Positions 1-44,683 of a DNA stretch of 44,683 nt are shown in pieces. The DNA is from Candidatus Dormiibacterota bacterium (GTDB taxonomy: Bacteria; Chloroflexota; Dormibacteria; Aeolococcales; Aeolococcaceae), in NCBI GenBank assembly GCA_003132525.1, contig PKXZ01000032.1, positions 1 to 44,683 of the forward strand, read 5' to 3'. The translations under genes were made by a program, and so were the position numbers. Numbering within the stretch: the first letter of the stretch is position 1; each line of letters starts with the position of its first letter. The notes under the pieces were generated by a model. That model worked only from the letters and a program-made list of their open reading frames with translations. It was not told the DNA's origin and ran no database searches.

Positions 1-2
1 CG

Positions 3-65
3 GGGCCGACGGGGCCGACGGGTGCCACCGGAGCGACGGGCGCAACCGGAGCGACGGGCACGACT
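3..65 (+). repeat. Short tandem repeat encoding Gly-X-Y triplets
   Basis: The DNA is built of 9-bp units (two GGGCCGACG, then GGN-GCN-ACN variants), and an 18-bp unit is nearly repeated twice around 24-59. It encodes the collagen-like tract, which probably continues upstream of the window. Such tracts commonly change length by slippage or recombination. Confidence 0.7.
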
Positions 66-308
66 CCCTACACCACAACCGCCGGTGTAACCATCACCGG
101 TCAGCACATGGTGTTTGGAAATGGCGTTGCTGGCACAGCTGTAACGCTTACCGGAGCCGCAGTCTTCACCACCGGACAATACGTTTGCTACGGGTCTGAC
201 ACGGCAGCGCCTGCGGTCGATGTCGAATTCAGTTACACATCAGGCACGTCGTTCATCCCAGCGGCGGCCGCGACCGACGCAGTTCGGTTCGTCTGTATCG
301 GTAGCTAG
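3..308 (+). CDS. Collagen-like repeat protein, 3' end only
   Basis: This is the open 5'-truncated end of a gene that begins outside the window; reading from position 3 in frame gives about 101 residues. The first 21 or so residues are seven Gly-X-Y triplets (two GPT, four GAT, one GTT), the signature of bacterial collagen-like proteins. The remaining roughly 80 residues are a Thr/Val/Ala/Gly-rich C-terminal domain with two cysteines, in YVCYGSD and FVCIGS at the very C-terminus. Proteins of this kind are usually secreted or displayed on the surface and trimerise through the repeat. The two cysteines might form a disulfide in the C-terminal domain, which is inference. Anchor and signal peptide cannot be judged because the N-terminus is missing. 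Confidence is high for the repeat and low for any specific function. Confidence 0.75.
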   Translation, partial: GPTGPTGATGATGATGATGTTPYTTTAGVTITGQHMVFGNGVAGTAVTLTGAAVFTTGQYVCYGSDTAAPAVDVEFSYTSGTSFIPAAAATDAVRFVCIGS

Positions 309-451
309 ATCCGGTACGCCTGACCGTTTCCTCTTGGATTGACCGTAACGGCTCTGGTCCGTCTCGCACCTCGCGCGGGGCGGATCAACCGTTCCGGCAC
401 ATGTTAGTTACAGACTCTGAGCGGAGTTGGAGCCGTGGCCCCTTGCACCGA

Positions 452-1018
452 ATGAACAGCCTCACCAAGCCCAGGATCGGGGCGCTCGCTGCGTCCGTGT
501 TCACCATCGGTTTCGCCGCTTGCGGCACTCCGCCGACGGCTGAAAGCCTCGTCTCTCAGGGACTGCAGGCGCAGCTCGCCGGCGACGAATCGACCGCGGA
601 GAACACGTATCAGCAGGCGCTCAAGTTGGACCCGAACAATGCGGTCGCTCACTACGACCTCGGTACCGTCTACGATCGACAGGGCATCAGAGAGCAAGCG
701 GTGTCGCAGTACACGGCAGCCCTTGTCATCGAGCCTACTTTCACCGACGCACTTTTCAACCTCGCTGTCGATACCGCGACCTCAGACGCTGGCAGCGCCC
801 AGAACCTGTACCTGCGAGTGCTCACGCTCCAACCGAGTTTCGCGGCGGCATGGCTCAACCTCGGGTTCATTCTTCAGGGCGAGGGAAAAGTGGCCGAGGC
901 GAAGGCCGACTGGGCGAAAGCCGTTGCGCTCGACGGGTCGCTGGCGTCGCACGTCCCATCGCCTGCGCCATCGACTTCTTCGGGTGAAGGCAATGCCTCA
1001 CCGACACCGAAAGCGTAG
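452..1018 (+). CDS. TPR-repeat lipoprotein
   Basis: The product is about 188 residues. I prefer the ATG at 452 over the in-frame ATG at 401 because it puts a classical lipoprotein signal first: basic MNSLTKPR, a hydrophobic stretch, then lipobox GFAAC with the lipidated Cys at residue 24. The mature part carries tetratricopeptide repeats with the usual A/Y/P spacing, for example 'AENTYQQALKLDPNNAVAHY' and the following AVSQYTAALVIEPTFTDALF, plus a final weaker repeat ending AKADWAKAVALD. TPRs are protein-interaction scaffolds, so the likely place of action is the outer face of the cytoplasmic membrane. The C-terminus is Pro/Ser/Thr-rich and ends ASPTPKA, exactly as in the unrelated lipoprotein at 38702-39565. 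The gene lies 18 nt upstream of the membrane protein at 1037 and may be cotranscribed with it. The partner is unknown. Confidence 0.85.
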   Translation: MNSLTKPRIGALAASVFTIGFAACGTPPTAESLVSQGLQAQLAGDESTAENTYQQALKLDPNNAVAHYDLGTVYDRQGIREQAVSQYTAALVIEPTFTDALFNLAVDTATSDAGSAQNLYLRVLTLQPSFAAAWLNLGFILQGEGKVAEAKADWAKAVALDGSLASHVPSPAPSTSSGEGNASPTPKA

Positions 1019-1036
1019 CGCGACTACGAACCCACA

Positions 1037-3277
1037 GTGATCGCGCCGCCACAACAGCGCGTGCGCCCCGTGCAGCAGGTGCCGGCTGTCGAGATACGGG
1101 CGTCACGATCGCGGCCTGGCTGGCGGCAATACGCACCGTGGCTGTTCGTCGCCGCAGCCTGCGCATTCGGGCTCGTGACCATGTCGGCAGAGCTAACCGT
1201 CGTTCAGCCTCTCAACGACGAGGCGATGCATTTCGAGATGGTGCGCTGGGCTGTGCAGCAGATCCACCAAGGCAATGTGCTCCCGCTCGACGGGTGGTTT
1301 CCCTATCTGAGCCTCGGGGATGCGCAGTTCTCCCACTATCAGAGTCTTCCCCACCTCATCACCGCGTACATATCGCTCGTCTTCGGTTCGGACTCCACCG
1401 AGCGGTGGGCGGGATACCTGCTCTTCGCGCTTTTTCCCGTGAGCGTCTACGCCGGAAGCCGCCTCCTGGGTTGGTCGCGGTGGGCGGCGGGCTCAGCAGC
1501 GCTCGTGTCTCCGCTCCTGGTCAGCGTCACCGGGTACGGCTACGAGTCCTTCAGCTACACGTGGCTCGGTAACGGCCTCTGGTCGCAGGAGTGGGGAATG
1601 TTCCTCCTACCCCTTGCGTGGGGCACGAGCTGGCGTGCCATAAACGGTAGCGGACGAGGCAAGTACGCGCTGGCCGCCCTGGTGGTCGGCCTGACGATCG
1701 CCATGCACTTTCTCACCGGATACTTCGCGCTGCTGTCGATCGGCGTGTTCGCGATCGTCATCTGGCGCGGACTCTTGCCCCGTATCGGGCGCGCCGCGTT
1801 GGTCTTTGGTGGCGCCGCGCTCGTTGCATCGTGGGTGGTGGTACCGCTGATCACCGACGGCGCATATTTCAACCTGAGCATTTTCAATCAGGGCACGTTC
1901 TGGCTCAACTCCTATGGAGCCCCACAGGCGCTCAATTGGCTGTTCACGGGCCAGCTGTTCGACTACGGCAGGTTCCCGATCGTGAGCCTACTCGTCGCTC
2001 TCGGCGCCATTGTCTGTCTCGTTCGCTTTCGCAGCGACGCGCGCGCGCGCGCCCTCCTGGGACTGATGGCGCTGAGCATTGTGTTGTTCTCCGGCCGCGA
2101 GCCGTTCGGCTTCATCCTGAACCTGTTGCCGGGCAACGCCGATCTCTACCTGTCGCGATACATGATGGGCATTCAGCTTGCCGGCGACATCCTCGCGGGC
2201 GTCGGGCTTGCGTGGGCAGGGGAGGCTGCTGTCCATCTCGCCCGGACCTGGAGGCCCAGTGTCAGGCTGACCCCGGTTGCCGCCGGATTGATGGCGGCGG
2301 CCGTGTTGCTCACGCTGCCGGCCTGGTTCAACCGAGCCGCCTATGCCGCAAGTGACTCGGCGAGCATCGCGGTGCAGGTGGACAACGATCAGACCGACGG
2401 CGCAGCTCTCGATGTGCTCATCAATGAGATCAACGCTCGTGGTGGTGGTCGTACCTATGCCGGCCTGCCTGGCAACTGGGGTCAGCAGTACGACATCGGG
2501 CAGGTGCCCGTGTACGCCTACCTCGCGGACAACGACGTGGACGAGTTCGGGTTCACCCTTCGCACCCCGTCGCTGACGGCGGATAACGAGGCGTACTTCA
2601 ACCAGAACGACCCCGCCCAGTACCAGCTGTACAACATCCGTTACATCCTCATGCCGACCGGCATGACGCCACCGGTTCCCGCCACGCTGCTGGCATCGAG
2701 CGGGCGGCACCGGCTGTACCTCGTCGCGACCAGCGGCTACCTTCAGGTCGTCGACACGGCCGGAATCATCGAAGCGAACCGCAGCGACATGGCATCGCAG
2801 ATGCAGCCGTTCCTCAAGTCGGCCGCCTTCCAGCAGGGTGAGCTCTCGACGGTGGCGTTCAACGGCGGTGCGGCGGCGCCGCCGACACTTCCTGTCGGAG
2901 CAACGCCCAACTCCGCACCCGGCACGAGCACCGACGTCCTCGCGGAGGCACAGAACGGGTACTTCGCTGGCAACGTGATCGCGAACCGAACCGCCGCCGT
3001 TGTCCTGAAGGTCACCTACGACCCGCTCTGGCAGGTCACCGTCGATGGACACGCGGCGAAGCCGTACATGGTCGTCCCCGGTTTCGTCGCAGTCACGGTA
3101 GGGCCTGGTCAGCACACGGTGGTCTTTCAGTACGTGCCGTATTCCCACTACGCCGTGCTTCTCGGAATCGGCGCGATGACACTGTTGCTCCTCGCACTCG
3201 GACCACGGATCTGGCGCAGGAAGACCCGCCGGCGGCTCGGAGGGCAAATGACATTGCTCGGGCGCGTGGCTCCGTGA
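1037..3277 (+). CDS. Large multi-spanning membrane protein, GT-C/YfhO-like
   Basis: The product is 746 residues from a GTG start. A first transmembrane segment (about residues 33-52) is followed by a loop with the acidic motif QPLNDEAMHFEM, where GT-C glycosyltransferases keep their catalytic acidic residues. About ten more hydrophobic segments run to about residue 435. Then comes a roughly 260-residue presumably extracytoplasmic domain, one last transmembrane segment, and a very basic tail (RIWRRKTRRR). This layout resembles YfhO-type and 'PTPS-related' membrane proteins, thought to act in polyprenyl-phosphate-dependent glycosylation. The stop overlaps the start of the downstream GT2 gene by 4 nt, a common pairing in which the GT2 makes a polyprenyl-phosphate sugar and the GT-C enzyme uses it. 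That functional link is inference. Confidence 0.75.
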   Translation: MIAPPQQRVRPVQQVPAVEIRASRSRPGWRQYAPWLFVAAACAFGLVTMSAELTVVQPLNDEAMHFEMVRWAVQQIHQGNVLPLDGWFPYLSLGDAQFSHYQSLPHLITAYISLVFGSDSTERWAGYLLFALFPVSVYAGSRLLGWSRWAAGSAALVSPLLVSVTGYGYESFSYTWLGNGLWSQEWGMFLLPLAWGTSWRAINGSGRGKYALAALVVGLTIAMHFLTGYFALLSIGVFAIVIWRGLLPRIGRAALVFGGAALVASWVVVPLITDGAYFNLSIFNQGTFWLNSYGAPQALNWLFTGQLFDYGRFPIVSLLVALGAIVCLVRFRSDARARALLGLMALSIVLFSGREPFGFILNLLPGNADLYLSRYMMGIQLAGDILAGVGLAWAGEAAVHLARTWRPSVRLTPVAAGLMAAAVLLTLPAWFNRAAYAASDSASIAVQVDNDQTDGAALDVLINEINARGGGRTYAGLPGNWGQQYDIGQVPVYAYLADNDVDEFGFTLRTPSLTADNEAYFNQNDPAQYQLYNIRYILMPTGMTPPVPATLLASSGRHRLYLVATSGYLQVVDTAGIIEANRSDMASQMQPFLKSAAFQQGELSTVAFNGGAAAPPTLPVGATPNSAPGTSTDVLAEAQNGYFAGNVIANRTAAVVLKVTYDPLWQVTVDGHAAKPYMVVPGFVAVTVGPGQHTVVFQYVPYSHYAVLLGIGAMTLLLLALGPRIWRRKTRRRLGGQMTLLGRVAP

Positions 3278-4542
3278 GGCAACTACTCGAGCTATCGATC
3301 CTCATGCCCTGCCTTAACGAGGCCGAGACGATTGGCCGTTGCGTCGACCGCGCGCGCCAATCCATCGCGGGGCTCGACGTCCGCGGCGAGGTCCTCGTCG
3401 CTGACAACGGCAGCACCGACGGCTCACAGCAGATCGCGCTCGCTCACGGCGCGAAGGTTGTCATGGTTGATGAGCCGGGGTATGGCGCGGCCATTCGGGG
3501 CGGCGTCGCCGCGTCGTCAGGTCGCTACATCATCATGGGCGATGCAGACGAGAGTTACGACTTTGGTGAGATTCCGCCGATCCTCGAGCGCCTGCGGGTT
3601 GGCGACGATCTGGTGATGGGCAATCGATTCGCCGGCGGCATCGACAAAGGTGCGATGCCATGGTCGCACCGGTGGATTGGGAATCCAGTGCTCTCCATGA
3701 CCGGGCGGATCTTCTTCTCATCCCGTATACGCGACTTCCACTGCGGCCTGCGCGGGTTCAGCGTGGACGCGTTTCGCAGAATGCGCCTCAACACGACCGG
3801 CATGGAGTTTGCAAGTGAGATCGTCGTCAAGGCGTCGCTCGCGAGCATGAAGATCAGCGAGGTCCCGATCTCCTTGCACAAGGACGGCCGCAGCCGGCCG
3901 CCGCATCTCCGCACCTGGCGGGACGGCTGGAGACACTTGCGATTCCTGCTGCTCTTCTGCCCGCGATGGCTATTTGTGATCCCCGGACTGGCACTGCTGC
4001 TGTCTGGTTCGCTGATGACGCTTTGGTTGTTGGGGGGCACTCGATACATTGGTGCCGTCGGCCTCGACATCCACACGATGCTCGTGAGCGGAGTCTTCGC
4101 ACTGATCGGCTACGAGTTGATGCTCTTCGGCGCATTCATCAAGGTATTCGGCATGCGTGCGGGGTTCCTCCCGTCGAGCCGCCGGACGGACAATTTCTTT
4201 CGTGTTGCCACCCTTGAAAAGGGGCTGCTGTTCGGGAGCGTGCTGACCATCACAGGCCTTGCTCTGGTTCTTCTCGCCGTAGTCAGCTGGGGCCGCGGCG
4301 GCTATGGCGCACTGAACACCGAGGCGTCGATGCGACCATTGATCGTCGCTGTGCTCCTGATCGCTGGAGGTGTGCAAACGATTTTTGCGAGCTTCGTGCT
4401 GAGCATGCTCGGCATCCGTGACAACGTAGCCGTGCGGCCATCGGCAGTGATGGAGCCTGAACTTGTCTTGCAGGACGTCAACCGCATTGGCCGGCGCCAG
4501 ACTACGAACGGTGCCTCGAACGGGAGCCGCCATCAGCTCTAG
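3274..4542 (+). CDS. Family 2 glycosyltransferase, DPM1-like, with C-terminal membrane segments
   Basis: The product is 422 residues from a GTG start sharing GTGA with the preceding stop. Residues 8-230 form a GT-A fold: LSILMPCLNEAETIG at the start, the nucleotide-binding ADNGSTDGS, the catalytic-loop MGDADESYDF with its DAD motif, and MGNRFAGG. This is the signature of polyprenyl-phosphate mannose/glucose synthases that load a sugar from an NDP-sugar onto a lipid phosphate. Four hydrophobic segments follow (about residues 235-255, 270-300, 320-345, 355-380), consistent with membrane anchoring. Coupling to the GT-C-like gene suggests donor and user of the same lipid-linked sugar. The last 41 nt overlap the 3' end of the convergent methyltransferase gene. 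The exact sugar is not known. Confidence 0.88.
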   Translation: MRQLLELSILMPCLNEAETIGRCVDRARQSIAGLDVRGEVLVADNGSTDGSQQIALAHGAKVVMVDEPGYGAAIRGGVAASSGRYIIMGDADESYDFGEIPPILERLRVGDDLVMGNRFAGGIDKGAMPWSHRWIGNPVLSMTGRIFFSSRIRDFHCGLRGFSVDAFRRMRLNTTGMEFASEIVVKASLASMKISEVPISLHKDGRSRPPHLRTWRDGWRHLRFLLLFCPRWLFVIPGLALLLSGSLMTLWLLGGTRYIGAVGLDIHTMLVSGVFALIGYELMLFGAFIKVFGMRAGFLPSSRRTDNFFRVATLEKGLLFGSVLTITGLALVLLAVVSWGRGGYGALNTEASMRPLIVAVLLIAGGVQTIFASFVLSMLGIRDNVAVRPSAVMEPELVLQDVNRIGRRQTTNGASNGSRHQL

Positions 4543-5152
4543 CGAATACAAACAAGTGATTCAGTCCCAACTGGAAGCGTCGGTGCAGCCGAAGCGCAAA
4601 ACCGCGCGTGGTGAACAATACGACTGTGTCTCCCGGCTCGAAGCCGTAGTGCTCATGCTCCGCCATCCCGTCAAGCATCCCGATTCGCTGGCCGAGATGA
4701 ATCAATGAGTCGACTTTAGGTGAGGGCACCGTGCAGATAAGCCGCCCGCTCGGGCGTAGCAGGGGCAGGCACGCGATGGCGAGATCGCGTTGCGCATCCG
4801 GCGGGATGTGCTCGAGCACCGCGAGCAGCGTGATGGCGTCATACGTGTCTCCCTTTGGCAACGCACTTGGCGCGTACCCTTGGACAAATCTGAACGATCC
4901 GCGGTTGGGGGGTACCAGCGCGGTGTCGATGCCGACCCCCGATGCGATCCGGTCGCCGAGGACGCGAAACAGCGCCCCATCGCTGCAGCCGATGTCGAGG
5001 ACATGCGCCCGGCGGGGGATGTAAGGCGCGGCCTTCCGAATGCGCCAGGACTGCAGGACCGAGTCGCCCTGTTTGATGTGCGCTCCAGTTACTGATTTGC
5101 GAGCGGCGAGCGATTCCAGACTACTCGCTCCGCGGAAAGTGCCTCGCACCAC
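4502..5152 (-). CDS. Class I SAM-dependent methyltransferase
   Basis: The product is about 216 residues. The SAM-binding motif I, VLDIGCSDGALF, lies near residue 50, an acidic GVGIDTALV follows, and DAITLLAVLEHIPPDAQRD is the usual post-motif region of small-molecule or sugar methyltransferases (Methyltransf_11/25 type). I choose the GTG at 5152 because GGAGG sits 7 nt before it. A longer reading from TTG at 5227 would add a low-complexity N-terminus and lacks a ribosome site. The gene converges on the GT2 gene and overlaps its end by 41 nt. Given the neighbourhood, a sugar or glycolipid substrate is plausible but not shown. Confidence 0.85.
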   Translation of the reverse strand: MVRGTFRGASSLESLAARKSVTGAHIKQGDSVLQSWRIRKAAPYIPRRAHVLDIGCSDGALFRVLGDRIASGVGIDTALVPPNRGSFRFVQGYAPSALPKGDTYDAITLLAVLEHIPPDAQRDLAIACLPLLRPSGRLICTVPSPKVDSLIHLGQRIGMLDGMAEHEHYGFEPGDTVVLFTTRGFALRLHRRFQLGLNHLFVFARADGGSRSRHRS

Positions 5153-5159
5153 TCGAGCA

Positions 5160-5164
5160 CCTCC
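5160..5164 (-). promoter_or_regulatory. Ribosome binding site that fixes the methyltransferase start
   Basis: GGAGG on the minus strand, 7 nt before the GTG at 5152. It favours this start over the upstream TTG at 5227. Confidence 0.6.
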
Positions 5165-5323
5165 GGAGATGACGGGAGATGCGGCTGCAGCGGCGCCGAT
5201 CGGACGCGCCAAACGCGCAGATTGCAACGCTTATGAGCCGAGACTGTGCCGACGTCGGTCTTCGTGCGGCGCATTGACAAAGAGGGCCCACGCTAGGGCC
5301 ATGGATCCAGGCAGCACCACGTC

Positions 5324-5515
5324 ATGACCGGCCGTCTGACGACCCCCCGGCAGGATCCGCTCCCGCCGGAGGTGGGCTTCGGTGAGCTCATGACCCGGAT
5401 GATCTCGGCGAATCGAGTCGAGAAAGCGAAGCGCGCCAAGGCCGACGGCATCAGTCGCACCCCGCGGCCGATCGAGACGGATACACGAGGAACTCCCGAA
5501 AGCTCCGAGGCGTGA
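5324..5515 (+). CDS. Small basic protein coupled to the hybrid kinase
   Basis: This is a 63-residue ORF whose TGA stop overlaps the GTG start of the hybrid histidine kinase by 4 nt. Its codons have the strongly G/C-rich third positions of the real genes here, which argues for coding. The sequence has a short amphipathic stretch (GFGELMTRMISANRVEK), a Lys/Arg-rich run (KAKRAKADG) and a polar Pro/Thr/Glu tail. There is no signal peptide, membrane segment or known motif. The ribosome site before the ATG is weak. It may be a leader that couples translation to the kinase, or a small partner of it. No family is recognised. Confidence 0.5.
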   Translation: MTGRLTTPRQDPLPPEVGFGELMTRMISANRVEKAKRAKADGISRTPRPIETDTRGTPESSEA

Positions 5516-7497
5516 CGCTCGCCGCGAGCAGCGCGCCGACTGGCGGTGCGCTCTTTGCGACCTTCCTCGAGGCTGTTCCGGATGCCGTGGTCGCGGTCGT
5601 GGCCGACGGCACCATCATGCTCGTCAACTCGCAGGCAGAGGCGCTCTTCGGCTATGCATGTGAGGACCTGATCGGCGAGCCGCTCGAGGTGCTGGTGCCG
5701 ACTTCGGTCCGCGACCACGCGCAGCTTCGTGCCACCTATTTCCAGGACCCCGTGCCACGCCCGATGGGGCTCGGCATGGAGTTGTCCGGCAGGCGCCACG
5801 ACGGCGTGGAGTTCCCCGCGGAGATCGCGCTCACCTGGATCGAGATCGATGGCCGTCTGATCGTCGTCGCCTCTGTCCGCGACATCACCGAGCGCAAGCG
5901 CGCCGAGGCGAAATTCCGGAGCCTTCTCGAGGCGGCGCCCGACGCCATCGTCGGCGTCAATCCTGGCGGGCTCATCGCCCTGGTGAACACGCAGGCCGAG
6001 GCGTTATTCGGGTACGAGCGCAACCAGCTCATTGGGCGCCCGGTCGAGTTGCTCGTCCCGGGAGCCGCGCTCAACATCCACTCACCGAATCCCGACCCTG
6101 GGTTCCGCGACCCGCGCACCCGATCTTCCGAGGCCTGGATCCCGCTGGCCGGCAGTCGCGCCGACGGCTCGGAGTTTCCGGCGGAAGTGTCACTATCGTC
6201 GATCGAAACCGAGGACGGTCTCATGGTCTGCGCGGCGATTCGCGATGTCACCGAGCGCGTCGAGGCTCAGCACGAGCGTGATCGCATGGAGGCGCAGCTC
6301 GAGCGAGACAGGCTCGAGCGGCAGCTCCATCAGTCTCAGCGGCTCGAGAGTCTCGGTCAGCTCGCCGGCGGTGTCGCGCACGACTTCAACAACCTGCTGG
6401 CGGCCATCCTCAACTATGTGAGCTTCATTGATGAGGAGATAGCCGCGGAGATCGCCCTGCGCCCGTCACACGAATCGGCACGTCTCAGCGCGGTGCTAGA
6501 CGACGTGAGTCAGATCGGCGCTGCCGCCGAGCGTGCGGCGCGGCTGACCCATCAACTCCTCGCGTTCGGACGTCGCGAGGTCATCAAGCCGGAGATCATC
6601 GACTTCAACGCGATCGTCGGAGAGGTGGACGGTCTGCTGCGCACCACGATCGGCGAGCACGTCGAGCTCATCATGCGCTGCGCGCCGGACCTGGAGCATG
6701 TGCTCGCGGATCGCGGTCAGATGGAGCAGGTGCTGCTCAATCTCGCGGTCAACGCGCGGGATGCGATGCCGACCGGTGGAACGGTGATCATCGACACCGA
6801 TAACTTCGTAGTTGACGACGCGTATGCCGCGCTCGATCCCCGCCTGGAGCCGGGACCGTACGTGCGATTGCGCGTGGCCGATAGCGGCTCGGGCATGACT
6901 CGCGAAACCATCGAGCGCGCCTTTGAGCCGTTCTTCAGCACTAAGCCGAAAGAGAAAGGATCCGGGCTCGGCCTCGCCACGGTGTACGGGATCGTCAACC
7001 AGGCAGGCGGCATGGTCGACCTCGAGTCCGATCTCGGCACGGGAACGACCGTCACGATCCTCCTTCCAAGCGCGACTTCGGCGATCCAGCAGACCGACGC
7101 ACCGCGACGGGCGACGCGACGGAGTCATGGTGGCGAGACCATCCTTGTCGTCGAGGATGAGGATCTTGTCCTCGACGTCGCGAGACGCATCCTCACGAGG
7201 CACGGATACCGGGTGCTCGCCGCACGCGGCGGATCGGAAGCGTTGGAGCTCATCCATGAGCATCGGGGCCGGATCGACCTGTTGCTCACCGATGTGGTCA
7301 TGCCCGGACTGACCGGCAAGCAGGTTGCCGAACGGGTCTCCGAGCTGCGTCCGAACATTCGCGTGCTCTACATGTCCGGATATCCCGAGTCGGTGATCAC
7401 ATCCCAAGGCGTGGTGCAGCGTGGGATCCACCTGGTATCGAAGCCGTTTGTCGCCACGGACCTGCTGGACCACGTGCGCGCCACCCTCGACGCCTGA
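5512..7497 (+). CDS. Hybrid sensor histidine kinase, PAS-PAS-HisKA-HATPase-REC
   Basis: The product is 661 residues with no membrane segment, so probably a cytoplasmic sensor. Two PAS domains (about 15-125 and 130-250) each start AVPDAVVAV or AAPDAIVGV and end DITERKRAE or DVTERVEAQ. A Glu/Arg-rich coiled coil leads to the dimerisation domain, with the phosphorylated His in GGVAHDFNNLLA (about H290). The ATPase domain has N-box NLAVNARDAMP, G1 ADSGSGM and G2 GSGLGLATVYGIV. A C-terminal receiver (about 545-660) has its phosphorylated Asp in LLLTDVVMPG (about D594) and a Lys in VSKPF. This is the group of soluble hybrid kinases with the HDFNN box. No separate response regulator or output domain lies nearby, so the downstream partner is unknown. 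The start is GTG and overlaps the small ORF ahead of it. Confidence 0.93.
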   Translation: MTLAASSAPTGGALFATFLEAVPDAVVAVVADGTIMLVNSQAEALFGYACEDLIGEPLEVLVPTSVRDHAQLRATYFQDPVPRPMGLGMELSGRRHDGVEFPAEIALTWIEIDGRLIVVASVRDITERKRAEAKFRSLLEAAPDAIVGVNPGGLIALVNTQAEALFGYERNQLIGRPVELLVPGAALNIHSPNPDPGFRDPRTRSSEAWIPLAGSRADGSEFPAEVSLSSIETEDGLMVCAAIRDVTERVEAQHERDRMEAQLERDRLERQLHQSQRLESLGQLAGGVAHDFNNLLAAILNYVSFIDEEIAAEIALRPSHESARLSAVLDDVSQIGAAAERAARLTHQLLAFGRREVIKPEIIDFNAIVGEVDGLLRTTIGEHVELIMRCAPDLEHVLADRGQMEQVLLNLAVNARDAMPTGGTVIIDTDNFVVDDAYAALDPRLEPGPYVRLRVADSGSGMTRETIERAFEPFFSTKPKEKGSGLGLATVYGIVNQAGGMVDLESDLGTGTTVTILLPSATSAIQQTDAPRRATRRSHGGETILVVEDEDLVLDVARRILTRHGYRVLAARGGSEALELIHEHRGRIDLLLTDVVMPGLTGKQVAERVSELRPNIRVLYMSGYPESVITSQGVVQRGIHLVSKPFVATDLLDHVRATLDA

Positions 7498-7535
7498 GGG
7501 CGCAGTCGCCCGTCGAGTCGGGGTCGGACGTAAGG

Positions 7536-8903
7536 CTACGCGGCTCCGGCGGGCACCTTCGGCAACTCGGCGAGCGCGGTGTCGAGTCGTTCCTGCGGGA
7601 GCTCGACATCCTGAAGCTTGCCGGCGAAGTACGCGTCGTAGGCACCGAGATCGAAGTGTCCGTGGCCCGAAAGGTTGAACAGGATCACGCGCGAATCCCC
7701 AGCCTCGCGTGCCGCAGCAGCCTCCTGAGCGACCGCACGGAGTGCATGGGACGGTTCGGGCGCCGGCAGGATCCCCTCACTGCGCGCGAAGCGGACCGCC
7801 TCCGCGAAGCATTCGTTCTGCTTGTACGCGCGTGCTTCGATGAAGCCGTTCTTGACGAGCAGGCACAGCGACGGCGCATCGCCGTGATAGCGCAATCCGC
7901 CAGCATGGATCGTGTCAGGGATGAAGTTGTGCCCGAGCGTGTACATCGGGACCACCGGCCCCATCCCGGCGGTGTCACCGAAGTCGTACGCGTAGAGCCC
8001 GCGCGTGAGCGTCGGACACGCGGCCGGTTCGGCCGCGATGAATCGGGTGTTCGTCTTGCCGGCGAGGCGATCGGCCAGGAACGGATACGCGAGCCCGGCG
8101 AAGTTGGACCCACCACCCACGCAGCCGATCACAACGTCGGGATAGGCGTCGGCCATCTCCATCTGCTTCTGAGCCTCCTGACCGATCACGGTCTGATGCA
8201 GCAGGACGTGGTTGACAACCGATCCGAGCGAGTAGTGACTGTCGTCGCGCGTGGCCGCATCCTCGACGGCCTCGGAGATGGCGATGCCGAGGCTGCCCGG
8301 CGACTCGGGCTCCTTGGCGAGCACGCTGCGTCCGAATTCGGTCTGGTCGGTCGGGGAGGGGAGAACCCTGGCGCCCCAGGTCTCCATGAGCGCCCGGCGA
8401 TACGGCTTCTGCTGGTAGGAGACCTTGACCATGTAGACCATGACCTCGAGGCCGAACAGACCGCCGGCGAAGGCGAGCGCTGAGCCCCACTGGCCCGCGC
8501 CGGTCTCCGTGGTCAGGCGCTTGATGCCCTCCTCGGCGTTGTAGTACGCCTGCGCCACCGCGGTGTTGGGCTTGTGCGATCCCGCCGGCGACGTACCCTC
8601 GTATTTGTAAAAGATCCGCGCGGGGGTGTCGAGCGCCTTTTCGAGTTGTGTCGCGCGGTAGAGCGGTGTGGGGCGCCACATCTTGTAGATGTCCCGGACC
8701 CGATCGGGGATCTCGATCCAGCGCTCGGTCGACACCTCCTGCCCGATGATCGCCATCGGGAAGATCGGGGTGAGATCCGGCGGCGTGAGCGGCTCGAGCG
8801 TCCGTGGGCTCAGGAAAGCCCCAAGGGGTTCGGGCACATCCGCGAGGATGTTGTACCAGTGCGACGGCAGATCGTCTTCCGCCAGCAAGAACTTCGTTGT
8901 CAT
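7536..8903 (-). CDS. trpB2: Tryptophan synthase beta-like PLP enzyme (TrpB2 type)
   Basis: The product is 455 residues, the usual length of the TrpB2 group and longer than the roughly 400 of classical TrpB. The PLP lysine lies in [13 protein letters not shown], the phosphate-binding glycines in [12 protein letters not shown], and the closing region reads [11 protein letters not shown]. The group condenses indole (or indole from indole-glycerol phosphate) with serine. TrpB2 proteins often occur outside the trp operon and may work without TrpA, serving as indole salvage or serine deaminase. No trpA or other trp gene is in this window. The ATG at 8903 is chosen over an upstream codon at 8921 because GAGGTGG lies 5 nt before it. 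The gene is divergent from the efflux pump at 9042. Confidence 0.92.
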
Positions 8904-8998
8904 GCGTTCCACCTCTGCCAATCGCTCGGACGCGTGCAGGGGAGGATACGCCGGGGGTGGCAGGACTCATAGGGGCCTGCGGCGAGCCCGCCATGCGT

Positions 8999-9020
8999 GT
9001 TACCTTCATGCGAAGGTAAC
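8999..9020. promoter_or_regulatory. Perfect palindrome, probable TetR-family operator
   Basis: GTTACCTTC-ATGC-GAAGGTAAC: two perfectly complementary 9-nt arms with a 4-nt centre. It lies 21 nt before the ATG of the DHA2 pump, in the space divergent from trpB2, where a repressor would block the promoter or early transcription. The size and symmetry fit a site bound by a TetR-family dimer, and a TetR gene overlaps the end of the same pump gene. That this particular regulator binds here is inference. Confidence 0.7.
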
Positions 9021-9028
9021 ATTCCGAT

Positions 9029-9033
9029 GGAGG
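9029..9033 (+). promoter_or_regulatory. Ribosome binding site of the DHA2 pump
   Basis: GGAGG, 8 nt before the ATG at 9042. It argues against the in-frame ATG at 9027 and the GTG at 8997, which would read through the palindrome. Confidence 0.65.
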
Positions 9034-9041
9034 TAGCTGTC

Positions 9042-10595
9042 ATGAAGCCGACGGGTGCGCGGAGGTGGTGGGCGCTCGCCGCGGTGAGCATGGGTGTCCT
9101 GGCGGTGGGCCTCGATGGGACGGTCCTCAGCGTCGCGCTACCGACGCTCGCCAGGACGTTGCACGCATCGGAGTCGGACCTCCAGTGGTTCTCGTCCGGA
9201 TACCTGTTGGTGCTGGCGGCGGCGATGCTCCCGGCAGGGTTGCTCGGTGACCGGTACGGCCACAAGAAGGTGCTGCTCATCGCCCTCGGTCTGTTCGGAC
9301 TGGGATCGCTGGCGTGTGCCCTGTCAACGTCGGTGGGGGAGTTCCTGGCGGCGCGCGTCCTCCTCGGGCTGGCCGGATCCGGCGTCATCGTCATGGCGAT
9401 CTCCTCGCTCACGGTCCTCTTCACCAAGGAGGAGCGTCCCAAGGCTGTCGGCATCTGGGCGGCCGCCAACTTCCTGGCACTCCCGATCGGCCCCATCCTC
9501 GGCGGATGGCTGCTGACCAACTTCTGGTGGGGGTGGGTCTTCCTGATCAACGTTCCCGTCGCGCTGATCGGGCTGGTCGCCCTGGCGACACTGGTGCCCG
9601 AATCGCGTGCGTCGGAGCGCCCGGGGATCGATCTGGTCGGGGTTGTCCTGTCGATCGCGGGCCTCGTCGCCCTCACCTATGGGCTGATCACCGCGGGAAT
9701 GGATGGGTGGACCGACGCGACCGCGATCCTGGCGATGGGCGGCGGCGTGGTGGTGTTGGTGGGCTTCTTCGCCTGGGAGCGGCACCTCAACCGGCAGCCT
9801 GCCGGCGAGCCGCTGCTCGACCTCTCGCTGTTCAGCTCGGCGTCGTTCACGTGGGGCGTCATCCTCGCGGCCATCGCTGTGCTCTCGATGATCGGCGTGC
9901 TCTTCACACTGCCCCAGTACTTTCAGGGGGTGCTCGGTACCGACGCCATGGGTTCGGGTCTGCGCCTCCTCCCCGTGATCGCCGGTCTCATCGTCGGCGC
10001 GATCCCTTCCGACCGCGTGGTCAAGTTGATCGGCGCGAAGCTGACCGCCGGCGCCGGGTTCGCCTTCATCGCCGTCGGACTGCTCATCGGGACAACCACG
10101 GGCGTGACCTCGAGCACCCTTTTTGTGGCCGGCTGGATGGCGATCATCGGCGTCGGCTTGGGTCTGGCACTCTCCACGTCAACCTCGGCAGCCCTGGTCG
10201 AGCTCTCCGAGGAGCGCAGTGGCGTGGGATCAGCGGTGCTTCAGGCGGTGAACAAGGTTGGTGGTCCCTTTGGGACGGCCATCCTTGGAAGCGTGCTCAG
10301 CTCGATCTACCTGTCGCACCTTGCGCTGTCGGGGATTGCGGCTCCGGCAGCTGCAGCGGTCCGCCAGAGCGTCTTCGGCGGCGTTGCGGTCGCGCAACAG
10401 CTCGGGTCGCCTGCGCTGCTCCATTCGGTGCGCAGCGCGTTCGTTGACGGCATGGACGTTGCGTTGGCCGTGTCGGCGGGGATCGCGGTCGCCGGTCTGA
10501 TACTCACCCTGGTCTTCCTGCCGCGCGCCAATGCGTTGCATGACAATCAGCAGGTGGAATCCGACCAAGAGCGACAGCTTGCCAATGTCCGCTGA
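9042..10595 (+). CDS. DHA2-family (14-TMS) MFS drug efflux transporter
   Basis: The product is 517 residues, typical of the 14-helix DHA2 drug:proton antiporters. The family motif A, GLLGDRYGHKKVL, is in the loop after the second helix. The first helix region carries LDGTVLSVALPTL, characteristic of the EmrB/QacA group, and the helix-5 antiporter motif reads ALPIGPILGGWL. The protein would export lipophilic or cationic compounds across the cytoplasmic membrane at the expense of the proton gradient. The start is set by GGAGG 8 nt upstream. The 3' end overlaps the start of a TetR-family gene by 11 nt, and a perfect palindrome precedes the gene, so substrate-induced derepression is the likely control. 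The substrate cannot be read from sequence. Confidence 0.93.
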   Translation: MKPTGARRWWALAAVSMGVLAVGLDGTVLSVALPTLARTLHASESDLQWFSSGYLLVLAAAMLPAGLLGDRYGHKKVLLIALGLFGLGSLACALSTSVGEFLAARVLLGLAGSGVIVMAISSLTVLFTKEERPKAVGIWAAANFLALPIGPILGGWLLTNFWWGWVFLINVPVALIGLVALATLVPESRASERPGIDLVGVVLSIAGLVALTYGLITAGMDGWTDATAILAMGGGVVVLVGFFAWERHLNRQPAGEPLLDLSLFSSASFTWGVILAAIAVLSMIGVLFTLPQYFQGVLGTDAMGSGLRLLPVIAGLIVGAIPSDRVVKLIGAKLTAGAGFAFIAVGLLIGTTTGVTSSTLFVAGWMAIIGVGLGLALSTSTSAALVELSEERSGVGSAVLQAVNKVGGPFGTAILGSVLSSIYLSHLALSGIAAPAAAAVRQSVFGGVAVAQQLGSPALLHSVRSAFVDGMDVALAVSAGIAVAGLILTLVFLPRANALHDNQQVESDQERQLANVR

Positions 10596-11181
10596 CCTGC
10601 GTCCCTCCGGGCTTCGGGAGCGAAAGAAAGAGCGGACCCGCGAGGCAATCCGCGCGCAGGCGCTGCATCTCTTCATCACGCAGGGCTATGAATCCACCAC
10701 GGTGCAGCAGATCATCGACGAGATCGAGGTTTCCGAGAGCACGTTCTTTCGGTATTTCCCGACCAAGGCCGATGTGGTGCTGACCGACGACTTCGATCCG
10801 ATCATCGTTGCCGCCTTTCAGAGTCAACCGCCGGAGCTCAGCCCCATCCAGGCGCTGCGCCGCGCCTTCAACGAGGCGTTCGCACGGTTATCGCCGCAGG
10901 ACGTCGAAGAGCAGACCGAGAGGATGCATCTCATCCTCTCCGTTCCCGAGCTGCGAGCGGCGATGCTGGACCAGTTCGGCCAGGCGATGCGCCTGCTCGC
11001 CGAGGTCCTTGCCGAGCGAACCCACCGCCAGTCGGACGATATGGATGTGTTGACGACCGCGGGTGCGGTGGTCGGCGTCGCAATGGCGGTGATGTTCGCC
11101 ATCATGGATGACCCGACGGTCAACCTTGCGACCCTGCTCGACCAGGGCATGGCACGGCTTGAGGCAGGGCTCCGACTCTGA
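10585..11181 (+). CDS. TetR-family transcriptional regulator
   Basis: The product is about 198 residues. It starts at an ATG inside the last codons of the pump gene (11-nt overlap), so translation is coupled. The N-terminal DNA-binding domain begins ERKKERTREAIRAQALHLF, and the helix-turn-helix reads TVQQIIDEIEVSESTFFRYF followed by PTKADVV, the classical TetR pattern. The C-terminal all-helical part (from about residue 75) is the ligand-binding and dimerisation domain. It most likely represses the pump and itself through the palindrome at 8999-9020, which could also affect trpB2 on the other side. The ligand is unknown. Confidence 0.92.
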   Translation: MSADLRPSGLRERKKERTREAIRAQALHLFITQGYESTTVQQIIDEIEVSESTFFRYFPTKADVVLTDDFDPIIVAAFQSQPPELSPIQALRRAFNEAFARLSPQDVEEQTERMHLILSVPELRAAMLDQFGQAMRLLAEVLAERTHRQSDDMDVLTTAGAVVGVAMAVMFAIMDDPTVNLATLLDQGMARLEAGLRL

Positions 11182-11232
11182 CACGCCGTTGGTGAGCATC
11201 GGGTCACCGAGCCTCGGCCCTATCCTTGCCCG

Positions 11233-12012
11233 ATGCGACTCGCCACCTGGAACGTGAACTCGGTCGTCGTGCGGCTGCCTCGACTGGTCGACTGGCTGGA
11301 AAAGAGCAGCCCCGACATCCTCTGCCTGCAGGAGACCAAGATCGCGGATGACGCCTTTCCGCGTGCGGAGGTGGAGGCGCTCGGATACGAGGTTGCGCTG
11401 CACGGGGAGGGGCGGTGGAACGGCGTAGCGATCATCTCGCGTGTGGGGATGGGCGACGTTGCACGCGGCTTCGACGGACAGCCGGGGTTTCCCGAAGCAG
11501 AGGCTCGGGCGATGACCGCGACCTGTGGGGGACTCCGTGTCTGGTCGGTGTACGTCCCGAACGGCCGAGCGCTCGACAGTGATCACTTCCCGTACAAGCT
11601 GAACTGGCTCGCGGCGCTTCGCACGGCCTTGCTCGCATCGCAGTCCACGTCTCCTCCGCTGGTTGTCTGCGGCGACTTCAACATCGCACCGACCGACGAT
11701 GATGTCTGGGATCCCGCCGCGTTCATCGGGTCGACGCACGTCAGTCCGCAGGAGCGCCAGGCGCTCGTCGCGCTCACCAGCCTTGGGCTCGACGACATCC
11801 ATCCTCGCGCATTCAAGGGCCGGCCGTTCACCTACTGGGATTACCGCGCCGGGAACTTCCACAAAGGTCTCGGCATGCGAATCGATCTCGTGCTGCTCGA
11901 CCACGGGGTCACGCCGGCCGTGAAGGATGCGTACATCGATCGCGATGCTCGCAAAGGGACGCTCCCGTCAGACCATGCGCCGCTTGTGGTCGACCTCGAC
12001 TGGCCGCGTTAG
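11233..12012 (+). CDS. xth: Exodeoxyribonuclease III / AP endonuclease
   Basis: The product is 259 residues, the family's normal length. Motifs of the exonuclease-endonuclease-phosphatase fold run in order: MRLATWNVNSV at the start, LCLQETKI with the metal-binding Glu, the catalytic YVPNG and GDFNIAP, the late MRIDLVLLD, and SDHAPLVVDLDW with the catalytic His. The enzyme cleaves 5' to abasic sites in base-excision repair and removes nucleotides from 3' ends. It acts as a monomer in the cytoplasm with Mg2+. It follows the TetR gene by 51 nt but has no obvious functional tie to it. Confidence 0.95.
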   Translation: MRLATWNVNSVVVRLPRLVDWLEKSSPDILCLQETKIADDAFPRAEVEALGYEVALHGEGRWNGVAIISRVGMGDVARGFDGQPGFPEAEARAMTATCGGLRVWSVYVPNGRALDSDHFPYKLNWLAALRTALLASQSTSPPLVVCGDFNIAPTDDDVWDPAAFIGSTHVSPQERQALVALTSLGLDDIHPRAFKGRPFTYWDYRAGNFHKGLGMRIDLVLLDHGVTPAVKDAYIDRDARKGTLPSDHAPLVVDLDWPR

Positions 12013-12058
12013 GGGATCTGCGAATCCGGCCTTGACCTGCGTGCGGGTGTCAGCCGCT

Positions 12059-12475
12059 TCAGCCAGATGCTGGAGGTTCTGGCGTCGCCGGTCCGGACAT
12101 GAGCTCAGCGACGGTGCCGGCCGCGAGGGCCGTCTGACCGAGCCGCGTTACCGCCGTCCAGGTACCGTCCCGTCCACCCGAGGTGATCACCAGGCCGGCG
12201 TGGTCCAGCGCCTGGATTCCTTCGCGGACCGCCTCTTGCAACTTGCTGATGTAGCTGATTCCTCGTGCGAAATGCGCATCGTTGACCCACGCGAGTACCT
12301 GGAGGATGTTGATACCACCATTCGGCCCCTGGCCATGCGGTCCGTCCGGTCCGAACGCCGGCATCAGCTCGACCCCGAGTTCGGCTGGCGAGAGACTGAT
12401 CAGGCGCTCGAACTCCGCCTGTCCGGCGGCTTCCCGAGCAAGCTTCCCTTCGCTCTTGTGGAACAGCGGCGACAT
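12059..12475 (-). CDS. Conserved hypothetical protein
   Basis: The product is 138 residues from the ATG at 12475; a TTG at 12484 would add three residues. The protein begins MSPLFHKSEGKLAREA, has a mixed helical middle (INILQVLAWVNDAHFARG, then LQEAVREGIQALDHAGLV) and ends Pro/Ala-rich. There is no signal peptide or membrane segment. The middle resembles the short cytosolic proteins of unknown function found in actinobacteria, but I cannot name a family. It converges with exonuclease III and diverges from the lipoprotein gene at 12648 across 172 nt. The ribosome site is weak. Confidence 0.65.
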   Translation of the reverse strand: MSPLFHKSEGKLAREAAGQAEFERLISLSPAELGVELMPAFGPDGPHGQGPNGGINILQVLAWVNDAHFARGISYISKLQEAVREGIQALDHAGLVITSGGRDGTWTAVTRLGQTALAAGTVAELMSGPATPEPPASG

Positions 12476-12637
12476 TACGGGCAAGCCTACCGGGTCAAGC
12501 GGGCGCCGGCACCGCGTTCGGGTACCGCGCCGAATACAAACTCGTGGTTGCTTGTCGCTGTCAGCACCACAAACGCTTCAATCGTGTAACCCAAACGAAG
12601 ATGCGGTCGTTACCCGGGCATCTTCCGAAGGTGAAAA

Positions 12638-12641
12638 GGAG
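12638..12641 (+). promoter_or_regulatory. Ribosome binding site that fixes the lipoprotein start
   Basis: GGAG within AAAAGGAG, 6 nt before the GTG at 12648. It sets the start well inside a longer open frame that extends upstream. Confidence 0.6.
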
Positions 12642-12647
12642 CCAACG

Positions 12648-13838
12648 GTGCGGATCCAACGAATCGCGCTGGTGATCGCCAGCGCGGCCATCCTGGCCGC
12701 CTGTGGACCGGCGACGGTCTCAGCAACAACGTCAAAGGCGTCCACCATCGCTCTCGGCAGCGGGGCAACGACGCCCACAGCACGGCCCGTGTCGAAAAGC
12801 ACCTCAGCAACTGATGCACCGGCACCGGCACCGTCCCCGGCGCCTTTCTCGTTCATGCCACTCCTCGTCGCGTTCGACAGCGAGAACGCTGTGTTGATGC
12901 TGGCAAGCGGACAGACGACTGGTCCGATGCCCTCGGGGCCTGTCATCGGTGGTGACGGGACATTGACCATCTCCGGTCCGTTGGGCGGTCGAATGATCGG
13001 AACCGACGACCATCAGATCGCCGGGCCGAGCGGACCGGTTTCAATCGTCGCGGTATCGCCAGATGGCACCCTCACAACACTCGAGAAGAGCGTTGCCGGT
13101 TCTCCGTCAGTGGTTGGACGCGATGATGGTCGGGCGTGGGCGTGGGCCGTGCAAACCAATTCGCCGGCCTGCGGATCGTCCACTGGAGCGGCGTTCGATA
13201 TCTACACCGACGATGGCAACGGAGCGAGGAAGATCGGGAGTGCGTCATTCGGCGCGGGGGTCACGCAGGTCAGTCTTGTGGCGTGGACGGCTGCCGGCAT
13301 CGTGGCGTCTGGCCGCAATGACTGCGGCAGTTTCTCCGCCTCGACTTTGGCGATCTCACCGGCCATCCTCATCAATCCCGCGACGGGCGTGGCCACTGGT
13401 CTTGCATCTCGAATCGGAACGGATTGCAACTTCCAGGACATCGCCGACGACGGGACGATCGCATGTTCCGTTGGGGGTTCGGCACCAGGGATTCGGGTCA
13501 TCGCGCCCAACGGCAAACAGACCAACTACAGCATTCCGGGGTTGACTGCACAGCAGTGCATCAATGGCGGGGTGGCGCTATCAGCTGATGCCAGTTTCGC
13601 AGCGGTTTCCCTCTCATGCCCCCCAACTGCAACGGGTACCCAGCTCGTCCTGCTCGACCTGACGAGCGGCCATGTCGTGACCACCCCAGCTGCCGACGAC
13701 CTGGCCCCGACGCTCTGGACGCCGGATGACATGTTGATCGCAACCGATTTCGGCCGTGGCAAGACCTACTCAGTGACGCCGTGGGGACTCGTCACGCTCA
13801 TCAATGCGACGTACGCCGCCCAAACCAGCGTCGGCTAA
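12648..13838 (+). CDS. Secreted lipoprotein, possible beta-propeller-like
   Basis: The product is 396 residues from a GTG start. A lipoprotein signal comes first (basic VRIQR, hydrophobic core, lipobox ILAAC with the Cys at about residue 19). A Thr/Ser/Ala/Pro-rich linker follows to about residue 65. The rest is a run of beta-strand-like segments with repeated ISPDG- and DDG-type turns (VAVSPDGTLTTL, VVGRDDGRAW, IADDGTIACSV, LSADASFAAVSL), suggestive of WD40/YVTN-like blades. Paired cysteines (for example NSPACGS, RNDCGS, TDCNFQD, QQCINGG, LSCPP) suggest disulfides outside the cell. The propeller reading is inference. The ligand or role is unknown. The 3' end overlaps that of the convergent tautomerase gene by 4 nt. 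Confidence 0.8.
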   Translation: MRIQRIALVIASAAILAACGPATVSATTSKASTIALGSGATTPTARPVSKSTSATDAPAPAPSPAPFSFMPLLVAFDSENAVLMLASGQTTGPMPSGPVIGGDGTLTISGPLGGRMIGTDDHQIAGPSGPVSIVAVSPDGTLTTLEKSVAGSPSVVGRDDGRAWAWAVQTNSPACGSSTGAAFDIYTDDGNGARKIGSASFGAGVTQVSLVAWTAAGIVASGRNDCGSFSASTLAISPAILINPATGVATGLASRIGTDCNFQDIADDGTIACSVGGSAPGIRVIAPNGKQTNYSIPGLTAQQCINGGVALSADASFAAVSLSCPPTATGTQLVLLDLTSGHVVTTPAADDLAPTLWTPDDMLIATDFGRGKTYSVTPWGLVTLINATYAAQTSVG

Positions 13839-14263
13839 CCGGAGCCACCGGTGAGTGCTTGTCTCGCCAGGTTGGCAATGTCGGCGCCGGTGTTGGCGTG
13901 ACCGGCGATTCCCCAGCCACCATCGGGCGACTCGGTGATCAGCACCCAGGTGCGCGCGGCAAGGTCGGGATCACCGGCCGCCGCGACGACGATCTCCGTC
14001 AGTTCCTTGACGACGCCCAGTTGCTTGTCCCGGTTCAGAACTCCCGCCGGGGTCAGCACCTGCACTCGGATGTGGTGCCCGCTACTCGACACGTCTGAGA
14101 GCGAGTCGGCCGGAAGCTCGTGGATGAAAGCTGCAGTGTTGTCCTTGAACAGGGGAATGTCCGGGACGCCCTCCCAGCGCATGACGGCCGCGGCGAGGTC
14201 GCGCGCGAGCGTCTTGCGGTCTTTGAACGTTCCCGACTCAGCGTACACATCGATCATCGGCAT
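13835..14263 (-). CDS. Tautomerase-superfamily protein, two fused beta-alpha-beta units
   Basis: The product is 142 residues beginning MPMIDVYAESG, so after removal of Met a proline is N-terminal. That residue is the catalytic base of the 4-oxalocrotonate tautomerase superfamily. The chain reads as two beta-alpha-beta units: residues 1-55 and a second starting IRVQVLTPAGVLNRDKQ and running through VKELTEIVVAAAG and RTWVLITESPDGGWGIAG. Fused members of this size include malonate semialdehyde decarboxylase-, cis-CaaD- and MIF-like proteins. The reaction is not assignable from sequence. AAGGAGA lies 8 nt before the ATG. The alpha/beta hydrolase gene ends 24 nt upstream on the same strand, which suggests a shared transcript and perhaps a shared catabolic route. 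Confidence 0.85.
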   Translation of the reverse strand: MPMIDVYAESGTFKDRKTLARDLAAAVMRWEGVPDIPLFKDNTAAFIHELPADSLSDVSSSGHHIRVQVLTPAGVLNRDKQLGVVKELTEIVVAAAGDPDLAARTWVLITESPDGGWGIAGHANTGADIANLARQALTGGSG

Positions 14264-14287
14264 AGTTGCGATCTCCTTGTAGTCAGC

Positions 14288-15025
14288 TCATGCCTGGCGT
14301 TGCGCGCTGCCGGCGGATTCCAAATTCCGAGCGCCGCCGACTGCTGCGGCCGCAGCCTCGATCAGCTGTACGACCTCGTTCGGGTGAGACACCATCGCGA
14401 CATGGCTGGAGGGGACTTCGATGGTGGTCGCACCCATGCGCTTGGCGAACATGCGCTCAACATCCGGTGGGATGGCCTCGTCGTGGGTTGCCACGAGATA
14501 CCACGACGGCAGCGATTTCCACGCCGGCTCCCCCATGACGTCCTCGAACGTGCTCAGCGAGATCGGCTGCTGGACCGCGTACATGACATTGGCCTTCACT
14601 GGATCGACGTCTCCGGCGAAGTGCGCCACGAAGTCCTCTTGAGGCAGCCAGCCGAAGCCTTGTTCGTCCACGATCAGGTGTGCCAACGCCGGCGTTGGCG
14701 GCCCACTCCCGAGGAGGGCGCCGAGTGACTCTCCCTGGTCGAGCCCGAATGCGGCGATGTACACGAGCGCCGCGACGTTCGGATGTTCCGGCCCGAGTGC
14801 CGTCATGATGTGTCCACCGTAGGAGTGACCGGCAACCACGGTCGGGCCGCTCTGGCGCAGGAGCACCTCGCGGAGCCGCGCGACATCGTTGGCCAGTGAG
14901 CTCTCCGGGAATTGCGGTGCGATCACCGCGTAGCCTTTCGCCTGGAGCGATTCGATCACCGCGCTCCAGCTCGATCCATCCGCCCATGCGCCATGGACGA
15001 GTACAACGTTCGGTTTGTCGCTCAT
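14288..15025 (-). CDS. Alpha/beta hydrolase
   Basis: The product is 245 residues. The fold is shown by VVLVHGAWADGSSW (oxyanion-loop region) near the N-terminus, the nucleophile elbow VVAGHSYGGHIMTA (Ser about 86), and a late His in SSHVAMVSHPNEV. No signal peptide is present, so it is cytosolic. It resembles the small esterase-like hydrolases often annotated as 'alpha/beta hydrolase, salicylate-esterase-like'. GAGGA lies before the ATG. It precedes the fused tautomerase by 24 nt and follows the LAL regulator by 83 nt on the same strand. A catabolic esterase/tautomerase pair controlled by that regulator is plausible but untested. Confidence 0.9.
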   Translation of the reverse strand: MSDKPNVVLVHGAWADGSSWSAVIESLQAKGYAVIAPQFPESSLANDVARLREVLLRQSGPTVVAGHSYGGHIMTALGPEHPNVAALVYIAAFGLDQGESLGALLGSGPPTPALAHLIVDEQGFGWLPQEDFVAHFAGDVDPVKANVMYAVQQPISLSTFEDVMGEPAWKSLPSWYLVATHDEAIPPDVERMFAKRMGATTIEVPSSHVAMVSHPNEVVQLIEAAAAAVGGARNLESAGSAQRQA

Positions 15026-15108
15026 AGGAGTGTCCTCGTGTCGGGGTCTGACTGACCACCATCCTGGGTCGAGGACGGACGCTTCGCTTGTGTAGAACGA
15101 CTGAATTC

Positions 15109-17856
15109 TCAGTCGCCCACAGTGCTCGCGAGGCTCTCGCGCAGTTGACCGCGCCCGGTGATGCCGAGCTTGGGATAGATGCGATACAGGTGTGAGCCGA
15201 TCGTGCGATGCGACAGAAAGAGTCGCTCGCCGATATCCCGATTGGACAGGCCCGCGGCGGCGAGTCGTGCGATCTGGAGCTCCTGAGCCGACAGACGGTC
15301 ACGTGCATCGGGCGTCCGAGGCCCGACCGTCTCACCGGTCGCGCGGAGCTCCTGTCGCGCTCGCTTCGCCCAAGACGCTGCACCAAGCAAATCAAACAGC
15401 TCGATGCTCCGGCGCAACGGTTCACGCGAGTCGGCACTGTGCCGTTGACGGCGCAGCCAGCTCCCGTAGGAGAACAACGTCCGAGCCTGCAGGAATGGGT
15501 ACTGCGACAGATCGTTCGAGAGTGCTGTGGCGAAGAGCCGTTCGGCGGCATCGTCAGGAGCCAGGTGCGGCTTCGCGCATGCCAGCTGGAGGCAGAGCAC
15601 TGGCGGCGTGCTCCGCGCGGCGACGTCTTCGAGATCAGCCATTACGGGGACGAGACTCTCTGCGTGCCCGCTTCGCGCTGCGGCTTCGGCGATGTCGAGG
15701 GTTGCGTTCCACCGCACGAAGCGATGGAAGAGGCCGCTGTCTTCGTCGAAGACCGGCCAGAGATGGCGAAACGCCTCATCGTTGCGCCCCTCACCAAGCG
15801 CCGCTGCACCGCGAGCGAGGTGCACCATGGTCAGCAACGGCGTGCTTTTGATGGCTAATACCCTGCGTTCGGATGCCGCGAGAGTCGCGTCGAGATCGGG
15901 CGCGTTTCCGAGCAATGCCCTGGCCAATGCAGCCATCAGATCGCCGGTGACGCCGTACTGCGGCTCGCGGGTATCGCGCGCCAACGACGCTGCTTCCTCC
16001 CCGGCCGACACCGCGGCACTCCAGTCACCGGTCTGCGTCGCCGCCCACGCGTAGTGCACGAGCGCCTGCGTCAGCGGTCCAAGTCGCACCTGTGAACGGA
16101 GGCCGTCCACCGCACTGGCGAGCAAGCGCACTCCTGTAGCGAAATCACCTGACTTCTCCGTCGCGATCCCTACCAGCATCTCGTCCACCGCATCCGCCAG
16201 TTGGGCGCGCCGAAAACGTGAAGCGTGATCGAGAACCGCTTGTCCCTCCGCCTCAGGATCGGCCATCGCGATCACCGCGAGCAGGCGCGGATCGTCGTCG
16301 CCGGTGCCGAGCTGCTTCGCTGCATCCACGAGGTACCGCCGGGTACGGACTTGAGGATTGGTCCACCAGCAGCGATGCGCGATCGGCAGCAGGGACCGCA
16401 GCGCCATGTCGGCATCGCCGCTCTCGGCAATCTCGTGGGCAAGCGTCACGAACGTCTTCGTCGCGCCCGTTTCAAACCACACGTCGCCGCTGATCACCTC
16501 GTGCAGCCACGCGAGGCGGGCTGCGCCACTCCTGCCAAGGTCGGGCGCGTTGATCTGATCGAGCAACCGGCGGACGTCGTCGACGAGCCCTAGCTCGTAG
16601 GCGGCCTCCGCCGCTGCCAGCAATCGCTCGCTCTTCTTCCGTGGCTCGACGCTCAATGCGGCGGCGCGCTCGAGCGCGGCGCCGGCAAGTGCGACTGCAC
16701 CGCGACGCACAGACGCGTGCGCATGCATCTCGAGCGCCACAGCCACGTCCTCGTCACCGCCGACAGCCGCCATGGCTTGGTGCCAGAGCCGGCGTTCCGG
16801 ATCGTGGACAACCGTTGCAAGTGCGCCGTACATGGCGAGCACCTGGAGCGCCGGCGCGGCCTGACGGACCGCTGAGCGGATCAACGGGTGCCGATACTGC
16901 ACCGCACCGTCGCGCACTTCGATCAACCCCGCGTCGACCGCGGGCCCGAGTGCCCTCCTCGATACCGGCGACCCGTGCACCAGCGTCGTCGCCTGAACGA
17001 TCTCGTCGAGCGAAGCTCGGCTGTCGAGTGCGGCTGCGAGCAGAGTCACAACGCACTCGTCGGTGAGGTCGCGAAGGCTCGCGGCGAATGCCTGCTCCAG
17101 CCGCGCGTTGAGGGTTGTGGGTGCCGGGACAAGGCGCTCCGGCGAAGCCGCCGAGAAGGACGCCGTGCGCGGCAATTCGACCAGCGCAAGCGGATTACCG
17201 GCGGCTTCGGCGAGAACCCGGGCTCGAGACACCGGGTGCAGCCCAGGCGCGCTGCGGTCGAGCAGTGCCGCTGCCTCCCCGGCGCTCAGACGACCGAGCT
17301 CGACGATCGGCAGGCGAGCGTCCTTGAACGGCGACGCGAAGCCGGTTCGCACGGTCGCGACCAGCGCAATCGGGACATGCTCCAGGCGCCGGGCGATGAA
17401 CGTGAGCACGCCGACGCTCGGCCGGTCGAGCCAATGCGCATCGTCAGCGAGCAGGACCACGGGATTGCTGTCTGCCGTATCGGTGATGAGCCGGAATGCC
17501 GCCATCGCGACTCGGAACGGATCGGGGTCGACCCCGGTCGCTATTCCGAACGCAGCCTCGAGCGCCAGCCGTTGCGCATCGGGCAGGACCTCGATGGTGC
17601 CGATGATGGAGAGAAGGAGCTGATGGAGTCCAGCGAACCCAAGCTCCGCCTCCGACTCCGCCCCGGCCGTCGCGAGCACGGTGCAGCCCAGTAGCTGTGC
17701 TTGCTCACGCACGTGACCGAGCATCGCCGACTTCCCAATGCCGGCTTCTCCGCTGAGGACGAGCGCGCCCCCTCCGTCGTGCAGGTGATGCACGAGGGCG
17801 TCCAGGCGCTCCACTTCCGCGTGGCGCCCGATCAGGTCCTGAGCCGGGTCGGTCAT
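15109..17856 (-). CDS. LAL-type LuxR-family regulator with ATPase domain
   Basis: The product is 915 residues, within the 850-1000 usual for large ATP-binding LuxR regulators. The N-terminal STAND/AAA-like ATPase has Walker A VLSGEAGIGKSAML (about residues 33-46) and Walker B VVLLADDAHWLDRPS, followed by the conserved LLDRSAPGLHPV region. A long helical, TPR-like middle (about 380-830) is typical of the ligand-sensing part. The C-terminal helix-turn-helix reads LSAQELQIARLAAAGLSNRD and then IGERLFLSHRTIGSHLYRIYPKL. Such regulators are usually activators of neighbouring operons. Neighbours on the same strand are an OsmC peroxidase 36 nt upstream and the hydrolase/tautomerase genes downstream. 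The signal is unknown. Confidence 0.93.
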   Translation of the reverse strand: MTDPAQDLIGRHAEVERLDALVHHLHDGGGALVLSGEAGIGKSAMLGHVREQAQLLGCTVLATAGAESEAELGFAGLHQLLLSIIGTIEVLPDAQRLALEAAFGIATGVDPDPFRVAMAAFRLITDTADSNPVVLLADDAHWLDRPSVGVLTFIARRLEHVPIALVATVRTGFASPFKDARLPIVELGRLSAGEAAALLDRSAPGLHPVSRARVLAEAAGNPLALVELPRTASFSAASPERLVPAPTTLNARLEQAFAASLRDLTDECVVTLLAAALDSRASLDEIVQATTLVHGSPVSRRALGPAVDAGLIEVRDGAVQYRHPLIRSAVRQAAPALQVLAMYGALATVVHDPERRLWHQAMAAVGGDEDVAVALEMHAHASVRRGAVALAGAALERAAALSVEPRKKSERLLAAAEAAYELGLVDDVRRLLDQINAPDLGRSGAARLAWLHEVISGDVWFETGATKTFVTLAHEIAESGDADMALRSLLPIAHRCWWTNPQVRTRRYLVDAAKQLGTGDDDPRLLAVIAMADPEAEGQAVLDHASRFRRAQLADAVDEMLVGIATEKSGDFATGVRLLASAVDGLRSQVRLGPLTQALVHYAWAATQTGDWSAAVSAGEEAASLARDTREPQYGVTGDLMAALARALLGNAPDLDATLAASERRVLAIKSTPLLTMVHLARGAAALGEGRNDEAFRHLWPVFDEDSGLFHRFVRWNATLDIAEAAARSGHAESLVPVMADLEDVAARSTPPVLCLQLACAKPHLAPDDAAERLFATALSNDLSQYPFLQARTLFSYGSWLRRQRHSADSREPLRRSIELFDLLGAASWAKRARQELRATGETVGPRTPDARDRLSAQELQIARLAAAGLSNRDIGERLFLSHRTIGSHLYRIYPKLGITGRGQLRESLASTVGD

Positions 17857-17892
17857 GACCCGTGAAGAGAGACTGCGTCGATACCGCCGACC

Positions 17893-18321
17893 CTACAGCT
17901 CCAGCGTGGCCTCCGCAGTTATGGGCACTGCTGCGAGTGCCTTTGACACCGGGCAGTTCGCCTTGGCGTCCTCGACGGCGGCAGTGAAGACCGCGGCGTC
18001 GATTCCAGGCACCTTTCCCTTTGCGATGAGATGGATCGCCGTGATGCCTTCGGGGGCACCAAACGTCACCTTCGAGGTGGTGTCCAGCCGGTCCGGCGGG
18101 TGGCCCGCGCCGGTGAGCCCGTTGGCGAGCGCCATGGAGAAGCAGCTCGCATGCGCCGCGGCGATCAGTTCCTCGGGGCTCGTGCCGCTCGCGCGAGATT
18201 CGGCTCGCTGATTCCAGGTCAGGTTGAGCTCTGCGAACGCCCCGCTCGCCGGGCGAACCGTGCCTTTGCCACTGACGAGACTGCCTTCCCAAGTCGCGCT
18301 GGCACTGCTTTCAACGGTCAT
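17893..18321 (-). CDS. OsmC/Ohr-family peroxiredoxin
   Basis: The product is 142 residues, the family's normal size. The first redox Cys is in ELIAAAHASCFSMALANGL and the second in AKANCPVSKAL, matching the two-cysteine active site of OsmC. The N-terminal stretch (ATWEGSLVSGKGTV) is typical of the OsmC rather than Ohr branch. The enzyme reduces organic hydroperoxides in the cytoplasm using a dithiol donor. AAGGAG lies 8 nt before the ATG. It lies 63 nt after the ABC permease gene and just before the LAL regulator on the same strand. A stress or detoxification operon is plausible. Confidence 0.93.
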   Translation of the reverse strand: MTVESSASATWEGSLVSGKGTVRPASGAFAELNLTWNQRAESRASGTSPEELIAAAHASCFSMALANGLTGAGHPPDRLDTTSKVTFGAPEGITAIHLIAKGKVPGIDAAVFTAAVEDAKANCPVSKALAAVPITAEATLEL

Positions 18322-18384
18322 GGCGACACTCCTTACATCACAAGAACGACGGAATCAGATTAGCCAGCGTGACCGCTTGCGCGC

Positions 18385-19206
18385 TCACCGAGACGTCCTG
18401 CTGTAGCGGCGCACGCAGATCGGGATGAACACGACGATGATGATCAGCGCAAGCCCGATGGTGGTGATCTCTGGGTGCTCGAGTGACCACACGCCGGCGG
18501 GTGGTGGCCCGATGGTGTTGCCGAAGAGATTGCGACCCGCCGCGACGACGGCCGAGACGGGATTCCAATCGGCGAAGACACGCAACCACACCGGCATCTT
18601 TGACGTATCGACGAAAACGTTGGAAACAAACCCCAGCAGAAAGACCGGGATGCTGGAGATGACGTCTGCCGCCTGCGACGACTTCGCGATCAGCCCGGCC
18701 AGGATGCCAAGCCAGCTCAACGCAAACGCAAACACCTCGATCAGCAGGAAGCCAAGGATCGCATCGAAGATGCCGTTCTCCGGACGCCATCCGACAGCGA
18801 GTGCGCACAGGATCATCACGCCCAGCGCAGGCAGGCCAAGCACGATCGTCGAGATCGAGCGTCCGATGAGAATCGACGATCGCGCGATCGGCAACGTCTT
18901 GAACCGGTCGATGACGCCCTCGTTCATGTCGGTTGCCACCGCGACGGCGACCTGGCTCGAGGCGAAGAGCGTGGACTGCGCAAAGAGTCCGGACATCAGA
19001 TACGAGTGGTAGTTGCCCCCGGGAACGCTGATCGAGCTTCCGAAGACGTAGCCGAAGAGCACCACGAAGATGACCGGGAACAGGACGCTCCCGAAGATGA
19101 TGTCGGGCTGCCGTTTCCCCCTGATCAGGTACCGACGCGTCGCGTTGTACGCGTCGATGAGCCCGCGCTGCACCGAACTCTGCCGAGGGGTGGCGATCGC
19201 ACTCAT
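18385..19206 (-). CDS. ABC-2 type transporter permease, DrrB-like
   Basis: The product is 273 residues with about six hydrophobic segments and the ABC-2 hallmarks: N-terminal TRRYLIRGKRQPDIIFGSVL before the first helix, GVIDRFKTLPIARSSILIGR in the cytoplasmic loop, and PVSAVVAAGRNLFGN near the last helices. It overlaps the ATPase gene by 4 nt (ATGA), so the two are translated together. DrrB-type permeases export hydrophobic drugs or lipids with a DrrA-type ATPase. The substrate is unknown. Confidence 0.92.
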   Translation of the reverse strand: MSAIATPRQSSVQRGLIDAYNATRRYLIRGKRQPDIIFGSVLFPVIFVVLFGYVFGSSISVPGGNYHSYLMSGLFAQSTLFASSQVAVAVATDMNEGVIDRFKTLPIARSSILIGRSISTIVLGLPALGVMILCALAVGWRPENGIFDAILGFLLIEVFAFALSWLGILAGLIAKSSQAADVISSIPVFLLGFVSNVFVDTSKMPVWLRVFADWNPVSAVVAAGRNLFGNTIGPPPAGVWSLEHPEITTIGLALIIIVVFIPICVRRYSRTSR

Positions 19207-20180
19207 GCGGGGATCTCCGCGGGCGCGACGGGACTGTGGTCGCCAATTCGATGGGTCACGGCGCTGAAGACCTCATCGAGACTTGGGTGCTCGAGGCCGA
19301 CCTCGTGGATCGGCACGCCGAGCTCCTCGAGCAGGGTCACAACCTTGGCAAGACTCTCCAGACCGTCAGCGGCGGGAGCGCTCACCGACCGACCCCGGAT
19401 CACCGCGTCCGCGCCGAGCGCGGTGCGCACCTTCAACAGCGCCGCCGGGTCCGCGTCGACCAGCGTCACCACGACGCTTGGCCTGCCAATCGATGCCTTG
19501 AGTTGCTCCGGTGTTCCCTCGGCAACAACCAGGCCCCTGTCGACAACCACGATGGTGTCGGCCAGCTGATCGGCTTCGTCCAGGTATTGGGTGGTGAGCA
19601 GGACGGTCGTGCCACGCGCGACCAGGTTTCGGATTGCCACCCACATCTCGCTGCGCGCGACCGGGTCGAGGCCGGTGGTGGGCTCGTCGAGGAACAGCAC
19701 CTCGGGGTTGGCGATCAGGCTTGCGGCGAGGTCGAGGCGTCGGCGCATGCCGCCCGAGTACTTCTTCACGAGCATCCTGCCCGCGTCGACGAGATCGAAT
19801 TGCTGGAGCAGCTCGTCGGCGCGCTGCCGCGAGACCGCCGCGCCGAGGTGCGAGAAGCGGCCGATGATCTCGAGGTTCTCGTGCCCGGTCAGCAACTCGT
19901 CCATGGTGGCCGTCTGCCCGGTGACGCCGATGCGCTCGCGCACCCGGTCAGCCTGGGACGCGATGTCGAAGCCGGCCACCTGCGCATGACCGTCGTCGGG
20001 ATCGAGCAGGGTGGTGAGGATCCGCACGGTGGTGGTCTTGCCGGCCCCGTTGCGGCCGAGCAGCGCGCAGACGCTGCCCGCTGGGATGTCGAGACTGACA
20101 TCCACCAGCGCATGCGTCTCGCCGAAGGATCGAGCCAGGTGCTGCGCGGAGATGGCGAAATTACTCATCGGCGATTCCAT
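19203..20180 (-). CDS. ABC transporter ATP-binding protein, DrrA-like
   Basis: The product is 325 residues, with an alternative ATG at 20168; neither has a strong ribosome site. The ATPase motifs are complete: Walker A LLGRNGAGKTTT, signature YSGGMRRRLDLAASL, Walker B VLFLDEPTTGLD and the switch region LTTQYLDEADQL. The roughly 100-residue C-terminal extension after the switch is the regulatory domain of DrrA-family ATPases, with a late LEHPSLDEVFSAVTH. It powers the permease encoded immediately downstream. It lies behind a strong hairpin and the sedolisin gene, so it probably starts its own transcript. Confidence 0.93.
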   Translation of the reverse strand: MESPMSNFAISAQHLARSFGETHALVDVSLDIPAGSVCALLGRNGAGKTTTVRILTTLLDPDDGHAQVAGFDIASQADRVRERIGVTGQTATMDELLTGHENLEIIGRFSHLGAAVSRQRADELLQQFDLVDAGRMLVKKYSGGMRRRLDLAASLIANPEVLFLDEPTTGLDPVARSEMWVAIRNLVARGTTVLLTTQYLDEADQLADTIVVVDRGLVVAEGTPEQLKASIGRPSVVVTLVDADPAALLKVRTALGADAVIRGRSVSAPAADGLESLAKVVTLLEELGVPIHEVGLEHPSLDEVFSAVTHRIGDHSPVAPAEIPA

Positions 20181-20260
20181 GCTGGGCTGGGGATGGAACG
20201 GGCAGCGGAGCGTGCCGCGTCAAAGCTGCCGTCGTCCGGCGGAGCCCAATGCTATGGGAA

Positions 20261-20299
20261 AGGGCCCCGGCGATACCGCTGTCGTATCGCCGCGGCCCT
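20261..20299 (-). terminator. Strong hairpin, probable terminator of the sedolisin gene
   Basis: Two 15-nt arms (20262-20276 and 20284-20298) pair with a single mismatch around a 7-nt loop, and the flanking A/T adds one more pair. Read on the minus strand it lies about 65 nt past the sedolisin stop and is followed by TTT, a short U tract. It also sits ahead of the ABC ATPase start and would separate the two transcripts. Confidence 0.6.
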
Positions 20300-20363
20300 G
20301 ACGAGCCATGTACAGCGAAACCCTGACCCGCGCGACGGGTCACTGAGTGCCGCCTCGAGAAGG

Positions 20364-21734
20364 TCAGCCGGCGCCAGCCAACTCCGGAACGAAGAGCGCG
20401 GCATTGACGGTCCCGACCCCGCTCGCGAGGTCATAGCCCGGAAGTGCCTTGAACCCGACCACAGTGTGGGTCGTGTCCTGCGTGAAGGTCACGGTGTTGT
20501 TGCCCTTGGTCACGTCGACGATTCCGGGCGCTCCGTCCTGCGAGAGCTTGTACAGCGCCGGGTTGATGACGCCGAGGTCATGCCCGGCGTACTGGTCGGC
20601 GATCGCCACGATGCCGGAGAACAGCGGGGTCGCCTCGCTGGTACCGCACACCTCGTAGAAGCCTGGCGCCCCGCCACCGGGGAAGCTCTGGTACATGATC
20701 GCCGCGCCGTTGCAGGCACCGCTCATGCTGATGTCCGGCACGCCGCGCTGCGAGCCGACGACGGAGGCAACGCTGTTCTGGTAGCTGGGGCGCGAGAAGT
20801 AGATCGACTTGCCGCCGCCACCGGCCAGGGGATTCGGCCCCGCGTCGCCGAAGATGAACTCCTGGGTCGGCACGTTATAGGTGTCGTTCCAGACGTTGTC
20901 GGGGGCGGTGTGGTTGCCCTTGGCATTCAGGTGCAACTGGGTGCCGCCGACGCCGGTGACCAACGGGTCCGAGTCGGGCCACGAAGTCACCGGATACGTG
21001 TAGTAGTAGTTGCCCAGGAATCCGACATCAGCCGCACCCGAGTCTCCACTCGCGGTATTGACGGTGATGTTGTTCTTGGCTGCGTTGATGTACGCGCCGC
21101 GCAGCGAGGTCAGCGCCTGCCTGGTCGGGAAGGTCTCCTCGGTTGCGCTGAAGCTCTGGCTGATCACGTCGCCGAGGTGATGATTGATGACGTAGTTCTC
21201 GGCCTCCTCGATCTGCGGGAAGCCGGTCCGCCCCTCGTTCTCGGAGGTCGGTGTCTCGACGAGCAGGATGTTCGCGCCGGGCGCGATCGCATGCGAGTAC
21301 TCGACGTCGAGGTCCGTCTCGCCGGCCCAGCCGGGATCTGCCGTGGTCACCGGCCCCGCCGGCTGGATGATCTTGAACGACGGCGGCGCTGGGAGATGGA
21401 ACGCCTTATCGAAGACCGCAAGGTCGCGGCGAACCGTGGTTGACCCGAACGAGTCCACGATCACGATGGTCTTCCCGGCTCCGTCATACCCCTTGGCGTA
21501 GAGCGGCGCGAGGTTGTACGCCTGCTCGATCTGGTTGGGGCTGTAGCAGGGGACCTGGAACTCCGCCACACATTGGGCGGTGGTGGGCGGGGCGCCCGTG
21601 GAGACGAGCCGGGACATCGCGATATCCGGCTGGATGGCGATGGTTGCCGCAGCCGGAACGGCCGCGAACGATCCGACGCCTAACGACGCCAATCCAAATG
21701 TCGCGGTGGCAACGGTCAATCGAACTGCGCGCAT
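20364..21734 (-). CDS. Secreted sedolisin (S53) serine protease without a propeptide domain
   Basis: The product is 456 residues. The ATG at 21734 follows AAGGGGG by 8 nt and opens a Sec signal peptide (MRAVRLTVAT, hydrophobic core, cleavage near VPAAATIA). The S53 catalytic residues are visible: the Glu/Asp pair in GETDLDVEYSHAIAPGA, the oxyanion Asp in ASGDSGAADV, and the nucleophile in GTSEATPLFSG. The C-terminal VDVTKGNN and PGYDLASGVGTVN resemble the calcium site and end of the fold. Sedolisins usually carry a roughly 150-200-residue inhibitory prodomain; here only about 40 residues lie between the signal peptide and the start of the catalytic domain. It is a single gene with no protease partner nearby. 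Confidence 0.88.
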   Translation of the reverse strand: MRAVRLTVATATFGLASLGVGSFAAVPAAATIAIQPDIAMSRLVSTGAPPTTAQCVAEFQVPCYSPNQIEQAYNLAPLYAKGYDGAGKTIVIVDSFGSTTVRRDLAVFDKAFHLPAPPSFKIIQPAGPVTTADPGWAGETDLDVEYSHAIAPGANILLVETPTSENEGRTGFPQIEEAENYVINHHLGDVISQSFSATEETFPTRQALTSLRGAYINAAKNNITVNTASGDSGAADVGFLGNYYYTYPVTSWPDSDPLVTGVGGTQLHLNAKGNHTAPDNVWNDTYNVPTQEFIFGDAGPNPLAGGGGKSIYFSRPSYQNSVASVVGSQRGVPDISMSGACNGAAIMYQSFPGGGAPGFYEVCGTSEATPLFSGIVAIADQYAGHDLGVINPALYKLSQDGAPGIVDVTKGNNTVTFTQDTTHTVVGFKALPGYDLASGVGTVNAALFVPELAGAG

Positions 21735-21809
21735 GGGCTGAACCCCCTTGTGAATCTCTCGGACGCATGACACCACGTTGGACGTGCCATGGTCAAATGC
21801 CGGATCGGG

Positions 21810-22778
<969 letters not shown>

Positions 22779-22890
22779 GGCAAACCTCCATGTCGGTCGA
22801 GTGCCGAATCTCAGGCTAGCGGTTTGCTCCCGCCGGACGCGTAGCATCGTCCGCGTCGAGCGAGAGGCCGCGCATCAGAAGGGGACTGTG

Positions 22891-23955
22891 ATGACCACTG
22901 TCGACACCGCGAGATTCTGGGAAAGCGGTCCGGGACCGGCCCAGTGGTGGCAGGAACGCCTGACCGGGCGGGTCACCGAACACGTCATCGAATCGCGTGC
23001 TCTGGCGGGCAATCACCTCGGCGATCCGACGACCCGGCCGCTGTGGGTGTACACGCCGCCGGGGTACGGCAGCTCGGAGGAGCGCTATCCGTCGGTGTAC
23101 GTGATCCAGGGTTACACCGGCCAGGCGGTGATGTGGTGGAGTCGCACTCCGTTTCGCGAAGGGTTCCCCGCCGCGGTGGATCGCATCATCGCGAGCGGCG
23201 AAGCATCGCCCTGCATCGTGGTGTACGTCGACGCATGGACGGCGTACGGTGGTTCGCAGTTCGTCGACTCGCCCGGCACCGGCCGGTATCACACCTACCT
23301 GTGCGATGAGATCGTGCCCTTCGTCGACGAGCACTACCGCACCATGGCCGGCGCAGCCCACCGCGGCATCATGGGAAAGTCGAGCGGGGGCTTCGGCGCG
23401 ATGATCACGCCGATGCTGCGTCCCGATCTGTTCGGCGGCTTCGCCACGCACGCCGGTGACGGGATGTACGAGTGCTGCTACGTGCCGGACTTCGCCAAGG
23501 CGGTCCGCTTCCTGCGTGAGTACGACGGCGACATCCTCGCCTGGTGGAAGGATTTTCAGTCACGTACCTCGTTCACCAAGGAGGGTGATCGCGTCCTCGT
23601 GATGCTCCTTGGTGTCGCCGCATGCTTTTCAGCACGCGACGACGGGACGCCGGAGCTGCCCTTCGACTCGAAGACCGGGCGGCTGCGTGACGATGTATGG
23701 GCTCGGTGGCTTGCATGGGACCCCGTTCGCATGGTTCCGAAGTACGCGGACGCGCTGCGGACGCAGCGGGCGGTGTGGATCGATGCCGGAACGCGCGATG
23801 ACTGGTATCTCGACCTGGCCGCGACCGGGTTTCGCGACGAGCTCGCCAAGATCGGTGTCACCGAGGTGCAATTCGAGCTGTTCGACGCGACCCACATGGG
23901 CATCGACTATCGCTATCCGAAGGCGCTCGCATACCTCAGCGAACGGCTGCGGTGA
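22891..23955 (+). CDS. Esterase of the PF00756 (esterase D) fold
   Basis: The product is 354 residues, from the ATG at 22891 after AAGGGG. The N-terminal RPLWVYTPPGYGSSEERYPSVY, the nucleophile elbow GIMGKSSGGFGAM (Ser about 172), the acid region WIDAGTRDDWYLD and the closing FDATHMGID (His) give a complete triad. No signal peptide is seen. The fold is that of S-formylglutathione hydrolase, antigen 85 and enterochelin esterase, with about 75 more residues than the bacterial S-formylglutathione hydrolase. It is tail-to-tail, 4 nt apart, with a mycothiol-type formaldehyde dehydrogenase. A role as S-formyl-thiol hydrolase is a testable guess, not a conclusion. Confidence 0.85.
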   Translation: MTTVDTARFWESGPGPAQWWQERLTGRVTEHVIESRALAGNHLGDPTTRPLWVYTPPGYGSSEERYPSVYVIQGYTGQAVMWWSRTPFREGFPAAVDRIIASGEASPCIVVYVDAWTAYGGSQFVDSPGTGRYHTYLCDEIVPFVDEHYRTMAGAAHRGIMGKSSGGFGAMITPMLRPDLFGGFATHAGDGMYECCYVPDFAKAVRFLREYDGDILAWWKDFQSRTSFTKEGDRVLVMLLGVAACFSARDDGTPELPFDSKTGRLRDDVWARWLAWDPVRMVPKYADALRTQRAVWIDAGTRDDWYLDLAATGFRDELAKIGVTEVQFELFDATHMGIDYRYPKALAYLSERLR

Positions 23956-23959
23956 CGAG

Positions 23960-25057
23960 CTAACGCGGCGCGAATATCACCACCGATCGCAGCACCTCGC
24001 TGTTCACGATCTTGCGGAACGCCGCTTCGACATCGTCGAGGGTGATGGTCTCCGACACGAAGCCGTCGAGGTCGAGACGCCCCTTCCCGTAGAGATCGAT
24101 GAGCACCGGAAAGTCCCGGGTCGGGAGACAGTCGCCGTACCAGGACGACCGCATCGAGCCGCCACGGCCGAACACCTCTGACATCGGGAGGGCGACGGTC
24201 ATGCCCTGCTCCGGCGGAACTCCGACGTTCACCAGACGTCCGGCGTGGTCCCGGGCCAGGAATGCCTGCACGTATGTCTCCGGCCGTCCCACCGCGTCAA
24301 CGACCAGGTCCGCGCCAAACCCATCGGTGAGTTCGCGGATGGCGTCGACGGTGTCCTGCTTGGTGGCGTCCACCGTGTGGGTCGCGCCAAACCGCCGCGC
24401 CCACTCGAGCTTCTGCTCGACGACGTCTACGCCGATCACCATCCGGGCGCCCGCAATCACCGCACCGGCGATGGCCGCGTTGCCGACCCCGCCGCAACCG
24501 ATCACGGCGACCGTGTCGCCCTGCGCAACGCCACCGGTGTTCACGGCGGCGCCGTAGCCGGCCATCACGCCGCAACCGATCAGCGCCGCAGCCGCGGGGC
24601 GGACGCTCGGATCGACCTTGACCGTCTGGCGCGCGTGCACGAGGCAAAGCTCGGCGAAGGCCCCGATGCCAAGTGCGGCGGTGAGCGGCGTGCCGTCGTC
24701 GAGGGCCATGCGCTGGCGCGCGTTCTGGCTGTTGAAGCAGTACCAGGGCCGGCCGCGCAGGCAGCTGCGACAGGCCCCGCACGGTGCGCGCCAGGCGATG
24801 ACCACGAAATCGCCCGGTGCGATATTGGTCACCCCGGGGCCAATCGCTTCGACGATCCCAGCGGCCTCGTGTCCGAGCAGGAACGGGAAGTCATCGCCAA
24901 TCCCACCTTCACGGTAATGCAGGTCGGTGTGGCAGACCCCGCATGCCTGAACGCGGATGAGCGCTTCATCCGGACCGGGATCCGGGACGTGCACGGTGAC
25001 GACTTCGACGGGCGCACCACGCGTGCGTGCGATGACGCCGCGAACCTCGTGCGGCAT
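23960..25057 (-). CDS. mscR: Zinc alcohol dehydrogenase, S-(hydroxymethyl)mycothiol dehydrogenase-like
   Basis: The product is 365 residues. The zinc MDR motifs are clear: catalytic-zinc Cys/His in [16 protein letters not shown] and [14 protein letters not shown], four structural-zinc cysteines in [17 protein letters not shown], and the Rossmann [15 protein letters not shown]. Long stretches ([13 protein letters not shown], the [11 protein letters not shown] region, [20 protein letters not shown]) are those of mycothiol-dependent formaldehyde dehydrogenase, which oxidises S-hydroxymethylmycothiol to S-formylmycothiol with NAD. GAGGG lies 6 nt before the ATG. If the call is right the cell should make mycothiol or a related thiol. 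No msh gene is in the window. A plain aryl or short-chain alcohol dehydrogenase is the alternative. Confidence 0.85.
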
Positions 25058-25170
25058 GGCAATCCCTCGCGTTCAGGTGGACGATGACCCGGGCGACGAC
25101 TCTACGTGATCGCTCGCGCGCCGAAGGACGAACCGGTCGTGACGCGCCCGCGCTCAGAAAAGCCCGGGAT

Positions 25171-25686
25171 CTAAGGCCACTGCTCCCAGGACCGCATGGT
25201 GGTGGCGATCGACTCCTCCTCGAACGCGAGATGGGTGAGGAGGTCTTCTTCGAGCCGTCCCAGCGCGATCACCAGGCGTTGTCGCGCGGGGTTGTCGGTG
25301 GCGTCATCGAGCAGCTTCGCCGACTCCTCGACGTCGTCGAGCAGCAGCGAAATGGCGCGGTGATCGGCCTCGAGCTTGTTGACGACAATGGACAGTTCGG
25401 GGTTCGAGCGCCGCAGCGCGGGAAACATGTCGGCGTCCTCGTGCCCGTGGTGTGCGTGCACGACCATGCAGTGATACAGGCAATTGACCCGCAGCGTCCA
25501 GATGGGGCTTCGCGTCTGCAATGCCGCGAGCTGCTCGGCGATCGCCGCAGCCCGCGCGCCCTTGGCGATGTCGACTGCCAGGTCTCGGCACACCGCGAGA
25601 TCGCTCCGCAACATCTGGTGAATGAGCTTCAGCTGCCGATGCATGAGCACCCCGAACGGCGCCTCGCCGTTAGCACGCACCGTCAT
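25171..25686 (-). CDS. Hemerythrin HHE-domain protein
   Basis: The product is 171 residues. It starts one nucleotide after the stop of the HAD gene (TGA G ATG), so translational re-initiation is likely, and no separate ribosome site is seen. The four-helix di-iron motif is spread along the chain: LMHRQLKLIHQML near the N-terminus, HAHHGHEDADMFPAL, LEADHRAISLLLDDV and LTHLAFEEESI. HHE domains bind oxygen, nitric oxide or act in redox sensing; the precise role is unknown. It is the last gene of the ATP-grasp/epimerase/HAD run. Confidence 0.85.
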   Translation of the reverse strand: MTVRANGEAPFGVLMHRQLKLIHQMLRSDLAVCRDLAVDIAKGARAAAIAEQLAALQTRSPIWTLRVNCLYHCMVVHAHHGHEDADMFPALRRSNPELSIVVNKLEADHRAISLLLDDVEESAKLLDDATDNPARQRLVIALGRLEEDLLTHLAFEEESIATTMRSWEQWP

Positions 25687-25687
25687 C

Positions 25688-26353
25688 TCAGAGGAGTTTC
25701 GCGCGCCGCAGCGCGTCCTCGACATGGCCGATGTCGTCGACGAGATAGCTGGGATTGGCGAGTTCCAGGACGCCGCGATCGCGGATGCCCGAGGACACCG
25801 CGATCGATGTGTAGCCGAGCGCGGTTGCGGCGTGCACGTCGGCTTCACTGTCGCCGACAACCACGCCGGGGTCGTCGTCGGGGACGACTTTGCGGATGAG
25901 CCGCGCCTTTTGGAATGCATGGTCGGTGCCACCTGGCGCCGTCTCGATCACGTCGAAGAAGGGTGTGAGCGCGAAGACGGCGAGCTGTGCGCGCAACGCC
26001 GTTGCCGACGAGCGCAGCGTGACCAGCGCGCAGCGGTAGGTGGCCGCAAGACGGGTGAGCACAGGGGTGGCGTCCGTGAACAGGACATCAAAGCCGAGAC
26101 TGTCCGGCAGCTCGATGAGCTCCGCGAACTTCGCCTCGAAGTCCGCGACATCAGCCTCGGGGAGGCCGCTCGCGGCGAGGATCTCCGGCCATCCGATTGC
26201 CTGGCGCTTCATCTGCCAGTAGTCGGCGCGGGCGAGCGGCTCAGCGCCGAGCGCTGTGACCACGGTGCTGTAGACGTGGTGGTGCCGGGCCGACACGTCG
26301 AGCAGGGTGCCGTCGAGGTCAAAGACGAGCGTCGGCGGCCGCTGCGCTGGCAA
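25688..26353 (-). CDS. HAD-superfamily phosphatase
   Basis: The product is 221 residues from a TTG start at 26353, 6 nt after GGAGG. It overlaps the epimerase gene by 35 nt. HAD motifs: I LVFDLDGTLLD, II VTLRSS, III the Lys in FQKARLIRKV, and IV VVGDSEADVHAA. The helical cap (about residues 20-85) places it with phosphoglycolate phosphatase/beta-phosphoglucomutase-like enzymes of subfamily I. The substrate is probably a small phosphorylated metabolite. Its place after the ATP-grasp enzyme and epimerase suggests a sugar or sugar-derived substrate, which is inference. Confidence 0.87.
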   Translation of the reverse strand: MPAQRPPTLVFDLDGTLLDVSARHHHVYSTVVTALGAEPLARADYWQMKRQAIGWPEILAASGLPEADVADFEAKFAELIELPDSLGFDVLFTDATPVLTRLAATYRCALVTLRSSATALRAQLAVFALTPFFDVIETAPGGTDHAFQKARLIRKVVPDDDPGVVVGDSEADVHAATALGYTSIAVSSGIRDRGVLELANPSYLVDDIGHVEDALRRAKLL

Positions 26354-27227
26354 TCTGCTCCTCCAACCCGTCTGGAAAAACGCGAGCCGGTGAGAACCCG
26401 GTCGCCTCGCGGAACCGCGTGACGTCGAGCACGATATCAGCCGCGGGTTTCTGTCGAGGATGCCGCTCGAGCGCCGAACGCCCCCTGGCGAGACGGAGTA
26501 CGGCGTCTGCGGCTTCGCGCACCGAGATCCCGACCCCGGAACCGACGTTGTAGGTCCCCGAGAGCCGCCGCTGCCACGCGACGACGACGGCCTGGGCGGC
26601 GTCGTCCACGTGCAGGTAGTCGCGCAGCTCCTCACCCCCGAAGAGGCGAATCGGCTCGTCCCGCACTGCGCTCCCCACAAAGTTCGGGATCGCTCGCTGG
26701 ATCATGTCGCCGGTGCCGTAGAGGACCGTGAGACGGAGGATCGCGATGCGCATCTCCTCGTGGCGCTCCAGCGTCCGGCAGTAGGTCTCCGCCGCGGCCT
26801 TGCTGGCGCCGTACCAGCTCAGCGGCCGGGGGAGCGCGTCCTCGCGTATCGGCTCGTGCCCTTCGGGCAACCCGTACACCTCGGCCGTGCTCGCGAAGAC
26901 GTTCGCCTGCCCAGGGCGGCCGAAGGCGCTGAAGAGATGCACCGAGCCCAGGACGTTGGCGGTAAACGCGGTCGCCGCCTCATCCTGCGCGGCGTTCCTG
27001 GGCACCAGCGCGGCGAGATGGAGGATCGATTCGACCTCGCCGGCCGTCCGGGCCGCGCGGTCCACCTGCGCGGCGTCGGTCAGGTCCGCGACGATGTGCA
27101 TGCCGTTCGGGCCGAGCGCAGCCGTCGCTGAGCGGCCGATCGACACCACGTCGTGACCGCCTCCGGCCAGGAGCTCCGCGACCCGCCGTCCGAGGAACCC
27201 GGAGGCGCCGGTGAGCAGCACCTTCAT
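26319..27227 (-). CDS. NAD(P)-dependent sugar epimerase/dehydratase (extended SDR)
   Basis: The product is 302 residues. The start ATG shares ATGA with the stop of the ATP-grasp gene. The Rossmann motif MKVLLTGASGFLGRRVAELL, the Ser/Thr in VFASTAEVYG and the catalytic YGASK mark an extended short-chain dehydrogenase of the NAD-dependent epimerase/dehydratase family. The later RDYLHVDDAAQAVVVAW is typical of nucleotide-sugar epimerases. The protein is a little shorter than the roughly 320-330 of GalE. A sugar-nucleotide substrate is likely, which one is open. Confidence 0.9.
   Translation of the reverse strand: MKVLLTGASGFLGRRVAELLAGGGHDVVSIGRSATAALGPNGMHIVADLTDAAQVDRAARTAGEVESILHLAALVPRNAAQDEAATAFTANVLGSVHLFSAFGRPGQANVFASTAEVYGLPEGHEPIREDALPRPLSWYGASKAAAETYCRTLERHEEMRIAILRLTVLYGTGDMIQRAIPNFVGSAVRDEPIRLFGGEELRDYLHVDDAAQAVVVAWQRRLSGTYNVGSGVGISVREAADAVLRLARGRSALERHPRQKPAADIVLDVTRFREATGFSPARVFPDGLEEQIASAAAADARL
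26360..26364 (-). promoter_or_regulatory. Ribosome binding site that fixes the HAD start
   Basis: GGAGG on the minus strand, 6 nt before the TTG at 26353. It lies inside the epimerase gene, so the HAD start is not an artefact of the long open frame. Confidence 0.6.
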
Positions 27228-28297
27228 GCGCGGAGCTTCTGTCTCCGCCGCTCGAGATCCTCGCGCTGCGATTCGATGTCGGACATGGGCACCAGCACGG
27301 GCTCGAAGTCCATCCCGCGGATCCACACCATGCCCGGCTTCGCGGGGTTGAGCTTCTGCGGTATCTCCGGCAGGGGTTCGTCGCAGGCGAGCTTCACGAA
27401 GACGTAGGGCATGTTCACGCCGAGCTCGGTGAAGAACAGGTGGGTGGTGAAGAAGCGGCCGATGTTGATCTCGGTCGGGTTGGGAATCCCGCTGCGGTCG
27501 TAGGTGAGGTCGACGCCGAACAGCGCATCGGGTTCGGGATCGATTGCGAGCACGGCCGCCATGGCGATCTCGTCGACCTGCGGGTCGGACACCGTGATCG
27601 CTGCGCCGGTTGCCCCGGTGACCCCAGATTGCGAGACCTTCGAGAGCTCCCAGTAGAGGCGCTTGCGTCCTTGCGCGAGCACCAGCACGCCGTTGCGCCA
27701 GATCGACATCCAGGTGATCGTCTCGGGCTCGAGCAACTCGGACGCCGTGTAGCTGCCCCAGCCCTGCCGCAGGTCGAGCCACGACCGTGCCGTGTCGAGG
27801 TCGTGGACTGGAAGAGCGCCGCGGCCTCCTGCCCCGGTGGAATCGCGCAGCCACAAGTGGCCGCCAAAGTCGCCGAACGCGCGACGCAGGTCGGCCTCGC
27901 TGTGCACGACCATCGTCTCCGGCACCGTCAGGCCCGCCGCATGCCAGCGCTCGTAGGAGAGAAATTTGTCCTGGCAGATGAGGACCGTTTCGGCCGACGG
28001 CAGGAAGGTTCGAGCGTGCACCTCGGCTCGATGGTCCGAGAGGAAACGCACCTCGGCATCGTTCTGCGCATGGACGAGGTCGACGCGCTCCTCGTCGATG
28101 ATGTCGTTCAGCACCTCGAGGTAGGCAGGGTCACTCGCGAGGGGCACGAGGTACCGGCTGTCAGTTTCGGCGCGCATGAGCAGGAACTCGTCGGCGTCGG
28201 TGCCGACGAGGTCGAAGGGCTCGGGGGCAAGTCGTAACGACCGGACGAAGTTGGTCGACGGCGAACCGCCCGCCCCGGTGATGAGGATTCGCTTCAA
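27224..28297 (-). CDS. ATP-grasp ligase-like protein
   Basis: The product is 357 residues starting KRILITGAGGSPSTNFVRSL, the N-terminal Rossmann-like domain of biotin-carboxylase-type ATP-grasp enzymes. The ATP-binding region shows ICQDKFLSYERWHAAGLTVP, GGHLWLRDSTGAGGRGALPV (flexible loop) and a late FGVDLTYDRSGIPNPTEINIGRFF with the metal-binding Glu and Asn. Relatives add a carboxyl phosphate to an amine or thiol (carbamoyl-phosphate synthase-like, PylC-like, PurK-like). The target is unknown. It heads the coupled run ATP-grasp, epimerase, HAD, hemerythrin, which hints at a carboxylated or amidated sugar product. Confidence 0.85.
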   Translation of the reverse strand: MKRILITGAGGSPSTNFVRSLRLAPEPFDLVGTDADEFLLMRAETDSRYLVPLASDPAYLEVLNDIIDEERVDLVHAQNDAEVRFLSDHRAEVHARTFLPSAETVLICQDKFLSYERWHAAGLTVPETMVVHSEADLRRAFGDFGGHLWLRDSTGAGGRGALPVHDLDTARSWLDLRQGWGSYTASELLEPETITWMSIWRNGVLVLAQGRKRLYWELSKVSQSGVTGATGAAITVSDPQVDEIAMAAVLAIDPEPDALFGVDLTYDRSGIPNPTEINIGRFFTTHLFFTELGVNMPYVFVKLACDEPLPEIPQKLNPAKPGMVWIRGMDFEPVLVPMSDIESQREDLERRRQKLRA

Positions 28298-28413
28298 CGC
28301 CGGCCCCGGGCGCTCGTCTGGAGCATCGGCGCCATGGTAGCCCGGCCTGGTTCAGTCCTCCGCGGCGCGGTTGATCTGTTCCCTGGGGGTTTCCGGGCCG
28401 ATGATCCTGTCGC

Positions 28414-28746
28414 TCACTCGTTCGAGTCCTTCCAGCCGAAGTGCTTCCAGCGGAAGACCCCGGTCAGCCCGAGGCGGGAGACGTGGAGCTGCTGGAACTC
28501 CTCGTACTGGTCCGCCTGATCCTTGGTGACCGAGAGGTGCACCGCCTCGGTGGTGATTCGCTCGATGTCCGCGGCAGGCGCCAGGTAGTGCTTGCGACTG
28601 TGGGCGTGCTCGAAGACGATGCCGTGGAAGATGTCCTCGCTCGCGAGGGCGGCCACCTCCACGACCTTGCCGATATTGGTTCCGTCGCTCGTCACGACGG
28701 CCTCACCGGTCTTGACGGCGGTCCATGCGACTTGTTCTTCAGCCAT
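28414..28746 (-). CDS. PRC-barrel-like domain protein
   Basis: The product is 110 residues from the ATG at 28746; an ATG at 28755 is an alternative, and the ribosome site is weak at both. The first 75 residues follow the PRC-barrel pattern: TGEAVVTSDGTNIGKVVEVA, a beta-rich HGIVFEHAHSRKHYLAPAADI and AVHLSVTKDQADQY. The end is Trp/Lys/Arg-rich (GVFRWKHFGWKDS). Such proteins are small cytosolic factors; those in RimM-like families bind ribosomal or RNA-related partners, but this one has no such clue. Its start overlaps the end of the acyl-CoA dehydrogenase-like gene by 8 nt. Confidence 0.7.
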   Translation of the reverse strand: MAEEQVAWTAVKTGEAVVTSDGTNIGKVVEVAALASEDIFHGIVFEHAHSRKHYLAPAADIERITTEAVHLSVTKDQADQYEEFQQLHVSRLGLTGVFRWKHFGWKDSNE

Positions 28747-29746
28747 GCGGACCATCATAGAGCCGGTGCAATTGCGCGGCTTTGATGGCCGGCGTCTGTC
28801 CGAAGACGAGCAGGAACAACGCCTCGCGTGCGAGTCGCTGCGCGTGGTGGTCCATGGTGATGAAGCGGCCGCCACCCGAGACGACCAGCGTTGTTGCAGC
28901 TCGGAGGGCCAGCTCTGATGCGCGAGCACGCTGCTCCGGCATCGAGTCGGGTGTCGCCGCGTCGAGGGCGCGCCGGCACGCGACGAGCTCGGTGCCGAGT
29001 GGTTCGCTTTCCAGAAGCGCGGCGCATCGCCTGGCCACGCCCAGAGCGAGCGAGCCGTTGAGACGGAGGTTCGCCCGGTCTGCCGCCTGCCACGCATCGA
29101 AGTCCTGGATCGAGATCACGCGGTCCGCGGGAACGAGATGGTGGTCGAAGCTGACGGTCACCGTTGAACTCGCGTTCACCGCGGCGAGCCGGAGTGCCTC
29201 GGCGCGAAGGGTCGGGCCTGCGGCTGCGTCGACGAGCGCCCAGACGATGTCGCCGTCATCGCGTCTCGCCGCCGCCCGGACCACGTCCACGCGACCCCAG
29301 CCGGTCACCCAGGGTGCGAATCCGTTGAAGCGCCAGCCGGCGCCGTCGGGCTCGGCGGTGAGGATCGGAGGACCCGGCCGGCGCAGCCCCGAGAAGGCGA
29401 CACCCGCACGCACGGCGCCGCTGCACAGCCGGGCAAGCCAGGCATCGCGAAGCGCCGGCGGCGCACCGTCCAGGGCCCTGACCGCGCCGTGGTGCTGGAT
29501 CCAGACAAAGGCGGTGGTCAGGCATCCGGACGCGATGATCTCGATGACCTCGAGCGCCGTCGCGAGGTCGACCCCCATGCCTCCGGCGTCCCCGGGACCG
29601 ACGAGACCGTAGAACCCCGCTGCGGCGAGCCGGTCGAGGCGATCGACGGGGACGATCTCCGCAGCGTCGGCTTCGAGCGCTCCGGGAAACAGCACGTCGT
29701 CTGCGAGCTCACGAGCCAGCGCGACAGGGTCATGCGTCGCGTGCAT
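28739..29746 (-). CDS. Acyl-CoA dehydrogenase-fold flavoprotein
   Basis: The product is 335 residues, 40-60 shorter than a standard acyl-CoA dehydrogenase. The N-terminal helical part (LADDVLFPGALEADAAE, FYGLVGPGDAGGMGVDLATA), the beta middle domain (GWRFNGFAPWVTGWGRVDVV) and the C-terminal helices with HHAQRLAREALFLLVFGQTP follow the fold of acyl-CoA dehydrogenases and related two-component flavin monooxygenases (DszC/HpaH-like). The catalytic Glu of true dehydrogenases could not be placed. The reaction therefore remains open: oxidation of a CoA ester or flavin-dependent oxygenation. The adjacent WS/DGAT gene fits lipid metabolism. Confidence 0.8.
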   Translation of the reverse strand: MHATHDPVALARELADDVLFPGALEADAAEIVPVDRLDRLAAAGFYGLVGPGDAGGMGVDLATALEVIEIIASGCLTTAFVWIQHHGAVRALDGAPPALRDAWLARLCSGAVRAGVAFSGLRRPGPPILTAEPDGAGWRFNGFAPWVTGWGRVDVVRAAARRDDGDIVWALVDAAAGPTLRAEALRLAAVNASSTVTVSFDHHLVPADRVISIQDFDAWQAADRANLRLNGSLALGVARRCAALLESEPLGTELVACRRALDAATPDSMPEQRARASELALRAATTLVVSGGGRFITMDHHAQRLAREALFLLVFGQTPAIKAAQLHRLYDGPHG

Positions 29747-29769
29747 TCGACGTCCGGTGCAGCCCAGGG

Positions 29770-31299
29770 CTATGCGGGTCTGGGTTTCGCCGGCGTCCGC
29801 GTCCGCCGCCGGCGCGGTCGCACCGCGGCGTGGGCCGGTCGCTCCGGGAACTGGGGGACCGCGAGCGATTCGAGCTCGTCGGCAAGCCAGCCGGTCATGT
29901 CGCCCACGTCAGCCATGACGTCACGGTCGGCGACGATCCCGATGTCGAGGCTGCCGTTGTAGCTCATCACCGTGATGTTGAGACCAAGCCCATCCATGAT
30001 CACCGATACCGGGTAGATCGCCTCCAGAAGCGCGCCCGCACAGTAGAGCGGGATCTGCGGGCCTGGGACGTTCGACACCACGAGGTTCCATGTCGGGCGC
30101 AGGCGCGGGTTGCTGGTCCACGCGAACGTGAGCTGTGCGGCGCGCGTGAACAGCGCCGGCGGGATGAAATTGTTGGCGTCCTGGAGGAGCGACGCGGGCA
30201 ACAACTCATTGCGCTGCTTCATCTCCGCGAGCGACTCGTGGGTTGCACGCAGGCGATCGACGGGATCGGCGATCTCCGTGTGCAGCTCGACGCCGACGAG
30301 CAGGATCCGATTACCGAAGGTGCCCTGCTGCTCGGGGCTGCGCACGGACACCGGGATCTGCGCAATCAGCGGGTCCTTGCCGAGCTCGCGGTGCTTGAGC
30401 AACCAGCGGCGCACCGTGCCCGCACACATCGATACGACCACGTCATTGACGGTCACGCTGTGGATGTTCTTGACATCTTTGACAGCATCAAGAGGCAGCC
30501 GTCCGAAGACGATGCGCCGGTGTGCCGAGATGCGACCATTGAAGGACGTGTGCGGGGGCGTGGAGAGCTTGCGTCCGCTCACCACCGGGCTGCGCCGCAG
30601 TGCTGCCTGGAGACGCCGTCCCGCGGCGCCGACCAGGCTGGCACCGGGCAGGATGCTGAAGATGCCCACCTCTTCGAAGTTGGGGAGGGCTGCGGGCAGC
30701 GAGCGGAGCATGCGCAACGGGTACTGGGGAAGGCCGATCAGCCCTCGCGCCAGCATCTCGACTGGTGTCGGCATGCGATCGGGTCGGTCGTGCACCGGCT
30801 CGGGTGCCGTGCGGCCCCCCGGAGTGAGGTCGAGCAGCGATCCCAGGATCTCAGCCCCGGAAAGCCCGTCGATCACGGCGTGATGCACCTTGGTCATGAG
30901 CGCCACCCGGCCGTGCTCTAGCCCGTGAATGAGATAGATCTCCCAGAGCGGACGGCTGCGGTCGAGCGGGCGCGAGAAGATGCGCGCGACCTGTTCCTCG
31001 AGCTGCGCCATCGAGCCCGGCGGCACCAGAGCCAGCTCGCGGACATGGAAGTCGATGTCGAAATCGGGGTCGGTGACCCAGTAGTCGAAGTCGAGCCCGA
31101 AGGGCACCTCGGCGAGCCGCCATTTGAAGATCGGGATCAGCGGGAGGCGATCGAGGATCAGCTTCTGGAGGTCGCCGAGGCTGAGCGTCCCTCCCGGCGC
31201 CGTGGAGGGGTCGAGCACGAGCACACCGGTCACGTGACCGTAGATTCGCGGCGTCTCGAGCGCGAGGAACTGCGCGTCGAGGCTGGTGAGCTGGCGCAT
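29770..31299 (-). CDS. Wax ester synthase/diacylglycerol acyltransferase (WS/DGAT)
   Basis: The product is 509 residues. The ATG at 31299 begins MRQLTSLDAQFLALETPRIY, the usual start of the family; a longer reading from 31398 adds an unlikely basic leader. The catalytic motif HHAVIDG (HHxxxDG) is in KVHHAVIDGLSGAEILGSL, and the C-terminal SNVPGPQIPLYCAG and GLGLNITVMSYNG are family signatures. It esterifies a fatty alcohol or diacylglycerol with acyl-CoA to form storage lipid. The C-terminal tail is unusually basic (RPRRRRTRTPAKPRPA) and may hold the protein to membranes or lipid bodies; that is inference. The ribosome site is unclear. Confidence 0.93.
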   Translation of the reverse strand: MRQLTSLDAQFLALETPRIYGHVTGVLVLDPSTAPGGTLSLGDLQKLILDRLPLIPIFKWRLAEVPFGLDFDYWVTDPDFDIDFHVRELALVPPGSMAQLEEQVARIFSRPLDRSRPLWEIYLIHGLEHGRVALMTKVHHAVIDGLSGAEILGSLLDLTPGGRTAPEPVHDRPDRMPTPVEMLARGLIGLPQYPLRMLRSLPAALPNFEEVGIFSILPGASLVGAAGRRLQAALRRSPVVSGRKLSTPPHTSFNGRISAHRRIVFGRLPLDAVKDVKNIHSVTVNDVVVSMCAGTVRRWLLKHRELGKDPLIAQIPVSVRSPEQQGTFGNRILLVGVELHTEIADPVDRLRATHESLAEMKQRNELLPASLLQDANNFIPPALFTRAAQLTFAWTSNPRLRPTWNLVVSNVPGPQIPLYCAGALLEAIYPVSVIMDGLGLNITVMSYNGSLDIGIVADRDVMADVGDMTGWLADELESLAVPQFPERPAHAAVRPRRRRTRTPAKPRPA

Positions 31300-31360
31300 G
31301 GGCTTCGTCCAACACTGGCAGACCCGCGGAGAACGGTCAACTCGGCCCATTCGCCCGTGC

Positions 31361-32758
31361 ATGTGGGATCGTTCGGGGGTGCCCCCGGACATCGCCACGA
31401 TCGAAACCCCGGAGTTGGGCGACCGGAGCTACGTCATCTTCGCCGGCACGGGGGCAGTCGTCGTCGACCCGCAGCGGGACATCGATCGCGTGCTCGCCGT
31501 GCTCGCCGACCGGGGCGCGCAGTTGACTCACGTTGTCGAGACCCACATCCACAATGACTACGTCTCGGGAGGCTCCGAACTCGCCCGGGTCACGGGCGCC
31601 ACGCTCGTGATCCCGGCGGGGGAGGCGGTGGGCTACTCGCATCACGCCATCGCCGGCGGTGAGCGAATCGCGCTCGGCGATGCCTCCCTGCTGGGCCGGC
31701 ACACTCCCGGCCACACAGCGACCCATATGACGTACGTGCTGGAGGAGGGCGGGGTGCCGGTCGCCGCGTTCACCGGGGGCTCGATGCTTCTCGGCTCGGT
31801 CGGTCGGACCGACCTCTCGGGTCCGTGGGTGACCGATCGCCTCAGCCATCTCCAGCATCAGTCCGCGCGGCGGCTGTCCGACGAACTTCCCGATGACGCG
31901 GCGATCCTGCCCACCCACGGGTTCGGGAGCCTTTGCTCGGCAGGCTTCCCCGTCGGGGCGGCCGACACCGGCGATGCCCGCCATCAGCGCGCCGAGAACC
32001 CCGCGCTGCTCATGGACGAGGATCCGTTCGTTGCACGCCTGGTGTCCGGGCTGGACGCGTTTCCGCGCTACTACGCATACATCGGACCGAGAAACCGCGA
32101 GGGAGCGGGGAAGGCCGATCTCGAGCTGCCGCCGATCAGCGACGCACCCGACCTCGCCGACCGCGCTCGCACGGGCGAGTGGGTGATCGATCTGCGCGAC
32201 CGTCGCGAGTTCGCCGCACGCCACCTGATCGGGACGCTCGCGTTCGAGCTCACCGATCCCCTGGCGACGTATCTCGGCTGGCTGCTTCCCTGGGGGAGTC
32301 CGCTCAGCCTGCTCGCCCGGTCTCGAGATGACCTCGCGGCGGCCCGCCGTGCCCTGTCTCGGATCGGCATCGACAGGATCGCCGCCTGCGGCCTCACCGA
32401 GGGCGAGCACGGCGAGGACGTCTGGGCCGGCCTCGCGACCGGGTCGTACCCGGTCGTCGGCTTCGGCGACCTCAAGCCGTCCATCGGTGTCCCTGGCGAG
32501 GTCGTGGTGGACGTGCGTCTCGGCCGTGAGTGGCGCGAGGGTCATCTCGTCGGCGCGATGCACATCCCGCTCCACGAGCTTCCCGACCGCATTGACGAAG
32601 TACCGGCCGGAAGGGTCTGGGTGCATTGCGCAGCGGGCTATCGGGCGTCGGTCGCGGGGTCGTTGCTCGCACGGGCCGAGCGAAGCGTCATGGTCGTCAG
32701 TGACCAGTTTTCCAGCGCGGTCACCGCGGGGCTCGACATCGTCTCCGCCTTCGACTGA
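31361..32758 (+). CDS. Metallo-beta-lactamase fold/tandem rhodanese protein (persulfide dioxygenase-like)
   Basis: The product is about 465 residues from ATG 31361, with GTG 31379 as an alternative. The N-terminal domain has the metal motif ETHIHNDYVSGG (HxHxDY), then LGRHTPGHTATHMTY and LPTHGFGSLCSAG. This is the ETHE1/CstB-like persulfide dioxygenase group, in the HxHxDY form seen in this subfamily. Two rhodanese domains follow (about 265-355 and 375-465). The first (IDLRDRREFAARHLIGT) has no catalytic Cys. The second has it in VHCAAGYRASVAG. The protein probably oxidises sulfane sulfur and passes it between domains. It is divergent from the WS/DGAT gene, 61 nt apart, and 2 nt ahead of the CocE-type gene. 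Confidence 0.9.
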   Translation: MWDRSGVPPDIATIETPELGDRSYVIFAGTGAVVVDPQRDIDRVLAVLADRGAQLTHVVETHIHNDYVSGGSELARVTGATLVIPAGEAVGYSHHAIAGGERIALGDASLLGRHTPGHTATHMTYVLEEGGVPVAAFTGGSMLLGSVGRTDLSGPWVTDRLSHLQHQSARRLSDELPDDAAILPTHGFGSLCSAGFPVGAADTGDARHQRAENPALLMDEDPFVARLVSGLDAFPRYYAYIGPRNREGAGKADLELPPISDAPDLADRARTGEWVIDLRDRREFAARHLIGTLAFELTDPLATYLGWLLPWGSPLSLLARSRDDLAAARRALSRIGIDRIAACGLTEGEHGEDVWAGLATGSYPVVGFGDLKPSIGVPGEVVVDVRLGREWREGHLVGAMHIPLHELPDRIDEVPAGRVWVHCAAGYRASVAGSLLARAERSVMVVSDQFSSAVTAGLDIVSAFD

Positions 32759-32760
32759 AC

Positions 32761-34392
32761 TTGAGCCTCGCCACTCGCACCGCCGAGCTGCTCGCCCGGA
32801 TTCCGCCGGCCCACACTCGTGCAATCGAGGTCCGTCACGACATCGCGGTCGTCATGCCGGACGGGACCACGCTGCTGACCGATCGCTACTGGCCCCCTGG
32901 AGACGGCGGCGAGCCCGTGATCGTGATGCGCAGCCCCTACGGTCGCGGCACGGTCTGGGCGCTGGCGGCGAGGCTCTTCGCGGAGCGCGGATACCAGGTG
33001 ATCCTGCAGAGCTGTCGCGGGACCGGCGGCTCGGGCGGTGCATTCGACGCGTATCGAAACGAGCAGCAGGACGGGCTCACGACGCTTGCCTGGATCGAGG
33101 CGCAGCCGTGGTTCTCGGGGAAACTCGCGATGGCTGGGCCGAGCTATCTCGGCATCGTGCAATGGGCGGTTGCCGCCCACCCGCCGGCGTCGCTGCGCGC
33201 CATGGCTGCGCCGATCTCGTCTGCACGTGTGCGTGCATTCACCTATCCCGGTGGCAGCTTCTCGCTGGAGAGCTCACTTCGGTGGCTGGCCGTGCTGGCA
33301 GGCGAGCGTCGGAGGGGACGCACGCAGCTCCGTGAGCAGATCGCCGCGCGGCGGCGGATGGAGCGTGGCCTCACGACCCTTCCGCTTGGAGCAGCTGACA
33401 GCGCCGTGACCGGCGAGCGCTCCGCCTTCTACCAGGACTGGCTCGCCCGCATGGACGACGACGCCTTCTGGGCACCTGTCGAGTTCGACCGCGATCTCAG
33501 CTCGCTCACCGTGCCGGTCACGATGGTCACCGGCTGGTTCGACATGTTCCTGCCCGCGCAGCTCGCCGACTACGAGGCGCTGCGGGGTGCGGGGCGCAAC
33601 GTCCGGTTGACCGTGGGTCCCTGGAAGCACACCGATCCCGGCGTTGCCGGCGAGGCGCTGCGCGACGCGCTCGACTGGTTCGGCACCCACCTTCTTGACC
33701 GCGCCCCCGCCCGGCAACGGTCGCGAGTCCGCCTGTTCGTCGGTGGGGCGCGCCGGTGGATCGAGGTCGACGAGTGGCCGCCGCCCGCGCGCACCGTGCG
33801 CTGGCACCTGCACGCCGATGGCGTGCTCCACCCTCGAGCCCCCGGGAGGTCCGATCCGGATGGGTACCGCTACGACCCGTCCGATCCGACGCCCTCAGTG
33901 GGTGGCAGCCTGCTCGGCCGGTCCGGCGGGCCACGCGACAACCGTGCCCTCGAGCGGCGCGGCGATGTCCTCGTCTACAGCAGCGCGGCACTGGTGCGCG
34001 ACCTCGAGGTGATCGGCCCGATCGCTGCCGAGCTCCATGTGCGCTCCACCCTCGAACACACCGATTGGTTCGTGAGGCTTTGCGACGTCGCGCCGTCGGG
34101 GAAGTCGCGCAACATCTGCGACGGGCTGGTGCGCCTCACCCACACGTCATGGCGTGGGAGCGATGGTGTGGCGGTGGTCGAGGTCCGGCTCTGGCCCGCC
34201 GCCCATGTCTTCCGGCGCGGTCATCGGATTCGGGTGCTGGTCTCCAGCGGAGCGCACCCCAGGTTCGCTCGCAACCTGGGCGGAGCAGAGCCGCTCGCCA
34301 CCGGGGTCACCATGCACAGCGTCGACCAGGAGATCTGGCACGCCCCCGACCATCCGTCGGCGATCCTTCTCCCTGTGAGGGACGCCGGGTAG
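32761..34392 (+). CDS. CocE/NonD-family serine hydrolase
   Basis: The product is 543 residues from a TTG start 2 nt after the preceding stop, so probably cotranscribed. Characteristic stretches are VRHDIAVVMPDGTTLLTDRY at the N-terminus, the oxyanion-loop Tyr in MRSPYGRG, the nucleophile in MAGPSYLGIVQWA, the acid in VTGWFDMFL and the His in VGPWKHTDPG. The C-terminal beta-jelly-roll (from about residue 360) is the X-Pro dipeptidyl-peptidase-like domain of cocaine-esterase relatives. There is no signal peptide. Known relatives hydrolyse esters, amides or beta-lactam-like acyl bonds; the substrate here is unknown. Confidence 0.9.
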   Translation: MSLATRTAELLARIPPAHTRAIEVRHDIAVVMPDGTTLLTDRYWPPGDGGEPVIVMRSPYGRGTVWALAARLFAERGYQVILQSCRGTGGSGGAFDAYRNEQQDGLTTLAWIEAQPWFSGKLAMAGPSYLGIVQWAVAAHPPASLRAMAAPISSARVRAFTYPGGSFSLESSLRWLAVLAGERRRGRTQLREQIAARRRMERGLTTLPLGAADSAVTGERSAFYQDWLARMDDDAFWAPVEFDRDLSSLTVPVTMVTGWFDMFLPAQLADYEALRGAGRNVRLTVGPWKHTDPGVAGEALRDALDWFGTHLLDRAPARQRSRVRLFVGGARRWIEVDEWPPPARTVRWHLHADGVLHPRAPGRSDPDGYRYDPSDPTPSVGGSLLGRSGGPRDNRALERRGDVLVYSSAALVRDLEVIGPIAAELHVRSTLEHTDWFVRLCDVAPSGKSRNICDGLVRLTHTSWRGSDGVAVVEVRLWPAAHVFRRGHRIRVLVSSGAHPRFARNLGGAEPLATGVTMHSVDQEIWHAPDHPSAILLPVRDAG

Positions 34393-34842
34393 CTACCGAT
34401 GCGCCCCTGCGGGGACCGGTTCCCGCGGACTTTCCTCGACGCGGACGCCGTCATCCGGCGGAGCCTTGTCGATCCTTCGGATGGCGGTGATCCGCGTCGG
34501 CGGCGGCGTGTCGGGACGGATCGGAGGCTTCTCCGGGCCGTCATCGCCGCGACCGGGATCGTCGTCCGTCGTCGCCTGCTGGTTGTGGTCGTTATCGAAG
34601 GTAATCAGGTAGATCGACGCGATCAGGGTCATGGTGACCAGTGCGAACAATGAGAACGGGAGGCGCGCCAACCAGCTCAGGTTGTCCGGGAGCCCCGGCA
34701 TGAAGAGCACCAGGACCGCGCTGGCGATGCCGATGCCGGGCGGCATGAGCCAGACCCAGACGGTACGGCCTTCACGGTCGATCCCGAGCCGGCTCTCGAG
34801 TCGCCTGAAGAGGGCAGCGAGCCCGTCTTTGATTGAGGCCAT
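34393..34842 (-). CDS. Small two-helix membrane protein
   Basis: The product is 149 residues; CAGGAG lies before the ATG at 34842. A basic N-terminus (residues 1-28) is followed by two transmembrane segments (about 30-50 and 58-82). A long acidic, Pro/Asp/Arg-rich tail (DDDPGRGDDGPEKPP and on) is probably cytoplasmic or disordered. No family is recognised. Its stop abuts the stop of the CocE-type gene with no gap, and its start is only 36 nt from the divergent PH gene. Confidence 0.75.
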   Translation of the reverse strand: MASIKDGLAALFRRLESRLGIDREGRTVWVWLMPPGIGIASAVLVLFMPGLPDNLSWLARLPFSLFALVTMTLIASIYLITFDNDHNQQATTDDDPGRGDDGPEKPPIRPDTPPPTRITAIRRIDKAPPDDGVRVEESPREPVPAGAHR

Positions 34843-34878
34843 CTCCGTTCTCCTGACTTCAGTCTATCGTGGAATCAC

Positions 34879-35373
34879 ATGACAACTGTGGTGACCCAGC
34901 AGATCGTCGGCCCCGGAGAGCTGAAGCGGCTGTCGCCACGCTTCTGGCTTGCGCGCCAGACCCAGCTCGCCATCTTCTGGGGACCGGTCTTCCTCGCGTC
35001 ACTCGTGCTCGCGTTGCTCGTCAACGTCAGCGCCGCCGACCTGCTGCCGGTGGTCGTTGCGCTGCTTGCATGCACCGCGTGGCTGGTGGAGCGCGGGCGG
35101 TATCGCTCCTGGGGATACGCCGAGCGCGAGGACGACCTGATCGTGACCCGTGGCCTCATGTTTCGCCACGTCTCGGTGGTTCCGTACGGACGCATGCAGT
35201 TCATCGACGTGACTGCCGGACCGATCGATCGCGCCTTCGGACTCGCGACGGTCCAGCTGCACACCGCGGCTGCCGCAACAGACGCGCGCATCCCCGGCCT
35301 GGTCCGTGCCGACGCCGACGCGCTGCGCGACCGGCTGGCGATGGTGGGGGAGGCCAAGGCCACCGGCCTATGA
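34879..35373 (+). CDS. Bacterial PH-domain membrane protein, YdbS-like
   Basis: The product is 164 residues. Two hydrophobic segments (about residues 34-50 and 52-68) precede a bacterial pleckstrin-homology domain: DDLIVTRGLMFRHVSVVPYG, RMQFIDVTAGPIDRAFGLAT and VQLHTAAAA. This is the bPH2 pattern of YdbS/YdbT pairs. Its stop shares ATGA with the start of the YdbT-like gene. In Bacillus the pair contributes to resistance to membrane-active peptides; that role here is only an analogy. Confidence 0.88.
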   Translation: MTTVVTQQIVGPGELKRLSPRFWLARQTQLAIFWGPVFLASLVLALLVNVSAADLLPVVVALLACTAWLVERGRYRSWGYAEREDDLIVTRGLMFRHVSVVPYGRMQFIDVTAGPIDRAFGLATVQLHTAAAATDARIPGLVRADADALRDRLAMVGEAKATGL

Positions 35374-36773
35374 GCGTCATGCCTCCGCCGCTCGCCCCGG
35401 CGGTGCCCCAAGAGTCCGGAAAAATGGAGGTGGGCGAGCACTGGCGACGCCTGCATCCGCTCTCGCCGATCGTTCGCTTCGGTAGGGTCCTGATCGGTGT
35501 GATCGTCGTGGCGGTGCCGTCCATCGCGGAACAGCCCGCACTGCACCACGACAATGGCCTGCCGGTGTCGGTGATCATCTACATCGGTCTGCTCGTCCTC
35601 GGCGGCGTCGGCGGATTCATCTCCTGGCTCGTGACCCGCTGGCGGATCGCCGACGGCAATCTCCAGATCGAGACGGGGTTCATCCGCCGGCAGTCGCTGC
35701 GCATCCCGCTGGCGCGCATCCAGGCAGTCGACGTGATCTCGCCACTCTCGGGCCGCTTTCTCGGTCTCGCCGAGGTGCGCGTCGTGTCGGCCGGGCGCGG
35801 TGCTGAGCACGGGCGCCTGGCGTACCTGACCGCGGCCCAGGCACCCGTGGTTCGAGCCCGCCTGCTCGCGCTCGCCCATGGCCTGGAGGTCGGAACGCCT
35901 GAGCCGGCCGCGCTGCCGCTGCTCCACGTACAGAACGGCCTGCTGCTCCCGGCGCTGCTGATGCGCTCGCAAGTGCTCGCCCCTGTGCTCATCGCCGTCG
36001 CGGCGGTCGCCGCCATCGCCGCGGCACCGCTTGTCGGTGCGGGTGCGCTCGGGAGCGCCGTGACCGTCTTTGTGATCAGCGCACTCGGCGTGGCGCGCGC
36101 CTTCAACGAGGACTTCGACTTCTCCATCAGCGAGGCGGGCGACGGGGTGCGGCTCGATCGCGGGCTGCTCCAGCGCCGCCACGAGACGATCCCGTACGGC
36201 CGCATCCAGGCGGTCCGGGTCGTCGAGCCCTTCTTCTGGCGGCCCTTCGGCTGGGCGCGCCTCGAGGTCGATGTGGCCCGTCAAAGCGTGTCCCGTGAGG
36301 CGGATCGCGATGCCCAGCAGGTCGCGAGGACCCTCATCCCGGTGGCGTCACGCGAGCAGGCGCTCTGGCTGCTCGCCCGGGTCATGCCCGATGCGCACCC
36401 GAATCCACCGCCCGAGGCGGGGCCGCCGTCGCGAGCGCGTCTCAAGGCTCCGCTGTCCTTCCACTTTCTGGCGGCGTGGTTCGGGCAGCGCTACGTCTAC
36501 GCGCGGACCGGCCGGGTGCAGAAGTCGACGATCATCGTTCCCCTGGTGAAGGTGCAGAGCGTGCGCCTCAAATCCGGACCGCTGCAGCGCGCCTTCCGCG
36601 TGGCCACCGTCGACGTCGATACCGCCGGGCGGCGGTGGCAGGCGTCAGCGCGCTGTCGCGACGAGGCGGAGGCGCTCGAGATGGTGCGCCACATCAGCGA
36701 GCGCGCCCGGCTCTCCCGGAGAGTGCCACCGCCGCTCCCGGCAAGTGCCGCAGCACTTCCGGCTGCCGGTTAG
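35370..36773 (+). CDS. Bacterial PH-domain membrane protein, YdbT-like
   Basis: The product is 467 residues. It contains repeats of the bPH2 module: WRIADGNLQIETGFIRRQSL (about residue 90-110), GVRLDRGLLQRRHETIPYGR (about 260-280) and YVYARTGRVQKSTIIVPLVK (about 375-395). Each is followed by a sequence of the type RIQAVDV or RIQAVRV. Hydrophobic segments lie ahead of the first and second modules. This is the usual YdbT architecture next to YdbS. The ATG at 35370 overlaps the previous stop by 4 nt. It probably forms a membrane complex with the YdbS-like protein. Confidence 0.88.
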   Translation: MSVMPPPLAPAVPQESGKMEVGEHWRRLHPLSPIVRFGRVLIGVIVVAVPSIAEQPALHHDNGLPVSVIIYIGLLVLGGVGGFISWLVTRWRIADGNLQIETGFIRRQSLRIPLARIQAVDVISPLSGRFLGLAEVRVVSAGRGAEHGRLAYLTAAQAPVVRARLLALAHGLEVGTPEPAALPLLHVQNGLLLPALLMRSQVLAPVLIAVAAVAAIAAAPLVGAGALGSAVTVFVISALGVARAFNEDFDFSISEAGDGVRLDRGLLQRRHETIPYGRIQAVRVVEPFFWRPFGWARLEVDVARQSVSREADRDAQQVARTLIPVASREQALWLLARVMPDAHPNPPPEAGPPSRARLKAPLSFHFLAAWFGQRYVYARTGRVQKSTIIVPLVKVQSVRLKSGPLQRAFRVATVDVDTAGRRWQASARCRDEAEALEMVRHISERARLSRRVPPPLPASAAALPAAG

Positions 36774-36803
36774 GGCCGCGTCCGTGGCAATATCGCAGTA
36801 CTG

Positions 36804-37001
36804 ATGGCGGTGACAGCCCCGTGCGACTGCGACGGAGAGGAGACACCGATCTTCCGTCTCGCCGCGGTCATCCTCGACGGAAGGATGGCGCGCGTCTGCC
36901 CGCACTGCGCGGCGAAGTACAAGGATCGGATCGAGATGCCGTACTCGCCGCGTGCGGACCAGGGAGCGATCCAGCCGAGCACGTCGAGGGAGGTCTGGTA
37001 G
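36804..37001 (+). CDS. Small Cys-rich protein, probable zinc-binding
   Basis: The product is 65 residues. Two Cys pairs, CDC at residues 7-9 and CPHC at 32-35, look like a zinc ribbon or zinc-knuckle site; the second pair is in RMARVCPHCAAKYKDRIEMP. No signal peptide or membrane segment. No clear ribosome site precedes the ATG. It lies 30 nt after the YdbT-like gene and 4 nt before pyrF on the same strand. It may be a small regulator or metal-binding partner; no family is recognised. Confidence 0.65.
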   Translation: MAVTAPCDCDGEETPIFRLAAVILDGRMARVCPHCAAKYKDRIEMPYSPRADQGAIQPSTSREVW

Positions 37002-37005
37002 CACC

Positions 37006-37794
37006 GTGACATTCGTCGCACGCCTGGACGCGTGCGTCGAAGCTTCCGGTTCGCTGCTCTGCTGCGGCCTCGACCCCGACGGATTCGACAGCGCCGCGGA
37101 CGCCGAGCGTCGTTGTCTCGAAATCATTGACGAGACGATCGATCACGTCTGCGCTTTCAAGCCGAACCTGGCGTTCTTCGAGCAGATGGGATCCGCCGGG
37201 TACGCGATCCTCGAGCGTCTGCGCAGCCGCATTCCCGCCGATCGCATCCTCATTCTCGACGCCAAGCGTGGCGACATGGGCAACACCGCGGAGGCATACG
37301 CGCGGGCGCTCTTCGACGTGCTCGGCGCCGACTGCGTGACGGTCAATCCGCTGCTGGGCGGCGACTCGGTGGTGCCCTTCCTCAAGCGCAAGGACCGCGG
37401 CGCGCTGCTCGTCGCGCGGAGCAGCAATCCCGGCGCCGCCGATCTGCTTGACGCTCGCCTTGAGTCGGGCATCCCGGTAAGCGCCCGCATCGTCGAGCTC
37501 GGACTCGGCTGGGATCCGGGTGGAACGGTCGGCTTTGTTGTGGGCGCGACCCGGCCTGACGCCGTGGCCGCCATCCGCGCGGCCGCTCCGCACGTCCCGC
37601 TCCTGCTCCCGGGGGTGGGAGCCCAGGGCGGCGCGCTCGAGGATTCGGTCGGCGCGGGCCTCGATGCCAGGGGACGCGGCATCATCGTCTCGGTGAGCCG
37701 GGGGATCGCCGGGGCGCCCGAGGGTGCAGCCGCCGCGGCGACGACGTTCCACCAGCGTATCGAGGCGGTCCGCGCGGCGGTTGCACACGTGTGA
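37006..37794 (+). CDS. pyrF: Orotidine 5'-phosphate decarboxylase
   Basis: The product is 262 residues from a GTG start; GGGAGG lies about 12 nt upstream. The catalytic array is in LILDAKRGDMGNTAEAYARA (DxKxxD). The start FVARLDACVEASGSLLCCGL and the phosphate-binding LLPGVGAQGG mark the longer subfamily 2 (mycobacterial/myxobacterial/Chloroflexi type), not the roughly 230-residue type 1. It decarboxylates OMP to UMP in pyrimidine synthesis. Its TGA shares GTGA with the next gene. No other pyr gene is in the window. Confidence 0.95.
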   Translation: MTFVARLDACVEASGSLLCCGLDPDGFDSAADAERRCLEIIDETIDHVCAFKPNLAFFEQMGSAGYAILERLRSRIPADRILILDAKRGDMGNTAEAYARALFDVLGADCVTVNPLLGGDSVVPFLKRKDRGALLVARSSNPGAADLLDARLESGIPVSARIVELGLGWDPGGTVGFVVGATRPDAVAAIRAAAPHVPLLLPGVGAQGGALEDSVGAGLDARGRGIIVSVSRGIAGAPEGAAAAATTFHQRIEAVRAAVAHV

Positions 37795-38726
37795 CCGTCC
37801 CGCTGGTGTTGATCCGCAACGATGACCAGTCCGCGCACGCAAGCCCGGGGCATCCGGAGCGGCCGGATCGGGTCTTTGCGATCCTCGAGGGCATCGCGGC
37901 GGATGACGAGCTCGCCGCGCTGCCGTGGCTCGACACTCCGGCGGGACGTCGAGACCTCCCGCTCCTGGTCCATTCGGAGGACGAGGTCCGCAAGGTCGAG
38001 GGGCTGGCGGTCAGGGGCGGCGGATGGTTCGACCCCGACACGTACTGCACCGAGGACTCGTACGTCGTTGCCCTGAACGCGGCGGCATGTGCGGCCCGCG
38101 CTGCTGACGCGCTGGTGCAGGGAGAGGCGCGGTCCGCGTTCGCGCTCGTCCGTCCGCCCGGACACCACGCGACCCCGTACGTGCCGATGGGCTTCTGCCT
38201 CTTCAACAATGCCGCGATCGCGGTTCGCACCGCCCAGCACGCCGGCGCTGAGCGCGTGGCCATCGTCGATATCGATGTGCATCACGGCAACGGAACCCAG
38301 GACATCTTCTATGCCGATCCGACGGTCCTGTACACGTCGCTCCACCAGTTTCCCTGGTACCCGGGCACCGGACACGCCTCCGATCGCGGGGATCCCGGTG
38401 CATCCGGCACCACCGTGAATGTGCCGGTGCCACCGGGGACCGACGGCGCGCGCTGGCTCGAGCTGTTCGACGAGGTGGTGCTGCCTGAGATGACCGCGTT
38501 CCATCCGGACCTGGTGGTGGTCAGCGCCGGGTTCGACGCCCATCGCGACGACCCGCTCGCCGAGCTACGTCTGGACGACGAGACCTACTCGGCGGTCGCC
38601 GACCGCGTGCGCACCTTCGCTGAGACACATTGCGAAGGACGATCCTTATGGCTTCTCGAGGGCGGCTACGACCTTCGAGCAATCGCCGCTTCGGTGGCGG
38701 GATGCCTGCACGTGCTCGCCGCCTGA
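37791..38726 (+). CDS. Histone-deacetylase-family amidohydrolase
   Basis: The product is 311 residues. The class II HDAC/acetoin-utilisation-like fold is shown by SPGHPERPDRVFAIL at the start (here ASPGHPERP), PGHHATPYVPMGFCLFNNAA with its paired His, IVDIDVHHGNGTQDIFY with the zinc ligands, VVSAGFDAHRDDPL with the next Asp, and LEGGYDL with its Tyr. Bacterial members deacetylate acetyl-lysine proteins, polyamines or small amides. The start is GTG, overlapping the pyrF stop by 4 nt; the 3' end overlaps the lipoprotein start by 25 nt. Confidence 0.94.
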   Translation: MTVPLVLIRNDDQSAHASPGHPERPDRVFAILEGIAADDELAALPWLDTPAGRRDLPLLVHSEDEVRKVEGLAVRGGGWFDPDTYCTEDSYVVALNAAACAARAADALVQGEARSAFALVRPPGHHATPYVPMGFCLFNNAAIAVRTAQHAGAERVAIVDIDVHHGNGTQDIFYADPTVLYTSLHQFPWYPGTGHASDRGDPGASGTTVNVPVPPGTDGARWLELFDEVVLPEMTAFHPDLVVVSAGFDAHRDDPLAELRLDDETYSAVADRVRTFAETHCEGRSLWLLEGGYDLRAIAASVAGCLHVLAA

Positions 38727-39565
38727 CCCAAGCCGGCGTTCCGGCGACGGCCGTCGCAGCGCTCGCGACGGGTGCCATCGCACTGCTTGCTGCCTGCGGC
38801 GGAGCGCCCTCGAGCGCGTCGCACACTCCCAAACCCACGCCGACCGTGGCGGTGATCGCCACACCGAGCCCGACCCCACAACTCGTCGGCACCACCCGGA
38901 CCGTGCTCAGCCCGCTTGGGCTGCGGATCCACTCGGCCCCGGCGCTTGTGTCCGGCAACGTGGTCGGCGGCTTCTCGCAGGGCAGGTCGTTCACCGTCAT
39001 CGCGTACGAGAGCGGCGGCGGAGGCTGGTTCCACGTCCAGGGCGCCACGCTCGCCGGGTGGGTGGTCGCTGATCCGACCCTGACCGCGGCGGGCACCTTC
39101 AACACCTACTCCGAGGCTGACGGCGTCACTGCGCTCTATCCACAAACCTGGGGCTTCCAGCAGGAATCGTTCGGAACCCTGTTCGTCCCGCAGCAGGGGA
39201 CGACGGACAGCGCGGTGCTCGAAGTTGCCAGCAGCCTCAAGGCGTTTGGGGCTGCGGGGTTGCCCGGCTACCTGGCGTCAAGCGTGACGCCGATCGTCGT
39301 CTGCGGCTACACCGGCACGATCGGCTACTACACGAAGGAGCCGTCGTACACAGGGCCGACGGCGGCACCCCTGCCGGTCCCACGGCAGCCGCTGTATGCG
39401 GAGGTGCGCCTCACATTTGATTTGACGCACGCCATGCTGATCGGCTTCAACTACCAGAACACCGGCCAGCTCGACGTGTTCTCGGCGCTGTACAACTCGG
39501 TGGCGTTTCCCTACCCGCTCTGCGAGGCGCCGGCGACCGCGGCGAGCCCGACGCCCAAGGCCTAG
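38702..39565 (+). CDS. Lipoprotein with bacterial SH3-like domain
   Basis: The product is about 287 residues from the ATG at 38702, which has a GGTGG ahead of it. An ATG at 38648 is possible. The signal is basic (PARARRL) with a hydrophobic core and lipobox LLAAC. A Thr/Pro-rich linker follows, then an SH3b-like unit (LGLRIHSAPALVSGNVVGG, with GGWFHVQGATLAGWVV), and then a globular domain from about residue 145 to the end. The last residues, ASPTPKA, are shared with the TPR lipoprotein at 452-1018. SH3b domains in lipoproteins commonly bind cell-wall peptides. The gene begins within the last 25 nt of the HDAC-type gene. Confidence 0.8.
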   Translation: MPARARRLTQAGVPATAVAALATGAIALLAACGGAPSSASHTPKPTPTVAVIATPSPTPQLVGTTRTVLSPLGLRIHSAPALVSGNVVGGFSQGRSFTVIAYESGGGGWFHVQGATLAGWVVADPTLTAAGTFNTYSEADGVTALYPQTWGFQQESFGTLFVPQQGTTDSAVLEVASSLKAFGAAGLPGYLASSVTPIVVCGYTGTIGYYTKEPSYTGPTAAPLPVPRQPLYAEVRLTFDLTHAMLIGFNYQNTGQLDVFSALYNSVAFPYPLCEAPATAASPTPKA

Positions 39566-40536
39566 AGAACGGTTGTCCCGGTGCTCTGATTGACGCCGGG
39601 AACGGTGTTGCTGTTGACGATCGCGGTGTTGGCGATTGACATGCCCGCGGCGGCGACCAGCAGGATTCCGACGTAAGCCGCGCCGAGACCGATGCGGCGT
39701 GAGGCCGCTGCCTGGGATGGATCCGGCGTCTGACCGCTTCTCCGGAAACGGCCGATGGTGTGGAAGATGCCGAGGATGAGAAAGATCAGCCCGATCGGGT
39801 TGCCGAAGAAGAGCACGACGGCGGCAACCACCAGCAGGCCGACAACGTTCATCCACTTGGGGATGGCGTCGGCGACCTTGGCGCCGTCGAGAAAGCCAAC
39901 TGGGATCAGGTTGATGAGATTCAGGAAGCAGCCGAAGTACGCGAGCGCGAGCAGCAGGTAGCGAACGTTGCCGGGATCTGCCGCCCCGGCGAGCACGAAG
40001 CAGAGCAGTGCGGCGACGGTGCCGAGTGCCGGGCCGGCGAGCGCGATGACGCCCGACTTCCCGGCGTTTGCGGGCACTCCGCGCAGGCTGGTGACGGCGC
40101 CGAGCGGGCCGATGAAGATCGGCAGCCGGGCGGGGAGACCCATCCATCGCGCAACGATGAAATGCCCAAGCTCGTGGACCAGGATGAGGACGACGATGCC
40201 GATTGCGAATGCCGGCCCGAAGAAGAGCGTGTAGAACCAGATCGCGATGATCATGGTGATCAGGGTCGGACCGAAAGTGCCGAACTTGACCAAAAAGAGC
40301 CCGTATTTCAGGAAGGCGAGCAGGCCTGCCAGGATGCCGCCCGCGGCACCTTCGCGGCGCCGTCGCTGCTGCCGCGGCGCGGTGGGGCTGTGCTGCTCGG
40401 GCGGCGCCGGACGGGTCGGCGGCGGTGGCGGCAGCCAGGGAGCGCTGTCGCCGGTGGTGGTGACCGAGCTGTCCGGAAGCCATTGATAGATCGGGGGCTG
40501 GTCGTCCCCGGCGGGGGGAAGCTGGCTCATCTCCAT
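39562..40536 (-). CDS. Site-2-protease-family (M50) intramembrane metalloprotease
   Basis: The product is 324 residues. A long polar, Pro/Gln/Arg-rich N-terminus (about 1-65) is followed by about six transmembrane segments. The zinc motif is in LVHELGHFIVARWM (HExxH), and the second conserved motif is LINLIPVGFLDGAKVADA, in place of the usual NxxPxxxxDG. The ATG at 40536 and one 6 nt downstream are both possible; neither has a clear ribosome site. M50 enzymes cut transmembrane segments, often of anti-sigma factors. No sigma/anti-sigma pair is nearby. It diverges from proC across 62 nt. Confidence 0.88.
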   Translation of the reverse strand: MEMSQLPPAGDDQPPIYQWLPDSSVTTTGDSAPWLPPPPPTRPAPPEQHSPTAPRQQRRRREGAAGGILAGLLAFLKYGLFLVKFGTFGPTLITMIIAIWFYTLFFGPAFAIGIVVLILVHELGHFIVARWMGLPARLPIFIGPLGAVTSLRGVPANAGKSGVIALAGPALGTVAALLCFVLAGAADPGNVRYLLLALAYFGCFLNLINLIPVGFLDGAKVADAIPKWMNVVGLLVVAAVVLFFGNPIGLIFLILGIFHTIGRFRRSGQTPDPSQAAASRRIGLGAAYVGILLVAAAGMSIANTAIVNSNTVPGVNQSTGTTVL

Positions 40537-40598
40537 CGATCATGGCACGGCCCGCTGAACCCGCCGGTGAAAAGGTTGGCGGTAAGGTTTGCGGTCAC

Positions 40599-41495
40599 AT
40601 GGTTGAGGACAGCCTGCGGGGGATCCATCTCGGCATCGTCGGCACCGGGGTGATGGCCGAGGCGATGCTGGCGGGCCTGCTCGAGCGCGAGCTCGTGCCG
40701 GCGCGTGACATCGTCTGCACGCATCCACGCGCTGCCCGCCGGGAGGAGCTCGTCGCGACCTATCACGTCAACGTGGCCGAGCGGAATGTCGAGGCCACCA
40801 AGGACACGGACGTCGTCCTGCTCGGGGTGAAACCTCAGATGCTCGGAGGCGTGATGGCAGAGCTACGAGGCTCGCTGCAGCCGTCGCAGCTGCTGATCAG
40901 CATCATCGCGGGCGCGAGCACGACGGCGCTCGGAGAGGGCCTCGACCATCCGGCCGTGGTGCGCTGCATGCCGAACACGCCGGCGCAGATCGGCCGTGGA
41001 GTCACCGTCTGGTACGGGACCGAGAGCGTGGACGAGACCGGCAAGGCTCGAACCAGGGCGATGCTGAGTGCACTGGGACGTGAGTTCGAGGTGCATGACG
41101 AGCGCCAGGTCGCGATGGCGACCGCCGTGAGCGGGACCGGACCGACGTACATCTTCCTGTTCATCGAAGCGCTGACCGACGCTGCGGTGCATCTCGGGTT
41201 TCCCCGCCACGTGGCCCGGGAGCTGGTCCTCGACACCATGCAGGGGAGTGCAGAGTTCGCGCTCCAGAGCGGCAAGCACGTCGCCCAGCTGCGCGACATG
41301 GTCACGTCGCCGGGAGGGACATCCGCCGAGGCGCTGTATGAGCTGGAGCGTGGCGGATTCCGAACGGTCATCAGCGATTCGGTGTGGGCGGCATTCCACC
41401 GCACCCTGCAGCTCGAGGCCCAGCTCGAGAAGCGCGCGATGGAGTTTCCGACCGTGCCGCCTCGCGCGAAGGGACGCGGCGCCGCCCGACGCTGA
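40599..41495 (+). CDS. proC: Pyrroline-5-carboxylate reductase
   Basis: The product is 298 residues from the ATG at 40599; AAGG lies upstream at somewhat long spacing. The NAD(P) motif is GIVGTGVMAEAMLAGLL. The ProC signatures CMPNTPAQIGRGVTVW, VSGTGPTYIFLFIEALTDAA and VTSPGGTSAEALYELERGGF are in order. It reduces pyrroline-5-carboxylate to proline. The tail after about residue 275 (LEKRAMEFPTVPPRAKGRGA) is a short basic extension. It is on the same strand as the ligase cluster, 52 nt ahead. Confidence 0.95.
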   Translation: MVEDSLRGIHLGIVGTGVMAEAMLAGLLERELVPARDIVCTHPRAARREELVATYHVNVAERNVEATKDTDVVLLGVKPQMLGGVMAELRGSLQPSQLLISIIAGASTTALGEGLDHPAVVRCMPNTPAQIGRGVTVWYGTESVDETGKARTRAMLSALGREFEVHDERQVAMATAVSGTGPTYIFLFIEALTDAAVHLGFPRHVARELVLDTMQGSAEFALQSGKHVAQLRDMVTSPGGTSAEALYELERGGFRTVISDSVWAAFHRTLQLEAQLEKRAMEFPTVPPRAKGRGAARR

Positions 41496-41547
41496 CACGG
41501 CCCGGGTCTGCACTTCGCTGGTGGGGGAACGCATACTCCCATCCACG

Positions 41548-42792
41548 ATGGCACGCACCCATCTGATCGGGATGTTGCTCGGGGTCGAGGAGGACTGGCC
41601 GGCGGCGTTCGAGGCGCTGCTCGGACGGGCCGATCTGGCTGTGCGTGAAGGCGGGGAGACCCATCGCTTCACCACCGAGCGGATGACCATCGAGCCCTTC
41701 GACCTGCGCATGAGGCCACGCCAGTCGCTCGTCATCGACCGCCTGGGCTGGTGGTACCCCATGCCCCGTGAGTGGTTGAAGAAGGTCGTGCTGATGGACC
41801 ACGTTCATCTGCTCAACAACCCGTTTACGTTCCAGGCCATGGAGAAGCACGCGGCATATTGCGCGATGATCCGCCTCGGTCTCAAGGTCCCGGAGACGTG
41901 GATGCTGCCCAACAAGACGCCACCGGACAACCCTCGTTTCCAAGGCACGGCGGAGCGATACCTGCGCTATTTCGACCTCGAGGCGGTGGCGCGCGCTGTT
42001 GGCATGCCCCTGTACATGAAGCCGTTCGACGGCGGTGCCTGGGTCGGCGTTTCACGCATCGAGAATGCGGAGACGCTCTATCGCGCCTACGACGAATCCG
42101 AGCAGCGACTCATGCATCTGCAGGCGTCGGTGGATGGATACGACGTATTCGCGCGCAGCCTCGGCATCGGCGCCGAGACGATCGTGCTCAACTTCCATCC
42201 CGAGAAGCCGATGCACGACCGGTATTCGGTCGACCACAACTTTCTGACGCCGCGCGCCGGTGATGAGGTGCTCTCCATTCTGCGCACCGTCAACGCGTTC
42301 TTCCGGTGGGAGCTCAACAGCTGCGAGACGTTGATTCGTGGCGACGACGTCTATCCAATCGATTACGCAAACGCGACCCCCGACCTCGCGCTCACGAGCC
42401 TCCACTATTACTTTCCGTGGGCGATTCGCAGCCTGCTGAAGTGGGTGGTGTTCTGCTGTGTCACCGGCCGCCTGCAGACGGTCGACCTCAACACCGAGGC
42501 GTACTACGCCATCGCCGACCGCGCGGACCTCAGCTACGAGGAGAAGCTCGCGGGCTACCGCAAGCTCGCCGACAAGCAGCTCGACATCGAGCGCTATCGC
42601 GACTTCTGCGCACAGCACCTCGCGCACATCGACGAGCTGTCAGTGGCGTGGGTGGAGAGCGCGGACTTCGACCGGATCATCGTCGAGACCGTCCGCAACA
42701 CGTTCCCGGCGCACGAGCACGAACAGTTCATCGCCCATTTTCGCGGGCTCATGGCGGCGTGGGCTCATGACCAGCGCGCAGCGGCAGCGTAG
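41548..42792 (+). CDS. ATP-grasp-like (RimK-type) protein
   Basis: The product is 414 residues. The start ATG at 41548 has no clear ribosome site; M at 41572 is possible. An N-terminal region (residues 1-100) is followed by an ATP-grasp-like core: CAMIRLGLKVPETWMLPNKT, LYMKPFDGGAWVGVSRIE (Lys and Gly-rich loop) and WELNSCETLIRGDDVYPIDY with ANATPD (metal-site-like). The C-terminal 100 residues are helical and family-specific. RimK-type enzymes join a carboxylate to an amine. It sits 12 nt before a GCS2-type ligase, strongly suggesting a common pathway. The substrates are unknown. Confidence 0.8.
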   Translation: MARTHLIGMLLGVEEDWPAAFEALLGRADLAVREGGETHRFTTERMTIEPFDLRMRPRQSLVIDRLGWWYPMPREWLKKVVLMDHVHLLNNPFTFQAMEKHAAYCAMIRLGLKVPETWMLPNKTPPDNPRFQGTAERYLRYFDLEAVARAVGMPLYMKPFDGGAWVGVSRIENAETLYRAYDESEQRLMHLQASVDGYDVFARSLGIGAETIVLNFHPEKPMHDRYSVDHNFLTPRAGDEVLSILRTVNAFFRWELNSCETLIRGDDVYPIDYANATPDLALTSLHYYFPWAIRSLLKWVVFCCVTGRLQTVDLNTEAYYAIADRADLSYEEKLAGYRKLADKQLDIERYRDFCAQHLAHIDELSVAWVESADFDRIIVETVRNTFPAHEHEQFIAHFRGLMAAWAHDQRAAAA

Positions 42793-42804
42793 AGTGGATC
42801 GCCC

Positions 42805-43998
42805 ATGACCCACATCGAGTTCGTCTCCAGTCCCAGGCCGACCGTGGGCGTGGAGATGGAGCTGGAGCTCATCAACCGCGACACGCGTGAGCTGGTGAGC
42901 GGGGCCCACGAGATCCTCGGCGAGATGAACGCCGGGCACGGTGAGGCGGGCCATCCCAAGGCCAAGAAGGAGCTGCTCCAGTCGACGGTTGAGATCATCA
43001 CGGGCATCTGCGAGACGGCGGCGGAGATAAAGGCGGACCTGGCCGCGACCATGGCCGAGCTTCGCGAGCGCACCGAGCCGCGCAACCTCGAGCTGATTTG
43101 CTCGGGAACACATCCCTTCAGCGACCCGGCCCTCCAGGAGATCAGCCCCGACCCGCGCTACCTGCGCCTCGTCAGTGACATGCAGTGGCCTGCGAGGCAG
43201 ATGCAGATCTTCGGCATTCACGTGCACGTCGGGGTTCGCAGTGGCGAGAAGGCGATCGCGATGGTCAACGCGCTCTCCGCGTACATCCCGCACTTCCTCG
43301 CGCTCTCGGCGTCAAGCCCGTACTGGATGGCCCACGACACGGGCATGGCTTCCTGGCGTTCGAAGGTCTTCGAGGGCCTGCCCACCGCGGGTCCTCCGTG
43401 GATCCTGAGCGGCTGGCCGCAGTTCGAGCAGCTGATGGACACGCTCATCTCGTCGCACACCATCAAGACGATTCGCGAGGTGTGGTGGGACATCCGTCCG
43501 CACCCCGGCTTCGGCACTGTCGAGATTCGTGTTTGCGACGGCATCCCCACACTGCGCGAGGTGGGAGTCGTCGCGGCGCTGAGCCAGTGCCTCGTGCACC
43601 AGTTCGATACCATGATCGACCGCGGCTACACGCTGCCGACGCCACGCGCGTGGTTGGTCCGGGAGAACAAGTGGCGTGCGGCCCGGCACGGCCTCGACGC
43701 ATCGATCATCGTCGACGAGGGCGGCACGACCGTGCCGCTCCGCCAGGCGCTTCGCGAGCTCGTCGAGGATCTCACGCCGATTGCGACGCGGCTCGATTGC
43801 ACGAATGAGTTGCGTGGCGCCCTCGACATCATGGAGCGAGGCTCGAGCTACATCCGCCAGCGCGAGGTCGTCGAGGCCGGCGGCTCGCTCGTCGATGTCG
43901 TCGACAGCCTGATCGCCGAGCTGCATGCGGACATGCCGGCCCCGCGCTCCGCGGTGCTGGAGAAGCTAGGCAAGCAGGCCGTCGGCGCCGCGGACTGA
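42805..43998 (+). CDS. GCS2-family carboxylate-amine ligase (YbdK-type)
   Basis: The product is 397 residues, the normal length of the family. Signatures of the glutamate-cysteine ligase 2 group are in order: PTVGVEMELELINRDTRELV, LQSTVEIITGICET (active-site Glu), FGIHVHVGVRSGEKA and VWWDIRPHPGFGTVEIRVCD. The enzyme activates a carboxylate as acyl phosphate and couples it to an amine. YbdK of E. coli makes gamma-glutamyl-cysteine weakly, and actinobacterial relatives include EgtA. Whether this one makes a thiol precursor or another gamma-amide is open. Its neighbours are ATP-grasp proteins on both sides. Confidence 0.92.
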   Translation: MTHIEFVSSPRPTVGVEMELELINRDTRELVSGAHEILGEMNAGHGEAGHPKAKKELLQSTVEIITGICETAAEIKADLAATMAELRERTEPRNLELICSGTHPFSDPALQEISPDPRYLRLVSDMQWPARQMQIFGIHVHVGVRSGEKAIAMVNALSAYIPHFLALSASSPYWMAHDTGMASWRSKVFEGLPTAGPPWILSGWPQFEQLMDTLISSHTIKTIREVWWDIRPHPGFGTVEIRVCDGIPTLREVGVVAALSQCLVHQFDTMIDRGYTLPTPRAWLVRENKWRAARHGLDASIIVDEGGTTVPLRQALRELVEDLTPIATRLDCTNELRGALDIMERGSSYIRQREVVEAGGSLVDVVDSLIAELHADMPAPRSAVLEKLGKQAVGAAD

Positions 43999-44021
43999 GC
44001 GTCGCGCGTTCGCGGAATGCG

Positions 44022-44683
44022 TCAGTTCGCGTAGAGCTGGAGCTCGGTCGCGAAACGATCCGCGATCTCGATGCACGAGCCCAGGTCGGGGTGTCTCACG
44101 ATGACCATTCCATCGGAGATGAGCGTCATCATCCAGTCGCGACGTGGCGCTCCGATGGGAAGCAGATCGATCGAGCACACCCACTCGTCGTAATCCGAGA
44201 GCAGTCGGGACAACCCTTCGATGTGCGTGATCCTGCCCTGTCCCTGCGCGCGCTTGAAGATTGAGGCTGCGTTGTAGCGGCGCTCGATCGGCTCTGACAA
44301 GTGTCCGTGGACGAGTGCCTCGGCCCATTGCTGAAACAGGTCGAGGTCGTTGGCGAAATTCATCACGTCCACCGTGCGAGCGCCCGGCGGGCGTGCGCCG
44401 ATCTCGCCGAAGACCACCTCGCCATTGTCGCGCCGGTACCACTCCATGTGTGTGAACCCGTCGCGAAATCCGAGCGCGCGCAATACGTCGCGACCCATGG
44501 CGCGGCCGCTCGAGAGCTCGGGCGCGTCGATGTCGCGCACCACCATCGTCACCGGGCTGATCCACTCGAGCTGGCGAGCGATCAACGGCCGCGGGCGGTA
44601 CCAGGCGACGTTGTCGAAGAGCACCTCGCCGCCGGCGCAGATGGTGTCGTAGGTGAACTCCTGCCCGTCGATGAACTCCTCGA
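44022..44683 (-). CDS. ATP-grasp ligase, 5' end outside the window
   Basis: At least 220 residues of the C-terminal two-thirds are visible; the frame is open to the edge, and the GTG at 44624 is not the true start. The visible part has EEFIDGQEFTYDTICAGGEV (the post-loop segment of ATP-grasp folds, with the carboxylates that hold metal-ATP), HMEWYRRDNGEVVFGEIGAR (the late Glu and Arg), PPGARTVDVMNFANDLDLFQ and IERRYNAASIF. The best match is the carbamoyl-phosphate-synthase-like ATP-grasp group (CarB/PurK-like). It converges on the YbdK-type gene, 23 nt between stops. Confidence 0.85.
   Translation of the reverse strand, partial: EEFIDGQEFTYDTICAGGEVLFDNVAWYRPRPLIARQLEWISPVTMVVRDIDAPELSSGRAMGRDVLRALGFRDGFTHMEWYRRDNGEVVFGEIGARPPGARTVDVMNFANDLDLFQQWAEALVHGHLSEPIERRYNAASIFKRAQGQGRITHIEGLSRLLSDYDEWVCSIDLLPIGAPRRDWMMTLISDGMVIVRHPDLGSCIEIADRFATELQLYAN

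Follow-up and report, generated by a model that had tools for sequence, protein, structure and literature searches.

The three ligase genes at the right edge of a 44,683-nt stretch of Dormibacterota DNA (the whole of what was analysed, called the window in the following) form the left half of a larger gene cluster, which comprises up to five amide-forming ligases, a protein similar to S51 peptidases and two esterases. We suggest that this cluster makes a small metabolite of the non-ribosomal peptide type, most likely an intracellular one, with a gamma-glutamyl or comparable carboxylate-amine linkage; the probability of this reading is put at roughly 60%. A bolder version is advanced only tentatively. 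It holds that the genes represent an undescribed pathway widespread in Dormibacterota and Actinomycetota, in which four to five ATP-dependent ligases would act one after another to build a new class of small peptide metabolites from a gamma-glutamyl unit; two esterases would mature the product, together with an S51-fold protein devoid of peptidase activity in the window's lineage.

Gene A (41548..42792, plus strand, ATG start, 414 aa) is followed by gene B (42805..43998, plus strand, 397 aa), and the 3' part of gene C (44022..44683, minus strand) is cut by the window edge. The earlier note on this DNA had described three ligase genes together at the right edge, the second one 12 nt after the first and the third one, an ATP-grasp gene, convergent with the second, and all of this is what we find. 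Because of the codon-position pattern of differences between the window and a related locus (L034), which at positions 1/2/3 amount to 28/12/144 in A, 25/16/156 in B and 16/9/77 in C, all three are judged to be real coding sequences that evolve as such. The window belongs to contig C47 of a draft genome, to which MAGs of Candidatus Dormiibacterota are the nearest named relatives. It halts directly before an N at position 44684; the contig itself runs on to 45289, and C continues to approximately this point, interrupted by a few Ns. The remainder of the cluster, i.e., C', C'', the S51-like gene and the esterase genes E1 and E2, is located on contig C103 of the same genome (L116, 9798-14730). 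Within this scaffold, the reading frame of C' merges into a fragment resembling the glycyl-tRNA synthetase alpha chain (9018-10589, contig G000:C103), and a fragment resembling the gliding GTPase MglA as well as a run of Ns lie close to it (about 6650-8200), both fragments being identified by eye. Because of these features C103 looks chimeric.

Protein A has no significant match in Pfam and only weak matches of the D-Ala-D-Ala-ligase (Ddl) type. Its structure model, built from 56 homologues, reaches a pLDDT of 88 and matches the folds of RimK (4iwx, TMt 0.69), ArgX (0.69) and Ddl, beyond which about 100 further residues form a helical extension at the C-terminus. Residues K158, G162, G163, E260, D272 and N275, which make up the ATP-binding lysine, the Gly-rich loop and the acidic/Asn metal-binding positions, are invariant in both cluster types described below, down to 28% identity. 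Based on the confident fold model and these invariant motif residues, A is predicted to be an ATP-grasp protein of RimK/Ddl type. It falls outside the RimK family proper, the model TIGR00768 being absent among its matches at E values up to 1.

The assignment of B is more direct. It scores 199.9 bits against the Pfam GCS2 model PF04107 (cut-off 21), 310.7 bits against TIGR02050 (cut-off 176.4) and 571 bits against NF010043 of NCBIfam (cut-off 409), and it matches E. coli YbdK (1r8g) with an E value of 1.2e-53 in sequence comparison. B is thus classified as a carboxylate-amine ligase of the YbdK-type GCS2 (glutamate-cysteine ligase) family, and formation of a gamma-glutamyl amide is predicted. 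Protein C was studied in its full-length form from L034, which matches 4wd3 (E 6.7e-17), 3vot (E 1.1e-15) and BacD (E 6e-9); its motif residues are retained. Its two paralogues C' and C'' share 32-36% identity with C and with each other and hence represent three diverged copies. By sequence, all three are ATP-grasp proteins of the same kind as the L-amino-acid ligases BL00235 and BacD, which act in dipeptide and bacilysin synthesis, so that formation of dipeptides is predicted for them. The difference lies in the context: three diverged copies share one cluster with a GCS2 protein and A, and bacilysin genes are absent from the loci read.

The remaining three proteins lie outside the window. 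The S51-like gene (11854-12801 in L116, and in relatives) encodes a protein without a match in Pfam, and sequence searches of the PDB with single sequences and with profiles returned nothing or chance matches only. Its model (pLDDT 84.8) finds 6nqc with an E value of 1.8e-7 and a probability of 1.00, and further 7c9b and 6a4t; the TMq is only 0.44, because the protein has a long helical insert. From the model, the fold is predicted to be that of peptidase E and cyanophycinase. The putative nucleophile Ser212 is invariant. In Actinomycetota the protein carries the motif LPHARRRL, whose histidine, assigned by motif and not by structure superposition, we take to be the catalytic one; Dormibacterota have LPAA instead, with alanine at this position. 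Catalysis in the window's lineage is therefore doubtful as far as this motif tells, and the Dormibacterota form may be a pseudo-peptidase. E1 and E2 belong to the esterase family PF00756, E1 being related to enterochelin esterase. Both retain the serine of GxSxG and a late histidine and are predicted to be serine esterases of the alpha/beta hydrolase type.

In related genomes the genes follow a common order, with A and B in tandem, C and C' on the opposite strand, and then C'', the S51-like gene, E1 and E2. A close relative of A occurs in 14 of the 61 genomes searched around the window (the window's own counted), in all 14 with B directly beside it. C'' is found in exactly the same 14 genomes and the S51-like gene in 13 of them. 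In the compact copy L036, 15 nt separate A from B, 31 nt B from C and 83 nt C' from C'', while C and C' as well as C'' and the S51-like gene abut or overlap. Extra sequence separates B from C in L033 (12449-13538) and in L034 (12449-14232), where it holds a RibD_C-type reductase and another open reading frame; the gap is only about 30-130 nt in other copies. The idea of the earlier note that the amide-forming ligases belong together, with the same gene order to be found elsewhere, is therefore borne out, with up to five of them per cluster and the order conserved in many genomes. It had also proposed looking past position 44683 for further ligases, amidases or transporters: more ligases, and hydrolases, are indeed there, whereas no transporter recurs among the clustered neighbour gene families (from automatic gene calls). 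The PADLOC models of known anti-phage defence gave no match for nine proteins, and a defence reading was rejected on these grounds.

A second, divergent cluster type was found in 14 further genomes, which carry A', about 30% identical to A. A GCS2 protein B' (about 34-35% identity to B) is encoded in 12 of the 14, roughly 1.4 kb from A' and on the same strand; overall, protein identities to the first type range from 28 to 35%. The intervening gene X codes for a circularly permuted ATP-grasp protein, to judge from a weak Pfam match (PF14403, 28 bits, below the cut-off of 32). This type also carries E2, and E1 in three loci; in L123 the order is E2-A'-X-B', all in one direction. Since the esterases, A' and a GCS2 gene recur here, a core of E1, E2, A and GCS2 has been kept across two diverged cluster types.

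Outside the Dormibacterota, A is common in Actinomycetota (about 60-65% identity); a search of plasmids gave no match. Around A, 80 loci were fetched, nine of them from Dormibacterota or near relatives, and E2 is present in 53 and the E1b form of E1 in 47 of the 80. The arrangement E1-E2-A is widespread, and full clusters are found in some lineages, namely Geodermatophilus, Pseudonocardia and several MAGs. The actinobacterial GCS2 belongs to a different subfamily (GCS2b) without a BLAST link to B at an E value of 1e-3. It was present in all nine A-bearing Actinomycetota genomes tested, beside A or elsewhere. In a phylum-wide sample of 149 genomes, GCS2b occurs in 8 of 13 genomes with A, and is not found in the other 5, as compared to 15 of 136 without A (Fisher p 8e-5, shared ancestry ignored). 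The S51-like protein is confined to A-bearing genomes in the same sample (3 of 3; p 5e-4, again ignoring shared ancestry), in one of which A and the S51 module lie 1.8 Mb apart. Most Actinomycetota have A without C, C', C'' and the S51-like gene, and in Streptosporangiaceae A has a DUF2252-like gene next to it, with both E1 and E2 missing; for these reasons an independent function of A is possible. In Nonomuraea and relatives (L085, L090, L092, L094, L101, L103, L108 and L109), the DUF2252-like gene adjoining A, recognised by eye, encodes 431 aa, and a further RimK-like gene is often located near A.

From the observed gene content and its conservation, the motif residues, the folds predicted and the patterns of co-occurrence, we infer which reactions take place and in what order, on which substrates and to which product, as follows. 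B would activate a glutamate-like carboxylate as acyl phosphate and couple it with an amine, after which A and the three C proteins would add or join further amino acids at the expense of one ATP each. The protein with the peptidase E/cyanophycinase fold would trim, recycle or bind the product, E1 and E2 would act on an ester of this product by cleavage or transfer, and jointly these three proteins would mature, release or bind it. An intracellular product is favoured because no transporter recurs among the neighbour families.

An alternative with a low-molecular-weight thiol as product starts from glutathione synthesis, whose logic is that of a GCS2 enzyme plus an ATP-grasp enzyme, i.e., glutamate-cysteine ligase followed by GshB. 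B, which likewise stands beside ATP-grasps, would form gamma-glutamylcysteine, to which a third residue would be attached by A or one of the C proteins. B indeed exceeds the cut-offs of NCBIfam models named glutamate--cysteine ligase, but for YbdK-type proteins such model names do not prove the use of cysteine. In contrast to glutathione synthesis, neither A nor C matches the GshB models (at E values up to 1 and 0.01), and up to four additional ATP-grasps, the S51-like protein and two esterases come with the cluster; five ligases and three accessory proteins exceed the needs of a tripeptide thiol. Moreover, MshC scores above its family cut-off in 7 of the 9 A-bearing Actinomycetota genomes tested, which are therefore able to make mycothiol. 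A substitute for mycothiol would call for cluster genomes without mycothiol synthesis, and this is not the pattern in Actinomycetota; the MshC-like genes of Dormibacterota all stay below the cut-off. The thiol that the earlier note had considered among possible products is weakened accordingly, and we regard it as unlikely. The known egt pathway was ruled out, as B scores 12.7 bits against the EgtA model with its cut-off of 370.8, and no egt or msh gene is among those read around A in two relatives, so that the view of these genes as lying outside the known egt and msh pathways still stands.

The RimK-like fold of A also allows for a role in post-translational modification, in which A or the C proteins would attach amino acids to a protein or RiPP, to be edited by the esterases and the peptidase-like protein. 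This is distinctly unlikely in our judgement. The C proteins resemble ligases forming dipeptides, and no RiPP precursor gene, one of the graspetide type included, lies inside the cluster, because compact copies such as L036 leave almost no intergenic room (at most about 83 nt). A protein target encoded outside the cluster is possible.

Storage or provision of a compatible solute would follow the logic of cyanophycin, where ligases build a peptide that a cyanophycinase-fold protein, here with the esterases, mobilises. ATP-grasp ligases together with the fold common to cyanophycinase and peptidase E, the missing recurrence of a transporter, and weak matches of C' and C'' to cyanophycin-synthetase models are in agreement with this view. 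These matches, however, fall far short of the cut-offs and are of a kind that ATP-grasp proteins show in general. No CphA is encoded in the loci read, its place being taken by discrete ligases, and in comparison to CphB the S51-like protein has the long helical insert and, in Dormibacterota, has lost its probable catalytic histidine. We thus consider a storage role improbable. That three unrelated ligase genes have come to lie beside proC by chance is hardly credible: some genomes do have A without GCS2, or GCS2 without A, but the conserved order, the near-exact co-occurrence in Dormibacterota and the fact that the core reappears in the other, divergent cluster type speak against it.

The gene proC (40542..41495, plus strand; TIGR00112, 251 bits), which encodes pyrroline-5-carboxylate reductase, had been named in the earlier note as a possible tie to glutamate/proline metabolism. 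This is not supported. The genomes searched, including relatives without the cluster, have a single copy of it, and it can stand on either side of the cluster: in the window's genus the cluster follows downstream of proC, and another genus has it between M50 and proC. On these grounds proC was rejected as a pathway gene. Most probably it is a housekeeping neighbour, although its persistence at the cluster boundary leaves some doubt. In the incomplete draft genome G007 (L134, G007:C239, 467-2760), proC is followed by the GCS2 gene B, and A was not found anywhere in this draft.

The general idea of distinct peptide ligases that are linked in operons and predicted to ligate successively has already been published (Iyer et al. 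2009, as cited in PMC4431377), and several distinct amide ligases are encoded together in our cluster likewise. Our literature search found no paper describing the exact combination of A, GCS2, C, C', C'', the S51-like gene, E1 and E2, an earlier mention in Iyer et al. 2009 being possible.

If the proposal of a peptide metabolite is right, this small molecule is made by soil bacteria from a largely uncultured phylum and also by actinobacteria that can be cultured, among them Geodermatophilus sabuli and a Pseudonocardia. The chemistry can thus be tested now in isolates, beyond metagenomes, and the core of E1, E2, A and GCS2, recurring in differently built clusters, provides a defined enzyme set for assays.

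A minor observation concerns MshC. Four Dormibacterota contigs (G002:C15, G005:C71, G014:C34 and G058:C138) each carry an MshC-like gene scoring 385-403 bits (cut-off 485), well above the second, weaker match in each genome. Judged by these scores, mycothiol-type synthesis outside the Actinomycetota is possible.
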